64,000 nt of DNA, from contig NZ_JAKFYQ010000002.1 in NCBI RefSeq assembly GCF_021533835.1, positions 1 through 64,000 on the forward strand. Direction: 5' to 3'. The notes under the pieces were generated by a model, which saw nothing but the letters and a program-made list of their open reading frames with translations, did not search any database and was not told where the DNA came from. How positions within the stretch are numbered: position 1 is the first letter of the stretch; each line of letters opens with the position of its first letter. The position numbers were made by a program, and so were the translations under genes. The stretch is from Synechococcus sp. Nb3U1. Lineage in GTDB: Bacteria; Cyanobacteriota; Cyanobacteriia; Thermostichales; Thermostichaceae. This document shows, one piece after another, positions 1 through 64,000 of this stretch.

Positions 1-48
1 AGAGGGGGTTGCTAGCTTGTTCTAGTGACTGACTAACTAACGATTTGG

Positions 49-77
49 ATCCCCTGGCCATAGCCAGGGGATTTTTT
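49..77 (+). terminator. Intrinsic terminator of an upstream gene
   Basis: An 8-bp perfect stem (51-58 with 63-70, loop CATA) extends by two A-T pairs and is followed by six T residues at 72-77. The T-run lies on the plus-strand side, so it ends a plus-strand transcript entering from the left. The upstream gene itself is outside the window. Confidence 0.8.
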
Positions 78-215
78 CTGGGGAAATCCTCATCTCTCAC
101 CGTCCATGTCACCGCCCTCGAAAAACTGGATCCCCTCCTGCGCCTCTACGTTCGCGCCAGCAGCCCCTTAGGGCAAAGCTATGCCATCCGAACTCCGAAC
201 CATTGGCAGACCTGA
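72..215 (+). other. Coding-like fragment without a start
   Basis: One plus-strand frame stays open from about 72 to a TGA at 213-215 and reads like protein (a stretch similar to LEKLDPLLRLYVRASSPLGQ at its middle). It begins inside the T-run of the terminator and has no credible start codon or ribosome site. It may be the decayed end of a gene or a chance open frame. I do not recognise a family. Confidence 0.15.
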
Positions 216-338
216 AGGAGCCACTCTAGTCAAGTTCCACAGCCGCCAACCCAAACTGGCTTATCTCGTTGTCCCCACTCCTGTGGGGGTGAACCGTGGA
301 TCCTGCGCAGGCAGACGCTAGGATTAGGGTCATATCGA

Positions 339-411
<73 letters not shown>

Positions 412-518
412 TGAGAACTCTCTCCCGCCCACGCGATGGAACCTCGTTCCACCCATGTAATCGGGCTTTCTATCTTACGATCTCAAGAAGACCTTCTGCA
501 ACTGGTCGCAACCCTGCT

Positions 519-1205
519 TTAACCAATCAATTTCTCTAGCACATCCATCTGGGGGATACAGAGGATATCCCGATTGCGATCCCGTTGGATCAGATCCTCC
601 TGTTCCAGCTTGGAGAGGACACGGGTTACAGTTTCCCGGGCCAACCCACTCATGCTGCTCAACTCGCGGTGGGGCAAATTGGGAATCTCAACTCCGGCAC
701 GGCTAACTCGACCCCGAGACTCGGCCAAAAACAGCAACACATCCGCCACACGAGCAGTACTACTGGCCTCTCGTAATTGTAGGCGACGATTGATCTGCCG
801 TAGACGACGCGACATCAACTGAGCCAACCGAATACCCACCTGGGGATCCGAAGCCAAAAAAGCCAGAAAATGTTGGGCCGACAAACAACTGACCTTGGTG
901 GCCGTCAAGGCCATGACATCGGTAGAACGAGGCACTTCATCCAAAGCAGCCATTTCGCCAAAGATTTCCCCCGGGCCGAGAATAGTCAGGGTAATCTCGC
1001 GGCCTTCCAAATCGTGGGTGCGAATTTTAACCCAACCTTCTAGGATGAAATAGACCGCATTACCCCAGTCGTTTTGCAGCAAGATAGCCTGGTTCACAGG
1101 ATGAGAGCGCAATGACATCTGCCGGGCTATTGGCTCTAGCACCTCGGGTGAAAATCCTTCAAACAGAAGCATTAACCGCAGATCGTCAGAAGTTACATCA
1201 CTCAC
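519..1205 (-). CDS. Crp/Fnr-family transcriptional regulator
   Basis: This 228-residue protein has the Crp architecture: an N-terminal cyclic-nucleotide-binding beta-roll (about residues 10-125), a long dimerisation helix, and a C-terminal winged helix-turn-helix (about 150-220) with recognition segment HRELSSMSGLARETVTRVLS. In the beta-roll the FGEMAALDEVPRST segment keeps the FGE...RS/T phosphate-binding signature of cAMP binders, so cAMP binding is plausible, unlike in NtcA. The start is GTG, chosen because AGGAG lies 8 bases upstream. A short dyad overlaps that ribosome site. The cpdA-like phosphodiesterase at 34936 would be a matching cAMP-degrading enzyme. Its targets cannot be read from the sequence. 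Confidence 0.88.
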   Translation of the reverse strand: MSDVTSDDLRLMLLFEGFSPEVLEPIARQMSLRSHPVNQAILLQNDWGNAVYFILEGWVKIRTHDLEGREITLTILGPGEIFGEMAALDEVPRSTDVMALTATKVSCLSAQHFLAFLASDPQVGIRLAQLMSRRLRQINRRLQLREASSTARVADVLLFLAESRGRVSRAGVEIPNLPHRELSSMSGLARETVTRVLSKLEQEDLIQRDRNRDILCIPQMDVLEKLIG

Positions 1206-1216
1206 CGTTGGTTCTC

Positions 1217-1229
1217 CTGCCTTAGGCAG
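1217..1229 (-). promoter_or_regulatory. 13-nt dyad beside the ribosome site of the Crp-type gene
   Basis: CTGCCTTAGGCAG is a perfect 6-1-6 inverted repeat. On the minus strand its downstream arm runs directly into the AGGAG ribosome site of the regulator gene. It could be an autoregulatory operator or a small hairpin that limits ribosome access. It does not match the E. coli CRP consensus. Confidence 0.3.
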
Positions 1230-1392
1230 ACTCTGATCTCATCACACCGGAGCCAAATAGTTCACCCAAAAGCCCCACCTTGAACCGGGATCTCTGTAGA
1301 GGAAGCCCCACTGCCACCATCTAACACGGAAACAGCGAAATCCGCCTCGATCATTCACAATTCTCTTGACTTTGCACTGTTTGAGTGGCGAC

Positions 1393-3000
1393 TTAAAGGA
1401 TTGTGAGTTGAGCTTGCCAATCCTGGCTGGTATCCACAGCAGTGACAAAAGGTTGTTCCGATTCCGCAAAATCTTGCCAGTGAACTTGCTGTTTGGACAG
1501 CATATCGGCGGTGGCATCGGCAATATCGGCAGAATACCGCTGATCCCCGACGATCCAGCTGGTTTGGGTCTGCAAGCCGGAGTCCTGACGGGTTTGGCTG
1601 CTGGCCCGGCGTTGCAGGCGTTCTCGCAGGGTGGCCTCAGGTGCAAAGCAGTGGAGAATGCGCACCGGGATCCCTTTGTTTTGGGCCTGTTCTAGGGCGA
1701 TGGCGCGCAGATCCTGGCGGTCAAACTTGGCATCGAGAATAACTGTGTAGCCCTCCTGAACCAGATCAACCCCCAGCTGCACCAAGCGCTGATAGGTTTT
1801 GGCGGTCATCTCTGGGGTATAGACCTCCGGCCCCCCCCGTTCCCGTAAGGGGATCCCGGCCAAATGCTTGCGCACAGCATCGGAGCGAATGTGGATTGCC
1901 CCCTGTTGACGAGCCAGGTGACGGGCTACCGTACTTTTGCCGGATCCCGACGTCCCCGACATCAGGAACAACTGTCCCCGCTTGGGGCGGGTATAGTCCC
2001 AGGCGAGGCGGTAATACTGAGCTGCCGTTTTGAAGGCTTCTGTTTTCACCTCTTCTGAAGCAGTGGGATCATCCAGCAAAAAAGAAGTAACCTTGGCTCG
2101 CACATAGGCCTGACGGTTCAGGTAAATCGGCAAAACCTTTAAGCCTGCCCAATCGCCCGTTTCTTCCAGGTAGGTATTCAGATACGCATTCCCCAAATCG
2201 GGGCGGTGGCGGGCATCCAAATCCATAACCGCATAGGAGACATCGTACATAACATCGACAAAGCGGAAGGGCTCATTAAACTCGATGCAATCGAACAAAA
2301 AGATCTTCCCTTCCCAAAGGCAAATGTTGCGCAAGTGCAGATCGCCGTGGCACTCTCGTATGCGGTCTTGATCCAGCCGTTGTTGAAACAGATCCCGTCG
2401 TTCGGCAAAAAATCGATCTGTATAAGTCTGGGTCTCTTGATATTGCTGAGCGGTTTGTGGCCCGCCGATGTAAGGTTGGGTTTGTTGGTAGTTCTCATCA
2501 AAAGCTTCCCGCACCCGTTCCGGTTGGCCAAAGCTGCGAATGTAGTCGTTGGTGTCGGTTTGGGCATGAAAGGCGGCGACGACTCGGCCCAATTCTTCCA
2601 TAAGGGCAGCAGTCAGTTCTCCCCGTTCAAATAGGTTACTGAATAGGCTTTCCTGAGGAAATTGCCGCATTTTTAGAGCGTATTCCACACATTCTCCAGA
2701 TCCGTTGAACTGGAACTGACCGTTGGTTTGGGTGATGGGCAACACCTGCAGGTAAAGGCCGGGGGCACCCCGTTGATTCATGCGCAGCTCTTCCTGACAA
2801 AAGTGGTGCCGCTGCTCCAGGCTGGTGAAATTTAAAAAACCGAAATCGAGGGGCTTCTTCACTTTGTAGGCATAGTCGCCCGTCAGCAGAATGTAGGAAA
2901 TATGGGTTTGGATCAGCTGGATTGGCGCCTGCACTGGATGGGGGTAAAAGGCGGGATCCAGCATCGCTTGGATCAACTGGGGCAAACGGGCATCGGTCAT
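1393..3000 (-). CDS. Bifunctional APH-like kinase / P-loop ATPase fusion
   Basis: This 535-residue protein fuses an aminoglycoside-phosphotransferase-like kinase fold (COG2187 type, about residues 1-340) to a P-loop kinase domain (COG0645 type, about 345-520). The first part carries the catalytic loop ECHGDLHLRNICL and the metal-binding FDCIEF; the second has the Walker A GTSGSGKST. Proteins of this kind are annotated as AAA-family ATPases, but their substrate is unknown to me, and antibiotic resistance is not implied. I chose the ATG at 3000 (MTDARLPQL) because the longer reading overlaps the neighbouring gene and has an unconvincing N-terminus. It follows two hypothetical genes on the same strand with short gaps. 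Confidence 0.85.
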   Translation of the reverse strand: MTDARLPQLIQAMLDPAFYPHPVQAPIQLIQTHISYILLTGDYAYKVKKPLDFGFLNFTSLEQRHHFCQEELRMNQRGAPGLYLQVLPITQTNGQFQFNGSGECVEYALKMRQFPQESLFSNLFERGELTAALMEELGRVVAAFHAQTDTNDYIRSFGQPERVREAFDENYQQTQPYIGGPQTAQQYQETQTYTDRFFAERRDLFQQRLDQDRIRECHGDLHLRNICLWEGKIFLFDCIEFNEPFRFVDVMYDVSYAVMDLDARHRPDLGNAYLNTYLEETGDWAGLKVLPIYLNRQAYVRAKVTSFLLDDPTASEEVKTEAFKTAAQYYRLAWDYTRPKRGQLFLMSGTSGSGKSTVARHLARQQGAIHIRSDAVRKHLAGIPLRERGGPEVYTPEMTAKTYQRLVQLGVDLVQEGYTVILDAKFDRQDLRAIALEQAQNKGIPVRILHCFAPEATLRERLQRRASSQTRQDSGLQTQTSWIVGDQRYSADIADATADMLSKQQVHWQDFAESEQPFVTAVDTSQDWQAQLTIL

Positions 3001-3041
3001 GAAGACACACAGAAATAGGGGGACATCGGGGGCAGCAGCCT

Positions 3042-3614
3042 TTAGTCCCCAAACGGCAGCGCGGCATCTTGGGGGGAAAGGCGGATAATGCTGATCCCTT
3101 GCTTGATTAGAGTATCCTGAGCGGCACCCGAGAGGGCATAGGGCCAAACCAGATACTTGGTGTTGATGTAGTCGCGCCCCCGCTTGGCCAGGTTGACCTG
3201 CTCCGAGAGCATGCGCACATCCGGCCCCCGACTGATGGTGGCTTCGGCCCGCCGAATTCGCTGCATCAGTTGGCTAAATAGCTCCTGGGGCTGCTGCACA
3301 AACACCACGAGGGCCAGATCGCAGGGATTGTAATAGTTGCCAATGCCGCAGAGGAGCAAGGCCTCGCTGGATAAAACAAGAGTTTCGTGCTCCCCCATGA
3401 CCACCACCGGATAGAGGAAGGTGCGCACATCCTCCGGCTGCCAGTGGTTAAAGGAGTGGCTATCTACCTCCCCCCGCACCCAAGAGGAAACCGAAGGAAA
3501 AACCGCCTCGCTCAACAGGCGGTAGGCTTCTTGGGGTCGCCCCAACCAGCAAAGAGCATTTTCGTAGAAGCTCTCGTTCTCCAGAAGGTGAGGGGTGAGG
3601 GGAGCAGCGGGCAT
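3042..3614 (-). CDS. Hypothetical protein, 190 residues
   Basis: I do not recognise a family. The protein is soluble, without signal peptide or membrane segments, and rich in aromatic residues. Segments such as ALLLCGIGNYYNPCDLALVV and RGRDYINTKYLVWPYALSG look like a folded alpha/beta domain. It lies between a small secreted protein (23 bases upstream) and the kinase fusion (41 bases downstream), all on the minus strand, so a three-gene transcription unit is likely. No strong ribosome site precedes the ATG at 3614, so a somewhat different start is possible. Confidence 0.65.
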   Translation of the reverse strand: MPAAPLTPHLLENESFYENALCWLGRPQEAYRLLSEAVFPSVSSWVRGEVDSHSFNHWQPEDVRTFLYPVVVMGEHETLVLSSEALLLCGIGNYYNPCDLALVVFVQQPQELFSQLMQRIRRAEATISRGPDVRMLSEQVNLAKRGRDYINTKYLVWPYALSGAAQDTLIKQGISIIRLSPQDAALPFGD

Positions 3615-3637
3615 AGGGCCAGGGATCCTCAGGATGG

Positions 3638-4111
3638 TCAGGGAGCGGGCCGGGTTAGCGCACCAGAGTTTGTCAAATCTGGCAGTCCCCCATCCGCCTG
3701 ATTCAAGGGTAAGCCTTGATCCGGGCAGTGGTAAGGAGCATAGGCCACGATGGCAGCCCCCGTAAACTGGGCGATCCCCTGCATTTGCACCAAGGAAAGG
3801 TTGGGAGCCGCAGCAAGAGCACTCAGGGTTTGGGCGATCCAGTCTTGATGGGAGGTGCCTTCCCGGCGGGCAGTACAGTAGCGTTCACCAATTTGTGCCC
3901 CCTGAGCGTAGAGGGTTTCGTTGAGGGTGGCCCCCTGTTGGCGGCCCCAGAAGTGGAGGGCGAGGCGGTAGTGCTGGTAGGCTTGTTCCTGGTTCGGGGG
4001 CTGTGACAGGGATCCCGTACTGGCCCAGGTGGAGGGGGCAACACGCAGTAGAGCCAGCAGAATAGAAATAACTCCCATTTTTGGGAACAGGCTGCACATT
4101 AATCTCGTCAT
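3638..4111 (-). CDS. Small secreted protein, DUF732-like
   Basis: The 157-residue product begins with a signal peptide (about residues 1-30, hydrophobic core GVISILLALL, probable cleavage near STWAS). The mature part has the layout of DUF732-type proteins: one cysteine in IGERYCTARREG, a helical repeat-like middle, and AAIVAYAPYHCPD, so two cysteines could form a disulfide. The family assignment is tentative. GAGGAG precedes the ATG by 9 bases, so the start is well supported. It is divergent from the gene at 4213, with about 100 bases between them for both promoters. The last dozen residues extend past the conserved-looking part. Confidence 0.65.
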   Translation of the reverse strand: MTRLMCSLFPKMGVISILLALLRVAPSTWASTGSLSQPPNQEQAYQHYRLALHFWGRQQGATLNETLYAQGAQIGERYCTARREGTSHQDWIAQTLSALAAAPNLSLVQMQGIAQFTGAAIVAYAPYHCPDQGLPLNQADGGLPDLTNSGALTRPAP

Positions 4112-4212
4112 ATTTAAATACTCCTCTCAACGGCCCCACCCTAAACACAGCTATTCGCTGCCCAGGGATTCGTTAAACTTAGGTTCAAAGTTGTATGAAG
4201 AAGCTGTAACTT

Positions 4213-5112
4213 ATGCCTGAACAGGGTTCTGGCTCCGAACATGCCAAGGACAGGGTTCTGAGCAGGGATTCCAAGCAGAAGTCTTACCTGCGATCCGCCG
4301 GATCCCTACGTACCGGACGCCGTAGGCTCAGCGGCGACTTCTTCCAAAGGGGCCGAGCGTTGGTGAGCCTGGTTTCATCCTGGCTGGGAAGATGGGTGTT
4401 GCGGGGGAATACAGCTTACTGGGAGGCGGCGGGGCTAATGCTGCTGGGGATCCTCCTGGTGGTTTACCGTTGGCGGGGCACCCTGCTGATGCTGATCAGT
4501 CCTAGCTATGTGAATGTGGCCTTATTGGCGGGGCTGTGTCTTTTGGGTTTGGGGATTGGCCGTTGGTGGGGAGCCACCCACACCCATGAGACTCATTCTT
4601 CTTTGTTGGGGCCTCGGTTGGGGGCAGGTTTGTTGCTGTTGACAGCGATTTTAGGATTTTGGATCGAGCCGCAGCCTCTTTCTAGCCAAACGGCTTTGAA
4701 TCGGGGGGTATCGCCTTATCTGGGGGTGTCCCGCAGTCAGCCCCAAGCCTTTCGCCCCAAGATCGATCCCCGTCAGCGAACCCTGTTGGATTGGGTGCGC
4801 ACCTTGGATGTGTATCCGGATCCCTATAACTATGTGGATCAGCCAGTGCGGGTACAGGGGTTTGTCATCCCTGAAGAGCGGCCCGACCATTTTGTCCTCG
4901 CCCGGTTTTTGGTCAGTTGTTGTGCCGCCGATGCCTATCCGGTTGGTTTGCCGGTGCGCTGGGCGAATGCTGACGAACTGGCAGCAGATAGTTGGCTGCG
5001 CATAGAAGGACAGATGGCGGTAGAACCAATCAATGGCACTTCACAGCTGGTGATCGTCGCACAACAGGTGGAGCCGATACCGGTGCCGATGAATCCCTAC
5101 GCCGATGAATGA
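4213..5112 (+). CDS. TIGR03943-family putative permease-associated membrane protein
   Basis: This 299-residue protein has two predicted membrane segments (about residues 75-92 and 98-115), a further hydrophobic stretch near 138-150, and a C-terminal soluble domain. That domain carries the family hallmark, reading VDQPVRVQGFVIPEE followed by FLVSCCAADAYPVGLPV. TIGR03943/DUF1980 proteins are normally encoded next to a DUF318 permease. Here the upstream neighbour is divergent and unrelated, so the usual partner is missing from this locus. The first 70 residues are a basic, Ser/Arg-rich extension, and translation might begin later than the ATG at 4213. It heads a plus-strand run ending with lpxD. 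Confidence 0.75.
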   Translation: MPEQGSGSEHAKDRVLSRDSKQKSYLRSAGSLRTGRRRLSGDFFQRGRALVSLVSSWLGRWVLRGNTAYWEAAGLMLLGILLVVYRWRGTLLMLISPSYVNVALLAGLCLLGLGIGRWWGATHTHETHSSLLGPRLGAGLLLLTAILGFWIEPQPLSSQTALNRGVSPYLGVSRSQPQAFRPKIDPRQRTLLDWVRTLDVYPDPYNYVDQPVRVQGFVIPEERPDHFVLARFLVSCCAADAYPVGLPVRWANADELAADSWLRIEGQMAVEPINGTSQLVIVAQQVEPIPVPMNPYADE

Positions 5113-5186
5113 CGGCTGTATGACGAGATCCCTCGACTTAAAATTGAGGCCAAATGCCAAATGTCACTTATTTTTTGTGAGCCCCC

Positions 5187-6629
5187 ATGTACCGGATCCC
5201 CGCTTCAAGTTCATCCTGGTTAGAACGCTGGCTACCTCAACCGTTGGATCGGTGGGTGGCCGGGATCAGCCTCTGCAGCTTGGTGATCGGGGTAATCCTG
5301 TTTTTGCTGGGTAACCATACGGCTCCTTACGTGCGGGATTTTAATTGGCAACAACAACGGGTGGGATCCCGTGATTTGCAAATGGTACTCACCTTCAACC
5401 GCCCTATGGATGCCGAGAGCATCGAGGCTAACCTGGAGGTGCAACCCCCTTTGCCGGGGCGGATGCGCAAATTGGGGCGCCGCTTCTTTTGGACCTTAAC
5501 GGAGCCTGCCCCTTACGGTCAAACCTATCGGGTACAACTGCAGGCGGCCCAAGATGAACAGGGCCAGGCGATGGCGCGTCCTTTTCAGGGAGAGTTTCGC
5601 ACCCCGGATCGGCAGTTGCTGGGGATTGGGACTGAGCCAGCCCAGGCGGGGCAGCTGTTTTTGTTCAACCTAGAAACCGGATCCACAACCCTGCTCACGC
5701 CAGCGGCGATGAAGGTGACGCAAATGCAGCCCAGTGCCGATGGTCAGTATGTCTACTACTTTGCGACAGCAACCGGTATTCAATACCAAGATCTGTATCG
5801 CCTCAACCTGGAGGATCAATCGGCGGAGTTGCTACTGGGCCATCAGGGTTACCAAAATTTGCGCTTCCAAGTTTCGCCAACGGAAGAACTGGTGGTGGCA
5901 GAGCGGATGCCCCTAGAACGGGATCCCAGCGGGTGGGTGCAGACCGAGCTATGGATCCAAAAAGAACGCCGGGATCCCTTTCAGCGCTTGGAGCTAGATA
6001 CAGCGGTGGGGGGGGATTTTCTCATTAGCCCAGATGAGAGCAGCCTTTTAATTGCTCAGGGGCGTGGAGTGGGGATCGTCCCTTTACATCCGCGGGCATC
6101 GGCAGAGAGTTTCCTAGCGCAATTTGGCCAAACCTTGGCGATTCGCTCAGATGGGGCCTTTGGGGCACTACTGCGCTTCAACCCCGACTACACCCGCAGC
6201 CTCTGGATTGTCAGCAACACCGGCAACAGCCAAGAGATTTTGGTTGCAGAAGGCTCGATTGGGGTAGGGACGTTTTCTTCCGTTGCGCCTGTGTTTTACA
6301 GTTTGGTGAACCAAATCGATCCCGAAACCTACACCGAGTCGCCCCGACTATTGGCGATTAACTGGGAGGAGGGCAGCCAAACGGAGGTGGTGCGAGCCGA
6401 GTACCCAATTGGATTGGATTTCAGCCTGGCCCCAGATGGGCGTACCTTAGCCTATACCCTGCTGGAGCCTTTCCAGGGGTTGCCGGATCCCGCTGCTCCC
6501 CTCAGCCGCAGTGGACAGGCCATTGCCAGCTCCCAGGTGTGGTTGGTGGAGTTGGAGCAAGGCCAGCCAATTCTCAGCAGCCGTCGTCGCTTGCCTCTAG
6601 GCACCAGCGCCCTGGCTTGGATCCCTTAA
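5187..6629 (+). CDS. Membrane-anchored Ig-like and beta-propeller protein
   Basis: The 480-residue protein has one N-terminal membrane anchor (about residues 25-43, ISLCSLVIGVILFLLG). A bacterial Ig-like domain of the SbsA type follows (about 60-140; VLTFNRPMDAESIEANLEV and GEFRTP). The rest is a TolB/WD40-like propeller (about 150-470) with repeated motifs such as PSADGQYVYYF, SPDESSLLIAQG and APDGRTLAYTLL. This fits an envelope or periplasmic protein, but no enzymatic role is visible. It is 74 bases after the TIGR03943-like gene and 75 bases before the DUF4330 gene, all in one direction. Confidence 0.75.
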   Translation: MYRIPASSSSWLERWLPQPLDRWVAGISLCSLVIGVILFLLGNHTAPYVRDFNWQQQRVGSRDLQMVLTFNRPMDAESIEANLEVQPPLPGRMRKLGRRFFWTLTEPAPYGQTYRVQLQAAQDEQGQAMARPFQGEFRTPDRQLLGIGTEPAQAGQLFLFNLETGSTTLLTPAAMKVTQMQPSADGQYVYYFATATGIQYQDLYRLNLEDQSAELLLGHQGYQNLRFQVSPTEELVVAERMPLERDPSGWVQTELWIQKERRDPFQRLELDTAVGGDFLISPDESSLLIAQGRGVGIVPLHPRASAESFLAQFGQTLAIRSDGAFGALLRFNPDYTRSLWIVSNTGNSQEILVAEGSIGVGTFSSVAPVFYSLVNQIDPETYTESPRLLAINWEEGSQTEVVRAEYPIGLDFSLAPDGRTLAYTLLEPFQGLPDPAAPLSRSGQAIASSQVWLVELEQGQPILSSRRRLPLGTSALAWIP

Positions 6630-6704
6630 GTTGTCAGGGGATCTGCGTTGAGATGGGGGCAAACCTGCCTAGAATCGAAGCAGTGTGTTTGAGGGGAAGT
6701 CAGG

Positions 6705-7223
6705 ATGCAGATTATCGACGGCCAGGGTCGGCTCTTTGGCAAAGTAAGCCTCTTGGATCTGGGAGCGCTGGTAATCGTGGTGGTGGCCATTGCCGCTGTG
6801 CTGTTTTTCCCCGGTCGCCAGGCAGGCAGCGTGGTGCAGGTGGGCGGTGGATCCCCTGTGCCGGTGGAGGTGGACATGATCGTGCGCGGGATCAGCAGCC
6901 GCTCGCTAGATCCCTTTCAGGCTGGGCATAAGGCCGATTTGATCATCCGTAACCAGCCCTATGGTCAGGTGGAAGTGGTGCGGGTGGAGAATGTCAGCCG
7001 TACCGTGCCGATGGTGTTCCCGGATGGGCGGGTACAAAATTTTCCGGATCCAGAGGCCTATCGCCTTGATTTGGTGCTTACCTTGCAGGGGCGGGGGCAA
7101 CGCACCGACAGTGGCATTGTCCTGGGCAACAACCGCGTCAAGATTGGCGTTCCGCTGGAGTTAGAAACCTTCGACTACAACCTGCGCGGCACCGTCATGG
7201 ATGTGCGGCTGCTGCAATCTTAG
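6705..7223 (+). CDS. DUF4330-family membrane protein
   Basis: The 172-residue protein starts MQIIDGQGRLFGKVSLLDLG, typical of the cyanobacterial DUF4330 family. One membrane helix follows at about residues 18-35 (ALVIVVVAIAAVLFF), then a soluble beta-rich domain of about 130 residues. Function is unknown; the topology suggests a single-pass inner or thylakoid membrane protein with a periplasmic or lumenal domain. It is 24 bases upstream of lpxD, so co-transcription is likely. Confidence 0.85.
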   Translation: MQIIDGQGRLFGKVSLLDLGALVIVVVAIAAVLFFPGRQAGSVVQVGGGSPVPVEVDMIVRGISSRSLDPFQAGHKADLIIRNQPYGQVEVVRVENVSRTVPMVFPDGRVQNFPDPEAYRLDLVLTLQGRGQRTDSGIVLGNNRVKIGVPLELETFDYNLRGTVMDVRLLQS

Positions 7224-7247
7224 GGATCCCTTTCGGTGTGAAACACG

Positions 7248-8291
7248 ATGCAGCTACAGGAGATCGCCCAGAAGCTGGGATGCGCCTATGAAGGTGATCC
7301 CCACTTAGAAATCCATGGGGTGGCCAGCTTGGCCGAGGCCCAAGTGGGGGAGCTGAGCTTCGTGAGCGAAGCCCGTTATCTGTCCCTACTGGAGCAAACT
7401 CAGGCTAGCGCTGTCATCCTGGACGAATCTACCCCCTTACCGCGCCCGCTCCCCTGTCTGCGGGGCCGGGATCCACGGCTGCTCTTTGCCCAAGCCATTG
7501 AGCTGTTCTACCAACCCTACCGCGCTCCTACCGGGATCCATCCCACAGCCGTGATCGATGCCAGTGCCCAACTGGGGGAAGGGGTGGCGATTGGGGCAAA
7601 TGTGGTGGTGATGGAGGGGGTGTGCATCGGTGACTATACCCAAATTCATGCCAACGTCACGATCTATCCGCAGGTGCGCATTGGATCCCGCTGTCAGTTG
7701 TTCGCCAACTGCGTGATTCACGAACGTACCCAAATCGGCAATGACTGTCTGATTCATAGCGGGGCGGTTATCGGTGACGATGGCTTCGGCCATATTCCCC
7801 TTGCGGATGGCTCTTGGCGGCGCATGTGGCAGGCGGGGCGGGTGGTATTGGAAGACGGCGTGGATGTGGGCAGCAACACCACTATTGATCGGGCGGCAGT
7901 GGGGGAAACCCGCATTGGCCGAGGCAGCAAAATCGACAACCTTGTGCAAATTGGCCACGGCGTAAAGACAGGCCCCGACTGCGTGATCATCGCCCAAGTG
8001 GGCATCGCCGGAGGTACTCAGCTGGGTCACCATGTCATCTTGGCAGGACAATCCGGCTTGGCAGGCCACCTAGAGATTGGGGATGGCGTGCGCGTCGCAG
8101 CTCAGACTGGCATAACCAGTGATATCCCGGCGGGGCAAACGGTGGCCGGATACCCCCATCAGCCAGTATCCGAATGGCGAAAAAGCGTGGCCGCTCTGCG
8201 GCACTTACCGGATCTACAACGCACCCTACGCAAATTGCAAGCCCGCGTAGCGGAACTGGAAGGTCAGTTGAACCTTGACCGGGATCCCTGA
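7248..8291 (+). CDS. lpxD: UDP-3-O-acylglucosamine N-acyltransferase LpxD
   Basis: LpxD adds the second (N-linked) acyl chain to UDP-3-O-acylglucosamine in lipid A synthesis, in the cytoplasm. The 347-residue length is normal. An N-terminal uridine-binding domain (residues 1-100) is followed by a left-handed beta-helix of hexapeptide repeats (about 105-300; GEGVAIGANVVVMEGVCIGD and similar). The catalytic histidine region reads GDDGFGHIPL, followed by DVGSNTTIDRAAVGETRIG and IGHGVKTGPDCVI, and the C-terminus ends in a short coiled helix. No other lpx gene is in the window. Confidence 0.95.
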   Translation: MQLQEIAQKLGCAYEGDPHLEIHGVASLAEAQVGELSFVSEARYLSLLEQTQASAVILDESTPLPRPLPCLRGRDPRLLFAQAIELFYQPYRAPTGIHPTAVIDASAQLGEGVAIGANVVVMEGVCIGDYTQIHANVTIYPQVRIGSRCQLFANCVIHERTQIGNDCLIHSGAVIGDDGFGHIPLADGSWRRMWQAGRVVLEDGVDVGSNTTIDRAAVGETRIGRGSKIDNLVQIGHGVKTGPDCVIIAQVGIAGGTQLGHHVILAGQSGLAGHLEIGDGVRVAAQTGITSDIPAGQTVAGYPHQPVSEWRKSVAALRHLPDLQRTLRKLQARVAELEGQLNLDRDP

Positions 8292-8309
8292 GAATCAACG
8301 GCTCTATCG

Positions 8310-8324
8310 TGTGCATTATGCACA
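8310..8324. promoter_or_regulatory. Perfect 15-nt dyad between convergent lpxD and chlH
   Basis: TGTGCATTATGCACA is a perfect inverted repeat with a single central T. It sits in the 41-bp gap between the ends of lpxD (+) and chlH (-). There is no T-run, so it is a weak candidate for a shared termination hairpin or a protein-binding site. Confidence 0.3.
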
Positions 8325-8332
8325 ACTAACAG

Positions 8333-11300
8333 CTACTCAACCCCCTCGATCTTGTCCTCGATCTCTTGATAGAGCTCCTGTAACCGCTCGATATTTGCCT
8401 GTGAGGTCTCCCAATAGCCACGACCATTCACCTCCAACAGGGATCCCACAATTCTTCTAAAAGAGTGGGGGTTAAGGTTCATCAGCCGTTGCCGCATCGC
8501 CTCATCTTTGATGAAGGTCTCGTTGGTTTCCTCATAGACCCAGTTATCGACGGCCCCGGCGGTGGCCGACCAGCCGGAGGTGTTCACCAATCGCTTGGAG
8601 ATCTCCCGCACCCCTTCGTAGCCGTGCTTGAGCATTCCCTCGTACCACTTGGGATTGAGGAGCTTGGTGCGGGCATCGAGGCGAATGGTTTCGCTCAGGG
8701 TGCGGATCTGGGCGTTGGGGGTGGTGGTATCGGCCATGTAGGCAGAAGGCGTTTTGCCATCCTTGCGCAAGCCCTGTACCAGCTTGGTCGGATCCGAATC
8801 AAAATAGTGGCTCACATCCGTGAGGCTGATCTCGGACGAATCCAGGTTTTGGAAGGTGACATCCACCGTCTTGAGGCTGGACTCGAACAGTTGCCGCATT
8901 TGCTGGTTGGGTAGATTGGATCCAAACGCGAAAGACTTGCGGCTGAGATACATTTCCCGCAGCTCGCTTTCTTGTTCCCAAGAGCTATTTTCCACCGCCA
9001 AGTTGACGTTAGATGAGTAGGATCCCGAGGCGTTAGAGAAGACGCGGGTGGCCGCTTGGCTGACGGTTAAACCCATTTCTTCCGCCTGTTGCAGGACATG
9101 TTTGCGCACGAAGTTCTGCGCTAGGGGCTCAACAGCCTCAGCAGCCAATTTCACGGCTCGGTCGATCAGATCCATTTGATTCACAAACAGATCCCGGAAT
9201 ACACCAGAGCAATTGACCACCACATCGATGCGGGGGCGGCCCAATTCTTCCAGCGGGATCAGCTCCACTTTGTTCACCCGACCAAGGGCATCAGGCTTGG
9301 GCCGTACCCCTAGCAAACACAACACCTGCGCTAACGATTCGCCGTAGGTTTTGATGTTATCTGTGCCCCATAGAACCACTGAAATGGTTTCGGGATACTT
9401 GCCGCCATTGACGCTCATCTCCCGGGCCAGCAGCCGTTCCACCACAATCTCGGCAGATTTGATCGCCGCTGAGGTGGGAATGGACTGGGGATCCAAGGCA
9501 TGAATGTTTTTCCCGGTGGGCAACACATTGGGATTACGGATTGGATCGCCGCCCGGCCCCGGCAAGATGTATTCCCCTTCTAGGGCTTTGAGCAGGGATC
9601 CCAGTTCAAAATCTGCGGTGACTTGCTTGAGACATTCCTCCAGAAACTCAAACAAAGGCTTGAGTAAATCGGGATCCACATTGGGGTAGCCTGCTTCCTT
9701 GAGGGCAGTAATCCAGGGAGCTTGGCGACCCATATTAAAGAAATTGAGCTTGGCAACTTTGGAAACTCGTCCTTCGGCATCGGTTTGCTCTTTTACCAAG
9801 GCGGCGACTGCTTTCTGGCAGGCTTTGTTGATCTGATCTAGCCGCTCCGTATCGGCCAAATTGCCCCGATCCCGACTGCGATACATCTCATCCAAATCTC
9901 GTCCTAAACTTTGGGCGATGATGCGCGGCAGGCCGAGAATCTCTTCTTCGGGGCGGTCGATGCTGGCGATACTGACCAGGGTGGCGATTGCCTCTTCAGC
10001 GGTGGGGGGAGCACCGATCACGTGCAGGCCACAGGGCAATAACCGCGACTCAATTTCCATCAATTTGCCGTAAAGCAAACCCACAACGGTATCTCGTTCT
10101 TCCAAACTCAACTCAGCAGCATCCGCTTCCGGCAGCTCCACATCTTTGTCCAGATTCACCATCCGGGCTTTGTCGCAAATGGTGTTGACAATTTGGATCC
10201 CGCGTCCCCCTTCCCGCAAGCTTTGGTAGGAGCCGATCAACTCCCGCAATTCCTGCAAGCCTTTGTACAGTCCCGCATTTTCTGCCGGGGGAGTCAGGTA
10301 GCTAATGGTGCAGGCGTAGCCCCGCCGTTTGGCAATCGTCGCCTCGCTGGGATTATTGGCGGCGTAGTAGTAGAGGTTGGGAATCGATCCTATCAAATTG
10401 TCGGGATAGCACTCCCCAGACATGCCAATTTGCTTGCCGGGCATGAACTCTAGGGATCCGTGGGTGCCAAAGTGCAGCACCGCATCCGCCCCCCAGATTT
10501 TTTCTAGATAAGTGTAGTAGGCGGCAAAGCCGTGGTGGGGGCTGGCGGACTTGGAGAACAGCAGCCGCATGGGATCCCCTTCGTAGCCAAAGGTGGGCTG
10601 CACACCGATGAACAGGTTGCCGAAGTGCTTGCCGTAGATCAGCAAGTTTTGCCCGTCGGTGTTCAGTTGCCCCGGTGCTGGCCCCCAGTACTCTTCAATC
10701 GCTTTCACATTGGGGGTAAGGGCTTCGTACTCCCGCACCGACAGCTTGGCGGCAATGTTCAATTCGGGGCTGGCATACTGCGCTTGAGCATCGTGCAGGA
10801 TGGCTTCCATCAACTCTTGCGAGGTTTCCGGCAGATCGGATCCCAGGTCATAGCCGTTGCTGGCCAAGGCCTGCATGACCTTATGGATGGAAGAGAACAC
10901 ATCTAGATAAGCGGCAGTGCCCACATTGCCCTTATCCGGCGGGAAGCTAAAAACAGTGATGGCAATTTTTTTGTCCAGCTTCGGTTTGCGGCGCAAATTA
11001 GCCCATTTAATCGCCCGGGCCGCAATCAATTCAATCCGATCCTGCATAGCATGAGCTTTGCCCGTTGCTGCATCCCGTCCCGAGAGAATAATCGGGTCAA
11101 TGGCTCCATCCAGCTCAGGAATGGCGATCTGCAAAGCCACCTGTACCGGATGCAAGCCCAGATCGCTATCCGCCCATTCCTCGGTGGATTGAAACACCAG
11201 TGGCAATGCCACCATGTAGGGACGATTCAGCCGTTTCAACGCTTCCACCGCTTTGGGATGATCTTGACGGGCCGGGCCACCCACCAGCGCAAAGCCTGTC

Positions 11301-12301
11301 AAGGAGACCACCACATCCACAATCGGAGCCTGGGTCGCCTGATTCCAGAAAAACTCATTCACCGGCTTAGAAAAATCTAAGCCCCCGGCAAAAATCGGCA
11401 GCACCCGCGCCCCCCGTGACTCCAACTCCTGCACCATGGCCACGTAGTGGGCATCATCGCCGGTGACTAGGTGGGTCCGCTGCAGCACCAGCCCCACGCA
11501 AGGAGCCAAGGGATCCTTCACCTCATCGGGCAGATCCGCGCGGGCATTTAACCAGGCCAGATACTCCGGCACGGTGGCAAACATCTGCGGGGCCAGCGGA
11601 TGCCAGATGCCCATATCCAGATAGGTGACCGGCTCGGCGAACTTAACCTGGTCTTTCATCCCCGGCAGATAGCGATCCGCCAGCATCAGCAAGAAGTTCT
11701 CCAGGTTCTCGGTGGATCCCCCTAGCCAATACTGAAAGCTGAGCATGAAGTTGCGGGCATCCTGCGCCTTATCAAAAGGCAGATATTTCAACACCTTGGG
11801 CAAAGTCTGCAACAGCTTCAGCATCCCCTCTTGAAAGCTGGATCCCTGTTTTTCCTTGCGCTTGCGCATGAACTGGGCAATGGCGCTCTTGGACTGCCCC
11901 AACTGCGCCATCGAGAAGGATCCCATCTTGTTGAGGCGCATCACTTCCGGCATCGACGGGAACACCACAGCAGCATCCAGCCGCTCCCGCACCGGCTCCA
12001 CGGCTTTGACCACCTTCTGGGCAATATCTTCGATGAAGATCAGGGATCCAATGAACACATTGGCCGTCTCCAGATCCCGCTGAAAGGCTTCGTAACCCGA
12101 GGGATCCCGCAGTTCTTCCACCAGATAACCATTCATCTCGACGGCGAGGCAGGGGTTCTCTTGATTAATGCGCTGCACTGCTGCGGTCAGGGCACTCTGA
12201 TACTGGGGCTCCAACACCACATACACAACCTTCATGAGGGTGCGATCCCGAAGGTCGCTGGGGGCTATGTGGCGGGTTGTCGGCTTGACCAGAGTAAACA
12301 T
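8333..12301 (-). CDS. chlH: Magnesium chelatase subunit H
   Basis: ChlH is the large porphyrin-binding subunit that inserts Mg2+ into protoporphyrin IX with ChlI and ChlD, the committed step of chlorophyll synthesis. At 1322 residues it matches cyanobacterial ChlH. The CobN/Mg-chelatase core includes [20 protein letters not shown] and [20 protein letters not shown], with the conserved active-site His and Glu in HGSLEF. The N-terminus ([20 protein letters not shown]) supports the ATG at 12301; the frame stays open about 53 codons further upstream, but that part is unlike the family. ChlI and ChlD are not in the window. The gene stands alone between convergent lpxD and the lipoprotein gene upstream. 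Confidence 0.96.
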
Positions 12302-12473
12302 GCGGTCGCTCTCCGTTGTGCAATGCAAAGAATGGGACAGGCAAGAGGATGGGCATTCTCCCCTATCGCCTGTCTCTCGTTCTACCAGAGAAACGGATCC
12401 CGGTTCGTCAACAACCTTAACAGCTGCAACAATTCGCAACGGTTGACAGCAACTTGTCACACCCTTTGCTCAA
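12302..12473 (-). promoter_or_regulatory. Probable chlH promoter region
   Basis: These 172 bases separate chlH from the lipoprotein gene upstream on the same strand. chlH is a strongly regulated gene, and a promoter is expected here, but I could not identify a convincing -35/-10 pair or a named operator by eye. Confidence 0.3.
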
Positions 12474-13355
12474 TCATCGACTGTCCCCATCTGTAATGAC
12501 AGTGATGCGCTCGGCAGTAATCGCCGCCGGGATCCGACCTTCGGCATCCGCAACGATTGCAAATCGGACATTCCCCGCCATCTCCACCGTCTCTCCAGGC
12601 CGGAGTTCCGCCCAGCGAATAGGCTCACCTCCACGGGTTACTACCGCATCTTCCGCAGGAACCACTGAGACCAAGCTGTCTGCATACCGTTCCAGGCTGG
12701 GGCTAACCTCCTCTAGATCCACCCCAATCCACTCCTCATTCCGATTCAGAAGACGCACTGTCCCGGTTAGGGTAAAGGGCTGGCCTTCCTCAGCCAACTG
12801 AACCGGATCCTCAAGCACCGTTTGATTGAGTGGACGCAAACGGGCTAGCTCCACCCGCCAACCCTCTGCCTGGCGATACAAAGTGATATCCATGGCGGAG
12901 CGGACTCGGCCATCTTCTAGGGGGTCATAGAAGGCCAACTGAGACCGCAAAGGGCGAAAACGGGGATCCTCCCGATCCGGTTCCGTCAAAAAAGTTTGTA
13001 ACTCTTCTGCTGTGAATTGGAAGCCAAAGGTTGGCACAACGGCTTCCGGGGTTAAAACCGAGTCCACCCGATACACCGCCGTGTTCCCAACTTCCTGAAT
13101 CCGAGTCAGGGTAGAGTGCTCTGCTGAAGCCCAGGAGCGATCCAAAGCCCCCGGCGGGATCCCTCGCAGTAGCCGCGGGGTGAGCAGTGCCTCGGCAGTG
13201 GCAAAGTCCCGCGCGTTGGCAGCCTCCACAAACTTCTGCAAAGTTTGTTCAGCCGTTTTGACCTGCCAGCAGCCGCTTAGGGGCAGTAGCACCAGAACCA
13301 GAAAAAACCACGGTCTCACATCCACACCATCCCGGAAATGACTACAGCGCTTCAA
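12474..13355 (-). CDS. NTF2-like lipoprotein with C-terminal OB-like domain (paralogue B)
   Basis: A lipoprotein signal ends in LPLSGC (cysteine near residue 29). It is followed by a domain of the NTF2/DUF4878 kind (about residues 35-165), with KFVEAANARDFATAEALLT at its start and DITLYRQAEGWRVELARL at its end. A beta-rich tail (about 190-293; GTVRLLNRNEEWIGVDLEE, GNVRFAIVADAEGRIPAAI) resembles an OB fold. The N-terminal domain matches the neighbouring gene at 13369 closely, so the pair arose by tandem duplication and this copy gained or kept the extra tail. The frame opens at a TTG (13355); a GTG at 13319 is also possible and would leave a more typical signal peptide. It starts 13 bases after the upstream stop, so the two are co-transcribed. 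Confidence 0.7.
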   Translation of the reverse strand: MKRCSHFRDGVDVRPWFFLVLVLLPLSGCWQVKTAEQTLQKFVEAANARDFATAEALLTPRLLRGIPPGALDRSWASAEHSTLTRIQEVGNTAVYRVDSVLTPEAVVPTFGFQFTAEELQTFLTEPDREDPRFRPLRSQLAFYDPLEDGRVRSAMDITLYRQAEGWRVELARLRPLNQTVLEDPVQLAEEGQPFTLTGTVRLLNRNEEWIGVDLEEVSPSLERYADSLVSVVPAEDAVVTRGGEPIRWAELRPGETVEMAGNVRFAIVADAEGRIPAAITAERITVITDGDSR

Positions 13356-13368
13356 ATCCCAGCCATCC

Positions 13369-14010
13369 CTATGGGTTTTCTGTTGGGTTCTCTGGAGATC
13401 CCTCAGCTTCAGTCGAAGAGGGATCCAGGTCGCCTGAGTGCTGCGGTTCGGATCCCTGGGGAGCTAGCTGAAGTTGCGGAGTCGCGTCCTGGGAAGAAGT
13501 CTCCCCCTCTGGAGCATCCGGCTGCCACACCTCGATCCGCCAGCCCGCCTCTTGCCGGTAAAGAGTCACCTTGACTCGGGAAGTAATGGTGTCTCCCTCA
13601 AGGCGCATCCCTACTAGCTGTGAGGCCAACTGCTGGTAGTTGGGATCCGAAAAATCAGGCTCGGTCAGGTAGGTACGCAAAGTGAGGGGATCCAAACCCA
13701 AACGTGGCCCGATATCTTCCAGTGAACCCGTCCCTTCCACCCAGACGTAAGCAGTATTGCCTGTGATCTCCTGGTTGCGTATCTGAGGGTTCTCCCCGAC
13801 CAAGCCCCAGATCGAGGGCAGAGAACCAGGCCGCAAAGCATTGCTGAAGCGCTCAGTCAAATAGCTATCCGCAGTCCCCCAGTCCCCTTTATCGGTGGCA
13901 GCGATGAAGGTACTCACAACTTGATCGGGCGCTTGTACAGGTGCCTGGGTACAGGCGATCCCTCCACACAGGGCGACGACAGCAATCCAGACAGGGAAAC
14001 GACGCAACAT
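13369..14010 (-). CDS. NTF2-like lipoprotein (paralogue A)
   Basis: This 213-residue protein starts with a signal peptide ending in a lipobox-like CGGIAC (cysteine 20). One NTF2/DUF4878-like domain follows (about 30-160): TFIAATDKGDWGTADSYLT near the start, TYLTEPDFSDPNYQQLASQL in the middle and KVTLYRQEAGWRIEVWQ at the end. A low-complexity acidic tail (Ser, Glu, Pro, Gln) follows. The same three signatures occur in the same order in the downstream gene. The ATG at 14010 is chosen because AAGGGG precedes it; a GTG two codons earlier is an alternative. Function unknown; probably anchored to a membrane facing the periplasm or lumen. Confidence 0.7.
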   Translation of the reverse strand: MLRRFPVWIAVVALCGGIACTQAPVQAPDQVVSTFIAATDKGDWGTADSYLTERFSNALRPGSLPSIWGLVGENPQIRNQEITGNTAYVWVEGTGSLEDIGPRLGLDPLTLRTYLTEPDFSDPNYQQLASQLVGMRLEGDTITSRVKVTLYRQEAGWRIEVWQPDAPEGETSSQDATPQLQLAPQGSEPQHSGDLDPSSTEAEGSPENPTENP

Positions 14011-14186
14011 GAACACCCCTTAAAGCTCAAACCACTGCCTCCTAACCTATCAAACTTTTCTAACCCCTCAAGGCAAGTTTGGAACTCGCTAGAAAAAGGC
14101 ACAGGCAATCCCACAGGTAAAGGGAGGAGAGGGAGCAAAGGAAGTGCTATCATAATCCAGCGATTTCAGCGAGCAGGTGTAACCCT

Positions 14187-15725
14187 ATGGGGATGTGTGC
14201 TACTCCCGATGAATACAACGAACTGGGGTTGTCACATCACCTGCGAGCCTTACAAGCCAAGACCTCTCGGGAGCGTCGTGCAGCTTGGGCATTGGCACTT
14301 GTTTCCTGGCGTCAAGGACTGGATCTTGATCCAGATCATCTTCCTTGCCAACTGAATCGTCTTCATGCACTGCTTGCTCTGGGAAGCTTTCATACCGTTA
14401 TTCAAGAGGGGAAAGAGCTTCTCTCTAAGTTGCTCACAGAACGCTACCTTGAGGATCCGACCCTGGGTTTATCTGGTTCTGAGCCTAAGCTTGTTTGGTA
14501 TCCTTCCAAGCTTTCCGAGCATTTGGCCGACAACGGCTCTGCCCGAAAAAAAAGTGGGCGATCCAAAAAAACAAGCCCAGCTCCTACCCCCACACTCGAC
14601 ATTCGAGAAAAATATCTCCATACTCTGGCGCGTTGGCTAGCACATCACAGCGGAGTTTCCTACCGACCAGAAGCACTACCCTATTGGCGTCTGGCCGCAA
14701 CCATTGATCCGGACGATATTGAAGCCCAGATGGTTATCGCTATGAATGCGGTAGCACAGGTACAACCAGAAGGGCCTTTTTTGCTCCAAAGAATTGCCAG
14801 TCGTTACCCTGGTCACAAAGAAAGGGCGATCCAATGTCTCCGATTGGCACTAGATCGCTATGTTCCAAAAGAAAAACCAGCTCCAGAGACCTCAGAATTT
14901 CCATCTGAGAACGCAGATGAGACTGCAGAGCCAGAGATCCCAAGTCAAGAGGAAAAGTTAGAGATCTGGATCCATTACGAAGGGTTTAAGTTCAATCTAG
15001 AATCCAACCTAACGAGTATAGTTACTTTCGTCCTGCTCACGCAAGATCGCTGGTTTGAAAGCGAAATTGAGCTGTGCAAGCAAATTTTAAGGCCAGGCAT
15101 GAATGTTATCGATGTGGGAGCCAATGTTGGTGTCTATACATTTTTGTTTGCCAGATGTGTGGCTCAATCCGGCAAGGTATATGCTATTGAGCCAACCCCA
15201 GGATGCTTGGAGTGCCTCAAATCGACAACGAAACAAAACAAGCTGAATAAAGTAGTGCAGGTGATCGAGGCCGCGGTAGGAGAAGAATCGGGCGAGGTTT
15301 ACCTTGTAGATGAAGGTGTAAGTGTCTTCAACCGTATCGTTACAGATCCGATGTCAGTTGTCGAGGAAACAAAGCCCGTAGAACAAATCACTTTAGATAA
15401 CCTATGGGTGTCAGAGGGAGAGCCTACCATTGATCTGCTCAAGGTCGATGCAGAAGGGGCAGAGGTTCCAGTTTTGAAAGGTGCCAGAAAGATGCTGGAA
15501 ACCTGTACCCCCATCGTTATGTTTGAGAACCAGCATGCTGGTCAAACCACGGGACTAGAATCCGCGAGGATTCTTTCCGAGTTTGGTTACCTCATCTATG
15601 TGTACAACCCCTTTATTAAGGATCTCAGTCCGATTCAGGCATCTGTACAGCCTCCTAGCGCATTAAACCTAGTTGCTGTGCATCCAAATCGATTCACACA
15701 TCTGAGTGAAGCGGGTTTACTCTAA
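14187..15725 (+). CDS. FkbM-family methyltransferase with TPR-like N-terminus
   Basis: The 512-residue protein joins a helical, TPR-like N-terminal half (about residues 1-235, including a Lys/Ser/Pro-rich linker near 110-135) to an S-adenosylmethionine-dependent FkbM methyltransferase domain (about 280-480). The SAM motif is NVIDVGANVGVYTFLFARC, followed by VYAIEPTPGCLECLKSTTKQ and IDLLKVDAEGAEVPVLKGAR. FkbM enzymes typically O-methylate glycans or secondary metabolites. The following genes encode another FkbM methyltransferase and a glycosyltransferase, suggesting a glycan acceptor. Base composition is more A+T-rich than the surroundings, and GGATCC is missing from most of this gene's second half. 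Confidence 0.85.
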   Translation: MGMCATPDEYNELGLSHHLRALQAKTSRERRAAWALALVSWRQGLDLDPDHLPCQLNRLHALLALGSFHTVIQEGKELLSKLLTERYLEDPTLGLSGSEPKLVWYPSKLSEHLADNGSARKKSGRSKKTSPAPTPTLDIREKYLHTLARWLAHHSGVSYRPEALPYWRLAATIDPDDIEAQMVIAMNAVAQVQPEGPFLLQRIASRYPGHKERAIQCLRLALDRYVPKEKPAPETSEFPSENADETAEPEIPSQEEKLEIWIHYEGFKFNLESNLTSIVTFVLLTQDRWFESEIELCKQILRPGMNVIDVGANVGVYTFLFARCVAQSGKVYAIEPTPGCLECLKSTTKQNKLNKVVQVIEAAVGEESGEVYLVDEGVSVFNRIVTDPMSVVEETKPVEQITLDNLWVSEGEPTIDLLKVDAEGAEVPVLKGARKMLETCTPIVMFENQHAGQTTGLESARILSEFGYLIYVYNPFIKDLSPIQASVQPPSALNLVAVHPNRFTHLSEAGLL

Positions 15726-15778
15726 ACTAACTGCACTAACTGCTGAAACAAAAATTGAAACAAAATCGGAGCAAGATT

Positions 15779-16639
15779 ATGCCTTTCCCCATTAGCGACA
15801 TTCTTGGCAAGGATATGCCCTTCATCAAGGTTGTGGATGTAGGTGCGATGTACTTGGGGGGGGACAACTTCGACAAGCTGGTTCAACAAGGCCATGCCCA
15901 AGTCATCGGATTTGAGCCCCAGAAAGAGGAATGTGAGAAGCTGAATGCCAGGGCACTCACCGAAGCCCCAAGTGCAGATAAAGTCAAGAGGAATTACTTG
16001 CCCTACTACATTGGTGACGGCTCTCGTCGAAATTTTTATCTAACCAATGTAGGCTATACCTCTTCTCTCTATAGGCCCGACGAGGAAATTCTCAGGCATT
16101 TCGAGCATCTTTCAGATGTCTGTCAGGTTGTACAAACTGAAGAGGTACAAACCACTCGGCTTGATGACATTGCTGAATTAGGAGAAGTAGATTTCCTAAA
16201 AGTTGATGTTCAAGGTGCAGGATTAGATGTCATTCGTGGTGCTGGCAAAACCCTAAAGAATGTAACGGTCATTCAAACGGAAGTTGAATACATTCCGATA
16301 TATAAAAATCAGGCCCTATTTAGTGATATCGATCTGGCCCTGAGAGAGAATGGCTTCTGGCTACATGGCATGACTGCGAACTCTGGAGCCTGCTTGAAAC
16401 CTTTTTCCGCTAGAACCTATCGTCCCTATACCCAAGTGCTTTGGTGCGACTATGTGTATATCAAGAACTTTATGCAGCTAGAGCAACTCTCTTCTCGGCA
16501 GAGGCTTGTCATGGCTGTTATCTTACATGAGATTTTCTTGTCTTATGATTTGACTGCTTTCATCCTCGGTGTTCATGATCAAATCATGGAAACTCGACTA
16601 AAAGATTTTTATCTTGCCAAGATGTTTGCTGCTCTATAA
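15779..16639 (+). CDS. FkbM-family methyltransferase
   Basis: This 286-residue single-domain FkbM methyltransferase has SAM-binding region IKVVDVGAMYLGGDNFDKLV, acidic pocket VIGFEPQKEECEKLN and conserved DFLKVDVQGAGLDVIRGAGK. Family knowledge points to sugar O-methylation. The ATG at 15779 is preferred because GGAG lies 8 bases upstream; the frame also opens at a TTG eight codons earlier. It is 53 bases after the first FkbM gene and 36 bases before the glycosyltransferase gene. It has no GGATCC site. Confidence 0.88.
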   Translation: MPFPISDILGKDMPFIKVVDVGAMYLGGDNFDKLVQQGHAQVIGFEPQKEECEKLNARALTEAPSADKVKRNYLPYYIGDGSRRNFYLTNVGYTSSLYRPDEEILRHFEHLSDVCQVVQTEEVQTTRLDDIAELGEVDFLKVDVQGAGLDVIRGAGKTLKNVTVIQTEVEYIPIYKNQALFSDIDLALRENGFWLHGMTANSGACLKPFSARTYRPYTQVLWCDYVYIKNFMQLEQLSSRQRLVMAVILHEIFLSYDLTAFILGVHDQIMETRLKDFYLAKMFAAL

Positions 16640-16675
16640 AATTTCAATCGCTTTTATCCTTAATGGTGAACAACT

Positions 16676-17794
16676 ATGATTGTGATTGATGGCGTTATTT
16701 GGCAGTCAGAAGGTTTCTTTCGTTCTTATACTGTCGATCAATCTCAGATTTGGTTAAGTTTAATCGCTGAATGGCTGACCAGCAAGAAGTCTACCGAGCT
16801 GGTGATCTTAACTCGCGGACAAACCTGGTTGCCTCCTGGCACTTTTTTTACCGAGATACCTCGCTTTAGTTTTGAGGAAGTCGAAGAGGATAGGGTCGGA
16901 CTACAAAGTATCTGCGACCAATTAAAAGCCAAGCTTTTTATCTCGACTGGCTATACGACCCCGCTGTCAACTCCGTCGGTAGCATTTGTCTACGATCTGG
17001 AGGTGGAACGAGGCAGCCAGTTTCAGTCTGAGTACCTAGAGAAGAAAAATAGCCTGCTTAATGCTGTTCACTATGTTTGCTTTTCAGATGTTATAAAAGT
17101 TGGTTTGCAAGAGTATTACCCAGGGATCCCTTCAGACCACATTTCGGTGGTTTACCCGGCCATTGGAAGCTGGGCAAGGCCAGCCTCTGCCAACCTGACG
17201 GCAGAATTTCGTCGGAAATATAAGCTCACTCGCCCTTTCTTTCTGGCCGTTATACCTGAACAAATCGTTGACTATCGCGGCATTCAAGCCTTGAGCCAAG
17301 CATGGGAGCTGATGCAAGGACAAAAGCTTTCCCGTACAGAGCTGGTTTTTGCCTTCCCTAGCTCTGTAAACGTCGATCCAGCCAAAGCACAAATGCCACA
17401 AGCAAATGGCCTTCATTACCTCAGCCTAACCAATGCCGAGTTGGCTTGTGCTTATTCTGCATCTTTAGCTTTGATTGCTCATGATACTTTCCGCGCCGAA
17501 AGTGCTCTTGAGGCGATGGCCTGCGGTTGTCCGGTGGTCAGTTACCGAGATGATCGTTCCGGCACGAAACAATCCCATCTCCGTTCCAGTGAGACTCTAG
17601 CTTCGACTCTGCTCTGTCAGGGATCCCTGCAAGAGCTGGCTGAGGCCTTGGTGCAAATTCAGACCTATCAAGTCAGAACCCCATTGATTAGCAAGGGATT
17701 AGAGCGAGCCAAAGGATTTAGTTGGCCGGTTATGGCTGAACAGCTCTGGGAAATCTTTGAGCAAGTCACTGCCGAGCAGCACCTAGCAGTCTAG
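16676..17794 (+). CDS. GT4-type glycosyltransferase
   Basis: The 372-residue protein has the GT-B layout of family 4. A variable N-terminal domain includes ILTRGQTWLPPG and VAFVYDLEVERG. The C-terminal nucleotide-sugar domain has RPFFLAVIPEQIVDYRGI and the EX7E-type motif AESALEAMACGCPVVSY. It should transfer a sugar to a cell-surface or protein-linked glycan; donor and acceptor cannot be inferred. It closes the plus-strand glycan trio and ends three bases from the end of the convergent O-GlcNAc-transferase-like gene, with a hairpin across both stops. Confidence 0.85.
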   Translation: MIVIDGVIWQSEGFFRSYTVDQSQIWLSLIAEWLTSKKSTELVILTRGQTWLPPGTFFTEIPRFSFEEVEEDRVGLQSICDQLKAKLFISTGYTTPLSTPSVAFVYDLEVERGSQFQSEYLEKKNSLLNAVHYVCFSDVIKVGLQEYYPGIPSDHISVVYPAIGSWARPASANLTAEFRRKYKLTRPFFLAVIPEQIVDYRGIQALSQAWELMQGQKLSRTELVFAFPSSVNVDPAKAQMPQANGLHYLSLTNAELACAYSASLALIAHDTFRAESALEAMACGCPVVSYRDDRSGTKQSHLRSSETLASTLLCQGSLQELAEALVQIQTYQVRTPLISKGLERAKGFSWPVMAEQLWEIFEQVTAEQHLAV

Positions 17795-17810
17795 CGGCTA
17801 ATGGCCGCTA
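17792..17810. terminator. Hairpin spanning the stop codons of two convergent genes
   Basis: TAGCGGC (17792-17798), loop TAATG, GCCGCTA (17804-17810) is a perfect 7-bp stem. It contains the TAG of the glycosyltransferase gene and, on the other strand, the TAG of the O-GlcNAc-transferase-like gene. There is no T-run, so it is at best a weak bidirectional terminator. Confidence 0.35.
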
Positions 17811-20662
17811 ACGACCAAGTTCCTCCACATTTGCCGGTAGGCTCGCTCTAAGGCCCGAGCATGGGCTTGAGGATCCCTCAGGGGAGAAGCCTCCATCATC
17901 GAGCGAAGGTTATGCCGCAACTCCCGTAAACGCGGCAGATCCCGAGCAAGATCGACAGCAATCTGCACATAGTCATCTGGAGTCTCTCCGATTAACTCCG
18001 GCAGGCCCACATTCGACAAAATCGAGACACCTACCCGGCACACATGGGCATTGCCTACCAGTACTACCACAGGCACGCCTCCCCACAAGGTTTCACAAGT
18101 CGTGGTAGTGCCATTGTAGGGGAAAGGATCCAGACCAATATCAATCTCGTTGTAGATTTGAAAGTGCTCAGAAAATCCTTGCCGATCACCCACCAGTACC
18201 ACTTGATCCCGGCTAATACCATAGCTCTCGAAGTGGTTCCAAAAGATCTCCCGTACACTGCTATCAGTGTAACGCTGGTTTTTCAGCAGCAGCCGCGATT
18301 GAGGTAACTGCCTCAGAATATTAGACCAAACCTCGATGACATTGGGGGTAATTTTGGTAGGGTTGTTGCAGCATCCAAAGGTAACCACACCACTACTGAG
18401 GGCCGGCAGCTCAGAAACCTGAGGAAAAACATCTATGGGATTATAGCACAAGAAACTCTTCGGCAAACGAATCAACTTTTCGGTATGAAAGCCATCCGTC
18501 AAAGCAGGTGGATCAGCATAGCTATCGGTAATGCGGTAGTCCACCAAACTCAGTCCGGTGGTATCAGGATATCCCAGATAGGTAGCCTGAATGGGAGCTG
18601 GCTTTAATGCCAACACCTGCAAGCGACTGTAGCCCGTATGACCCGCCAGATCCACTAAAATATCAATTTTATCTTCATGGATTAGGGTCGCTACGTCCAA
18701 ATCCGAGGAGATCTTAGAAATATCATGCCAAACATCTGCTTTTTCCCTCATTCTTTCGGTAACAACATCGGGCTGGGGCACATTGGAATAACAATGAATC
18801 TGGAACTGCTCATGATCATGATGATTATAGACATGCTCAAAAAATAGGCTGACAGAGTGAAGCTTAAAATCTCCAGAAATATAGCCAATTCTTAGTGGAC
18901 GCTTTAGATCCCGGTCACGATGATAAGGGCGACGATACTGAACTACCGAAGCTTGATAGGCATCTCCCCATTTCTTGTGTTCCCGATAGGTCTCTTCAGG
19001 GTCAAAATCAGGGGCATAATGTAAACCCATCAAAATATTGCCATGGAAGGCGATCACCCCTGGGGCAAGCTTGGCAGATTTACGATAGGACTGAATCGCT
19101 TCCCGATGACGGCACTGCTGTAAATAGGTACCCGCAAGGCCTGCATAGGTGGCTGGGTCTTCCGGGCTGATTTCCAAGGCCCTTTCAAAAGAAGCGACAG
19201 CTTCAGCCAACCGATTTAATCCTTTGTAGGTGGATCCCAACGCCCGATGAACATCCAGAAAGTCTGGCTTCAGTTGGGCTGCCTCCAGCAGGATTGGCAA
19301 AGCCTCATCATAGCGGTGCTGGTTATGTAACATTAAACCCAAATTGCAATAGGCTTCCGCCAGTTCTGGATCCTGGGTTAATGCCTGCCGATACTGAAGC
19401 TCTTCTTGCTCTGGCTTGTTCAGAAGTCGGTAGGCAATACCCATATTATTGTAAGCAAGAGCATAATCGGGTTTATGAGCCAAAGCCTCCTCAAAAAGAC
19501 GGATAGCATTCTCACTCTGAACCAGATCAAGCAGCAGACACCCTGCCTGAAAATATCCTTCGGCAAAATCAGGCTTTCTTCCTACAGCCATCGACAAATG
19601 TTTTATGCTATCTCCTACTCTACCCTGCCCAAAAGGATTTTTTTTGCTCCTTTCTGTCAGTAGAGTGGCTAGGCTCCGATAGGCCTCGCTGTAGTCAGGA
19701 TTTAGCCCAATAGCCACATGATAATAATCAAAAGCACGAAAAGATTCGCCCAACTTACGATAGGCTGTTGCGATATTTAGATAAATTCGGGGGTTCTCCG
19801 GTTGCAAGCGCAGCGCCTCTTGGTAGAGCTCTAAAGCTTCCTGTGGATGGTCTTGTTCTAGTAGAACTGTACCCAAATTGATATAGACCGAAGGCAGAGA
19901 TGGATTCAGTTCAATGGCTCGCCGAAAAGAAAGAATAGCCTGCTCATGTTCTCCGTTTTGTTCGGATAAAAGGCCATAGGCATTGTGCAGTAGAGCATTG
20001 GTTGGCTCCCGTTCGAGCAGGCGCTTGAGAATATCCAACCCCTCTGTCAATCGACCCAGTTCCCCATACAGCTCAGACAACTGCATCAGCCCATCTGGGT
20101 TCTCGGGTTGGTGTTTTAGGGCCAGTTCTAGATGATCCGCAGCCGTAGCGATCCATCCTCGCTGCCGATAGATTTGTGCCAGATTTAACAATACCTGTGC
20201 ATCATCAGGTTGCAGGGCCAATACCCTTTGGTAGTACCCTTCTGCTTGTTGAGATTGGCCCAATTGAAAATAGCAAAACCCTAAATTGTAGAGAGCTTGT
20301 ACATATCCCTCCTGGAGAGATTCAGCCCGTAAATAGTGGTCTATTGCTTGCTCATAATGGCCAACTGACTGCAGAACTACCCCCAAATTACAGCAGAAGG
20401 CAGCTTGTTCGGGTCGCTGCTGGATCGCTTGTGAAATCAACTCGATCGACTCTTGAGCACGTCCAGTCTGAAAAAGCAGAACCCCGAGCAAATGCAAAAC
20501 ATCCGGCTGCTGCGGTTGTAATACCAAAGCTTGACGATAGGCGGCTTCGGCTTCTGCCCACTGACTGGCCTGATGAAACTGTGTGGCCGCCTGAAATAGG
20601 CTCTCAAACTCTGTTGTCATTTGCCTGGTTTCGTGGGGAGGTAGGTGATCATTATACTGCAT
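17798..20662 (-). CDS. TPR-SPINDLY protein, O-GlcNAc transferase-like (GT41)
   Basis: The product is about 954 residues. Residues 5-530 are a superhelix of roughly a dozen or more TPR repeats, for example ALYNLGFCYFQLGQSQQAEG and AYCNLGLMLHNQHRYDEALP. Residues 590-950 form a GT41 domain: RIGYISGDFKLHSVSLFFE, DILVDLAGHTGYSRLQVLA, RLLLKNQRY and DIGLDPFPYNGTTTTCETLW. Eukaryotic members put GlcNAc or fucose on Ser/Thr; bacterial ones glycosylate proteins or unknown acceptors. Translation may start at the ATG at 20662 or the one at 20620 (MTTEFESLF), which has a nearer purine-rich site. The convergent FkbM/GT4 cluster makes a joint role in glycoprotein or surface-glycan synthesis plausible, but that is inference. 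Confidence 0.88.
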   Translation of the reverse strand: MQYNDHLPPHETRQMTTEFESLFQAATQFHQASQWAEAEAAYRQALVLQPQQPDVLHLLGVLLFQTGRAQESIELISQAIQQRPEQAAFCCNLGVVLQSVGHYEQAIDHYLRAESLQEGYVQALYNLGFCYFQLGQSQQAEGYYQRVLALQPDDAQVLLNLAQIYRQRGWIATAADHLELALKHQPENPDGLMQLSELYGELGRLTEGLDILKRLLEREPTNALLHNAYGLLSEQNGEHEQAILSFRRAIELNPSLPSVYINLGTVLLEQDHPQEALELYQEALRLQPENPRIYLNIATAYRKLGESFRAFDYYHVAIGLNPDYSEAYRSLATLLTERSKKNPFGQGRVGDSIKHLSMAVGRKPDFAEGYFQAGCLLLDLVQSENAIRLFEEALAHKPDYALAYNNMGIAYRLLNKPEQEELQYRQALTQDPELAEAYCNLGLMLHNQHRYDEALPILLEAAQLKPDFLDVHRALGSTYKGLNRLAEAVASFERALEISPEDPATYAGLAGTYLQQCRHREAIQSYRKSAKLAPGVIAFHGNILMGLHYAPDFDPEETYREHKKWGDAYQASVVQYRRPYHRDRDLKRPLRIGYISGDFKLHSVSLFFEHVYNHHDHEQFQIHCYSNVPQPDVVTERMREKADVWHDISKISSDLDVATLIHEDKIDILVDLAGHTGYSRLQVLALKPAPIQATYLGYPDTTGLSLVDYRITDSYADPPALTDGFHTEKLIRLPKSFLCYNPIDVFPQVSELPALSSGVVTFGCCNNPTKITPNVIEVWSNILRQLPQSRLLLKNQRYTDSSVREIFWNHFESYGISRDQVVLVGDRQGFSEHFQIYNEIDIGLDPFPYNGTTTTCETLWGGVPVVVLVGNAHVCRVGVSILSNVGLPELIGETPDDYVQIAVDLARDLPRLRELRHNLRSMMEASPLRDPQAHARALERAYRQMWRNLVVSGH

Positions 20663-20746
20663 GGCCAACCGCTCAAAAGTTCACCTTTTGGCCTTGAGAA
20701 ATCTCTATAAGGGTTGGATCCTATATTCAGCCTAGGCGATCCTCGC

Positions 20747-20853
20747 TACAGCCTTTTCCGACTTTATGTACGACACAAGGTCAAGAAGAAATGATTGTCG
20801 GACAAAGGGTTGGCCTGGATCAGCTGTAGTATGTATCGCTGGAAAAGGCTGTA
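20747..20853. mobile_element. 107-bp MITE-like element, copy 1
   Basis: The element runs from TA to TA with perfect terminal inverted repeats TACAGCCTTTTCC and GGAAAAGGCTGTA, here extended by one matching base on each side. It has no reading frame of note. A second element of the same length at 27264-27370 differs at only 13 positions by my count. TA flanks recall IS630/Tc1-mariner insertion, so it looks like a non-autonomous derivative; no transposase is in the window. It lies between the TPR-SPINDLY gene and the proline-rich lipoprotein gene. Confidence 0.75.
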
Positions 20854-20983
20854 GTCGTGAGTGCACTACTTTTTGAGAAAAATTTTTTAGAAAAAAATAA
20901 AAAAATTGGGCGACTCTATCCCTAGAAATCGCCCAACCAAAGACTCAGTTTAACGAACTCGTGGCAGTCCGATGGAAATCAGA

Positions 20984-22741
20984 CTAGCGAGGTATCGTGA
21001 AGGTCACATCCAAGCGAGGAGCAGAGGAGGTGGTGAGTGGCTCAGGAGTACCCTTGTCAAACTCAGCACGACAAACACCATCAGCCCCCTGACTGACTTC
21101 TAAGCCAGAGTTCACCACGGTGCTGGTTACTGTAGCGGGCACAGAAGTGGTACCAATTGCCGTGACTGTTCCAATACCAGGAACAGTTACAGAGATAGAA
21201 GCAGTACCCGTGCTAGTGACAAGCTGAGAAACAGAGCCGGAAGCCGAAGCGGTCACAGTGGCGTTGAAGCCAATGGTTCCAGCCTCTGTCTGAGCCTCAA
21301 TGGTAGCAGTTCCTGGTGGAACAGAGCCAGTACCACTAGCCGTCAGGCCATTGATGGTAAAGGTACCACTAATGGACACACCACCAAAAGTGACCGTTTG
21401 AGTCTCTGAAGAAGAGCTGAAGGTAACAGGAATATTTCCACTGATGGTGCCTGTACCCGAAAGGGTTTGGACACCCGTAGCGGTATTAACAATCTGCTGA
21501 GAAGCAGTAGCAACTGCGGTCTGTGTGATGGTAGCGGTAACCGAGATGGTTCCACCAGCGGTAGCCGCACCCACCCAAACTGGGAAGGCTTGATTGTTCC
21601 AAACTTCTTTGGCACACTGCAAGCGCACCTGATAGAAGCGGCTGCCAGACACGGCACGCTGCACACCAGGAGCCACATCAGCAGTACGCGGCCCAGCGGA
21701 AACATCCCCGCCCAACACGTTGCCGTTGATGCTCAAGGCGATGAAGCTCGGCGTAGAAGCCGGAGCGAAGAAGTCGCTAGAGACCACGTTGTTAGTGGCA
21801 CCCAAGGTGACTTCCTGGAACACCACGTTGTTAGCAGGAACGTTGCTGGGCGTGGGATCCAAGAAGAAGAAGCCACGACCAAAATCACCAACACCAATCA
21901 AAACACTGTCGTTAGAGGGCAACTGAACAAGCGTCAGTTGAGCACGAGAGACAACAGCATTGGAGGGAATCGAAGCAGGAATGGGGAAGGACAACACCGA
22001 ACGGTAGTCAGTATAAACACCCACCGGAACGTTCTGAGCCGGGCTTGCGCGACGGATACCGTAGCCCACCGGGATGGCCACCGGACTGGAAAAGATCTGA
22101 CCATTCGGGGTTACAGCAGCCAGCTGGGTGGCCAAGAAGGCGATCGGGCCAGGGCCAACTGCAGTGTTGCCAGTGGTGAAGGTGAAGGTTTGTGGGGTTG
22201 GGAACAGCGGGCGACCATCCGCAAACAGATCCGGCTGAGCAGTAACTGTAAGAGTGTAGGTCTGATCGTTAACCAGTGGAGAGTTGGGAGTACAAGTTAT
22301 CTCCGTAAAGTCAGGAGCTGTCTCAACACAGGTAAATGCAACACTGGCTCCACTGCTAGCCACCAAGCGAATCGCTTGCAGGAAAGGAGCCACGTTGACA
22401 GGGGTACCAAACCGGAAGCGAATGGAGGTGTCAATGGCAACCCCAGTTACCGTTCCACCAGGAAGCAGGCCAGTAGACTCACCTAGGCCGGAGCCACCAC
22501 TGGAAGTGCGGGTGACCGTCACGCTCAGAAGAAGGTTGGCAGGAGTCGGAGTTGGTGGCGGAGCTGGAGGAGCCGGAGGTGCTGGCGGCGGAGCAGGGGG
22601 CGGGGGCGGGGGCAGGGGCACCGTGCTGGAAGAGCTGTCATCACTACAACCGGCCAGGATGATCGGCAGCATCACCACTGCAGATGCCAGCGACAGAGAC
22701 CCAAGTGACTTCATCAGCCACTTATACGATTTTCCGTTCAT
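20984..22741 (-). CDS. Large proline-linker lipoprotein with Ig-like domain
   Basis: The 585-residue protein has a lipoprotein signal ending LPIILAGC (cysteine 32), a short Ser run, and a Pro/Ala spacer (about residues 43-68) that could span peptidoglycan. A bacterial Ig-like domain follows (about 70-190; TSIRFRFGTPVNVAPFLQAI, NDQTYTLTVTAQPDLFADG). A beta-rich region and a Thr/Ser/Val-rich C-terminal half (about 400-540) of short repeated strands come next, ending near DVTFTIPR. The layout suggests an outer-membrane or surface-exposed lipoprotein; no enzyme motif is visible. GAGGAGA precedes the ATG by 5 bases. Composition is biased and GGATCC is rare here compared with housekeeping genes. 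Confidence 0.75.
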   Translation of the reverse strand: MNGKSYKWLMKSLGSLSLASAVVMLPIILAGCSDDSSSSTVPLPPPPPPAPPPAPPAPPAPPPTPTPANLLLSVTVTRTSSGGSGLGESTGLLPGGTVTGVAIDTSIRFRFGTPVNVAPFLQAIRLVASSGASVAFTCVETAPDFTEITCTPNSPLVNDQTYTLTVTAQPDLFADGRPLFPTPQTFTFTTGNTAVGPGPIAFLATQLAAVTPNGQIFSSPVAIPVGYGIRRASPAQNVPVGVYTDYRSVLSFPIPASIPSNAVVSRAQLTLVQLPSNDSVLIGVGDFGRGFFFLDPTPSNVPANNVVFQEVTLGATNNVVSSDFFAPASTPSFIALSINGNVLGGDVSAGPRTADVAPGVQRAVSGSRFYQVRLQCAKEVWNNQAFPVWVGAATAGGTISVTATITQTAVATASQQIVNTATGVQTLSGTGTISGNIPVTFSSSSETQTVTFGGVSISGTFTINGLTASGTGSVPPGTATIEAQTEAGTIGFNATVTASASGSVSQLVTSTGTASISVTVPGIGTVTAIGTTSVPATVTSTVVNSGLEVSQGADGVCRAEFDKGTPEPLTTSSAPRLDVTFTIPR

Positions 22742-22913
22742 TCTTTCTCCTCTTTACCAAAAAGTAGGGTTCGGCTGAACACTTCCCTTAACTTACCCGA
22801 TCAACCTCTCTAAGGCAACTGAAAGCCGTAGGAGGTAGCCACTCGAGTGGGAGACGCATACACGCCTGTGTCAGCGGTTGCTCTGGTTACTCCGTAGATC
22901 ATACAGGCAGATC

Positions 22914-22929
22914 TGCCTGGTTTGACAAG
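22914..22929. promoter_or_regulatory. Perfect 16-nt palindrome upstream of the lipoprotein gene
   Basis: CAGGCAGATCTGCCTG lies about 170 bases upstream of the lipoprotein start. It could be an operator. The remainder of the 22742-23343 gap holds the inverted-repeat element at 23134-23241 and presumably the ferredoxin promoter; I saw no gene in it. Confidence 0.3.
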
Positions 22930-23133
22930 TATTGCTGTTTTTTTCTGGCTTGGCGGGACAGAAAACCTGGGAAGAAGGGATCCTGACCTATTCAGGTCGT
23001 CGATACAGATGCCTCTTCAGCCTCAATCGGTAGCGTCTTGTAGCAATGGCTCCACTTGAGCCAGTTGAGATCTCTATAAGGACATCGGGGGCGGGCTCCC
23101 GTTCGGCCAGTTAAACTCGCTGCGCCCAGCTTA

Positions 23134-23241
23134 TTTACAGAAACTTTTGTACGCATCGGTGGGGTATTCCCGAGGATTTTCAGCCGGCCGGCAAAGGCTA
23201 GAACTCTTACTCAGCAGGGGGTGTGGGGATGTTTCTGTAAA
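23134..23241. repeat. Inverted-repeat-bounded segment, possible second MITE type
   Basis: TTTACAGAAAC (23134-23144) and GTTTCTGTAAA (23231-23241) are perfect 11-bp inverted repeats about 100 bases apart. They contain TA at matching positions (23136-23137 and 23238-23239), which gives a 104-bp TA-to-TA unit. No reading frame is inside. Its size resembles the 107-bp element family, but the ends differ. With a single copy in the window it could be chance or a regulatory structure upstream of ferredoxin. Confidence 0.35.
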
Positions 23242-23343
23242 AAACAGGAAGATTTGCCTATTTCCTCACAGAATCATGCTTAATCCGGGGCAGAAGGGTG
23301 GCAGGATGAGGAGTGGATGTTTTTCACTGGAGACATAACCAGG

Positions 23344-23643
23344 ATGGCTACCTACAAGGTCACTCTGATCAATGAAGAGCAAGGCTTGAACACCACCATT
23401 GAAGTACCGGATGACGAGTACATTTTGGATGTGGCCGAGGAGCAAGGCTTGGAGCTGCCTTATTCCTGCCGCGCTGGAGCCTGTTCGACCTGTGCGGGCA
23501 AGCTGACCAGCGGCACGGTGGATCAAAGCGATCAATCCTTCCTGGATGATGATCAGATCGAGGCGGGCTACGTGTTGACCTGCGTGGCTTACCCTACCTC
23601 CGACTGCACCATCATCACCCACCAAGAAGAAGAGCTTTATTGA
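23344..23643 (+). CDS. petF: Plant-type [2Fe-2S] ferredoxin
   Basis: This 99-residue ferredoxin has the cluster ligands Cys42, Cys47, Cys50 ([15 protein letters not shown]) and Cys80 ([12 protein letters not shown]). It is the typical length of PetF, which carries electrons from photosystem I to FNR, nitrite reductase, thioredoxin reductase and others. The ATG at 23344 gives the standard N-terminus [14 protein letters not shown]. It is monocistronic, with a clear terminator 46 bases downstream. It could be one of several ferredoxin paralogues; the high sequence typicality argues for the main photosynthetic one. Confidence 0.95.
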
Positions 23644-23689
23644 ATCGGGTTCTTGACTGGGCTCCGTCCTTGCCCCCTGACTTACCATT

Positions 23690-23724
23690 CCCCCTCGGCA
23701 TTGTATGTTGAGGGGGTTGTTTTG
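23690..23724 (+). terminator. Intrinsic terminator of the ferredoxin gene
   Basis: A 7-bp stem CCCCCTC (23690-23696) pairs with GAGGGGG (23710-23716) and is followed by TTGTTTT. It is placed as expected downstream of the ferredoxin stop. Confidence 0.8.
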
Positions 23725-23759
23725 GTGGGTGGGGCCGGCTGTTTCGGCCCGGTGGGTGC

Positions 23760-23966
23760 CTATTGGGGGCTAGAGGGGTTGAGGTGATGGACAATGAGCG
23801 CCTCTAGCTTGGCCGGCCACTCTGGATCTTGCTGAGGGTTAACGGGAGTACGGCTGGGATCCGATTTCATCCTGTCCACTAGCTCTTGAGCGGCTAAGGG
23901 ATCGCCAGTTTCATCCCAATAGGTGGCCAGTTCGGAGGTGCTCATCGCTTGATAAGTTGGCCTCAT
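23760..23966 (-). CDS. Small hypothetical protein, DUF6887-like
   Basis: The 68-residue product begins MRPTYQAMSTSELATYWDET and continues with a helix reading PLAAQELVDRMKSD. The pattern of a Ser/Thr-Glu-Leu helix followed by a second amphipathic helix recalls small cyanobacterial proteins of the DUF6887 type that often accompany another small gene; the assignment is weak. GGGAG lies 7 bases before the ATG, which supports real translation. It converges with ferredoxin, beyond the terminator. Confidence 0.5.
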   Translation of the reverse strand: MRPTYQAMSTSELATYWDETGDPLAAQELVDRMKSDPSRTPVNPQQDPEWPAKLEALIVHHLNPSSPQ

Positions 23967-24116
23967 ATAATACTCCCGTTATTCAAAACAGTGACTATCA
24001 GGGGCTCTATAGAAGCTGCGGCGGGCTCTCGGGAAATCCAGATTATGACCACCTCACCTCCCGAAACCTGTTGTATTCTTCTCATTTTTCATTTGCCAGC
24101 CTAGCTCGACCAACCG

Positions 24117-24236
24117 ATGGCACTTCCCACTGGGCGGCATGGCCAAATTGTGGCTCCGTTGGAAGAGAAGGTGAACCTGCTGCTGTTGTATGAGGGGTGG
24201 TACGACCCGCTGGAACTGAAGGGACCGATGCCGTAA
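24117..24236 (+). CDS. Possible small protein or gene fragment, 39 residues
   Basis: The ATG at 24117 opens a frame with protein-like composition (it contains VAPLEEKVNLLLLYEGWYDP) ending in TAA at 24234. No ribosome site is evident, and the frame is closed by a stop shortly upstream. It may be the surviving tail of a decayed gene. I do not recognise a family. Confidence 0.25.
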   Translation: MALPTGRHGQIVAPLEEKVNLLLLYEGWYDPLELKGPMP

Positions 24237-24315
24237 AGTCTGAGCTGTTCCCAGGGGTGGAATTGCGGGCGGAGCAGATACTGGCTGCGGATTCGAGTTA
24301 TTCTGGTAGAGCTAT

Positions 24316-24388
24316 GGGGAGTTAGCTCAGTTGGTAGAGCGCTGCGATCGCACCGCAGAGGTCAGGGATTCGAATTCCCTACTCTCCA
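24316..24388 (+). tRNA. tRNA-Ala (CGC)
   Basis: The 73-nt cloverleaf has acceptor stem GGGGAGT/ACTCTCC with one G-U pair, D arm TAGCTCAGTTGGTAGAGC, anticodon stem CTGCG/CGCAG with loop ATCGCAC (anticodon CGC, reading GCG alanine codons), and T arm with GATTCGAATTC. CCA is not encoded; discriminator A. A run of six T follows directly. The anticodon arm contains the only HIP1 octamer GCGATCGC that I noticed in the window. Confidence 0.9.
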
Positions 24389-24414
24389 TTTTTTGTAAGA
24401 TCCATCTTGACCCA

Positions 24415-24429
24415 GCAGAGGTCAGGGAT
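24415..24429. repeat. 15-bp duplicate of an internal tRNA-Ala segment
   Basis: GCAGAGGTCAGGGAT repeats exactly the tRNA segment at 24355-24369 (3' anticodon stem, variable loop, start of T arm), offset by 60 bases. Such partial tRNA duplicates can mark the end of a former integrated element or a slipped duplication. No integrase is nearby. Confidence 0.5.
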
Positions 24430-27215
<2,786 letters not shown>

Positions 27216-27263
27216 CGTTGGGGCAGCCTGGATAAATCCTGAGGTTGACATTCTCTCCACGCA

Positions 27264-27370
27264 TACAGCCTTTTCCGACTTCATGTACAACATAAGGTCA
27301 AGAAGAAAGTCTTGTCGGACAAAGGGTTGGCTTACATCGGCGGTAGCATATATCGCTGGAAAAGGCTGTA
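27264..27370. mobile_element. 107-bp MITE-like element, copy 2
   Basis: The same element as at 20747-20853, in the same orientation and of identical length. Its ends are perfect 13-bp inverted repeats TACAGCCTTTTCC and GGAAAAGGCTGTA. Substitutions are scattered, with no indels between the two copies. It sits 48 bases after the katG stop. The following 155 bases, up to the next gene, contain a tandem GATTTATCTT pair near 27381 and nothing else I can name. Confidence 0.75.
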
Positions 27371-27526
27371 ATCTTTAGATTTATCTTGATTTATCTTTGA
27401 TTTGCGTGGAGATTCCTTGGTTCATACCCAAGATTTCCTGTTGCTATGCACGTTCTGCGGCCTACACAGTCAGCTAGGCTGTTCGCGCCAGCGTGCCGTA
27501 GGCACTATGCGGCTATGGCTCAATCT

Positions 27527-29353
27527 CTATTCCGGCAGGTGCCGCAGGGTCGGGACATACTCACGGTACAGTTGATTTAAAATTTCCAGGCCAATGCGCG
27601 TACGACCATCAGGGGGACGCGCCTCAATCGCTGTTTTCACCCTCAGGATTGTTCCGACAGGATAGGGAGAGCGAAATTCTTCCCGCTTGCCTAAAAAGAC
27701 ATCGGTAAAGTAGTCGATCAGCCGCTTCACCTCCCCCACATCCTTACGGGAAATATCCATGTCCAAAACTGTCGTCAGCTTGGCCCGCATCGCCTGAAAG
27801 CTTTGTTGGCTGGTGTTAATCGCTACCCGCTTGGCTAAGCTATCCACCACAATCTGAGCAATTTGCAACACACTTTGATCAACAATCTCGCGGTGGCGAG
27901 CAGCAAAGCGCAATTGTACCTCCTCCAGGAAGCGCTCGCGGGCCAGAACATTGATGCCGTTGGGTTCTAGGTCTACCCCATATCCCTGCAACTGTTTGTA
28001 TTGATTCAGCACCCACTGGTTGTAGAACGAGTCAGCCAAAGCTCGCCAGTAGCCAATGATCGTGGCTTCGCTGAACGGAATGTTGAGCAGGTAGGTTTCG
28101 CTGGTGATCAGGCGCAAATGCTCCATCAGCTTGTCTCGCTCCTTTTCATCCAGATGGGAGGTGCGCGGCACCCAAACGGCTCCATACTCGCTTTTGACTT
28201 CACCGGGCAGGGATCCGAAAACATTGTCGAAAAATTGATGGATGCTAAAGAGCAAAAATTTATCCGGATCTTGCAGGCGTTTGAGCAGTTCTTGTTTTTC
28301 TTCTTCTTGGTACTGGGCCACCAGTTTCTGCGCCTGGGTCATCTCGCCGCGGGCCACTTCCACATCCTGCCGCAGCCTGTGAATCTCTTCTGCGCTCACC
28401 ATTTCCATACTGGAGGCTTCCCGAACCCCACTGAAGTAGCCGCCCGCCAACCCTGTCCCGCCAACGCCCACCAGCGGATCATCGCTGTCGTTGTCCATGG
28501 TGAGAAGGCGAGAGAGGGCCCGCACCCGGACACGATGGCTAGAAGAACGCAGGGATCCCACCTCGATCGGGGCCCAACTCTGCAGACGGGACAACCCACC
28601 AATGCGGTAGAGAGTATAAAAATACTTACTCAGCAACGTGGCCAACAGATACTTATTTCTGACCTCGTTGTATTCCAAATAGGCTCGCAAACACAGTTGG
28701 AAGGCAATATTGGGCAGGTTTCGGCAAGCCTGCATGACCTTTTCATACACCCTCTGTAGATGCGGGCGAAAGCTACGCGGGATCGCTTCCGGTCGCAAGC
28801 CGCGCAACAAAAATTCTTCTTGTCGCAGATCCTGGGCTGTGAAGAAAAAGGTTTCCTGCCACAGTAGCTCATCCAAATCGCGGGCAAAAATCGGTTTCAG
28901 ATGGTCAATAATCTGCACCACAATCGACTCGGTGAAAGTCGGCACGATTTTCTCAATATGCAGTTGTTCGTAGACGGAGCGCAGCCGATCCCCGCGAAAA
29001 TCTTCGATGGAGATCAACCCCTTCATGGTACCGATCCGGCCATTGCTCATTAGAAACTTATAGACAATTTCGGCAGTGGCCTCTTGAGAAAGCACAGGTG
29101 TGCCCGTCAGTTCGGGGCAAATTTGTAGTGGGCGCAGCAGGCGGCTAGTTTCGCTAAGGCTAAAGCAGCTCCAGGCAGATTGGTTCAAAACCACCAGAGA
29201 CAAGCTGGCTAGTAGTTGCTTCTCGTCCAAATCTTCCAGCCGAATTTCCCCGTCCGGCAACTGGATCGAAACGGGAGGCAAAGTGGCACGGGGATCTGGT
29301 ATCGGTGGAGAAGATTCCGAGAGAGGAGATGCACTCATGCGACAAAGCCCCAT
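27527..29353 (-). CDS. Protein of unknown function, 608 residues
   Basis: I do not recognise a family. The protein is soluble and largely helical. A Pro-rich N-terminus is followed by a helical region (about 45-290, including SNGRIGTMKGLISIEDFRGD), a Gly-rich low-complexity linker near 300-315, and a charged probable coiled coil (about 328-372, EEIHRLRQDVEVARGEMTQA). A conserved-looking C-terminal domain (about 375-605) contains LLFSIHQFFDNVFGSLPGE and VKRLIDYFTDVFLGKREEFR. No signal peptide, membrane helix or nucleotide-binding loop is seen. Translation may start at the ATG at 29353 or 29338; neither has a clear ribosome site. It is monocistronic and divergent from the receiver-PP2C gene. 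Confidence 0.6.
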   Translation of the reverse strand: MGLCRMSASPLSESSPPIPDPRATLPPVSIQLPDGEIRLEDLDEKQLLASLSLVVLNQSAWSCFSLSETSRLLRPLQICPELTGTPVLSQEATAEIVYKFLMSNGRIGTMKGLISIEDFRGDRLRSVYEQLHIEKIVPTFTESIVVQIIDHLKPIFARDLDELLWQETFFFTAQDLRQEEFLLRGLRPEAIPRSFRPHLQRVYEKVMQACRNLPNIAFQLCLRAYLEYNEVRNKYLLATLLSKYFYTLYRIGGLSRLQSWAPIEVGSLRSSSHRVRVRALSRLLTMDNDSDDPLVGVGGTGLAGGYFSGVREASSMEMVSAEEIHRLRQDVEVARGEMTQAQKLVAQYQEEEKQELLKRLQDPDKFLLFSIHQFFDNVFGSLPGEVKSEYGAVWVPRTSHLDEKERDKLMEHLRLITSETYLLNIPFSEATIIGYWRALADSFYNQWVLNQYKQLQGYGVDLEPNGINVLARERFLEEVQLRFAARHREIVDQSVLQIAQIVVDSLAKRVAINTSQQSFQAMRAKLTTVLDMDISRKDVGEVKRLIDYFTDVFLGKREEFRSPYPVGTILRVKTAIEARPPDGRTRIGLEILNQLYREYVPTLRHLPE

Positions 29354-29792
29354 ACAGGTACAACGAAACTCGGTAAGAGGGATCGCTGAACGCCATCAAA
29401 ACTCATCTGTACATTCTTCAAGTGCAGGGCTGCGCTCCACCGCTTAAGCCATTGGCAAAGGGAATATTCCTCTGGTATCAGTATCCTGGGGCTTCCGTCC
29501 TCTGTGTATCGTGCAACCACGGTTCTTGTAGCTATATAAACTTCTATGCAACGCTAGAAATACGGGAAATTGCTGAGGCCTCCTCTATCATCGCTAACCA
29601 GCTTCGCTACCGCAAGCCTTCTGTCTCCCACCCTCGGGGGGAGTCTTCCGCGATTCTGACACCGATACAAGTCAAGGAGTGCGACAATAGCAACGGTTCT
29701 GGTGACAGGTATTAGACAGATATTGGATATCAATCTCTATCCCGCTTGCTAGACTGCCCTTCAACCGATGTTTGGATCCGGATACAGCGATC
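29354..29792. other. Divergent intergenic region
   Basis: 439 bases between two divergent genes, so promoters for both are expected. It is more A+T-rich toward its middle. I found no RNA gene, repeat or convincing operator. Confidence 0.35.
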
Positions 29793-30920
29793 ATGGCTGC
29801 CATTCTGATTGTTGATGACGATCCCACCATTCGGCTGGTACTGAAGCGGTCTCTGGAGCGACAAGGCTACACCGTCGAGATGGCTACCAATGGCCTTGAG
29901 GGAGTGGAACAGGCACACCTTATCTCCCCTGGGCTGATCATCTGTGATTGGATGATGCCGGATATTGATGGCCTTGAGGTGTGCCGACGCATCAAATCGG
30001 ATCCCAAGTTTTCCACCACTTTTTTTATTTTGCTGACGGCTCGCACCGAGGTGGAGGACAGGGTGCAGGGGTTGGATGCCGGAGCCGATGAATTTTTAAG
30101 CAAACCGATCGACCCCAATGAGTTGCAAGCCCGCGTTCGGGCCGGGTTGCGGCTGCACCAACTGAGCCACGACCTGCAACAGCAAACCTCCAAATTGCAA
30201 GCAGAATTGGCGGAGGCTGCCCACTATGTCAAATCTTTACTGCCCAAGCCGGACTTTTTCCCTGACTACAATATCGCTACCGACTGGCGCTTTTTGCCCT
30301 CGCAAGAGTTGGGGGGAGATTCTTTTAACTACCACTGGCTGGACGAGGAGCATTTGGCCATTTATCTGCTGGATGTGTCCGGACATGGGGTGGGATCTGC
30401 CCTCCTATCGGTATCGGTGATGAACCAGTTGCGCACTCAGAACTTGCCGGATATAGATCCCCGTCAGCCGGAGGCTGTGTTGCGCGCCCTCAATCACTCG
30501 TTTCAAATGGGATCCCACAATGAAATGTACTTCACCCTTTGGTATGGGGTTTACCAGCCCACATCCCGCTTGCTTTCCTTCGCCAGTGCTGGGCATCCCC
30601 CGGCGTTGCTGATCGATCCGACCCATACAACCTCGGTAGAACTGAAAACCCCCAATTTGCCGATTGGGATTTTGCCCAACCCAAGCTTTCAAATGGATCA
30701 AGTGCGGATCCCGGCCGCCAGCCACCTCTACCTGTTCAGCGATGGAGTTTATGAGGTGGCCAATCGAGAAAAAGAGCTGTGGGGGTTGGACAATTTGATC
30801 GCTCTGCTCAATCATGATGGTGCCGGCAGCTTGGATCAAGTCGCTCAGCGAGCCCAAGCTTTCCGAGGCCAACCCAACTTCGAAGATGATTTCTCGCTGC
30901 TGCGGGTCAGCTTTGGTTAA
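29793..30920 (+). CDS. Response regulator with PP2C (RsbU/SpoIIE-type) phosphatase output
   Basis: The 375-residue protein has an N-terminal receiver domain (about 1-120) with acidic residues DDD at 8-10, phospho-acceptor Asp in ICDWMMPDIDG, and Lys in FLSKPIDP. A short coiled linker (about 125-150) leads to a PP2C-like SpoIIE domain (about 165-372) with GGDSFNYHWLDEEHLAIYLL, DVSGHGVGSALLS, FASAGHPPALLI and the metal-binding FEDDFSLL. It is a Ser/Thr phosphatase controlled by phosphorylation, typically acting on anti-sigma-antagonist pathways. The ATG at 29793 gives a standard receiver N-terminus MAAILIVDDDPTIR. No partner kinase or STAS protein is adjacent. Confidence 0.92.
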   Translation: MAAILIVDDDPTIRLVLKRSLERQGYTVEMATNGLEGVEQAHLISPGLIICDWMMPDIDGLEVCRRIKSDPKFSTTFFILLTARTEVEDRVQGLDAGADEFLSKPIDPNELQARVRAGLRLHQLSHDLQQQTSKLQAELAEAAHYVKSLLPKPDFFPDYNIATDWRFLPSQELGGDSFNYHWLDEEHLAIYLLDVSGHGVGSALLSVSVMNQLRTQNLPDIDPRQPEAVLRALNHSFQMGSHNEMYFTLWYGVYQPTSRLLSFASAGHPPALLIDPTHTTSVELKTPNLPIGILPNPSFQMDQVRIPAASHLYLFSDGVYEVANREKELWGLDNLIALLNHDGAGSLDQVAQRAQAFRGQPNFEDDFSLLRVSFG

Positions 30921-30931
30921 ATCTTGGTTAA

Positions 30932-30965
30932 ATTCTCCGCCTGCCAGGGGCCTCTTGCGGAGAAT
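30932..30965 (+). terminator. Possible termination hairpin after the PP2C gene; gap to 31232
   Basis: ATTCTCCGC (30932-30940) pairs perfectly with GCGGAGAAT (30957-30965) around a 16-nt loop. No T-run follows, so strength is doubtful. The rest of the gap to 31232 holds a 42-codon open frame (31011-31139) without a ribosome site, which I do not consider a gene. Confidence 0.4.
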
Positions 30966-31232
30966 GGTGGAGCTCTCTAGGGACACAGGTCTGGCAGCCC
31001 TAGCGTGAACATGAACAGGTTCTCAGAGAAAATCGCTACCCCTAGAGAATTTGCCGCCTTTCGACCCAACCTCCGGCTCCATCTCGACAGCCGGATATGT
31101 CAACTGCAACACAAAGTTGTATCTGTTGCTACGAAATGAGACCAGGTTCTATCATGGGATTGGGAAGGCAAGTCGAGATTTGTATCCCTAGCCCCTTGGT
31201 GTGCTGCCCTAGTCATACGTTCAGGTAAAGTT

Positions 31233-31463
31233 ATGCCCACTTTACAAGCCACCCACTACGCGGTTGAGGCCATTCAAGAGGAAGCCCGTCGCCTCATTCG
31301 TCAGGGATCCCTGCGTCGCTCAGAAGCCATCTCCCACCTACAGCCCTTTTTCCCGCAGCGGGAGTGGCAGTCGATTGCTGAGGAGTTAGAGCTGCAGGAC
31401 TACTGCCCTTCTGATCCAATCTGCGATTTGATCGGTGGTTGCGAAGAGTGGCGCGAAGATTGA
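31233..31463 (+). CDS. DUF4327-like small protein
   Basis: The 76-residue acidic protein fits the cyanobacterial DUF4327 pattern. An N-terminal helix (VEAIQEEARRLIRQGSLRRS) is followed by PQREWQSIAEELE and a C-terminal DPICDLIGGCEEWRED, corresponding to the family's D-P-I-S-D-L-L ending. Function is unknown. It is upstream of rel on the same strand, but 226 bases separate them, so it is probably a separate unit. Confidence 0.6.
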   Translation: MPTLQATHYAVEAIQEEARRLIRQGSLRRSEAISHLQPFFPQREWQSIAEELELQDYCPSDPICDLIGGCEEWRED

Positions 31464-31689
31464 GGGAGTGTTTTCTAGGCTTCATCCTCTTCGAGAGTCA
31501 TTTTCAGAGGATGCAAAGAGGTTAACTTTGGGAGCTGAGCTGAACGGCAGGTTCCCTGAACTTACTTTTTGGATCTTTTTTGAGTTTTTCTCCGCTCCGT
31601 TGGGGGGGGGTGGAGTGTTTCCTCCCTGTTAGCGGTAGGCTGAATGAATTATAGTCAGTAATCAACCGTTCCTTTCCCCTCAGGTTCGC

Positions 31690-33957
31690 ATGGGTCAGAC
31701 TGCTGTCGTTGCCACCTCAGATAGAGGTCTCGACCTGAACAGCCTCGATTTTGAGGCACCGGGATGGTTGCGGGCTTTGCTCTCGGGAGCCGTGGATCCT
31801 GGCGATGGGCTACGGCCTTATACCCCGGAAGAGGCCGACCTACTGCGACGGGCCTTCGAGTTTTCCTATTGTCTGCATCAGGGCCAAAAACGCAAATCTG
31901 GGGATCCCTACATTGCCCATCCAGTGGCCGTTGCCAGTTTGTTGCGGGATTTGGGAGGGGACGCAGTCACGGTTGCTGCCGGCTTCCTACACGACATTGT
32001 TGAAGATACAGAAGTTACCTTGGAGGCTTTAGAAGCCGAATTTGGATCTGAAGTGCGCCTGCTGGTGGAGGGGGTAACCAAACTTTCTAAATTCAACTTT
32101 TCTAGCAAAACAGAGCAGCAAGCCGAAAATTTTCGCCGCATGTTTGTGGCTATGGCTAAAGATATTCGAGTGATCGTAGTCAAGCTGGCGGATCGCTTAC
32201 ACAATATGCGCACGCTGCAATATCTTGCCCCCAGCAAGCAACGACAAATTGCAGCAGAAACCATGGAGATTTTCGCTCCATTGGCCAATCGACTCGGGAT
32301 CTGGCATTTTAAATGGGAACTAGAGGATCTGGCGTTTAAGTACCTGGACTACGATGCCTATCGACAAATCCAGGAATTGGTCAATGCCAAACGAACTGAA
32401 CGAGAAGCTGAGATCCAAGTTTTTATCGAGAAGCTGCGACAACAGCTGATCAAAGCTGGACTTGAACATTTCGAGATTAGCGGACGACCCAAACATCTTT
32501 ACGGCATCTATCGTAAGATGCAGCAGCAGCGCAAAGAATTTCACGAGATCTACGATCTGTCGGCAGTACGCGTGATCGTGCAAACTAACAGCGAATGTTA
32601 CCGGGTGCTGGCGGTGGTGCATAATTGTTTCCGTCCCATTCCCGGTCGTTTTAAGGACTACATTGGCCTGCCCAAACCCAATCGCTATCAATCCCTACAT
32701 ACGGCGGTAATGGGACCCCAGGGCCGCCCAGTGGAAGTGCAGCTGCGCACCGAAGAAATGCACCGAGTCGCAGAATACGGGATTGCCGCCCACTGGAAAT
32801 ACAAAGAAGCTGGGAGTAGTGTCGTTAAGCCGGAGGAGGAACGCTTCACTTGGTTGCGGCAACTATTGGAGTGGCAAAACGACCTCAAAGACGATAAGGA
32901 GTACTTGGATACGATCCGGGAAAACTTGTTCGAAAGTGAGGTGTATGTTTTTACGCCCAAAGGGGATCTGTTGGCTCTACCCCAGGGATCCTGCCCTGTG
33001 GACTTTGCCTATCGCATTCACTCGGAAGTGGGGGATCACTGTGCAGGCGCACGGGTGAACAACAAGATCGTGCCCCTCGACACCCATCTGCGCAACGGCG
33101 ATATTGTTCAGATCATCACTCAAAAGAATGCCCATCCCAGTCTGGACTGGATTAATTTTGTTGCCACCAGTTCCGCCCGCAATCGCATCCGCCAGTGGTT
33201 CAAGCGCTCCAACCGTGAACAAAATCTGCTGCGAGGCCGCCATTTATTGGAGCGGGAGTTAGGCAAAACCGGCTTTGATGCGCTCTTAAAATCGGAGCGG
33301 ATGCAGAAGGTTGCCGAAAAGCTCAACTATGCCAGTGTCGATGATTTGTTGGCGGGCCTGGGCTATGGGGAAACCACCACTACCCTGGTGATCAACCGTT
33401 TACAGGAGGGTACCAAACCAGAACCGCCTCCCACTCCATTGGGGATTACCCACACCCTACTACCCCGTTCAGCCACTACGACCAGCCGCAGCAAAGCCCA
33501 ATCGCCCATTTTGGGGGTGGAAGGCTTGAAACACCAATTGGCCAAGTGTTGCAACCCGCTGCCTGGGGATCCGATCTTGGGGGTGGTGACCCGATTCAAC
33601 GGCATTACCATCCATCATCAAGACTGCCCCCGCGTCGCCCAAGTGCCGGGAGAACGACTGGTGTTGGTGAGCTGGAACCAAGAGCAACTGAAGCAAAATG
33701 CCCAGATTTACCCGGTGGAATTGCGCCTAGAGGTCATCGATCGTGTCGGGGTACTGCGGGATATTCTGTCCCGGTTGTCGGATCAAAGCATCAATGTGCG
33801 TAATGCTAAGGTACAGACCTTTGCCAATCGCACCGCCCTGATCGATCTGTGCATTGATGTACGGGATAAAAAGCAACTGACCCAGATTCAGAGCCAACTG
33901 CGCCAGCTATCGGATGTGATCGTGCTGCGCTCCCGCCATCAGAACGGCTCCCGTTAG
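31690..33957 (+). CDS. rel: Bifunctional (p)ppGpp synthetase/hydrolase (Rel/SpoT)
   Basis: This 755-residue RelA/SpoT homologue makes and degrades the starvation alarmone (p)ppGpp. Domains in order are: HD hydrolase (about 60-200) with intact AGFLHDIVEDTEV; synthetase (about 250-375) with EIYDLSAVRVIV and RFKDYIGLPKPNRYQSLHTA; TGS (about 415-480; VFTPKGDLLALPQGSCPVDF); a helical and zinc-finger-like region with KCCNPLPGDPI; and a C-terminal ACT domain (about 680-750). Both catalytic halves look functional. It begins with ATG at 31690. A hairpin follows the stop. Confidence 0.95.
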   Translation: MGQTAVVATSDRGLDLNSLDFEAPGWLRALLSGAVDPGDGLRPYTPEEADLLRRAFEFSYCLHQGQKRKSGDPYIAHPVAVASLLRDLGGDAVTVAAGFLHDIVEDTEVTLEALEAEFGSEVRLLVEGVTKLSKFNFSSKTEQQAENFRRMFVAMAKDIRVIVVKLADRLHNMRTLQYLAPSKQRQIAAETMEIFAPLANRLGIWHFKWELEDLAFKYLDYDAYRQIQELVNAKRTEREAEIQVFIEKLRQQLIKAGLEHFEISGRPKHLYGIYRKMQQQRKEFHEIYDLSAVRVIVQTNSECYRVLAVVHNCFRPIPGRFKDYIGLPKPNRYQSLHTAVMGPQGRPVEVQLRTEEMHRVAEYGIAAHWKYKEAGSSVVKPEEERFTWLRQLLEWQNDLKDDKEYLDTIRENLFESEVYVFTPKGDLLALPQGSCPVDFAYRIHSEVGDHCAGARVNNKIVPLDTHLRNGDIVQIITQKNAHPSLDWINFVATSSARNRIRQWFKRSNREQNLLRGRHLLERELGKTGFDALLKSERMQKVAEKLNYASVDDLLAGLGYGETTTTLVINRLQEGTKPEPPPTPLGITHTLLPRSATTTSRSKAQSPILGVEGLKHQLAKCCNPLPGDPILGVVTRFNGITIHHQDCPRVAQVPGERLVLVSWNQEQLKQNAQIYPVELRLEVIDRVGVLRDILSRLSDQSINVRNAKVQTFANRTALIDLCIDVRDKKQLTQIQSQLRQLSDVIVLRSRHQNGSR

Positions 33958-33971
33958 CCCGGCCCAGGAAG

Positions 33972-33988
33972 CTGGGATGGGATCCCAG
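33972..33988 (+). terminator. Hairpin downstream of rel
   Basis: CTGGGAT, loop GGG, ATCCCAG forms a perfect 7-bp stem 14 bases after the rel stop. The stem itself contains a GGGATCCC-type palindrome. There is no T-run. Confidence 0.35.
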
Positions 33989-34003
33989 AAGAGAAATCAT
34001 GGG

Positions 34004-34113
34004 TAGAGCTTTTCCCGACCTCATGGAGGATGTGAGTGAGGTGGCCTGGAATCCCTGTCAGACCAGGAATTCGCCCCCATGAGCTGTAGTCGATACCCCT
34101 GGGAAAAGCGGTC
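34004..34113. mobile_element. Diverged third copy of the 107-bp MITE-like element
   Basis: The left end TAGAGCTTTTCCCGACCTCA matches TACAGCCTTTTCCGACTTCA of the other copies with a few changes. The right end AGCTGTAGT...TGGGAAAAGC resembles AGCTGTAGT...TGGAAAAGGC of copy 1. It keeps a 9-bp inverted repeat GCTTTTCCC / GGGAAAAGC (34008-34016 and 34101-34109) and nearly the same length. The middle is too diverged to align with certainty by eye. It lies between rel and psbP and may include part of the psbP leader. Confidence 0.5.
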
Positions 34114-34198
34114 AGAACCGTTTGCTGATGGTTTGAGTCGATGCACCCATATTACGATGGTGAAGCTAGGCAACACATTTGAGCGGAGGATCCCAGCG

Positions 34199-34780
34199 AT
34201 GACAGCAGCAAAAGGGCGGTTGGCCCAGTTCAGCCGATGGATCCCGAGAATGGTGTTGCTGCTCTGCGTGTGTCTGAGCTTGCTCACGAGCGCCTGTTCT
34301 AGGTCTTCTAGCCTGCGGGCCTATAGCGATCCCAGTGGGGCCTTTGCCTTTGCCTACCCCAACGGCATGGTGGCGGTAAACTTGGGGCCAGGGAAAGGGC
34401 CAGCCGTGTTGTTGCGAGACTTGGTCTACGAAAGCGAGAATGTCAGCCTGATGATCGCCCCTTTTGACAAGGGTGAGACCATTGCGGATCTGGGCAGCCC
34501 AGAAACAGTGGGGGAATTGGTGGCGGAGAAGATTTTGGCCCCTGAGGGATCCAGGCGTTCTGCCACCCTGTTGGCTTCTGAAGCTTTTGAGCGACAAGAT
34601 CATCCCTATTACCTGCTGGAATACCAGACCGATATGGGATCCCAACTTCGCCATGAGCTGGTGACCGTAACCGTGCGCCATCATCGCCTCTATACCCTGA
34701 CCGCCTCTACGCAAGAATCCCGCTGGCCGCAGGTGGAGACTACTTTCAAAAATGTCGGCCACTCTTTGAATGTTTCTTAA
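34199..34780 (+). CDS. psbP: Photosystem II lipoprotein CyanoP (PsbP family)
   Basis: The 193-residue protein has a lipoprotein signal ending SLLTSAC (cysteine 33) and a PsbP domain. That domain starts with the hallmark YSDPSGAFAFAYPNGM and ends with HHRLYTLTASTQES and a terminal helix containing TTFKNVGHSLNV. CyanoP is a lumenal, thylakoid-anchored protein involved in photosystem II assembly. The start at 34199 is supported by GGAGG 9 bases upstream; the frame is open further upstream across part of the diverged repeat element but that part is not PsbP-like. Confidence 0.92.
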   Translation: MTAAKGRLAQFSRWIPRMVLLLCVCLSLLTSACSRSSSLRAYSDPSGAFAFAYPNGMVAVNLGPGKGPAVLLRDLVYESENVSLMIAPFDKGETIADLGSPETVGELVAEKILAPEGSRRSATLLASEAFERQDHPYYLLEYQTDMGSQLRHELVTVTVRHHRLYTLTASTQESRWPQVETTFKNVGHSLNVS

Positions 34781-34935
34781 AGATCTGAAAGCTTAGTTGA
34801 GTTCAGGCGCCTCCCTGGACATTCCTTGATTGCCCAATTGAACGGCGCACAGATCCCAACTGGGCCGCCAGATGCTAAAACGGTAGTGCTTTGCACCTCT
34901 GGAAGCGGCGAGCTTAGCCCTCTTCAAATTTTTCT

Positions 34936-35730
34936 ATGGCCGTGTACTTGGTTCAGATTAGCGATCTTCATCTGTTTGCCAAGCCGCATCACCAACTGTT
35001 GGGGGTGACCACGGAAATCTCTTTTTTGCAAGTGCAGAAGGCCATTTTGGCGTTGGATCCCTTGCCGGATCTGCTTCTGCTCACCGGAGATTTATCGCAG
35101 GATGGCAGTGCTGCTTCCTACGCCCGTTTGAAAACCCACCTACAAACCCTGCCCATCGATACCTACTGGCTGGCGGGCAACCACGATCGCCTGCACAACA
35201 TGAACCTGGAGCTGCACGCCAAGCACCTATTTGCGGAGAAAAGTTTCAGCAGAGAAAACTGGAGTTTTATTTTGATGAACTCCCTTGTGCCGGGCAAGGA
35301 CAGCGGTTATCTGACGGATCGCTCCCTGCTGTGGTTGAGACAAGAGTTGGAACGGAGCGAAGCCGCTCAACACCATGTGCTTTTGGCCCTGCATCACCCT
35401 CCTTTTTCTGTCGATTCCACCTGGCTAGATCAGAGCACCCTTCAGCAACCCGAACGCCTGTTTCAGGTTTTGGACGAGTTCAGCCACATTCGCTTGGTGC
35501 TGTTTGGCCACATTCACCAAGATCTGCGCCGCCAACGGGGAGGGGTGGAATATTTCGCTTGTCCCTCCACTTGTATTCAATTTCGCCCCAAGAGCACTGA
35601 GTTTAGTCTGGAGGTGATACCGCCAGCTTTGCGGCAGGTGTGGCTAGAACGGGATGGCAGCTTCCGCACACGAGTGCAACGGGTGGGATCCGCCCTGCAA
35701 CGTCCCAACTTGGCCCTGACAGGGTACTAA
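34936..35730 (+). CDS. cpdA: CpdA-type 3',5'-cyclic-nucleotide phosphodiesterase
   Basis: This 264-residue class III (calcineurin-like) metallophosphodiesterase has every metal motif: ISDLHLFAKP, LLTGDLSQDGSAAS, AGNHDRLHNM, ALHHPPFS and LFGHIHQDL. The sequence resembles Icc/CpdA, which hydrolyses cAMP; related enzymes act on other phosphodiesters, so substrate is inferred. A Crp-type regulator with a cyclic-nucleotide signature is encoded at 519-1205. The gene overlaps the end of the convergent ABC permease gene by 4 bases. Confidence 0.82.
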   Translation: MAVYLVQISDLHLFAKPHHQLLGVTTEISFLQVQKAILALDPLPDLLLLTGDLSQDGSAASYARLKTHLQTLPIDTYWLAGNHDRLHNMNLELHAKHLFAEKSFSRENWSFILMNSLVPGKDSGYLTDRSLLWLRQELERSEAAQHHVLLALHHPPFSVDSTWLDQSTLQQPERLFQVLDEFSHIRLVLFGHIHQDLRRQRGGVEYFACPSTCIQFRPKSTEFSLEVIPPALRQVWLERDGSFRTRVQRVGSALQRPNLALTGY

Positions 35731-36569
35731 CTCCCCCCATCTTTGACCTCTGTGGGGGATAGCCCGACCGCTTGCCCCAAACAGACACTCACCCCCAGTA
35801 GCGCCAACCACCCCGGCAACACCGACAGGATGGCCACCGTCGCCACCCAAGTGTTGTTCCCCCCTTGCAAAAGGCTGTAGAGCAGCATCGGCAGGGTTAG
35901 GACTCGTCCTCCGCCAATCAAAAAGGTGAGCAAAAACTCATTCCAGGAGATCAAAAAGGCGAACACCGCCCCGATGGCCATCCCAGGCGCAACCAAGGGT
36001 AAGGTCACCTGCCACCACACTTGCCAGGGATCCGCCCCCAAACTGCGAGCCTGTGCCTCATAGCCGGAGTCGAAACGGGAAAACACACTGCCCATCACCA
36101 GCGCCATGTAGGGAATCACCGGAATCAGGTGCACCAGTAACACCCCCAGCAGCGTGCCTTCCAGCCGCAGACGGATCAACACCCCCTGCATTCCCATGAC
36201 TACCGCCAAAGGCGAGGTGATAATCGGCAGCAGCAGAATCAACCGGATCCAAGCGGGCACGGCCTGTCTCCCCAAAACCCGCCCCGCCGGGATCCCCAGC
36301 AACAACGCCAATAGGGTAGTGATCAGGGCGATAGACAAGCTCTGGCCAAAGCCAGATCCCACTTGGGATCCCGAGCTCAGCAGCCGTTGCCAACCCCCGA
36401 GGCTCCACTGCTGTGGCCATCCATCAGGAAAATACCAAGACTGGGTCAAGAACCAAATTCCCAGTACCCAGAAAGGCAAACCCCAGATCAACGCCAGCCC
36501 ACCAATCCCGATTCTGTGTAGAGCTTTCCATGTTGCTGCTCGGGTTAGCCGGACAGAATCCTTCCTCAT
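35727..36569 (-). CDS. ABC transporter permease (second of a pair)
   Basis: The 280-residue protein has about six membrane helices and the EAA loop AQARSLGADPWQVWWQVTLP, typical of binding-protein-dependent permeases of the spermidine/putrescine, iron or thiamine class (PotC/YnjC-like). Its start overlaps the stop of the first permease by 4 bases (ATGA), so the two are translationally coupled and probably form a heterodimeric channel. No ATPase or binding protein lies beside them, so the substrate cannot be assigned. Confidence 0.85.
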   Translation of the reverse strand: MRKDSVRLTRAATWKALHRIGIGGLALIWGLPFWVLGIWFLTQSWYFPDGWPQQWSLGGWQRLLSSGSQVGSGFGQSLSIALITTLLALLLGIPAGRVLGRQAVPAWIRLILLLPIITSPLAVVMGMQGVLIRLRLEGTLLGVLLVHLIPVIPYMALVMGSVFSRFDSGYEAQARSLGADPWQVWWQVTLPLVAPGMAIGAVFAFLISWNEFLLTFLIGGGRVLTLPMLLYSLLQGGNNTWVATVAILSVLPGWLALLGVSVCLGQAVGLSPTEVKDGGS

Positions 36570-37453
36570 GGTTGCTTATCCCCTCCCAGCCGGGATCCTG
36601 CTTGCCCCAGCACCCCTGCCGCCAAACTCACCGCTGCTGCTGCCACCCCCAGCAAGATGAGGCCCAAAGCAATCGCCTGCCGCCGCTGATCCAGGTTGAT
36701 ATGGGTAAACCGCTGGTAGATTAAGACTGGCAAAGTGCGCGGGTAAGTCGGCCCCAGCAGAAAAGGAATTTCAAAAGAGCTGAAGACAAACCCAAAAATC
36801 AGAATGCCGGTGGCCAGCAAACCCGGTCGCAGCAATGGCAAGGTCACGGCCCAAAAGCTCTGCCACGCGGAGGCCCCCAACAGGCGGGCTTGCTGTTCGA
36901 GATCCCGTCCCAGGCTGCGCAGCAACGTCAGCGTTACCAAAGCGGCGAAGGGGATCTCCTTCCACAGCCAATAGAGCAGCACCCCCACATAGCCGCGATC
37001 GTTGACCCACAGGGGGAAGTCTTGATCGGAGGCAATCCACCCCACCTGAAAAGCCAGCCGCGCCAGCCAACCGCTGGGAGCCAGCAACAGCAGCATTCCC
37101 GCCACCCCTACCAAATGGGGAATCGGCAAGGTTAACTGCCCAATCCAGATGGCCCACCCCCCCAGCCCCCGCAGCCCCAAGGCCAGCCCTAGCCCGAAAA
37201 GCACCGACAACCCCGTCGCCAACCCCGCTACTCCGAGGCTGAGCCCCAGGGATCCGATCACCTCCTCATCCCGGAGCAGCTCTCCGTACCCTCCTAGGGT
37301 AAAGCCAGAAGCGCCCAATCCGTACAGACCGACACTCTGGGCCAGAGCCAACAGCAAACCGCCCCCGTACAGTAGCCCTACCAAAGCGAGCGCAGGCAGC
37401 AGCGGCCCATACCGCTTGAGCAACGCCAGCCGAGCACCCCGTAAGCTATTCAT
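36566..37453 (-). CDS. ABC transporter permease (first of a pair)
   Basis: The 295-residue inner-membrane protein has six or more hydrophobic helices, many Leu/Gly-rich, and the EAA motif EQQARLLGASAWQSFWAVTL. It resembles PotB/YnjC-type permeases and is paralogous in layout to the coupled downstream gene. The gene is divergent from the DUF39 gene, with only 54 bases between the two starts. The ATPase and solute-binding subunits must be encoded elsewhere. Confidence 0.85.
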   Translation of the reverse strand: MNSLRGARLALLKRYGPLLPALALVGLLYGGGLLLALAQSVGLYGLGASGFTLGGYGELLRDEEVIGSLGLSLGVAGLATGLSVLFGLGLALGLRGLGGWAIWIGQLTLPIPHLVGVAGMLLLLAPSGWLARLAFQVGWIASDQDFPLWVNDRGYVGVLLYWLWKEIPFAALVTLTLLRSLGRDLEQQARLLGASAWQSFWAVTLPLLRPGLLATGILIFGFVFSSFEIPFLLGPTYPRTLPVLIYQRFTHINLDQRRQAIALGLILLGVAAAAVSLAAGVLGQAGSRLGGDKQP

Positions 37454-37507
37454 AAGCCTCCGTCTCCACGACGGGCACGGCCCTGAGCCATTAAGACCTT
37501 TTGCCCT

Positions 37508-38662
37508 ATGGAAAGAACCCTTAACCAGATTAACCAGCGGATTGCAGCCGGCAACGTGCGGGTTTGGACGGTCATGGAAGCGAAGGAGAAGATAGCCACA
37601 CTAGGGATCCCGGCGGCCTTTGAACAGGTGGATGTGATCACCACCGGCACCTTCGAGTCGATGGAGTCTTCCGGGGCGATCTTGAACTTGGGTCATACAG
37701 ATCCGCCGATCAAAATTCGTCAGGCTTGGCTAAATGGGGTTCCAGCCTATGCTGGATTTGGAGCTGTGGATCTTTACTTGGGGGCAGCCCAACCCAGCGA
37801 GCAAACCGATCAAGCCTATGGGGGCGGACACGTTATCGCTGACCTGATTGCGGGCAAGAGTGTACATTTGCGGGCAATTGGCCAAGTCACCGATTGCTAC
37901 CCGCGCCCTGATTACGAAACCACCCTGACCCGAGATCAACTCAACCAGTTCTACTTGTTTAATCCGCGCAATGCTTACCAAAACTTCATTGTTGGGGTCA
38001 ATGGCGGCGATCGACCCCTGTATACCTACTTGGGTCTACTGGAGCCTCATTTGGGCAATGCTGTCTACTCTAATCCGGGGGAGCTTTCCCCCTTGTTCAA
38101 CGATCCACTTTTGCGCCGAGTAGGAATCGGTAGCCGCATCTTTCTGGGAGGAGGGATTGGCTATGTGGCTTGGGAGGGAACCCAGCATTTCCCATTGCAA
38201 AAACGCCTGCCCAACCACACCCCCATCGGCCCCGCCGCCACCGTAGCCCTGATCGGCGATGCCAAACAAATGCAACCAGAGTGGGTTAGGGGCTGCTACT
38301 TCCGTAACTACGGCCCTGGCTTGATGTTAGGCGTCGGGATCCCGATCCCGATGCTTTCGCCTGCCGATTTAGAACCTATCGCCATTCGGGATGAAGAGCT
38401 GGTGGCGCCTGTGATCGACTTTTCCATTCCCCGCCGAGTCCGGCCCACCTTCGGCTTGGTCAGCTATGCCCAGCTCAAATCTGGCCACATCACCCTAAAC
38501 GGGCGCGACGTTCGCACAGCCCCACTGGCCAGTTTGCGCCGTTCGATGCAGGTGGCTGAGATCTTGAAAGAATGGATTCAATCGGGCCGATTTACCCTCA
38601 CCCAGCCGGTTGCCCCCTTGCCGACCGACCGAGAGTTCCTTTCCCAAAACCCCTTGAGCTAA
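37508..38662 (+). CDS. DUF39 homocysteine-biosynthesis-type protein
   Basis: The 384-residue protein matches the DUF39 family (COG1900) over its length: DVITTGTFESMESSGAILNL, GHTDPPIKIRQAWLN, VPAYAGFGAVDLYLGAAQP, TDCYPRPDYETTLTRDQLNQ, GSRIFLGGGIGYVAWEGTQH and GVGIPIPML. In methanogens this family converts aspartate semialdehyde and sulfide toward homocysteine together with a small ferredoxin-like partner. I recall two essential cysteines there, near positions 54 and 131. Here Cys130 is kept, but the first position is Glu53. No partner gene is adjacent and no C-terminal CBS domain is present, so the reaction in this organism is uncertain. Confidence 0.85.
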   Translation: MERTLNQINQRIAAGNVRVWTVMEAKEKIATLGIPAAFEQVDVITTGTFESMESSGAILNLGHTDPPIKIRQAWLNGVPAYAGFGAVDLYLGAAQPSEQTDQAYGGGHVIADLIAGKSVHLRAIGQVTDCYPRPDYETTLTRDQLNQFYLFNPRNAYQNFIVGVNGGDRPLYTYLGLLEPHLGNAVYSNPGELSPLFNDPLLRRVGIGSRIFLGGGIGYVAWEGTQHFPLQKRLPNHTPIGPAATVALIGDAKQMQPEWVRGCYFRNYGPGLMLGVGIPIPMLSPADLEPIAIRDEELVAPVIDFSIPRRVRPTFGLVSYAQLKSGHITLNGRDVRTAPLASLRRSMQVAEILKEWIQSGRFTLTQPVAPLPTDREFLSQNPLS

Positions 38663-38741
38663 AGGGATCCCAGAGAAAATACACCCATCTACCGCTGAGT
38701 TCCTTTCCGGGCTGAGATTGGGGACTTTCGCCCCAAAATTG

Positions 38742-39059
38742 TTAACGAGCTGAGCCCACCTGCGAACTAGAATCCAGTCCGTGAAGTTGCTCCCACTGGG
38801 CTGGGGTAAAGGTGCGCAGGGCTAGCGCGTGCAGACGGCCATCCTGGAGGTGAGCTTTTAGAGCATCATTGACCAAACGATGTTGCTTAATCATGGTCAG
38901 TCCCTGAAACTGCTCTGCCACCACAATCGCCTGAAAATGGTTGCCATCGCCAACGGTATCTTCCACTCGCACCTTGGCACCCGGGAGAGCCGCCTCGATC
39001 AACTCCTCAATCTCGCGTGGATCCATGCGCTGTTGCCCTGTGATGGGGTGAGGATCCAT
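38742..39059 (-). CDS. BolA-family protein
   Basis: The 105-residue protein has a BolA fold (about residues 12-88): DPREIEELIEAALPGAKVRV, VGDGNHFQAIVVAEQFQGLT and MIKQHRLVNDALKAHL. BolA proteins partner with monothiol glutaredoxins in iron-sulfur cluster sensing or delivery. The GDGNHF segment and the conserved His in KQHRLV are intact. The ATG at 39059 has AGGA 7 bases upstream; an internal ATG at residue 12 is the alternative. It is convergent with the DUF39 gene. Confidence 0.9.
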   Translation of the reverse strand: MDPHPITGQQRMDPREIEELIEAALPGAKVRVEDTVGDGNHFQAIVVAEQFQGLTMIKQHRLVNDALKAHLQDGRLHALALRTFTPAQWEQLHGLDSSSQVGSAR

Positions 39060-39193
39060 TGGGGATCCTTAATATTTAGGCTAAACGCTTTTTGGCGAAA
39101 CCGGGATCCCGGCTAACCCCTGCCTTGTGTATGCCGAGGGTAACCTGTTGCTCTCTGGCGGGGTGGGTGGGAACCCTACGACACGAAGCCTCT

Positions 39194-40084
39194 TTATCTG
39201 CCCAGCACCAGCACCTCTGGAATGCGTCCGCGTTTGTGCCCCTGGGAGTTGATGGCACGACTGGCGGAGATGGTGTAAACAGGGAAGCCTCGGTACAGCT
39301 CCCGCACAAAGGGACAATCGGAATTGGAGAGCATCACCTGTACCTGTTGTTGAACCAAAGCCCCAAACACCTCTCGCAGCTGCCTTTGCTCCGCCTCACC
39401 AAAAGAAAAATGGCTGTAAGCTGTGAAACTGCTGCTGCTGGAAAGGGGGTGATAGGGCGGATCCAGATAGACCAAATCCCCAGGCTTGACCCGTTCCAAA
39501 ATCTGCCAAAAGGGTTGCACCGCAAGCTCAATCCCCTGCAACACCTGAGAAGCTGCACGTAAATTATCGGCATCACAAATGCGAGGGTTGCGGTATCGCC
39601 CCAGTGGTACATTGAAGTGCCCACGGGAGTTTTCCCGGTAAAGTCCGTTGAAGCAGGTTTTGTTCAAATACAACAGTCGCGCCGCCCGCCATAGAGAGTC
39701 CTGAGCCTTTGCAGCACGGAGCGCGTAGTAGTAATCAGAACTATGTTGGGCTTGATGGAGAGTGAGCTGGGCAATCAAGTCCTCCACCTGATCCCGCACG
39801 CAGCGATAAACATTCACCAGTTCAGGGTTAATATCCGACAAAGTGGCTTGAAAAGGTGGGTTGGGCTGTGGGTCAATAGGAAATTTTGTTGGCCCATCCA
39901 AAGGCCTTTGCCGCTGGGCTAGATGAAAAAACACTGCTCCACCCCCCAAAAATGGCTCGTGGTAAGTGCCCCATTCTTGAGGGAAAAAGGGTTCGTACTG
40001 GCTCAGCAACTGCCCTTTACCCCCAGCCCATTTCAGAAACGGACGCGCCTTCTTCTGGGCTGCTAGCCGGCTCCCCTGCTTCAT
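39194..40084 (-). CDS. dam: Dam-type DNA adenine methylase (D12 class)
   Basis: The 296-residue N6-adenine methyltransferase has the D12-class order: SAM motif PFLKWAGGKGQLLSQYEPFF, FLGGGAVFFHL, and catalytic DPPYHPLSSSSSFTAYSHF. Its Dam-like layout suggests GATC as target, which would lie inside every GGATCC site of this genome, but specificity is inferred. The ATG at 40084 is chosen; the frame also opens at a TTG (40111) that overlaps the upstream stop, so coupling to the M3-like gene is possible. No restriction enzyme is adjacent, so it looks like an orphan methylase. Confidence 0.88.
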   Translation of the reverse strand: MKQGSRLAAQKKARPFLKWAGGKGQLLSQYEPFFPQEWGTYHEPFLGGGAVFFHLAQRQRPLDGPTKFPIDPQPNPPFQATLSDINPELVNVYRCVRDQVEDLIAQLTLHQAQHSSDYYYALRAAKAQDSLWRAARLLYLNKTCFNGLYRENSRGHFNVPLGRYRNPRICDADNLRAASQVLQGIELAVQPFWQILERVKPGDLVYLDPPYHPLSSSSSFTAYSHFSFGEAEQRQLREVFGALVQQQVQVMLSNSDCPFVRELYRGFPVYTISASRAINSQGHKRGRIPEVLVLGR

Positions 40085-40107
40085 CCTGCTTCGTGCTGTC
40101 CCCACAT

Positions 40108-41928
40108 TCAACGACCGTGCTCCGCACGGCGCGGAGTGCCATAGGCTGGCCCATCTTCCAGCAGCTCTTCCAAAGTTTCAATCCAGCTTTCCATCTCCTC
40201 AAGAGCCTGCAAAAATACATCGGGATCCGCGATATCCACCTGCAGCATCAGGGCTGTTTCTTCCAATGTCAGGGATCCCGGTGGACTGGCCAACCAATTG
40301 AGGTAACGCGGCAGAAACTCGCGGGAAGAAGCCTGATAGCGTCGATACCAAGCCAAGGCCATCAAGCTGGAGAGGCTGGCTTGATAGGCGCTGAAGGGAC
40401 GTTGAAACAACTCCGGGATCCCGGCCCAGTCGAACTGATGTTCTGGCAACAATTCCACCGCATCGCCACACAGCTCCTGATACAGTTTGAGCCACTCTTC
40501 ACTCACCCAGTCTGAATAGGTTTCGCCATTCTCCAAGACCGGGATTCCCTGTCGATAGAGAATCAACTCCAACCGAGTGATCAGGCTCTGACAAAACACT
40601 GCCTGTAACTGAGCCTCCAAACTATGAATTAGCAGCGCATGAGCCAGAGCGGATTTTACCCCGTTGCTCCGATGCAGCTCCTCACGGGATCCCGCCCGCC
40701 CACCCCGGCCCGAGTGCAGCAGATAATCCAGCACCAGCAACTGCAAAAACTCGCTGTGAACTTGACCGAGAACGGCTGGTGTAGGGCTAGCCTGAACATC
40801 CTCCAGTTCCGGCCAAATCAGGGGATCCGCAGCCCGTAACTCTTGGCTTACCCTGGCAATACTTTCCAGCAACGGCTGAATAGGGGCCCGGGGCGCTACA
40901 GACTCTGTTTCTTCTGGTATCGCAGGCTGAGCCGTGGCGGCTTCTCCAGATAGCCAGGGCTTGGATTGAGTGGCGCACTCGGGGCAAAACTCCTGCAAAG
41001 CAGCCAACACCAGAGCCGAGGTTTCCGTGGAGGTTAGGTCGGCTATACCCCCATTGACTTCCCAAGGGGCTTGCAAATCGCAAATGCGGATGGAACGGCC
41101 CATCTCCCGACTTTTCAGGCGATAGTAGCGTTGGAACAGGTCAACCCGCTCGCGAATACCTTCTACTAAGTTGTCAAAGGTAGTCTGGGCAAGGCAGTGG
41201 CGAGCTAGGTATAGCTCAACGGGAGCATCATAACTCCGCCATCGGGCTTCCCAGAGGTGATCTCTAACCAGGGTGCTGAGAATAAAGCCACAGAGATCGG
41301 CATGGGCTTCCAGATGCTGGTGCAAGCGTTGGTATGCCGCCAATCGGATCTCGGCGCTGGGGTGGGTTTGCAGGCGCTGCAATTCCGCAAGGGTATAGGC
41401 ATTCTCCGCATCGGCCTTGAGGTTATGGCGCTCCGGCCCATGGAGGGTGGTTTGCCACAACTGCCGCCAGGCGAAACGCCCCGTCAGGTGTTGCTGGTGC
41501 AGTAGACGCTCCAAAGGCTCGGGCTGTTGGTGGCCCCGTTCACAGAGCAGACGGGATAAAAACACGCGAAACGGCAACCCTGCCGGCTCGGATTGATACT
41601 CGGCCAACCGGTCTGTGGGCAAAGCCTGCAATTCTAAAGGGAAAAACAGCAGTGAGTTTTGCAACGTGATCCGCTGCTCCATCCACTCCAAGACACCTTC
41701 TGCATCCAGCCGCACCCTAAGGTCGCTAGGGATCCCTGGCAAGGCTGCTAACAGAGACGAAAGTTCTTCTAGGGCCACCACCACCTCTGCTCCACTCAGC
41801 TGAGCCACTTGTCCCCAGTAGCGTTGGCGAAACGCTTGAATTTGATCTTCTAGCGGAGTCAGTTCGGGATCCGGATCCACCAGTCCCCCAGAAAGGGTAG
41901 AAGTCGGTTCAGAAGCAGGAGGTACCAC
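40108..41928 (-). CDS. M3-peptidase-like protein lacking the HEXXH zinc site
   Basis: The 606-residue protein follows the layout of M3B oligoendopeptidase F. N-terminal helices come first; the middle contains RLAAYQRLHQHLEAHADLCG and RWRSYDAPVELYLARHCL; the C-terminal part (about 440-600) contains SDWVSEEWLKLYQELCGD and FQRPFSAYQASLSSLMAL. The catalytic HEXGH helix and the downstream Glu ligand are missing: where they should be, the chain reads LAHALLIHSLEAQLQAVFCQ. A Glu/Pro/Ala-rich insert occupies about 325-350. It is therefore probably not a peptidase. GTG start, with GGAGG 9 bases upstream inside the end of the kinase gene; a 5-base gap separates them. Family assignment is by pattern only. 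Confidence 0.65.
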   Translation of the reverse strand: MVPPASEPTSTLSGGLVDPDPELTPLEDQIQAFRQRYWGQVAQLSGAEVVVALEELSSLLAALPGIPSDLRVRLDAEGVLEWMEQRITLQNSLLFFPLELQALPTDRLAEYQSEPAGLPFRVFLSRLLCERGHQQPEPLERLLHQQHLTGRFAWRQLWQTTLHGPERHNLKADAENAYTLAELQRLQTHPSAEIRLAAYQRLHQHLEAHADLCGFILSTLVRDHLWEARWRSYDAPVELYLARHCLAQTTFDNLVEGIRERVDLFQRYYRLKSREMGRSIRICDLQAPWEVNGGIADLTSTETSALVLAALQEFCPECATQSKPWLSGEAATAQPAIPEETESVAPRAPIQPLLESIARVSQELRAADPLIWPELEDVQASPTPAVLGQVHSEFLQLLVLDYLLHSGRGGRAGSREELHRSNGVKSALAHALLIHSLEAQLQAVFCQSLITRLELILYRQGIPVLENGETYSDWVSEEWLKLYQELCGDAVELLPEHQFDWAGIPELFQRPFSAYQASLSSLMALAWYRRYQASSREFLPRYLNWLASPPGSLTLEETALMLQVDIADPDVFLQALEEMESWIETLEELLEDGPAYGTPRRAEHGR

Positions 41929-41933
41929 CGGGA

Positions 41934-44900
41934 TCAGCCTCCACCGCTGGGGGGGTACCCCATTGGGTGTGTAGAACGTCGTGCCGTCTCCCCGCCTACC
42001 AATGCCCGGATGGTATTAAGGAACTCTTGATTGGAAGTACGGGCTTTCACCAGCGTGGCCTGGATCCCGTCTTCAAGAATGTCTGAGCCAATATCTTGGG
42101 CAGAAAATACCACCACAGGAGTCGTGCTGACCGAGCGCAACAGCGGCAACAGTTCTAACCCTGATCCATCCGGCAAGTACAAATCCAAAATCACCAGTTG
42201 AAATTGTCGGGTCTGCAAAAGCTGGCGAGCTTCTTCCAGGGAATGGGCATGAGCCAATTCAGCAGTATTCTGCAAAATTTGCGCGACCACTTGCAAGATA
42301 TCGGGATCATCCTCCACATGCAAAATCTGGGGACGCGATCGTTCTTCCAAGGCTGCCGCCTGTTGGACTGCCGCCACCAACTGCCCTTGGTTGATGGGTT
42401 TGTTTAGCCATGCGATCAACTTGGCGGGGTGTTCTGCTATCACCGATGACAATGCCTCGGCCTTTCCTGGCCGCAACCCTGCCAGCGGTGGGGCGGGTGG
42501 AACGGAACCTTCATGCAACTCGGAGGAATATTTGAGCCACTCCGCCTGCCGCCGTTGCTCTGCTGTTGCTGAGACCACCACAATCGGCAGGTTGCCCAAT
42601 CCTTGCATTTGCTGCAGATCCTTCACCAAAGACAGGCCATCTTGATCCGGCAGCGACAGATCGAGGGTCATAGCAGCATAGGGCCGCTGCTGTAACAGGT
42701 ACTTGGCATCGGCTGCTGTGGAGGCAATATCGACCTGAAATCCCCCTTGCTTAAGGATGAGCTGCAACAACATGGCAATGTCAGGATCGTCTTCACACAC
42801 CAGTATGGGGACTCCATCGGCAGGTTCTGGATCAGCAGGTTCTGGAGATGTTGAGGCGAGGCGAGGCTGCCACCCGGGCAAAGTGAAATAAAAAGTAGTG
42901 CCCTGCTGAGTGGGTTCTCGTGCCTCTTGAGCGGGGTTGGACTCAAAACCAATCGTACCGCCGAACCGCTCCACAATTGCTTTGCTGATGCTCAAGCCCA
43001 AGCCTGTACCCCCTTTTTGTCGCGTATCGGAAGAGTCGGCCTGGGCAAACTTTTGGAAGATGCGAGAGCGAAACGCTTCCGGGATCCCTGGCCCGCGATC
43101 CTGCACACAAACGCGGATCCCCTCCTGAACTTGTTCGACCCAAACCCGCACCGTTTGCCCCGCCGGAGAAAATTTAGCGGCATTGGAGAGCAAGTTGTTC
43201 ATCACCTGCATCAGCCGATTCGGATCCACATTCACCTGTACCGCCGTCAGAGGGATCCCTGTTGTCGAGCGCAGGGTGGGCTCGAGCACCAAGTCCACCT
43301 CAAACTGAGCAGCATAGGCTCGGTTGGCCTCGATCGCCTGTTGCAACAAAGCCATCAGCTCGACAGGATGGATATCAAAGTGCATCTTACCCGACTCGAT
43401 TTTTTCAATATCGAGGATGTCGTTGATCAACATCACCAGCCGTTCACTGTTTTTGAAGGCAATCTCCACCAAAGACTGCACCTGAGGCGGCAATTCCCCA
43501 CTCGCCCCGCCCTTGATCAACCCCAGAGCCCCGCGAATTGAGGTGAGGGGGGTGCGCAACTCGTGGCTGACGGTAGAGACAAACTCGTTTTTTAACCGCT
43601 CGACTTTCTTGCGCTCGGTGATGTCGCGGTGGCTCCACACACATCCGGAAATTTGGGTAGGGTTGACGGCAGTTTCCCCCAACTGGCGGGGCTTGCTATA
43701 GCACTCAAACACCCGCCCATCTTTGAGCTCCACCAGGTCATATCCCTCCTGTTGAAGGCGGAGATGGTGGCGGATACGGCGCAAAAAGCGCAGCGGATGG
43801 CGGGTACGGCGGGCCATGCGGCGCAGGCGTTGGCTGGGGGAGAGGCTCATCAATTCAGCGTAGGTCAAGCCCCACAAATCTAGGAAGCGCTGGTTGTAGC
43901 TGAGCACCTGTCCTTTCAAATCGAAGGCGAGAATGCCATCGGCAGTGGAATCAAGGGTGGCTTGCAGCAGCGAGAGGGAGCGTTGCAATTCCTGTTCGGC
44001 CTTTTTGCGCTCGGTGATGTCTTCGAAAGTGCCCTCGTAGTAAAGCACTTGTCCTGATTCATCTCGAACCACCCGGGCATTTTCCCGCACGGTAATGCGG
44101 CTGCCATCGCGGCGAAAATATTCGATTTCCAAACCGCGAATTTCTCCCGCACTTTCCAATTGGCGCTTGAAATCGGCTCGAGAAAAATCTGGCGGATAGT
44201 GGCTCTCTTCCTCTAGGTTCCAGGCCATCATCTCTTCGTAAGAGGTGCAGTTCATCATGCGAATGATGGCGGGATTGGCCAGAATGGTCTTCCCCTCAGG
44301 CGTGGTGCGGTAGACACCAATGGGGGTATTCTCAAACAACGACCGATAGCGAATTTCGCTTTCTTGTAGGGCTTGCTCGACTTTCTTGCGCTCGGTGATG
44401 TCTTCAACAAAGCCTTCATAATAAAGGATCTGCCCCTGGGGATCCCGGACGGCGCGGGCATTCTCGGAGATCCAGATGATGCTGCCATCTTTGCGGTAAA
44501 CCTGGGACTCAAAGCGGCTGATGCTGCCGACCGTTTCCAGCTCCTGCACAAAGACGTGCCGACGACGGGGATCCACATAAAGGCGATGTTCAATGTCCGT
44601 GAGCTCCCGGATCAACTCTTCCGGGCTGTCGTAGCCATAGATGCGGGCCAGAGCGGGGTTGGCACTCAGGTAGTTGCCAGCGGGGGTGGTTTGAAAGATC
44701 CCTTCTAGCGAATTTTCATAGATGCTGCGGTACTTTTCTTCCGCTTGGCGCAGGGCTTCTTCTGCCTGTTTGCGCTGCATGATGGATCCCAGCTGAGTGG
44801 CAGCCGCCTTGACCAAATTCACCAGACGCTGCTCCTGGGGCCTGGCCCGCACCAGATAAAACACCAGCACTGCCACCACTTCCTCGTCTGCCAGAATCGG

Positions 44901-46616
44901 CACGCCAAAACAGGCCCTCAGCCCCGCTTGCTGGGCCAGTTCCCCTCGACGGAACTCCGTGCTAGAGAGCTGCGTCACATCCTCATGCCAAACGGAGCGC
45001 CGTTCTAACCACATTTGGCCGGGTAGCCCCTCCCCCAACCCGAAACGATAGGCGGCACTGCCCCGATGAAACAACAGCAAGGTTTCGATGCGCTTGTACC
45101 AAGTTGCCCCCCGCACCAAATGCTCCCCTTGCGGGATCCAAGCCTCTCCCAGATCCCAGCCAGTGACTACACACACCTGCCGCAACATCACCTGCAGGGC
45201 GGACTGAAAATCGGCAGCTTCGCTGATTGCCTGGGTCAAACTTTGCAACAGTTGCAATTCTTGTTCAACCCGCTTGCGCTCGTGAATATCTTGCACCATT
45301 GAGAAGGTAAACTGCGGCTGGCCTGCTGCATCCCGCACCAAAGACACGGTGATATCCACCCAAAGGGGATCCCCTCCTTTGCGCACATAGCGTTTTTCGA
45401 TGCGAAAGGAATCTCGCTTGCCCTCCAGTAACTCCCGATTTAGGGTGACATCCTTTTCAAGATCTTCGGGATGAGTAAAGTCCATGAAGGTGAGCTGATT
45501 GAGCTCCTCTGAGGTATAGCCCAACATGGAAATATAGGCTTCGTTGTGGGCGAGCAAACGGCCCTGAGGGTCTGCCACGCCTATACCGATGGCCGCCTGC
45601 CGAAACATGGCCCGAAATAGGTTCTGGCTTTCTTGCAGGGCGGTGGTAGTTTCCTGCCGCTCTGCCTCCCATTGCCTCTGATTGTGGGAAAGTCGAGACT
45701 CGGCTTGTTGCCGCTCCAGGGTGAGAGCTAAGGAGGTGGCTGCTGCCCGTAACAGATGGATCTCCGCTTCTGACCAAAGGTAGGGCTGCTGGCAGTGATC
45801 AAAGCCGATTAACCCGAAAAATTGCTCTTCTACAAACAACGGCAGGAGCAAGATGGAGAGGATCCCCTGCGGTTCTAGAAAGTAGCGTTCGGCTTCTCCC
45901 AATTCACGAACCAACCCACAGATCGGTTCGCCAGCGGCCAGCTTGGGTAGCCAATGGGGAGCAAAAGCATCGTAGGGCAAGTTTTGCAGGAGAGGATTGT
46001 CGATTTGAGGCGGGATCCCAGCTTGGCACCATTCGGCTTTTTGGCTCAGCAGAAGGCGTTCTGGTTCCTGCGGATCCCTGTGGTTTTCAAAGATATAGAC
46101 GCGGCTGGCTCCACAGGCTCTGGCCAGGGGCTCCAGCATTACACTATAGATTTGCTGCTGGTTGGTGCTTTTGAGATTGAGCAATCGTTGTTGGATCTCC
46201 ACAAGGGTGGCCAGATACCGCTGCTGAGTGGAGGGTATTGTTTCTGATGGGATCCCGATATTGAGAGGATAGGAAGAGGTTGAAATGGGGCGGGCGGAGC
46301 CGATCCAGGCTTCGGACTGTGAATCCCAAGCTCCCTTCCAGTTGAGCGGTTGGTAGGATCCCTGTCGCTGCCGGAAACGAAGGGTTAGGGGGGGCAGTGG
46401 TTCCTGCCGGCGGCCCGTCTCTAACCAAGATTGAAAGATTGTTTGGTCGTCGGGATGCAGAAAATTGAGGCAGGATTGGCCCCTCAGTTCAGACAGCTCA
46501 TATCCCAAGCAAGACTTCCAATCAGCGCTCAGTTGCGCTAGACATCCATCGGATCCCAGTACATAAAACAGCTCTGGTTCAGGTAGGGAGCCCGTTGCAG
46601 GGGGAGACAAATCCAT
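41934..46616 (-). CDS. Giant multi-PAS/GAF hybrid histidine kinase with two receiver domains
   Basis: The 1560-residue protein has sensor domains in the order PAS, GAF, PAS, GAF, PAS, PAS, PAS, with the PAS-end signature DITERKK repeated between them. A HisKA domain follows with the phospho-accepting His in FVSTVSHELRTPLTSIRGAL, then a HATPase domain with N box MQVMNNLLSNAAKFSP and G boxes DRGPGIPEAF and GGTGLGLSISKAIVERFGG. Two receivers complete it, with Asp in MTLDLSLPDQDG and ILDLYLPDGSG. No membrane segment or obvious bilin-binding Cys is visible, so it is a cytosolic sensor of unknown signal. The ATG at 46616 is preferred over a TTG six codons upstream. It heads a tight operon with the M3-like protein and the adenine methylase. 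Confidence 0.9.
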   Translation of the reverse strand: MDLSPPATGSLPEPELFYVLGSDGCLAQLSADWKSCLGYELSELRGQSCLNFLHPDDQTIFQSWLETGRRQEPLPPLTLRFRQRQGSYQPLNWKGAWDSQSEAWIGSARPISTSSYPLNIGIPSETIPSTQQRYLATLVEIQQRLLNLKSTNQQQIYSVMLEPLARACGASRVYIFENHRDPQEPERLLLSQKAEWCQAGIPPQIDNPLLQNLPYDAFAPHWLPKLAAGEPICGLVRELGEAERYFLEPQGILSILLLPLFVEEQFFGLIGFDHCQQPYLWSEAEIHLLRAAATSLALTLERQQAESRLSHNQRQWEAERQETTTALQESQNLFRAMFRQAAIGIGVADPQGRLLAHNEAYISMLGYTSEELNQLTFMDFTHPEDLEKDVTLNRELLEGKRDSFRIEKRYVRKGGDPLWVDITVSLVRDAAGQPQFTFSMVQDIHERKRVEQELQLLQSLTQAISEAADFQSALQVMLRQVCVVTGWDLGEAWIPQGEHLVRGATWYKRIETLLLFHRGSAAYRFGLGEGLPGQMWLERRSVWHEDVTQLSSTEFRRGELAQQAGLRACFGVPILADEEVVAVLVFYLVRARPQEQRLVNLVKAAATQLGSIMQRKQAEEALRQAEEKYRSIYENSLEGIFQTTPAGNYLSANPALARIYGYDSPEELIRELTDIEHRLYVDPRRRHVFVQELETVGSISRFESQVYRKDGSIIWISENARAVRDPQGQILYYEGFVEDITERKKVEQALQESEIRYRSLFENTPIGVYRTTPEGKTILANPAIIRMMNCTSYEEMMAWNLEEESHYPPDFSRADFKRQLESAGEIRGLEIEYFRRDGSRITVRENARVVRDESGQVLYYEGTFEDITERKKAEQELQRSLSLLQATLDSTADGILAFDLKGQVLSYNQRFLDLWGLTYAELMSLSPSQRLRRMARRTRHPLRFLRRIRHHLRLQQEGYDLVELKDGRVFECYSKPRQLGETAVNPTQISGCVWSHRDITERKKVERLKNEFVSTVSHELRTPLTSIRGALGLIKGGASGELPPQVQSLVEIAFKNSERLVMLINDILDIEKIESGKMHFDIHPVELMALLQQAIEANRAYAAQFEVDLVLEPTLRSTTGIPLTAVQVNVDPNRLMQVMNNLLSNAAKFSPAGQTVRVWVEQVQEGIRVCVQDRGPGIPEAFRSRIFQKFAQADSSDTRQKGGTGLGLSISKAIVERFGGTIGFESNPAQEAREPTQQGTTFYFTLPGWQPRLASTSPEPADPEPADGVPILVCEDDPDIAMLLQLILKQGGFQVDIASTAADAKYLLQQRPYAAMTLDLSLPDQDGLSLVKDLQQMQGLGNLPIVVVSATAEQRRQAEWLKYSSELHEGSVPPAPPLAGLRPGKAEALSSVIAEHPAKLIAWLNKPINQGQLVAAVQQAAALEERSRPQILHVEDDPDILQVVAQILQNTAELAHAHSLEEARQLLQTRQFQLVILDLYLPDGSGLELLPLLRSVSTTPVVVFSAQDIGSDILEDGIQATLVKARTSNQEFLNTIRALVGGETARRSTHPMGYPPSGGG

Positions 46617-46722
46617 GAAGGTCGGCAACCACAAGACTTTTCATGATTGTGACACTCTCTTTTCAAGAATGCAGCTTTGACGCCTTCGCCGGGATTTTTT
46701 TAGGAGCTTCTGCCAGGATGAG

Positions 46723-48306
46723 TTGAGATCCTCTCCTCTGGAGACAAGCTCTTTGTTTGCCCAAGTCACTGCCGCTGCCCTCCTAGGACTCAAAGCCGTG
46801 CAGGTCACGGTGGAGGTAGATGTTGGCGGAGGGTTGCCCCAGATCACGCTGGTCGGTCTGCCGGATGCGGCGGTGACGGAAGCCAAAGAAAGGGTACGGG
46901 CGGCGATTAAAAACTCTGGCTTTGCCCTGCCCCAGCGGCGGATCATCATCAACTTGGCCCCTGCCGATCTGCGTAAAGAAGGCCCCAGCTTTGACCTGCC
47001 GATTGCCCTCGGGATCCTGGCCGCCTCTGGAGTGATCGATCCGGGATCCCTAAAAGAAACTCTAGTGATCGGAGAATTGGCCCTGGATGGAACTTTACGG
47101 CCTGTGGCAGGAGTCTTGCCGATTGCCGCCAGTGCGGCCGCCGAGATGGGGATCCGGCAGTTGGTGGTACCCCAAGAGAACGGCCTGGAAGGAGCAGTGG
47201 TGTCAGGGATCCAGGTGTATGGGTTGCCTTCTTTGCCGGCGGTGGTGAATTGGCTCCAACATCCCCAGTCGGTCAAGCCAGTAGAGATCCAACCGGAACA
47301 GGTGCAGCGGGCAACTTTGGGATCCCCGCTGGATTTGGCGGATGTGAAAGGGCAGGAGCACGCCCGACGGGCCCTAGAAGTGGCGGCAGCCGGTGGGCAC
47401 AATATGTTGCTGGTGGGCAGCCCCGGAGCCGGCAAAACCATGTTGGCACGGCGCTTGCCCGGGATCCTACCAGCCTTACAGTGGGAGGAAGTTTTAGAAA
47501 TTACCCGTATTTACTCCGCAGCCGGCCTACTGCGGCAAAATCTACACCTGGGCGGACAAACCACCCTGATCACCCAGCGCCCCTTTCGTGCTCCTCATCA
47601 CTCGGCTTCTTCTGTGGCCCTGGTGGGCGGGGGATCCTATCCTAGGCCAGGGGAGATCTCACTGGCTCATCGCGGCATTTTGTACCTGGATGAACTGACG
47701 GAGTTTCGCCGGGAGGTGCTAGAGGTGTTGCGCCAACCGCTCGAAGATGGCAAAGTCACCATTTCCCGGGCCCGCGTTTCGCTGGAGTTTCCCGCTCAAA
47801 CCACGCTGGTGGCCTCGACCAATCCCTGTCCCTGCGGCTTCTATGGAGATCCGGTCAAACCTTGTAGCTGTACCCCGCAACAACGGGAACGCTACTGGTC
47901 AAAGCTCTCTGGCCCACTACTGGATCGCATCGATCTGCAGGTACGGGTGAACCGCCTCAAGCCGGAAGAGATCCTACAGGCGCAAACGGGGGAACCTTCA
48001 CAGTCGGTGCGGGAACGAGTGGAACAAGCACGGCAGCGGCAACGGCAGCGCTTTCAAACAGAGCCAGGGCTGCATTGCAATGCCCAGATGCAATCTCGCC
48101 ATTTGCGGCAGTGGTGTCAGCTGTCGGATCCCTGTCAGAGCTTGCTGGAGGGAGCAATTCGCAAGTTGGGGTTGTCTGCCCGGGGCAGTGACCGCATTCT
48201 GAAAGTGGCCCGCACCATTGCCGATCTGGCTGCAGCCGAAGCGATTGCCCCTGCCCACATTGCGGAAGCGATTCAATACCGCAACCTGGATCGCGCTCAG
48301 CCCTGA
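46723..48306 (+). CDS. comM: ComM/YifB-family Mg-chelatase-like AAA+ ATPase
   Basis: The 527-residue protein has an N-terminal Lon-protease-like domain (about 15-175; GLPQITLVGLPDAAVTEAKE), an AAA+ Mg-chelatase domain (about 200-400) with Walker A VGSPGAGKTMLARRLPGI and Walker B GILYLDELTEFRREVLEVLR, and a C-terminal helical domain with a four-Cys-like element near NPCPCGFYGDPVKPCSC. In naturally competent bacteria ComM is a hexameric helicase that drives branch migration during transformation. The start is a TTG at 46723 preceded by AGGATGAG; no in-frame ATG fits. The long antisense frame over its first half is not a gene. Confidence 0.92.
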   Translation: MRSSPLETSSLFAQVTAAALLGLKAVQVTVEVDVGGGLPQITLVGLPDAAVTEAKERVRAAIKNSGFALPQRRIIINLAPADLRKEGPSFDLPIALGILAASGVIDPGSLKETLVIGELALDGTLRPVAGVLPIAASAAAEMGIRQLVVPQENGLEGAVVSGIQVYGLPSLPAVVNWLQHPQSVKPVEIQPEQVQRATLGSPLDLADVKGQEHARRALEVAAAGGHNMLLVGSPGAGKTMLARRLPGILPALQWEEVLEITRIYSAAGLLRQNLHLGGQTTLITQRPFRAPHHSASSVALVGGGSYPRPGEISLAHRGILYLDELTEFRREVLEVLRQPLEDGKVTISRARVSLEFPAQTTLVASTNPCPCGFYGDPVKPCSCTPQQRERYWSKLSGPLLDRIDLQVRVNRLKPEEILQAQTGEPSQSVRERVEQARQRQRQRFQTEPGLHCNAQMQSRHLRQWCQLSDPCQSLLEGAIRKLGLSARGSDRILKVARTIADLAAAEAIAPAHIAEAIQYRNLDRAQP

Positions 48307-48427
48307 ACCCATCGGGGATCCCAGGCAATCGTAATCATTCTCAATCCCCGCAGCGCCTGAGATATACTGCCGACAGCCGAGTGCGTCAGCGAATTCCATA
48401 ATCACACCCACTGATTCAGGTGTAGAG

Positions 48428-49981
48428 ATGAACGTCCTGCTCTTCTCGCCGATTTTTCCGAAAACCTTCTGGTCGTTTGAGCGAGTGCTGAAGTTGGTGG
48501 GTCGGCAGGTGCTCTTACCCCCTTTGGGTTTGATCACGGTGGCTGCCCTGTTACCGCAGGAGTGGCAGTTCCGCTTGGTAGATCGCAACGTGTCGCCGGG
48601 TACGGAGGCGGATTGGCAGTGGGCCGATCTGGTGATCATCTCCGCCATGATGGTGCAAAAGGAAGATTTTCTGCACCTGATTCGGGAAAGCCAGCGCCGC
48701 GGCAAAAAGGTGGCGGTGGGGGGGCCCTATCCCACGTCCATTCCTCAGGATGCTCTGGATGCCGGGGCCGATTATCTGGTTCTCGATGAAGGGGAGCTGA
48801 CGATCCCGATGTTTCTGGAGGCTCTGGCCCAAGGGGATCCCTGTGGCATTTACCGCAGCCCGGAAAAACCGGATGTCACCCAAACGCCGATCCCCCGCTA
48901 CGACCTGTTGCAGCTGAGTGCCTACGATTCCATGTCGGTGCAGTTTTCCCGGGGCTGCCCGTTTCAGTGTGAATTCTGCGACATTATCGTGCTGTATGGC
49001 CGTAAACCGCGCACCAAAACCCCGGCGCAACTGTTGGCAGAGCTGCAAACCCTCTACGACTTGGGCTGGAACCGCTCGGTGTTTGTGGTGGATGACAACT
49101 TCATCGGCAACCAACGGCAGGTGAAGCGGCTGTTGCGGGAGTTGATCCCTTGGATGCAGGCGCGGGGCTACCCCTTTTCCTTTATCACGGAAGCTTCGGT
49201 TAACCTGGCGGAGGATGAGGAATTGATGGAGCTGATGGTGGAAGCCGGATTCAATTCGGTGTTTTTGGGCATCGAAACCCCCGATGAAGAGAGCCTAACC
49301 CTGACGCAAAAGTTTCAAAACAACCGCAAACCGCTGGTGGAGTCCTGTCGGTGCATCACGCGGATGGGGCTACGGGTTTTGGCGGGGTTCATTATCGGCT
49401 TCGATGGAGAAAAGCCCGGTGCCGGTGAACGGATTGTCCGTTTTGTAGAAGAAACCGGGATCCCCGATGCCATGTTTAGTATGTTGCAAGCTTTGCCCGG
49501 TACGGCCCTCTGGTCTCGGCTAGAAAAAGAAGGGCGGCTGCGCAGCGAAGGCACTGGCATGAACCAGAGCACTCTGATGAATTTTGAGCCGACCCGACCG
49601 CTGGAACAGATCGCCGAAGAATACATGCAAGCCTTTTGGGATTTGTATGAGCCGGCTCTATTTCTGAAACGCTGCTACCGCTATGCTCTCGAGCTGGGAT
49701 CCCCGAAAGGAAAACGTCCTTTCAAATTGCCCAAATGGCCAGAAGTGCAGGGGTTGGTGCGAGTCGCCTGGCTACAAGGGATCCAGCGGGCAGAAACACG
49801 GGCGCTGTTTTGGCGGCAGCTGTGGGATCTGTGGCGAAAAAATCCGGCGGGATTGGTGCCCTACCTAACGGTGTGTGCCCATGGGGAGCATTTCTTCGAG
49901 TTTCGCCAGGAGGTACGCCAGCAAATTGAGAGCCAGTTGGCCCAAATTTCCTCTGTACCTCAACCCCTACCGGTTGCTTAA
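48428..49981 (+). CDS. B12-binding radical SAM protein
   Basis: The 517-residue protein has an N-terminal cobalamin-binding domain (about 1-150; LPPLGLITVAALLP, GGPYPTSIPQDALDAGADYL), a radical SAM core (about 170-390) with 4Fe-4S motif GCPFQCEFC, and a C-terminal DUF4070-type extension. The N-terminus NVLLFSPIFPKTFWSFERVL resembles the class that includes hopanoid C-2 methylase HpnP, so methylation of an unactivated carbon is a reasonable guess, but many uncharacterised relatives exist. It overlaps the convergent pheA by 4 bases. Confidence 0.85.
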   Translation: MNVLLFSPIFPKTFWSFERVLKLVGRQVLLPPLGLITVAALLPQEWQFRLVDRNVSPGTEADWQWADLVIISAMMVQKEDFLHLIRESQRRGKKVAVGGPYPTSIPQDALDAGADYLVLDEGELTIPMFLEALAQGDPCGIYRSPEKPDVTQTPIPRYDLLQLSAYDSMSVQFSRGCPFQCEFCDIIVLYGRKPRTKTPAQLLAELQTLYDLGWNRSVFVVDDNFIGNQRQVKRLLRELIPWMQARGYPFSFITEASVNLAEDEELMELMVEAGFNSVFLGIETPDEESLTLTQKFQNNRKPLVESCRCITRMGLRVLAGFIIGFDGEKPGAGERIVRFVEETGIPDAMFSMLQALPGTALWSRLEKEGRLRSEGTGMNQSTLMNFEPTRPLEQIAEEYMQAFWDLYEPALFLKRCYRYALELGSPKGKRPFKLPKWPEVQGLVRVAWLQGIQRAETRALFWRQLWDLWRKNPAGLVPYLTVCAHGEHFFEFRQEVRQQIESQLAQISSVPQPLPVA

Positions 49982-50904
49982 TGGGTGGTCTTTTTGGCCA
50001 AAGCAATGCCCCCCTGCCTGGAGAGGTCATGCACCGGGTAGCTGCCCAACAGTTTCAAGGTTTCTGCAATAGACTCAAGCGCGGCGATCACCTCTGGGTT
50101 GAGATAGGGTTGCCCAGCAGTATTTTCCAAATCCACGAAAAACACATAAGTCCCCGCCGATTTTTTGGTTGGTCGAGATTCAATGCGCGACATATTCAAC
50201 CCCCGCTCCGCAAACACCTGTAACGGTTTCAGCAGCGCTCCGGGCACATTTTGCGGCAGACTGAAGGCCAAGGAGGTATGGGAGCCCCCGGGAGAAGCGG
50301 TGCAGGAACCCGAAACGGAATGGGTTCGGCCAATCACCCAGAAACGGGTGCAATTATCCGGGTAGTCGTTGATCGGGCAGGCCAGGATCGGCAGTTGGTA
50401 GAGGCTGGCGGCCCGTTCTGAGGCAATTACCGCAGCCGTCGATTGCGTTTGCACCCGATCCAATTCCTCGGTGGTAGAGCGGGTCGGGATCCAAGTGGCC
50501 TGGGGCAGATGGGATCCCAGCCAAACCTGACATTGGGCTAGGGCTTGCGGATGGGAATACACCTGCTCAATCTGCTCCAGCCGGGAGGCACGCCCGATCA
50601 GGGCATGGCGAATCGGCAGAATCAGCGCCTGCTGGATCCCCAACCCCTCCAATTGCCACAAGGCATCCACAGTCATGGAGACCCCCCCTTCCACAGAGTT
50701 TTCCACCGGCACCACCGCCCATTCCTGCTGACCGGCAGCCACGGCTTCCAAGCAAGCGCTAATTGTTGGGTAGGCCACCAAGGGATGGGATCCCTGGCTG
50801 TGCAGATGGGGTTGTTCCGGACAAGCTAAAAGGGCCGCCAACTCCGTATAGGTTCCGGCAGGGCCTAGGAAGGCTATCGGGGCAGGCGAAGATATCAAGG
50901 CCAT
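49978..50904 (-). CDS. pheA: Prephenate dehydratase
   Basis: PheA converts prephenate to phenylpyruvate in phenylalanine synthesis. The 308-residue monofunctional enzyme (no chorismate mutase domain) has a catalytic domain (about 8-195) with IAFLGPAGTYTELAALL, PVENSVEGGVSMTVDAL and NDYPDNCTRFWVIG, and an ACT regulatory domain (about 215-300) with GALLKPLQVFAERGLNMSRI and ESRPTKKSAGTYVFFVD, which normally binds phenylalanine for feedback control. It starts 4 bases after the comFB-family gene on the same strand, so the two are one transcript. Confidence 0.95.
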   Translation of the reverse strand: MALISSPAPIAFLGPAGTYTELAALLACPEQPHLHSQGSHPLVAYPTISACLEAVAAGQQEWAVVPVENSVEGGVSMTVDALWQLEGLGIQQALILPIRHALIGRASRLEQIEQVYSHPQALAQCQVWLGSHLPQATWIPTRSTTEELDRVQTQSTAAVIASERAASLYQLPILACPINDYPDNCTRFWVIGRTHSVSGSCTASPGGSHTSLAFSLPQNVPGALLKPLQVFAERGLNMSRIESRPTKKSAGTYVFFVDLENTAGQPYLNPEVIAALESIAETLKLLGSYPVHDLSRQGGIALAKKTTH

Positions 50905-50908
50905 TCGA

Positions 50909-51274
50909 TCAATCGCTGCTGGAGGCCAGCTCTAACTCTACCGCCTCCAGGTGTCGCAGCAGCAAAGGGCACTCAGGTTCTGGGCAACGGGGAGCCGCCG
51001 CCACGGCTTCCATGGCTTTCACCACCTCCAACCGAATCAGCGTTTGTAGGTCTTGATCCGCTTGGATGGCTTCTAGGGTGTAAAGGGAACCGTGAAGACT
51101 GGTGGCATAGCGGGGCTTGAGATTGTTCAAGGCCAAAGCAGCAGCATCGGTACAAAATTTTTCGCAGATGCAGTAGCGTTGCTGACTTTCCATCAACGAG
51201 ATTTCATTCACCATCTCCAGAACAGCCCGCTCCATCTGATTTTCTAGGCCATTTAGAGATTTATGAGCCTCCAT
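50909..51274 (-). CDS. comFB: ComFB-family protein
   Basis: The 121-residue helical protein matches the ComFB fold: LENQMERAVLEMVNEISLM, CICEKFCTDAAALALNNLKP and RYATSLHGSLYTLEA, with the typical cysteines near the middle (CICEKFC) and two more near the C-terminus. Cyanobacterial ComFB proteins have been linked to cyclic dinucleotide binding and competence or motility control. GGGAGG precedes the ATG by about 5 bases. Its tight linkage to pheA is not expected from either function. Confidence 0.8.
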   Translation of the reverse strand: MEAHKSLNGLENQMERAVLEMVNEISLMESQQRYCICEKFCTDAAALALNNLKPRYATSLHGSLYTLEAIQADQDLQTLIRLEVVKAMEAVAAAPRCPEPECPLLLRHLEAVELELASSSD

Positions 51275-51407
51275 CGCTGCCTCCCAACATGAACTGAACC
51301 GTCAATTCCACCCAACCTTAGACCACTGTTGTAGACAGATTAGCCTTGATGCTGTGCCATTACCACTGAGCAGGTCAAGTTATTGCGGGAAACATCCTCC
51401 CCGGCCT

Positions 51408-51803
51408 CTAGGAGAACAAAGACTCCAATTGAGCCAAAGCCTTTTTGACTTTGACCTGGGCCGCTTCCACCTCGGGTTGATCGTAGCCTTTAGCGGCAAA
51501 ATCCAATTTTTCCAGGCTTTGGCCCAGTTCCTTGGTCAGGCGAATGACCTCTTGCTTTTGTTCTTTCGGCAAGGTGACCGCCAGTCCTGTCAAGTTTTTA
51601 CGGGTCAATCCCATCGGCCCACGAATGTAGGAGCGGATCTCCAGCCAATCTTCCGAATCCACCAGGCCTTGAAGTTGGGTGACTTGTTGTTCCAGCTCCT
51701 GAACTTGAGGGGGCAAATTGGCCGCCTGCACCGGGGATCCCAGCCAAAGCCCCAAAGTCAACAGCCCCACCAGCAGCCAACTGCGCCAACACTTGATCAT
51801 CAT
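51408..51803 (-). CDS. psbQ: Photosystem II protein CyanoQ (PsbQ family)
   Basis: The 131-residue protein has a signal peptide (about 1-27; LLVGLLTLGLWLGSPVQA) and a four-helix PsbQ domain (NLPPQVQELEQQVTQLQGLV, RSYIRGPMGLTRKNLTGLA, and a Lys-rich terminal helix KVKKALAQLESLFS). CyanoQ stabilises photosystem II on the lumenal side. Most cyanobacterial CyanoQ proteins I know of are lipoproteins; here the cleavage region is AQA-like without a lipobox cysteine, so the protein may be soluble. Two ATGs lie in tandem; GGAGG is better spaced for the second (51800). Confidence 0.82.
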   Translation of the reverse strand: MMIKCWRSWLLVGLLTLGLWLGSPVQAANLPPQVQELEQQVTQLQGLVDSEDWLEIRSYIRGPMGLTRKNLTGLAVTLPKEQKQEVIRLTKELGQSLEKLDFAAKGYDQPEVEAAQVKVKKALAQLESLFS

Positions 51804-52029
51804 GCACCTCCAATCACTTCATTTTTCTTAGCAATAGTTTACCTGCCTGGGGAAATGTTGCGGCAGCTCAGATGGGCCAATTCAGACTGTTGCCCGATTT
51901 GCTCCTAGAGCTAGCCGCCGGGAGAAAATAGGGTTAACCGCAAAAACAGAATGGGCCGGAGCAGTGAAGCCCGCTGGGTGAGGGAATGGGCTAGGCTAGA
52001 GAATGTAAAAGAATGTAACTGGCACTTTC
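51804..52029. promoter_or_regulatory. Divergent promoter region of psbQ and the ArsA-type gene
   Basis: 226 bases separate the two divergent starts. Promoters for both genes should be here. I could not assign specific elements by eye, and I see no other feature. Confidence 0.3.
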
Positions 52030-53208
52030 ATGCAACGCATCATCCTCATGACCGGTAAGGGTGGAGTCGGCAAAACCTCGATGGCGGCGGCGACCGGCTG
52101 GCGTTGTGCCGAGATTGGCCTGAAAACTTTGGTGCTGAGTACGGATCCAGCCCACTCGTTGGCGGATAGCTTTGATCAACCCTTGGGTCATGATCCCATC
52201 GAGGTGAAACCCAACCTGTGGGGCGCGGAGTTGGATGCCCTCAACGAATTGGAGCTGAATTGGGGATCCGTCAAAACCTATATCACCCAAGTGTTGCAGG
52301 CGCGGGGACTGGATGGGGTACAGGCGCAGGAGTTGGCAATTTTGCCGGGGATGGATGAGATTTTTTCCCTGGTGCGGGTGAACCGCCACTACGACGAGGA
52401 TGATTTTGATGTGTTGATCATCGACTCAGCTCCCACCGGAACCGCTCTGCGGTTGCTCAGCCTGCCGGATGTATCCGGTTGGTATATGCGCAAGTTCTAC
52501 AAACCCCTACAGGGTCTGGCCCAGATGCTGCGCCCGATTGCCGAGCCGATTGTCAAGGGTTTGACCGGGATCCCTCTGCCCAATAACCAGGTGCTGGATG
52601 CCCCCTATGAGTTTTACGAGAAAATTGAGCGGCTGGAGCGGATCCTCACCGACAATCGCATCACGTCGGTACGGCTGGTCACCAACCCGGAAAAGATGGT
52701 GATCAAGGAATCTTTGCGGGCCCATGCCTACTTGAGCCTGTACGGGGTGGCCACCGATCTGGTGGTGGCCAATCGCATTTTGCCGGATACGGTGGTGGAT
52801 CCCTACTTTGAGACTTGGAAGGCTTCTCAGCAAAAATATCGCCAGGAAATTCACGAGAACTTCGCCCCTCTACCTGTGTTTGAGATCCCGCTGTACTCAG
52901 AGGAGTTGGTGGGCTGGGAAGCCTTGGCCCGCTTGAAAAAAGACCTCTGGGGGGATCGCAACCCGGCAGAAGTGCTCTATGCCGAGCAGACCATGAATGT
53001 GGTCACGGACAACGGCCAATATCGCCTGGATTTGTACTTGCCCGGGATCCCGAAAGAGCAGGTGGAACTGAGCAAAACCGGGGATGAGCTGAATATCCGC
53101 ATCGGCAATCACCGCCGCAACCTAGTGCTGCCCCAGACCCTGGCGGCCATGAACCCAGCCCGCGCCAAAATGGAAGAAGACTACCTGCGCATTCACTTTG
53201 CCGCTTGA
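52030..53208 (+). CDS. ArsA/GET3-family ATPase with HSP20-like C-terminal domain
   Basis: The 392-residue protein has a deviant P-loop [18 protein letters not shown], switch [15 protein letters not shown] and switch [19 protein letters not shown] of the ArsA/GET3/TRC40 family. The last 85 residues (about 308-392) form an alpha-crystallin/HSP20-like domain ([29 protein letters not shown]), a known cyanobacterial and chloroplast fusion. The arsenite-binding cysteines of ArsA are not apparent, so a chaperone-like role for membrane proteins is likelier than arsenic export. It has a single ATPase half, consistent with homodimers. Confidence 0.88.
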
Positions 53209-53404
53209 AGATTGCTCTTCTCAACCGACTCAGAAGGAGCCGAACAGGCTCATTTTGGACAAGAATTGGTCAAGAATTTGGTCAAGGCTGTGTTGATCCA
53301 GGGTGTTGATCCAGAGAGAACCCAAAAGGGCTTGGCTGCGGGAAGTCTTAGCAAGAAGCTCCTGGATGGGTGGGTTTCAGGGCAGAACTGTAGGACAGAA
53401 TTGA

Positions 53405-54778
53405 ATGATCCACCGGGCTGGTACATCTGAAATGTCAACAGAACTGTTAACCATTGCGCCTATCCACGTTATTGGCGGAGGGCTAGCGGGGACGGAAGCG
53501 GCTTGGCAAATTGCTGAGCTGGGATTGGAGGTGATCCTTTCGGAGATGCGCCCTTTGCGCCAAAGCCCCGCCCACCACACAGATCATCTGGCCGAACTGG
53601 TGTGTAGCAACTCCTTTGGAGCCTTGGCCAGCGATCGGGCCGCCGGATTGCTCAAAGAAGAACTGCGACAACTGGGATCCCTGGTGATCTGGGTGGCGGA
53701 TCGCCATGCCGTACCTGCCGGAGGAGCCCTAGCGGTGGATCGGGCGGCCTTCAGCCAAGCCCTGACCGAAGCCATTCAAAACCATCCACGCATCACCTTA
53801 CGACGGCAAGAAGTCACCGACATTCCTGAGGGGATCACCGTCCTCTGTACCGGGCCTTTGACCAGTGATCCTTTGGCAGAAGCGCTCCAGACTTTCACGG
53901 GATTGGGCTACCTAAGCTTTTTCGATGCCTCCAGCCCGATTGTTACGGGAGATTCTCTCAATCGAGAGGTGGTGTTTCCGGCCTCTCGCTACGACAAGGG
54001 GGAAGCCGCCTATTTAAATTGCCCGATGACCGAAGCCGAGTACGAGCGGTTTTGGCAAGCTTTGGTACAGGCGGAACAAGCTCCTCTCAAAGCCTTCGAG
54101 CAAGAAGAACGCTCTTTTTTTGAGGGTTGCCTACCGATCGAAGAAATGGCCCGTCGGGGTAAAGATACCCTCTGTTTTGGCCCTCTTAAACCGGTGGGAT
54201 TGGTGGATCCCCGCACGGGATCCCGTCCCCATGCGGTGGTGCAGCTGCGGCAAGAAGATAAGGCTGGTCAACTGTGGAACTTGGTCGGTTTTCAAACCAA
54301 TCTGAAATGGGGGGAACAGCAGCGGGTGTTTCGCCTGATTCCCGGTCTGGAACAGGCCGAGTTTGTGCGCATGGGGGTGATGCACCGCAATACTTTTTTG
54401 AACGCACCGCAGTTGTTGAATGCGACGTTGCAATTTCGGAAGCGTCCGAGCCTGTTTGCCGCCGGCCAGTTGGTGGGCACGGAAGGCTACGCCTGTGCGG
54501 TGGCGGGGGGGTGGCTGGCGGGATCCAATGCGGCCCGTTTTGCCTTGGGGTTGCCCCTGATTCGGCTGCCTGCCGAGACGATGATCGGATCCCTGTTTCA
54601 ATTCATTAGCAGCGCAGATCCCAAACATTTTCAACCGATGCCCGCAAACTTTGGCATTCTGCCCAATCTAGAGGGGCGCAAGATCCGCAGCAAACCGGAG
54701 CGTTATGGCCGTTATCGGGATCGAGCTTTGGCCGCGCTGGCGGCCACGGGGCTGATTCGGCAGGTACAAACTGCCTGA
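53405..54778 (+). CDS. trmFO: tRNA m5U54 methyltransferase TrmFO
   Basis: TrmFO uses methylenetetrahydrofolate and FADH2 to methylate U54 of tRNA. The 457-residue protein has the FAD dinucleotide motif [20 protein letters not shown], the first catalytic Cys region [17 protein letters not shown], the second Cys in [14 protein letters not shown], and the C-terminal FAD-contacting [20 protein letters not shown]. The ATG at 53405 has AGGA upstream; the ATG at 53432 ([17 protein letters not shown]) gives a more usual N-terminus and may be the true start. Confidence 0.94.
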
Positions 54779-54900
54779 GGGAGCCGCGAATCGTTTGAGC
54801 TTCCTTCTGTTCCCAACTGTTTCAGGTTACGGTCAAAACTGAGATTGGCGGTTAGGTTGAAATCGATAAGCCCTGTGGAGGCCGATGCGGAAGACACTCT

Positions 54901-56106
54901 GTGAATATTCTTGTCATCAATGCCGGTTCCAGTAGCCTGAAGTCCTCACTTTTTCAAACAGTTGAGGGCAAAGTCGATGCTACTCCCCTCTGGCAAGCTC
55001 AAGCAGATTTCACCTACAAGCCGGGGGAAACCCTGATCCAGACTCGTCGGCGAGGCTGTAGCTGGACATCTTTCCCCTCCCCTCAGGCAGGTATTCAAGC
55101 ATTGGCCCCACTGTTTCAAAGCCTTTGGCAAGGAGAAGAGGCTCTACTTCCAGAGGCCAAGGCCATCGATGGCATCGGTCATCGGGTAGTGCATGGGGGA
55201 TCCCTGTATCAGCGGCCCACCCAGATTAACTCAACGGTAGAACAGACCATTGAGCAACTGATCCCATTGGCTCCGGCCCATAACCCCGCCGCGTTGGACG
55301 GGATCCGCCTGTTGGGTCAACTGGCACCTGGGATCCCGCAGGTCGCTGTCTTCGATACCGCTTTTCACCAGCAGATGCCCCCGGCGGCAGCCCTCTACCC
55401 CCTTCCCTATGCCTGGGCCGAACAAGGGATCCGCCGCTACGGGTTTCATGGCATCAACCACGAGCACTGTGCCCGCCAAGCGGCTGAACTGTTAAACCGC
55501 CCTTTGTCGGAGTTGCGCCTGATCACCTGTCATCTGGGCAATGGCTGTTCACTGGCGGCGATCCGGGGAGGAAAAAGTGTCGATACCACCATGGGCTACA
55601 CCCCTCTAGAGGGCTTGATGATGGGATCCCGGTCAGGATCGGTAGATCCGGGCATTTTGATTCATCAGCTCCGCCGGGGCATGAGCGTTGAGGAGTTGGA
55701 TCGGATTTTGAACCAGGAATCGGGCCTAAAGGGGGTCTCGGGCCTGAGCAGCGACATGCGCACAGTGTTGGAGGCGATGCAAAGCGGGCATGAACGGGCG
55801 GAGTTGGCTTTCGATCTGTTTGTGCACCGGCTGCGCGGCCAGATTGGGGCAATGCTGATGAACTTGGATCGGCTGGATGCCCTGGTGTTTTCGGGTGGCA
55901 TCGGGGAAAACTCAGCCCCTGTGCGGGCGGCCACCTGTGCGAATCTGGGCTTCTTGGGGATCCAAATCGACCCTGTACTCAATGCGGGATCCCCTCGCAA
56001 CTGCGATATCAGCACCTTTGATGCTTCGGTGCGCGTTTTGGTGATCTCAGCTCAAGAAGACTGGGCCATTGCCACAGCTTGCCAAGCGGTTTTGCAAGGG
56101 GAGTAA
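54901..56106 (+). CDS. ackA: Acetate kinase
   Basis: AckA interconverts acetyl phosphate plus ADP and acetate plus ATP. The 401-residue protein has [15 protein letters not shown] at the N-terminus, GHRVVHGG, phosphate-binding [42 protein letters not shown] and [18 protein letters not shown]. All key family residues appear intact. The start is GTG, supported by GGAAG about 9 bases upstream. Phosphotransacetylase is not next to it. In a photosynthetic mat organism it would support fermentation in the dark, which is inference. Confidence 0.95.
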
Positions 56107-56221
56107 GCGAACTCTCCAAGACCGATTCCGGTCAGGTTCTCTCCTTTCTATCCACTGGCTGGGTGAGGATAAACCTCTAACAATAAACTCAAACAGAAGC
56201 TCATTTTGGGGTGGAGAGGAG

Positions 56222-56689
56222 ATGATGCAACGGATCAATGAACGGCTCCCATTGTTTTTGCTGTTGGGCAGTGTTGTTGCGGGTTGTGGGGGCACGACAG
56301 GCGGCAGCGATTTTTTGCCTCTGCCGAACCCGATACCTGCCCCAACCCTCACCATTACCGATCTCTCCCCGCGCACGGTTTCGGTGGGGCAAACCCCGAC
56401 TTTTGTCGTCTCTTTTCGGGTGGAGGCCCCCGCTGGGATCCGCGGATCCAATGCGTTCTTGGCTTCCGTCACCACTCCACTGGGCAATTTCGTTACTTTA
56501 GGAGCTTTCGATGCTTCCCAATTGCCCGGCTGCTCCGTTGGGGCCACCACCTGCACTGTGACCGGCCTCGCCCTGACGCAAAATAGTTTTACCCCTACTC
56601 AAACGGGATCCCATCAATTAACCATTAGCGTTTTCGATCGACAGGATCGGCTTGGCAGTGGCAGTTTTGCCTTTAGCGGAGTACTTTGA
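56222..56689 (+). CDS. Small lipoprotein with Ig-like beta domain
   Basis: The 155-residue product has a lipoprotein signal (LFLLLGSVVAGC, cysteine about 22), a Gly/Pro-rich linker and a beta-rich domain (about 45-150; LTITDLSPRTVSVGQTPTFV, GSHQLTISVFDRQDRLGSGS) resembling an Ig or cadherin-like fold. Two more cysteines (LPGCSVGATTCTVTG) could form a disulfide. The ATG at 56222 follows GGAGAGGAG closely. Function unknown. It resembles the lipoproteins at 13369 and 20984 only in general type. Confidence 0.7.
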   Translation: MMQRINERLPLFLLLGSVVAGCGGTTGGSDFLPLPNPIPAPTLTITDLSPRTVSVGQTPTFVVSFRVEAPAGIRGSNAFLASVTTPLGNFVTLGAFDASQLPGCSVGATTCTVTGLALTQNSFTPTQTGSHQLTISVFDRQDRLGSGSFAFSGVL

Positions 56690-56717
56690 GAAACCAATCT
56701 ATAAAACCAATTTATAA

Positions 56718-56909
56718 GTGGGATCCCTGTTCAAAAAGAGTCGAGAGCAATTCACCGACCCGGAGCTGCGAGAGCCACTGGTTGATTTTTTAGAGCTGCA
56801 AACCCAAATTCGCGCATTGCCAGTAGAGCCAGTAGAGCCAGTAGAGTCATTAGAAGCCTTGAGAGAAACCCTTCTCGATTTTGGATCCCTGCCAGATTTG
56901 ATAGAGTAG
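56718..56909 (+). pseudogene. DUF4351-like remnant of a Rpn/transposase-type gene
   Basis: The 63-codon frame ends ALRETLLDFGSLPDLIE, which fits the C-terminal DUF4351 motif of Rpn-type PD-(D/E)XK proteins; those are normally several hundred residues long and continue a few residues past this point. The first part (KKSREQFTDPELREPLVDFL) and a Val-Glu-Pro repeat precede it. The start would be a GTG with no ribosome site. It is probably a truncated fossil. The DNA holds almost three copies of the 9-mer CAGTAGAGC (56821-56847). Confidence 0.45.
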
Positions 56910-57020
56910 CTGAAGAGATTGAGCTAAAAAGGATCTCGAATTGGCAAAAGAATTATCCCGGAAGAGATAGTTAGTTTGGTCACTGAAGGATCCCATGAAG
57001 ATCCCATGTTTCTCATCCCC

Positions 57021-57842
57021 TCAACGAGTTAAATACTGTTCTAAGCGCCCCTGAAAAAAGGACAAAATCAAGGTCAGTAGCCAGTACCATAGAGCTGCCA
57101 CCACCAAAGCTTCGAAAAAATGTTGCCTCGGCAAACCGGCTTGGCGGGCACGCCCCATCAGCTCCTGCAAAGCAATGGCACTAGCCAGAGCCGTATCCTT
57201 CTGCATAGCGATAAATTGATTGCCAATATCCGGTAAAACAATCCGGAAAGCTTGCGGCAGAACAATGCGCCACAGGGTTTGCCAAGGTTTTAGCCCCAGA
57301 GCATAGGCGGCTTCCGTTTGCCCGCGATGGATAGCTTGGATCCCGGCCCGAAAGATTTCGCTCATGTAAGCGCCATAGTTGAGGGTGAGCGCCAACACTG
57401 CGGATGAAAAAGAACCCAAGACAAGTCCCAGTTGTGGCAAGGCCTGATAGATAAACAAAAATTGGAGAAACAGGGGGGTGCCCCGCATCAGGGACACATA
57501 CAAAGCTGACAGGCTATTCAGAGAAGCTACTTGTGAAAGGCCCGCCAATGCCGACAAAAAGGCCAAAGTGGTGGCACAGAGAATTGAAACCAGCGACAGC
57601 TGAAAGGTAATGCCTACCCCTTGCGAAATAAACCACCACCATTCCCGCACAAAGTTGCCGTTCAGGCGCAGGGTGCGGATCGGGATCCCGGCCAACTCAA
57701 ACCGTAGCCCACTGAAGGCGAACGCCAACAACGCCAGCCAAAGCACCAACCACAATCCCCGTGCCACTGGGAAGGGGATCCCTTTCTGAAGGGGTGGCGG
57801 CGGCTGGGTGGGTTGCCCCAGCGGGATAGAGTCCTTGTTCAC
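57021..57842 (-). CDS. Polar amino-acid ABC transporter permease
   Basis: The 273-residue protein belongs to the His/Glu/Gln/Arg permease family. It has an N-terminal Pro-rich tail, about five membrane helices, the family signature SLMRGTPLFLQFLFIYQALP, and an EAA loop QTEAAYALGLKPWQTLWRIV followed by LPQAFRIVLPDIGNQFIAMQ. The start GTG overlaps the stop of the upstream binding-protein gene by 4 bases (GTGA), a classic coupled pair. That upstream gene is broken by a nonsense codon, which may affect this gene's translation. No ATPase gene follows. Confidence 0.88.
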   Translation of the reverse strand: MNKDSIPLGQPTQPPPPLQKGIPFPVARGLWLVLWLALLAFAFSGLRFELAGIPIRTLRLNGNFVREWWWFISQGVGITFQLSLVSILCATTLAFLSALAGLSQVASLNSLSALYVSLMRGTPLFLQFLFIYQALPQLGLVLGSFSSAVLALTLNYGAYMSEIFRAGIQAIHRGQTEAAYALGLKPWQTLWRIVLPQAFRIVLPDIGNQFIAMQKDTALASAIALQELMGRARQAGLPRQHFFEALVVAALWYWLLTLILSFFQGRLEQYLTR

Positions 57843-58705
57843 TCGACTTTTTTTGTTAAATCAATGCCGTAGTAACGCTCCGAGAGTGTCGTCAGGGTGC
57901 CATCGGCGTGCATGGCTTCCAGAATCTCGGTAATTTCGGCTTGCAAACTCTCTGAGTTGGCAGGACTGGAGCGATCCAACGCTACCGCCAGGGCTTCCTA
58001 ATAGACGGGATCCCCAAGCGTTTTCAGCGGTAGACCTTCTTGAATGGCATCTTCTGCGGTCGGTAAAGCCGTGAGAACCGCATCCAGCCGGGTACCATCT
58101 CCCAGAGCCAAATCTTGGATGGCCAAACTATCCGTATCGTAGATACGAATATCCACACTCGGGGCTGGTATGGCTATGGTCTCCCCCTCCAGGGTGAGAG
58201 TACCCTCCAGGTAGGCTTGATAGGTGGTAGCAGTGCCAACCCCAACCCGTTTGCCCTCCAGGGCGGGGATATCGGCTGTGGTGGAGGTTTCATGCACGAT
58301 AAAACTGGCAGGGGTGTAGTAGTAGGGAATGGTGAAGAGCAGGGCTTGCTGGCGTTCAGCGGTCACGGTCATGGAGCCGACATTCACATCCCAGCGGCCA
58401 TTCCAGGAGCCGGCGGTAATTACATCAAAATTGATATCCAAAAACTCAGCTTCTACCCCCAAGCGACTGGCGATCTCCCGGGCCACATCCACATCAAAGC
58501 CCTCCCAAGTGCCGTCGGGGTTGAGGTAGCTTTGGGGACGATAGTTGGAGTCGGTAGAAACCCGCAGCACCCCCCGTTCCTTCACCTGAGCCAGCAGATC
58601 GTTGCTTTGGGCCAGCAGGGATCCCTGGGCTGTACCCAAGGTTAGGCATCCGGCTAGGGTGAACAAAAGGGCTTGTAAGGATCTGCGTCGAGAGACAAAC
58701 ATCAT
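57839..58705 (-). pseudogene. Amino-acid ABC substrate-binding protein, interrupted by an in-frame TAG
   Basis: A signal peptide (SLQALLFTLAGCLTLGTAQG) and a periplasmic binding-protein type II fold follow the ATG at 58705: VLRVSTDSNYRPQSYLNPDG, WEGFDVDVAREIASRLGVEA and RWDVNVGSMTVTAERQQALL. At 57998-58000 the codon is TAG, after TLGDPVY. The same frame then continues without a shift as EALAVALDRSSPANSESLQA... to a TGA at 57839, with the helix (LQAEITEILEAMHADGTL) and YYGIDL ending expected of the family. One base change from a tyrosine codon would explain it. Either it is a recent pseudogene lacking the last 51 residues, a read-through gene, or a sequence error. Confidence 0.8.
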
Positions 58706-58921
58706 CGACAAAACCTCGGGTGAATGTGAAGAGCAACCCCACTGGGATCCAACTGGGATCCATCTAAGATATCAAAGGCTGTCATAGTCTCCGCCACAAG
58801 ACGGTATCACCCGACACGAACCCGTCAAGCAGGGATCCCACAGAGCAGAACGGATCCAGATGAGCCAGGTTAGCTGAGATTATTCTCAATTCTTTATACT
58901 TACAGCAATCCGTCTTGAAGC
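58706..58921. other. Gap upstream of the binding-protein gene
   Basis: 216 bases between the amino-acid transporter operon and the small open frame at 58922, both on the minus strand. The transporter promoter should be here. Two GGATCC sites lie close together near 58745-58760. I see nothing else. Confidence 0.3.
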
Positions 58922-59038
58922 CTACACCTTGTCAATCGTGCCGTGTTCCGCCAGAATTTTCTCGATGCGGGTTTCATCCAGGCGTGAGAACAACCGCGAA
59001 GCCTCTGCCTCTTGCTTGTCTCGAATGGTTTTCGCCAA
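58922..59038 (-). CDS. Possible small helical protein, 38 residues
   Basis: A TTG preceded by GGAGG with a 7-base gap opens a frame reading MAKTIRDKQEAEASRLFSRL and on to ETRIEKILAEHGTIDKV before a TAG. The composition (Arg, Lys, Glu, Ala) suggests one or two amphipathic helices. It begins 47 bases after the stop of the radical SAM gene and may be its co-transcribed partner. I do not recognise a family. Confidence 0.35.
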   Translation of the reverse strand: MAKTIRDKQEAEASRLFSRLDETRIEKILAEHGTIDKV

Positions 59039-59085
59039 CTGACATCCTCCCTATGCCAACCGCAAGTTGGGGAAAGCTGGATTTC

Positions 59086-60693
59086 CTAAACGGACAGAGC
59101 CTCTTGCCGATGTTGCAGCAGTCGCTCTGGGGTGAGAGGACCTTCAAGGTGATCCCAAGGCAAGGGATCCCCAGGGATCCAATGGCTGTGGACATAGTAT
59201 TCCAAAGGCGGAAGCTGCCCCTTGAGTTCCTTAAAAGCCCGTTTGTAGCTCCCCAAAGACTCCCCAAACTCTCGTGCCAAAATCAACACTTTGCCCACAC
59301 GGCGATCCCCTCGCGAAATTAGGGCTTGAATCACTGACCAGCTATAGCTTTCGGGGCGAAAATCGATCCCTAAAGGTCGCAATTGTTTCTGAAAAAACTG
59401 CAATTTTTTCTCTGCTTTTGGGTCTACTCCGTACCACTGAAAAGGCGTGTGGGCCTTGGGCACAAAGGTACTGCAACCCAGAGTGAAGCGCAAACGGGGA
59501 GCCACCTGTTTCAGCTCTTTGAACAGGGCAACGGTTTGCTCCAAATCGGCTTGTGTTTCTGCCGGGATCCCGGCCATGCCGTAGAATTTGATGCCCCCTA
59601 ACCCGCCGGATTGGGCATGGACTGCCGCTGCCAGAATTTCTGAGTTGCTGAGTTTCTTGTTGACGATTTGCCGTAGCCGCTCTGAGCCACTTTCAATCGC
59701 CACCGTAATGGACTTGCTGCCCCGACTGGACAACACTTGGGCCAAACGGGGAGTAACGGTGCCCGTCCGCACCGAGGCCAAGCTGAGGCGCACTTGCTCA
59801 AAGCGATCCTGGGCCAAGTAGTCCAGCAGCTGCTCAAACTGCGGATGTTGGGTGACCGAAGCCCCCAGCAGGCCAATCCGTTGGGTGACCTGTAGCCCCC
59901 GCTCCACCGCTGGGATCAAATGCCCCTCCACATCCGCGACGCGAAAAGGCAAAGTCAGGTAGCTGGCTAAGCAAAAGCGACACATCTCCGGGCAACTGCG
60001 CACCACCTCCAGCATGTAGATGTTTTCCCAGGCGGCTTTGGGGGTGACCACCGTTGAGACTGAAAGGGTATTGCCGCGGAAGGTATGTTTGCGGATCCTC
60101 TCTGGGATCCCTGCCCGCTTGGGCAGGATCTTCTCCACAGGACCTGTTGGCTCCAAGTATTGAGGTTCGTAAAGGCTGGGCACATAAATCCCCGGCACTT
60201 GTGCCAGAGCCAGTAACTTTTGGGCACGGGATCCGCCCCGCACCGGTTGGTAGGACTGGATCAATTCATCGACCAATCCTTCCCCATCCCCTAATAGGAT
60301 CACATCGAAGAAGTCTGCAAAAGGCTCTGGATTGGCCGTCAGCACAGGGCCACCCCCGAAAATCAGCGGATCCGATTCACCCCGCGCCTGAGACTGGATC
60401 GGGAGCCGGTGCTGTTCCAACAGGGCCAGAATATGGACATAGTCCAGCTCCCAGGACACCGAAAAGCCAAATAGCTCCGGTTGCTGGGGCAAAGGCTCAG
60501 ACAGATCGGTGAACAGGCGGCACACGGCCACATCCCTACGGCTGGCTAACATACTCCAGATCACCTGGTAGCCCAGGCTGGTAATGCCCACCGAGTAGGT
60601 ATTGGGAAAAGCGTAAACCACCCGTACCGCCTCTGCATCGGGTGTGGCCGGGGTAAACAGCAGTTGTTCAAAGTCAAAATCTGAGCTGGCCAA
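59086..60693 (-). CDS. Radical SAM protein with N-terminal B12-binding-like domain
   Basis: The 535-residue protein has an N-terminal cobalamin-binding-like Rossmann domain (about 20-150; RVVYAFPNTYSVGITSLGYQ, IFGGGPVLTANPEPFADFFD, ILLGDGEG) and a radical SAM domain (about 220-440) with the cluster motif SCPEMCRFC and GSERLRQIVNKKLS. It resembles the widespread family annotated as TIGR03960-type B12-radical SAM proteins; the substrate is unknown to me. The only available start is a TTG at 60693, since an in-frame stop lies just upstream; GGGA precedes it. It is divergent from the methyltransferase gene. Confidence 0.82.
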   Translation of the reverse strand: MASSDFDFEQLLFTPATPDAEAVRVVYAFPNTYSVGITSLGYQVIWSMLASRRDVAVCRLFTDLSEPLPQQPELFGFSVSWELDYVHILALLEQHRLPIQSQARGESDPLIFGGGPVLTANPEPFADFFDVILLGDGEGLVDELIQSYQPVRGGSRAQKLLALAQVPGIYVPSLYEPQYLEPTGPVEKILPKRAGIPERIRKHTFRGNTLSVSTVVTPKAAWENIYMLEVVRSCPEMCRFCLASYLTLPFRVADVEGHLIPAVERGLQVTQRIGLLGASVTQHPQFEQLLDYLAQDRFEQVRLSLASVRTGTVTPRLAQVLSSRGSKSITVAIESGSERLRQIVNKKLSNSEILAAAVHAQSGGLGGIKFYGMAGIPAETQADLEQTVALFKELKQVAPRLRFTLGCSTFVPKAHTPFQWYGVDPKAEKKLQFFQKQLRPLGIDFRPESYSWSVIQALISRGDRRVGKVLILAREFGESLGSYKRAFKELKGQLPPLEYYVHSHWIPGDPLPWDHLEGPLTPERLLQHRQEALSV

Positions 60694-60824
60694 GGGATCC
60701 CACTATGGAGGTTTCAATTGTCTATTTTGATGTGCCTGCTTTCCCACCTTAGTCGGAGACTTGGGAGACTTCCAAATGGCAGGATCAATCTGGATCAACC
60801 ATACGGATGCCCAGGAGCTAATCC

Positions 60825-61694
60825 ATGACCTCTGCCCTCAACCAACGTATTCGCAACTTTTATGATGCTTCTTCGGGCCTGTGGGAGCAGGTATGGGGAG
60901 AGCATATGCACCATGGCTATTACGAAGCGGGGCAACCGGGTAAAGGACGGCGGCAAGCGCAAATGCATTTGATCAACAAGGTCATCAAGTGGGGCCACAT
61001 TGGGGATCCCTTCTCACCCCGACACATCCTCGACTTGGGCTGTGGCATTGGCGGCAGCAGCTTGGAGTTGGCCCAACGCTTCGGGGCCAGAGTGACGGGC
61101 ATTACCTTAAGTCCTGTACAGATGAAACGGGCCCAGGAACGCGCCGAGGCTGTCGGCCTGAGCCAGCAGGTACAGTTTCAGGTGGCGGATGCCCTGCAAA
61201 TGCCATTTGAGACGGGATCCTTCGATCTGGTGTGGTCTTTGGAAAGTGGCGAACATATGCCCGATAAGCACCAGTTTTTGGCGGAATGTTGGCGAGTTCT
61301 GCGACCGGGCGGACAACTGTTGTTAGTGACCTGGTGCCACCGCGAGGGATCCCTAAGCCCGCAGGATCGGCAGCATTTGCAGAAGATCTACGATGTCTAC
61401 TGCCTGCCCTATGTGATCAGCCTGTCAGAATACGTTCACTTGGCCCAGCAGGTGGGGTTTGAGCAGATTTACCAGGCCGACTGGTCGGAACAGGTGGCCC
61501 CCTTTTGGGATGAGGTGATCGCTTCTGCCCTCGATTGGCGGTGGATCCCAGGTTTACTGCGCAGTGGTTGGGGGACGATCCGGGGAGCCTTGGGCTTGGG
61601 TCTGATGCGTCGCGGCTATGCTAGTGGCCTAGTGCGCTTCGGCCTCCTGAGCGGATTCAAACCAGTAGCCCATTGCAGAGACAAATCAACCTAA
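60825..61694 (+). CDS. Gamma-tocopherol methyltransferase-like enzyme
   Basis: This 289-residue class I SAM methyltransferase has N-terminus LNQRIRNFYDASSGLWEQVW and GEHMHHGYYEAG, characteristic of tocopherol/sterol C-methyltransferase relatives such as cyanobacterial Slr0089. Motif I is ILDLGCGIGGSSLELAQRFG, followed by VTGITLSPVQMKRAQ and SFDLVWSLESGEHMPDK. The likely reaction is methylation of gamma- to alpha-tocopherol at the thylakoid or plasma membrane; MPBQ methyltransferase is the main alternative. AGGAG precedes the ATG. Confidence 0.82.
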   Translation: MTSALNQRIRNFYDASSGLWEQVWGEHMHHGYYEAGQPGKGRRQAQMHLINKVIKWGHIGDPFSPRHILDLGCGIGGSSLELAQRFGARVTGITLSPVQMKRAQERAEAVGLSQQVQFQVADALQMPFETGSFDLVWSLESGEHMPDKHQFLAECWRVLRPGGQLLLVTWCHREGSLSPQDRQHLQKIYDVYCLPYVISLSEYVHLAQQVGFEQIYQADWSEQVAPFWDEVIASALDWRWIPGLLRSGWGTIRGALGLGLMRRGYASGLVRFGLLSGFKPVAHCRDKST

Positions 61695-61889
61695 CGCTGA
61701 GACGATTTGGCCCCGTCACGGTCAATAAACTTCCCCCCACCACCCAATCCAGATCCGCATCGGCAAAGGCTGGGAGCAAGACCAGAACAGGGTGTCAGGC
61801 TGCAATACCGTGAAATACCGTGATCGTGAGGGAGATAGAGTTGCCCTGTGGGATCCGATAGGCTGGATCCACCCTTAAGGTGTCGGCTT
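61695..61889 (+). promoter_or_regulatory. Intergenic region upstream of polA
   Basis: 195 bases with no gene. The imperfect repeat AATACCGTGA occurs twice in tandem near 61805-61822. The polA promoter may lie here, but no clear element is visible. Confidence 0.25.
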
Positions 61890-64000
61890 ATGGCTTTGCA
61901 AACTCCAACCCTACTGCTAGTCGATGGGCACTCGCTAGCTTACCGATCCTTTTACGCCTTCGCCTACAGCCGCGAGGGGGGGTTGCGCACATCCACCGGG
62001 ATCCCCACCAGCGTCAGCTTTGGTTTTTTGAAATCGTTACTGGAGGTGCTGGATAAACATACACCGACCCATGTAGCCGTTGCTTTTGATACTCGCCAAC
62101 CCACCTTTCGCCATGAAGCCGACGAAACCTACAAAGCCGGTCGCCCAGAAACTCCACCGGAATTTATTGAAGACGTGGAAAACCTCAAGCAGTTGTTAAC
62201 GGCGCTGCGGATCCCCATCTTGATGGCTCCAGGGTTTGAGGCAGATGATATATTGGGCACCCTCAGTACAGCATCTGCCAAAGACTATAAAGTCCAGATT
62301 TTAAGTGGGGATCAAGATCTCTTTCAGCTCATTGACAACGATGGAAAGATTCGGGTTTTACACTTGAACAACAAAGATCGAATTAGCGAGTTCGGCCCGG
62401 AGCAAGTGAAAGAAAAGCTAGGGATCTGGCCCTGGCAGGTGGTAGACTACAAAGCCCTTTGTGGAGATTCTTCCGATAATATCCCTGGAGTCAAAGGGAT
62501 CGGCCCCAAACGAGCCGTAGAGCTGTTGGAACGCTACGGTAGCCTGACGGAGATTTTCAAGCATATTCCTGAAATTAAAGGCAAGGTTCAGCAATATCTA
62601 CAGGAAGGGATCCAAGCTGCTCAGCATTCCCAGTTTATGGCCCAAATCAAGATGGATGTACCTTTGCCCCTAGACTGGGAGAGCATGAGACTCACAGGGT
62701 TTGATCAGGAGGAGTTAATCCCTCTTTTGGAAAAATTGGAATTTCAGAGTTTCATCAATCAAGTTCGTAAAATCCAGGCTTCCTTGGGCGGGATCCAAGC
62801 GGAATTAGGGGATCCCAGCGAAGGGAATAGCTCAACAGATTCGGAAAAAATTGTAGACAATGACGAAGCTCTTTGGTTTGATTTTGCCTTAGCTCCTACC
62901 CGCACCTTACCTGCGGTGTGGATTGTGGATACTCCCGAGAAGTTAGCTATTTGGGTTCAGGATTTGTTGGCCTGTGAAGGGATCGTGGCCTGGGACACAG
63001 AAACCACCAGTTTGGATCCGCGAGATGCCCAGTTGGTGGGCATTGGCTGTTGCTGGTCAGAACAGGATATTGCCTATTTGCCCATCGCTCACAGCAGTGG
63101 CACCAACCTGAATTGGGAACTTGTCAAATCAGCCCTTCAACCGATCTGGGAGGATCCCCAACGGCCCAAGAGCTTACAAAATTGCAAATATGATCTGAGC
63201 GTCCTACGTGCCCAAGGGATCCGACTGCGAGGGATCCAATTCGATCCGATGTTGGCCAGCTACGTTTTGGATCCGGAAGCCAGTCACAATTTGGGGGATC
63301 TAGCAGCCACCTATCTGAATTTACCCACCACCCGTTATCAAGACTTAGTCGGGAAGAAGGGATCCATCGCCGATATTAGCATTCCCCAAGTGGCGGAATA
63401 CTGCGGCTCCGATGCCTATTGTGCCTACCAACTGGTGCCCATACTCACCGAAAAACTCCAACAGACCGGCCCACGTCTTTGGGATCTCTTCACCCAAGTT
63501 GAGTTACCTCTGGCGTTGATCCTAGAAGAAATGGAGTGGCTGGGCATTCGTATTGACACAGAGTTTCTCCGTCAACTCTCTCAGGAATTACAAGCAGAAC
63601 TAGAAGCCCTCGAAAACACCGCCTATACACAAGCTGGGGAGACCTTCAACCTCAACTCCCCCAAACAACTGGGATCCCTGCTGTTTGAAAAACTAAAACT
63701 GGATATTCGGAAAACCCGCAAAACAGCCACAGGCTACTCTACAGATGCCTCTGTTTTGGAAAAACTAGAAGGAGATCATCCCCTAATCGCGACCATCCTC
63801 CAACACCGCACTTTGGCCAAGCTAAAATCTACCTATGTGGATGCCCTGCCAGCCCTAGTGAGAAACGATACCGGCAGAGTGCATACGGACTTTAACCAAA
63901 CCGTGACTGCGACGGGCAGGCTGAGTTCCTCAAACCCTAACCTGCAAAACATTCCGATCCGCACCGAGTTTAGCCGCCGTATTCGACAGGCCTTTATTCC
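61890..64000 (+). CDS. polA: DNA polymerase I (5' part, runs off the window)
   Basis: 703 codons are visible of an expected 900-960. Domains are: 5'-nuclease (about 1-290; LLVDGHSLAYRSFYAF, FEADDILGTLS, LSGDQDLFQLI, LCGDSSDNIPGVKGIGPKRA); a 3'-5' exonuclease (about 340-520) whose motifs are intact (AWDTETTSLDP, NCKYDLSVLRAQG, YCGSDAYCAYQL), so proofreading is likely; and the beginning of the polymerase domain (QTVTATGRLSSSNPNLQNIP). It fills gaps and removes RNA primers. The ATG at 61890 gives the standard N-terminus. There is no stop before the window edge. Confidence 0.96.
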   Translation, partial: MALQTPTLLLVDGHSLAYRSFYAFAYSREGGLRTSTGIPTSVSFGFLKSLLEVLDKHTPTHVAVAFDTRQPTFRHEADETYKAGRPETPPEFIEDVENLKQLLTALRIPILMAPGFEADDILGTLSTASAKDYKVQILSGDQDLFQLIDNDGKIRVLHLNNKDRISEFGPEQVKEKLGIWPWQVVDYKALCGDSSDNIPGVKGIGPKRAVELLERYGSLTEIFKHIPEIKGKVQQYLQEGIQAAQHSQFMAQIKMDVPLPLDWESMRLTGFDQEELIPLLEKLEFQSFINQVRKIQASLGGIQAELGDPSEGNSSTDSEKIVDNDEALWFDFALAPTRTLPAVWIVDTPEKLAIWVQDLLACEGIVAWDTETTSLDPRDAQLVGIGCCWSEQDIAYLPIAHSSGTNLNWELVKSALQPIWEDPQRPKSLQNCKYDLSVLRAQGIRLRGIQFDPMLASYVLDPEASHNLGDLAATYLNLPTTRYQDLVGKKGSIADISIPQVAEYCGSDAYCAYQLVPILTEKLQQTGPRLWDLFTQVELPLALILEEMEWLGIRIDTEFLRQLSQELQAELEALENTAYTQAGETFNLNSPKQLGSLLFEKLKLDIRKTRKTATGYSTDASVLEKLEGDHPLIATILQHRTLAKLKSTYVDALPALVRNDTGRVHTDFNQTVTATGRLSSSNPNLQNIPIRTEFSRRIRQAFI

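Follow-up and report, generated by a model that had tools for sequence, protein, structure and literature searches.

A gene for a giant hybrid histidine kinase in the cyanobacterium Synechococcus sp. Nb3U1 is followed on the same strand by a gene for an M3-like protein and a gene for a Dam-type DNA methyltransferase. A preliminary description of this locus proposed that GATC methylation is under the control of the kinase and that the M3-like protein serves as an adaptor. The question is whether the three genes form such a system and what the M3-like protein is for. The window analyzed here is a 64,000-nucleotide stretch (contig NZ_JAKFYQ010000002.1, positions 1 to 64,000) of a 3.49 Mb genome, which was compared with eight relatives of its order. 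The genus set comprises six genomes, five of which carry the M3-like gene and one of which, G007, does not.

Gene layout and the hybrid kinase

The genes of the locus and the features used in the comparisons are the following:

46645-46659, minus strand: promoter-like footprint GAGAGTGTCACAATC (comparison of genus loci)
46616-41934, minus strand: hybrid histidine kinase, 1560 aa from ATG (open reading frame)
41970-42311, minus strand: C-terminal receiver REC2 of the kinase, of which a remnant survives upstream of the M3-like gene in G006 and G005
41928-40108, minus strand: M3-like (oligoendopeptidase F-type) predicted pseudopeptidase, 606 aa from GTG (open reading frame and profiles)
40084-39194 from ATG, minus strand: Dam-type (D12) adenine-N6 DNA methyltransferase (open reading frame and profiles)
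39059-38742, minus strand: BolA-family protein, directly 3' of Dam (profile match)

Re-reading the open reading frames confirmed the tight junctions described earlier for the three minus-strand genes. The GTG of the M3-like gene starts 5 bases past the kinase stop, and its ribosome-site sequence, GGTGGAGG, lies within the kinase gene. The earliest possible Dam start, a TTG at 40111, overlaps the M3-like stop and is followed by the ATG at 40084. No internal promoter or terminator patterns above shuffled expectation were found in the three-gene unit. The arrangement is operon-like, and the three genes are predicted to share a single transcript. BolA may be a further member of the unit. It is separated from Dam by about 135 bases in the window, and the Dam-BolA order is common to the window genome, G008, and G005. 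Adjoining BolA at 37508-38662 is a homocysteine-biosynthesis-type HcyBio protein (PF01837), which is strongly conserved in the genus and has a sub-threshold match to methanogenesis marker 16.

The domain order of the kinase, from Pfam and NCBIfam matches and inspection, is PAS-GAF-PAS-GAF-PAS-PAS-PAS-HisKA-HATPase-REC-REC. Counting the matched stretches and an N-terminal PAS-like segment gives five PAS and two GAF domains, in agreement with the seven claimed previously, and the size of 1560 residues and the presence of two receivers likewise agree with the reading frame and the profile matches. By inspection, the catalytic boxes SHELRTP, NNLLSNA, DRGPGIP, and GTGLGLS are intact and both receivers have their Asp. 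The protein therefore resembles the cyanobacterial PAS/GAF hybrid histidine kinases in its standard domain set and intact boxes. What sets it apart is that, within the order, the sister species G008 is the sole genome with a full ortholog. Upstream of the kinase gene in the window is the divergent gene YifB. In G008 a contig break separates these two genes, and similar hairpin-like sequence on either side of it (L040:14624-14940, L155:1-330) suggests an inserted element.

Loss of catalytic residues in the M3-like protein

The M3-like protein matches the Pfam profile Peptidase_M3_N barely above the cut-off and the NCBIfam profile TIGR02290 far under it. TIGR02290 scores are 106-158 bits for the inactive forms, compared with 427-446 bits for active cyanobacterial relatives. 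M3 relatives are present in 62 of 291 sampled cyanobacteria. An alignment of 41 M3 sequences, 36 from outside the genus and 5 from genus members, locates the former catalytic positions:

40831-40845, minus strand: former HExxH site, residues 362-366 (M3 alignment)
40762-40764, minus strand: former third zinc ligand, residue 389, changed from Glu to Gln (Arg in G004)
40390-40413, minus strand: former second catalytic region, in which all five genus members have Glu for His506 and Ser for Tyr513

Every one of the 36 aligned homologues outside the genus has HEMGH or HELGH together with the Glu ligand, and the motif and the ligand are intact in G002 and G003, which represent genera of the same family. 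The HExxH position reads QELRA in the window and G008, and the three remaining members with the gene have RRLRP or QRLRP. In all five, the two His ligands are gone, and so is the Glu ligand. His506 and Tyr513 are nearly invariant among the motif-bearing M3 forms, and the region around them is assigned as the catalytic His/Tyr region of M3 peptidases. With no HExxH and a changed residue at the aligned third ligand, the earlier designation of the protein as an inactivated peptidase stands.

The AF2 model of the M3-like protein (mean pLDDT 82) aligns with the structure 2qr4 (PepF) with a Z score of 40.1 and 3.9 Å over 500 residues. By this model, the protein is predicted to retain a full-length PepF-type fold without the zinc site. 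It is similar to M3B oligoendopeptidase F (PepF; TIGR02290/TIGR00181; 2qr4) in the whole fold, but it lacks the HExxH, the Glu ligand, and the catalytic His/Tyr; the sequence kinship to PepF runs via the cyanobacterial M3 family. Cleavage of peptides by another metal site or mechanism would be in line with the modeled fold and with the retained segment LCGDAVELLPEHQFDW, but it is very improbable given that both His, the Glu ligand, His506, and Tyr513 have all been replaced.

In a tree computed without the active-site columns, the inactive forms make up one clade (SH-aLRT 100). Their closest M3 proteins outside the genus are those of G002 and G003 (41% identity), and since the motif is intact in both, the loss of the zinc site is placed most simply on the genus stem. 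An active M3 paralogue elsewhere in the genus was considered, but no PF01432-positive M3 peptidase was found in any of the six genomes, while three outgroups and 11 of 14 controls have one. The stem branch is long, and a paralogue with differential loss may conceivably account for the present distribution.

The reading frame is open in five genomes, with no stop or frameshift at dS values of up to about 1.8, and pairwise dN/dS among the genus members is 0.16-0.34, which indicates that the gene is under purifying selection. Also, all five members have in common the derived residues W154, R155, H144, H391, E506, S513, W545, and W582, which were not found among motif-bearing M3 forms. These observations bear on whether the gene is a slowly decaying pseudogene, kept in frame by chance between expressed genes. 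Such decay would fit the differing former catalytic positions (QELRA, RRLRP, QRLRP), dN/dS values as high as 0.34, and the short in-frame repeats tolerated in G006. It is nonetheless unlikely, as five genomes have kept the frame over this divergence, dN/dS with its bootstrap limits is well under 1, and one new residue set is common to all members. The G006 repeats, CTACGCGACGCTTC and CTACGGCACCCTGGCGGGAAC, are inserted several times in frame (L044:10757-12830), and the protein has 696 aa compared with 606 aa in the window. The same repeat family is found around the G006 kinase remnant and is absent from the other genus loci examined.

Protein interaction or scaffolding is the role described for metallopeptidase pseudoenzymes in a review (PMC11266112). 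The M3-like protein is similar to this class in having a retained fold, as modeled, and lost catalytic residues, together with purifying selection and relatives that are active as judged by motif. It differs in being bacterial and in adjoining a kinase. A term search of the review's text turned up neither the M3 family nor thimet/oligopeptidases, an absence that concerns one text only and is no proof of novelty.

Remnants of the cluster in related genomes

The unbroken kinase-M3-Dam order is found in the window genome and its sister species G008 (2 of the 6 genus genomes), whose cluster proteins are 87-90% identical to those of the window, and it is absent from the four other genus genomes. 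Dam and the M3-like gene are present without an intact kinase in G005 (L042) and G006 (L044). The G006 Dam is truncated at a contig end, with the first codons only, and was left out of the selection test. In G006, a 178-codon frame 5' of the M3-like gene shares 67% identity with REC2, the final receiver in the kinase, and G005 has a shorter, frame-broken REC2 remnant 5' of its M3-like gene. The DNA alignment scores of the two remnants are 296 and 100, compared with shuffled maxima of 38 and 36, respectively.

In G004 (L041), the M3-like gene is present without a local kinase or Dam, and a distantly related Dam lies at an unlinked place. The kinase/M3 junction sequence is still there; a kinase trace sought 5' of the M3-like gene scored 23, within the null. 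Just 3' of the gene is a remnant of the Dam C-terminus, with a DNA score of 59 compared with 37 for shuffled sequence, and a tblastn match of 64% over 22 residues. The kinase, the M3-like gene, any D12 methylase, and an orthologous BolA were not found in the G007 assembly (95% complete), in which YifB and pheA adjoin where the block is missing. None of the other cyanobacterial M3 loci examined has an adjoining kinase or Dam. Given the remnants and the piecemeal absence of genes, the cluster dates back to the genus ancestor and is now being dismantled.

The region upstream of the cluster is informative in this context. An extended -10 is one possible reading of the footprint GAGAGTGTCACAATC. 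Within it, TGTCACAA occurs as a single copy in each of five loci, always at the footprint position, and the longer form, GAGA[AG]TGTCACAA, is also single copy in each locus. The TGTCACAAT footprint precedes the kinase gene in two genomes and the M3-like gene in three kinase-less genomes, and it was not found in the G007 stretch without the kinase-M3-Dam block. Since the footprint was retained 5' of the M3-like gene after the kinase was lost, it can be argued that the M3-like gene and Dam were read from the kinase promoter. Of the sequence evidence for a single transcription unit, this pattern is the strongest.

By pairwise counting (NG86), a crude measure given with bootstrap limits, dN/dS of the M3-like gene is 0.158 (0.116-0.217; dS 0.40) in the kinase-bearing species pair and 0.307 (0.237-0.400; dS 0.37) in a kinase-less pair, at similar dS, a contrast that amounts to one replicate because the three kinase-less genomes carrying the gene form one clade and the kinase may have been lost in one event. 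dN/dS does not clearly rise in any of the four control genes (pheA, HcyBio, YifB, and the gene at 53405). The higher value in the kinase-less pair favors a link between the kinase and the pseudopeptidase, of a looser kind than an obligate system.

Dam, GATC methylation, and the possible role of the pseudopeptidase

The third gene is a Dam-type methylase by profile and motif. The D12 and TIGR00571 dam profiles match far over the curated cut-offs (278.8 bits for TIGR00571, cut-off 114.85), the motifs DPPY and NGLxRxN...FNVPxGRY are present, and the best solved relative is DpnM (2dpm, 5.5e-62). The window has 612 GATC sites compared with 246 expected, which is indirect as to methylation, and 71 copies of GGGATCCC compared with 1.4 expected. 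The same sequence is the dominant octamer reported for JA-3-3Ab and JA-2-3B (PMC4390886). The window Dam is similar to the orphan GATC methyltransferase of HIP-rich cyanobacteria in being of Dam/DpnM type in a GGGATCCC-rich genome (PMC4390886). Unlike the usual orphan Dam, which has an rbfA-GH3 context, it sits in a putative operon with the kinase and M3-like genes. At the sampled cyanobacterial loci (L133-L152), Dam is near rbfA in 14 of 20 and near a GH3 gene in 12 of 20, and no comparable kinase adjoins it at any of the 20. The idea that a kinase and Dam recur as neighbors across cyanobacteria was therefore rejected. Synechocystis may have a Dam gene near a hybrid kinase, but nothing on this neighborhood was found in the literature, and it was not counted as evidence.

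The window Dam groups with that of G002 (support 92), which is in another gene context. The unlinked Dam of G004 (L151:5245-6207) is 83% identical to that of G036 (L150:6113-7072), a possible transfer between hot-spring cyanobacteria in which the native Dam was replaced. With the local Dam of G004 decayed and another present, a Dam has been kept while the linkage was given up. Taken together, Dam looks like an ordinary, housekeeping-like orphan GATC methylase of HIP-rich cyanobacteria. In G007 (L153, L154), GGGATCCC is enriched (27 compared with 0.7 expected), though no D12 methylase was found; recent loss of the D12 gene, another GATC methylase, or an assembly gap may be the cause. Over short time spans the octamer therefore says nothing about the local gene, and its use as a proxy for a local Dam was discarded.

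The proposal that the kinase regulates GATC methylation through the pseudopeptidase, an adaptor linking its receivers to Dam, draws on the tight junctions and common strand of the three genes, the ancestral gene order in the genus, and the stronger constraint on the M3-like gene where the kinase is present. On the other hand, in G005 and G006 Dam and the M3-like gene have survived although the kinase is no longer intact, the M3-like gene persists in G004 with Dam unlinked, and the 20 other cyanobacterial Dam loci show no kinase linkage. Since the inactive peptidase outlives both kinase and Dam, and Dam outlives the kinase, an obligate signal-to-methylation system is unsupported; the three genes are retained together in 2 of the 6 genus genomes. 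We consider the adaptor proposal improbable. Of the preliminary description, the operon-like arrangement and the inactive peptidase are upheld, and signal-controlled methylation as a conserved or obligate system is not.

It is also conceivable that three unrelated functions share one transcript as chance neighbors, with the pseudopeptidase having a job of its own. In line with this, relatives have lost the kinase and Dam piecemeal, and Dam has other contexts in G002 and other cyanobacteria, but the M3-like gene has a higher dN/dS in the kinase-less pair, which the controls do not, and a four-gene block is absent together from G007; we regard this reading as doubtful. A signaling pair, in which the inactive M3 protein is the ligand-binding or output partner of the giant kinase and Dam expression is tied to it by the shared transcript, is a tentative possibility. 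If true, it would make the protein a bacterial pseudoenzyme of the M3 family that has a regulatory function.

We favor, with modest confidence, a reading in which the kinase-M3-Dam operon is restricted to this genus of hot-spring-type (Thermostichus-like) cyanobacteria. On the genus stem, a cyanobacterial M3 oligoendopeptidase would have lost all of its zinc ligands and become a pseudopeptidase, the gene of which would have lain between the large hybrid kinase and the genus Dam by the time of the genus ancestor. Dam would be an ordinary orphan methylase for GATC in a genome rich in GGGATCCC, independent of kinase and pseudopeptidase. The pseudopeptidase most likely binds a peptide or protein, without catalysis, in the M3 cavity that it has kept, a proposal based on the fold. 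In the kinase-bearing species it probably acts in the pathway of the kinase, and in the kinase-less species it would be under weaker constraint.

The locus cautions that a tight three-gene unit is not to be read as one regulatory machine before relatives are checked. The pseudopeptidase is the most interesting part of the cluster. It offers a clean natural example in which an oligopeptidase became a pseudoenzyme in a single genus, while its relatives in sister genera still have the motif. Members without the kinase, without the methylase, or without the block make the purpose of the inactive enzyme testable by simple comparison.
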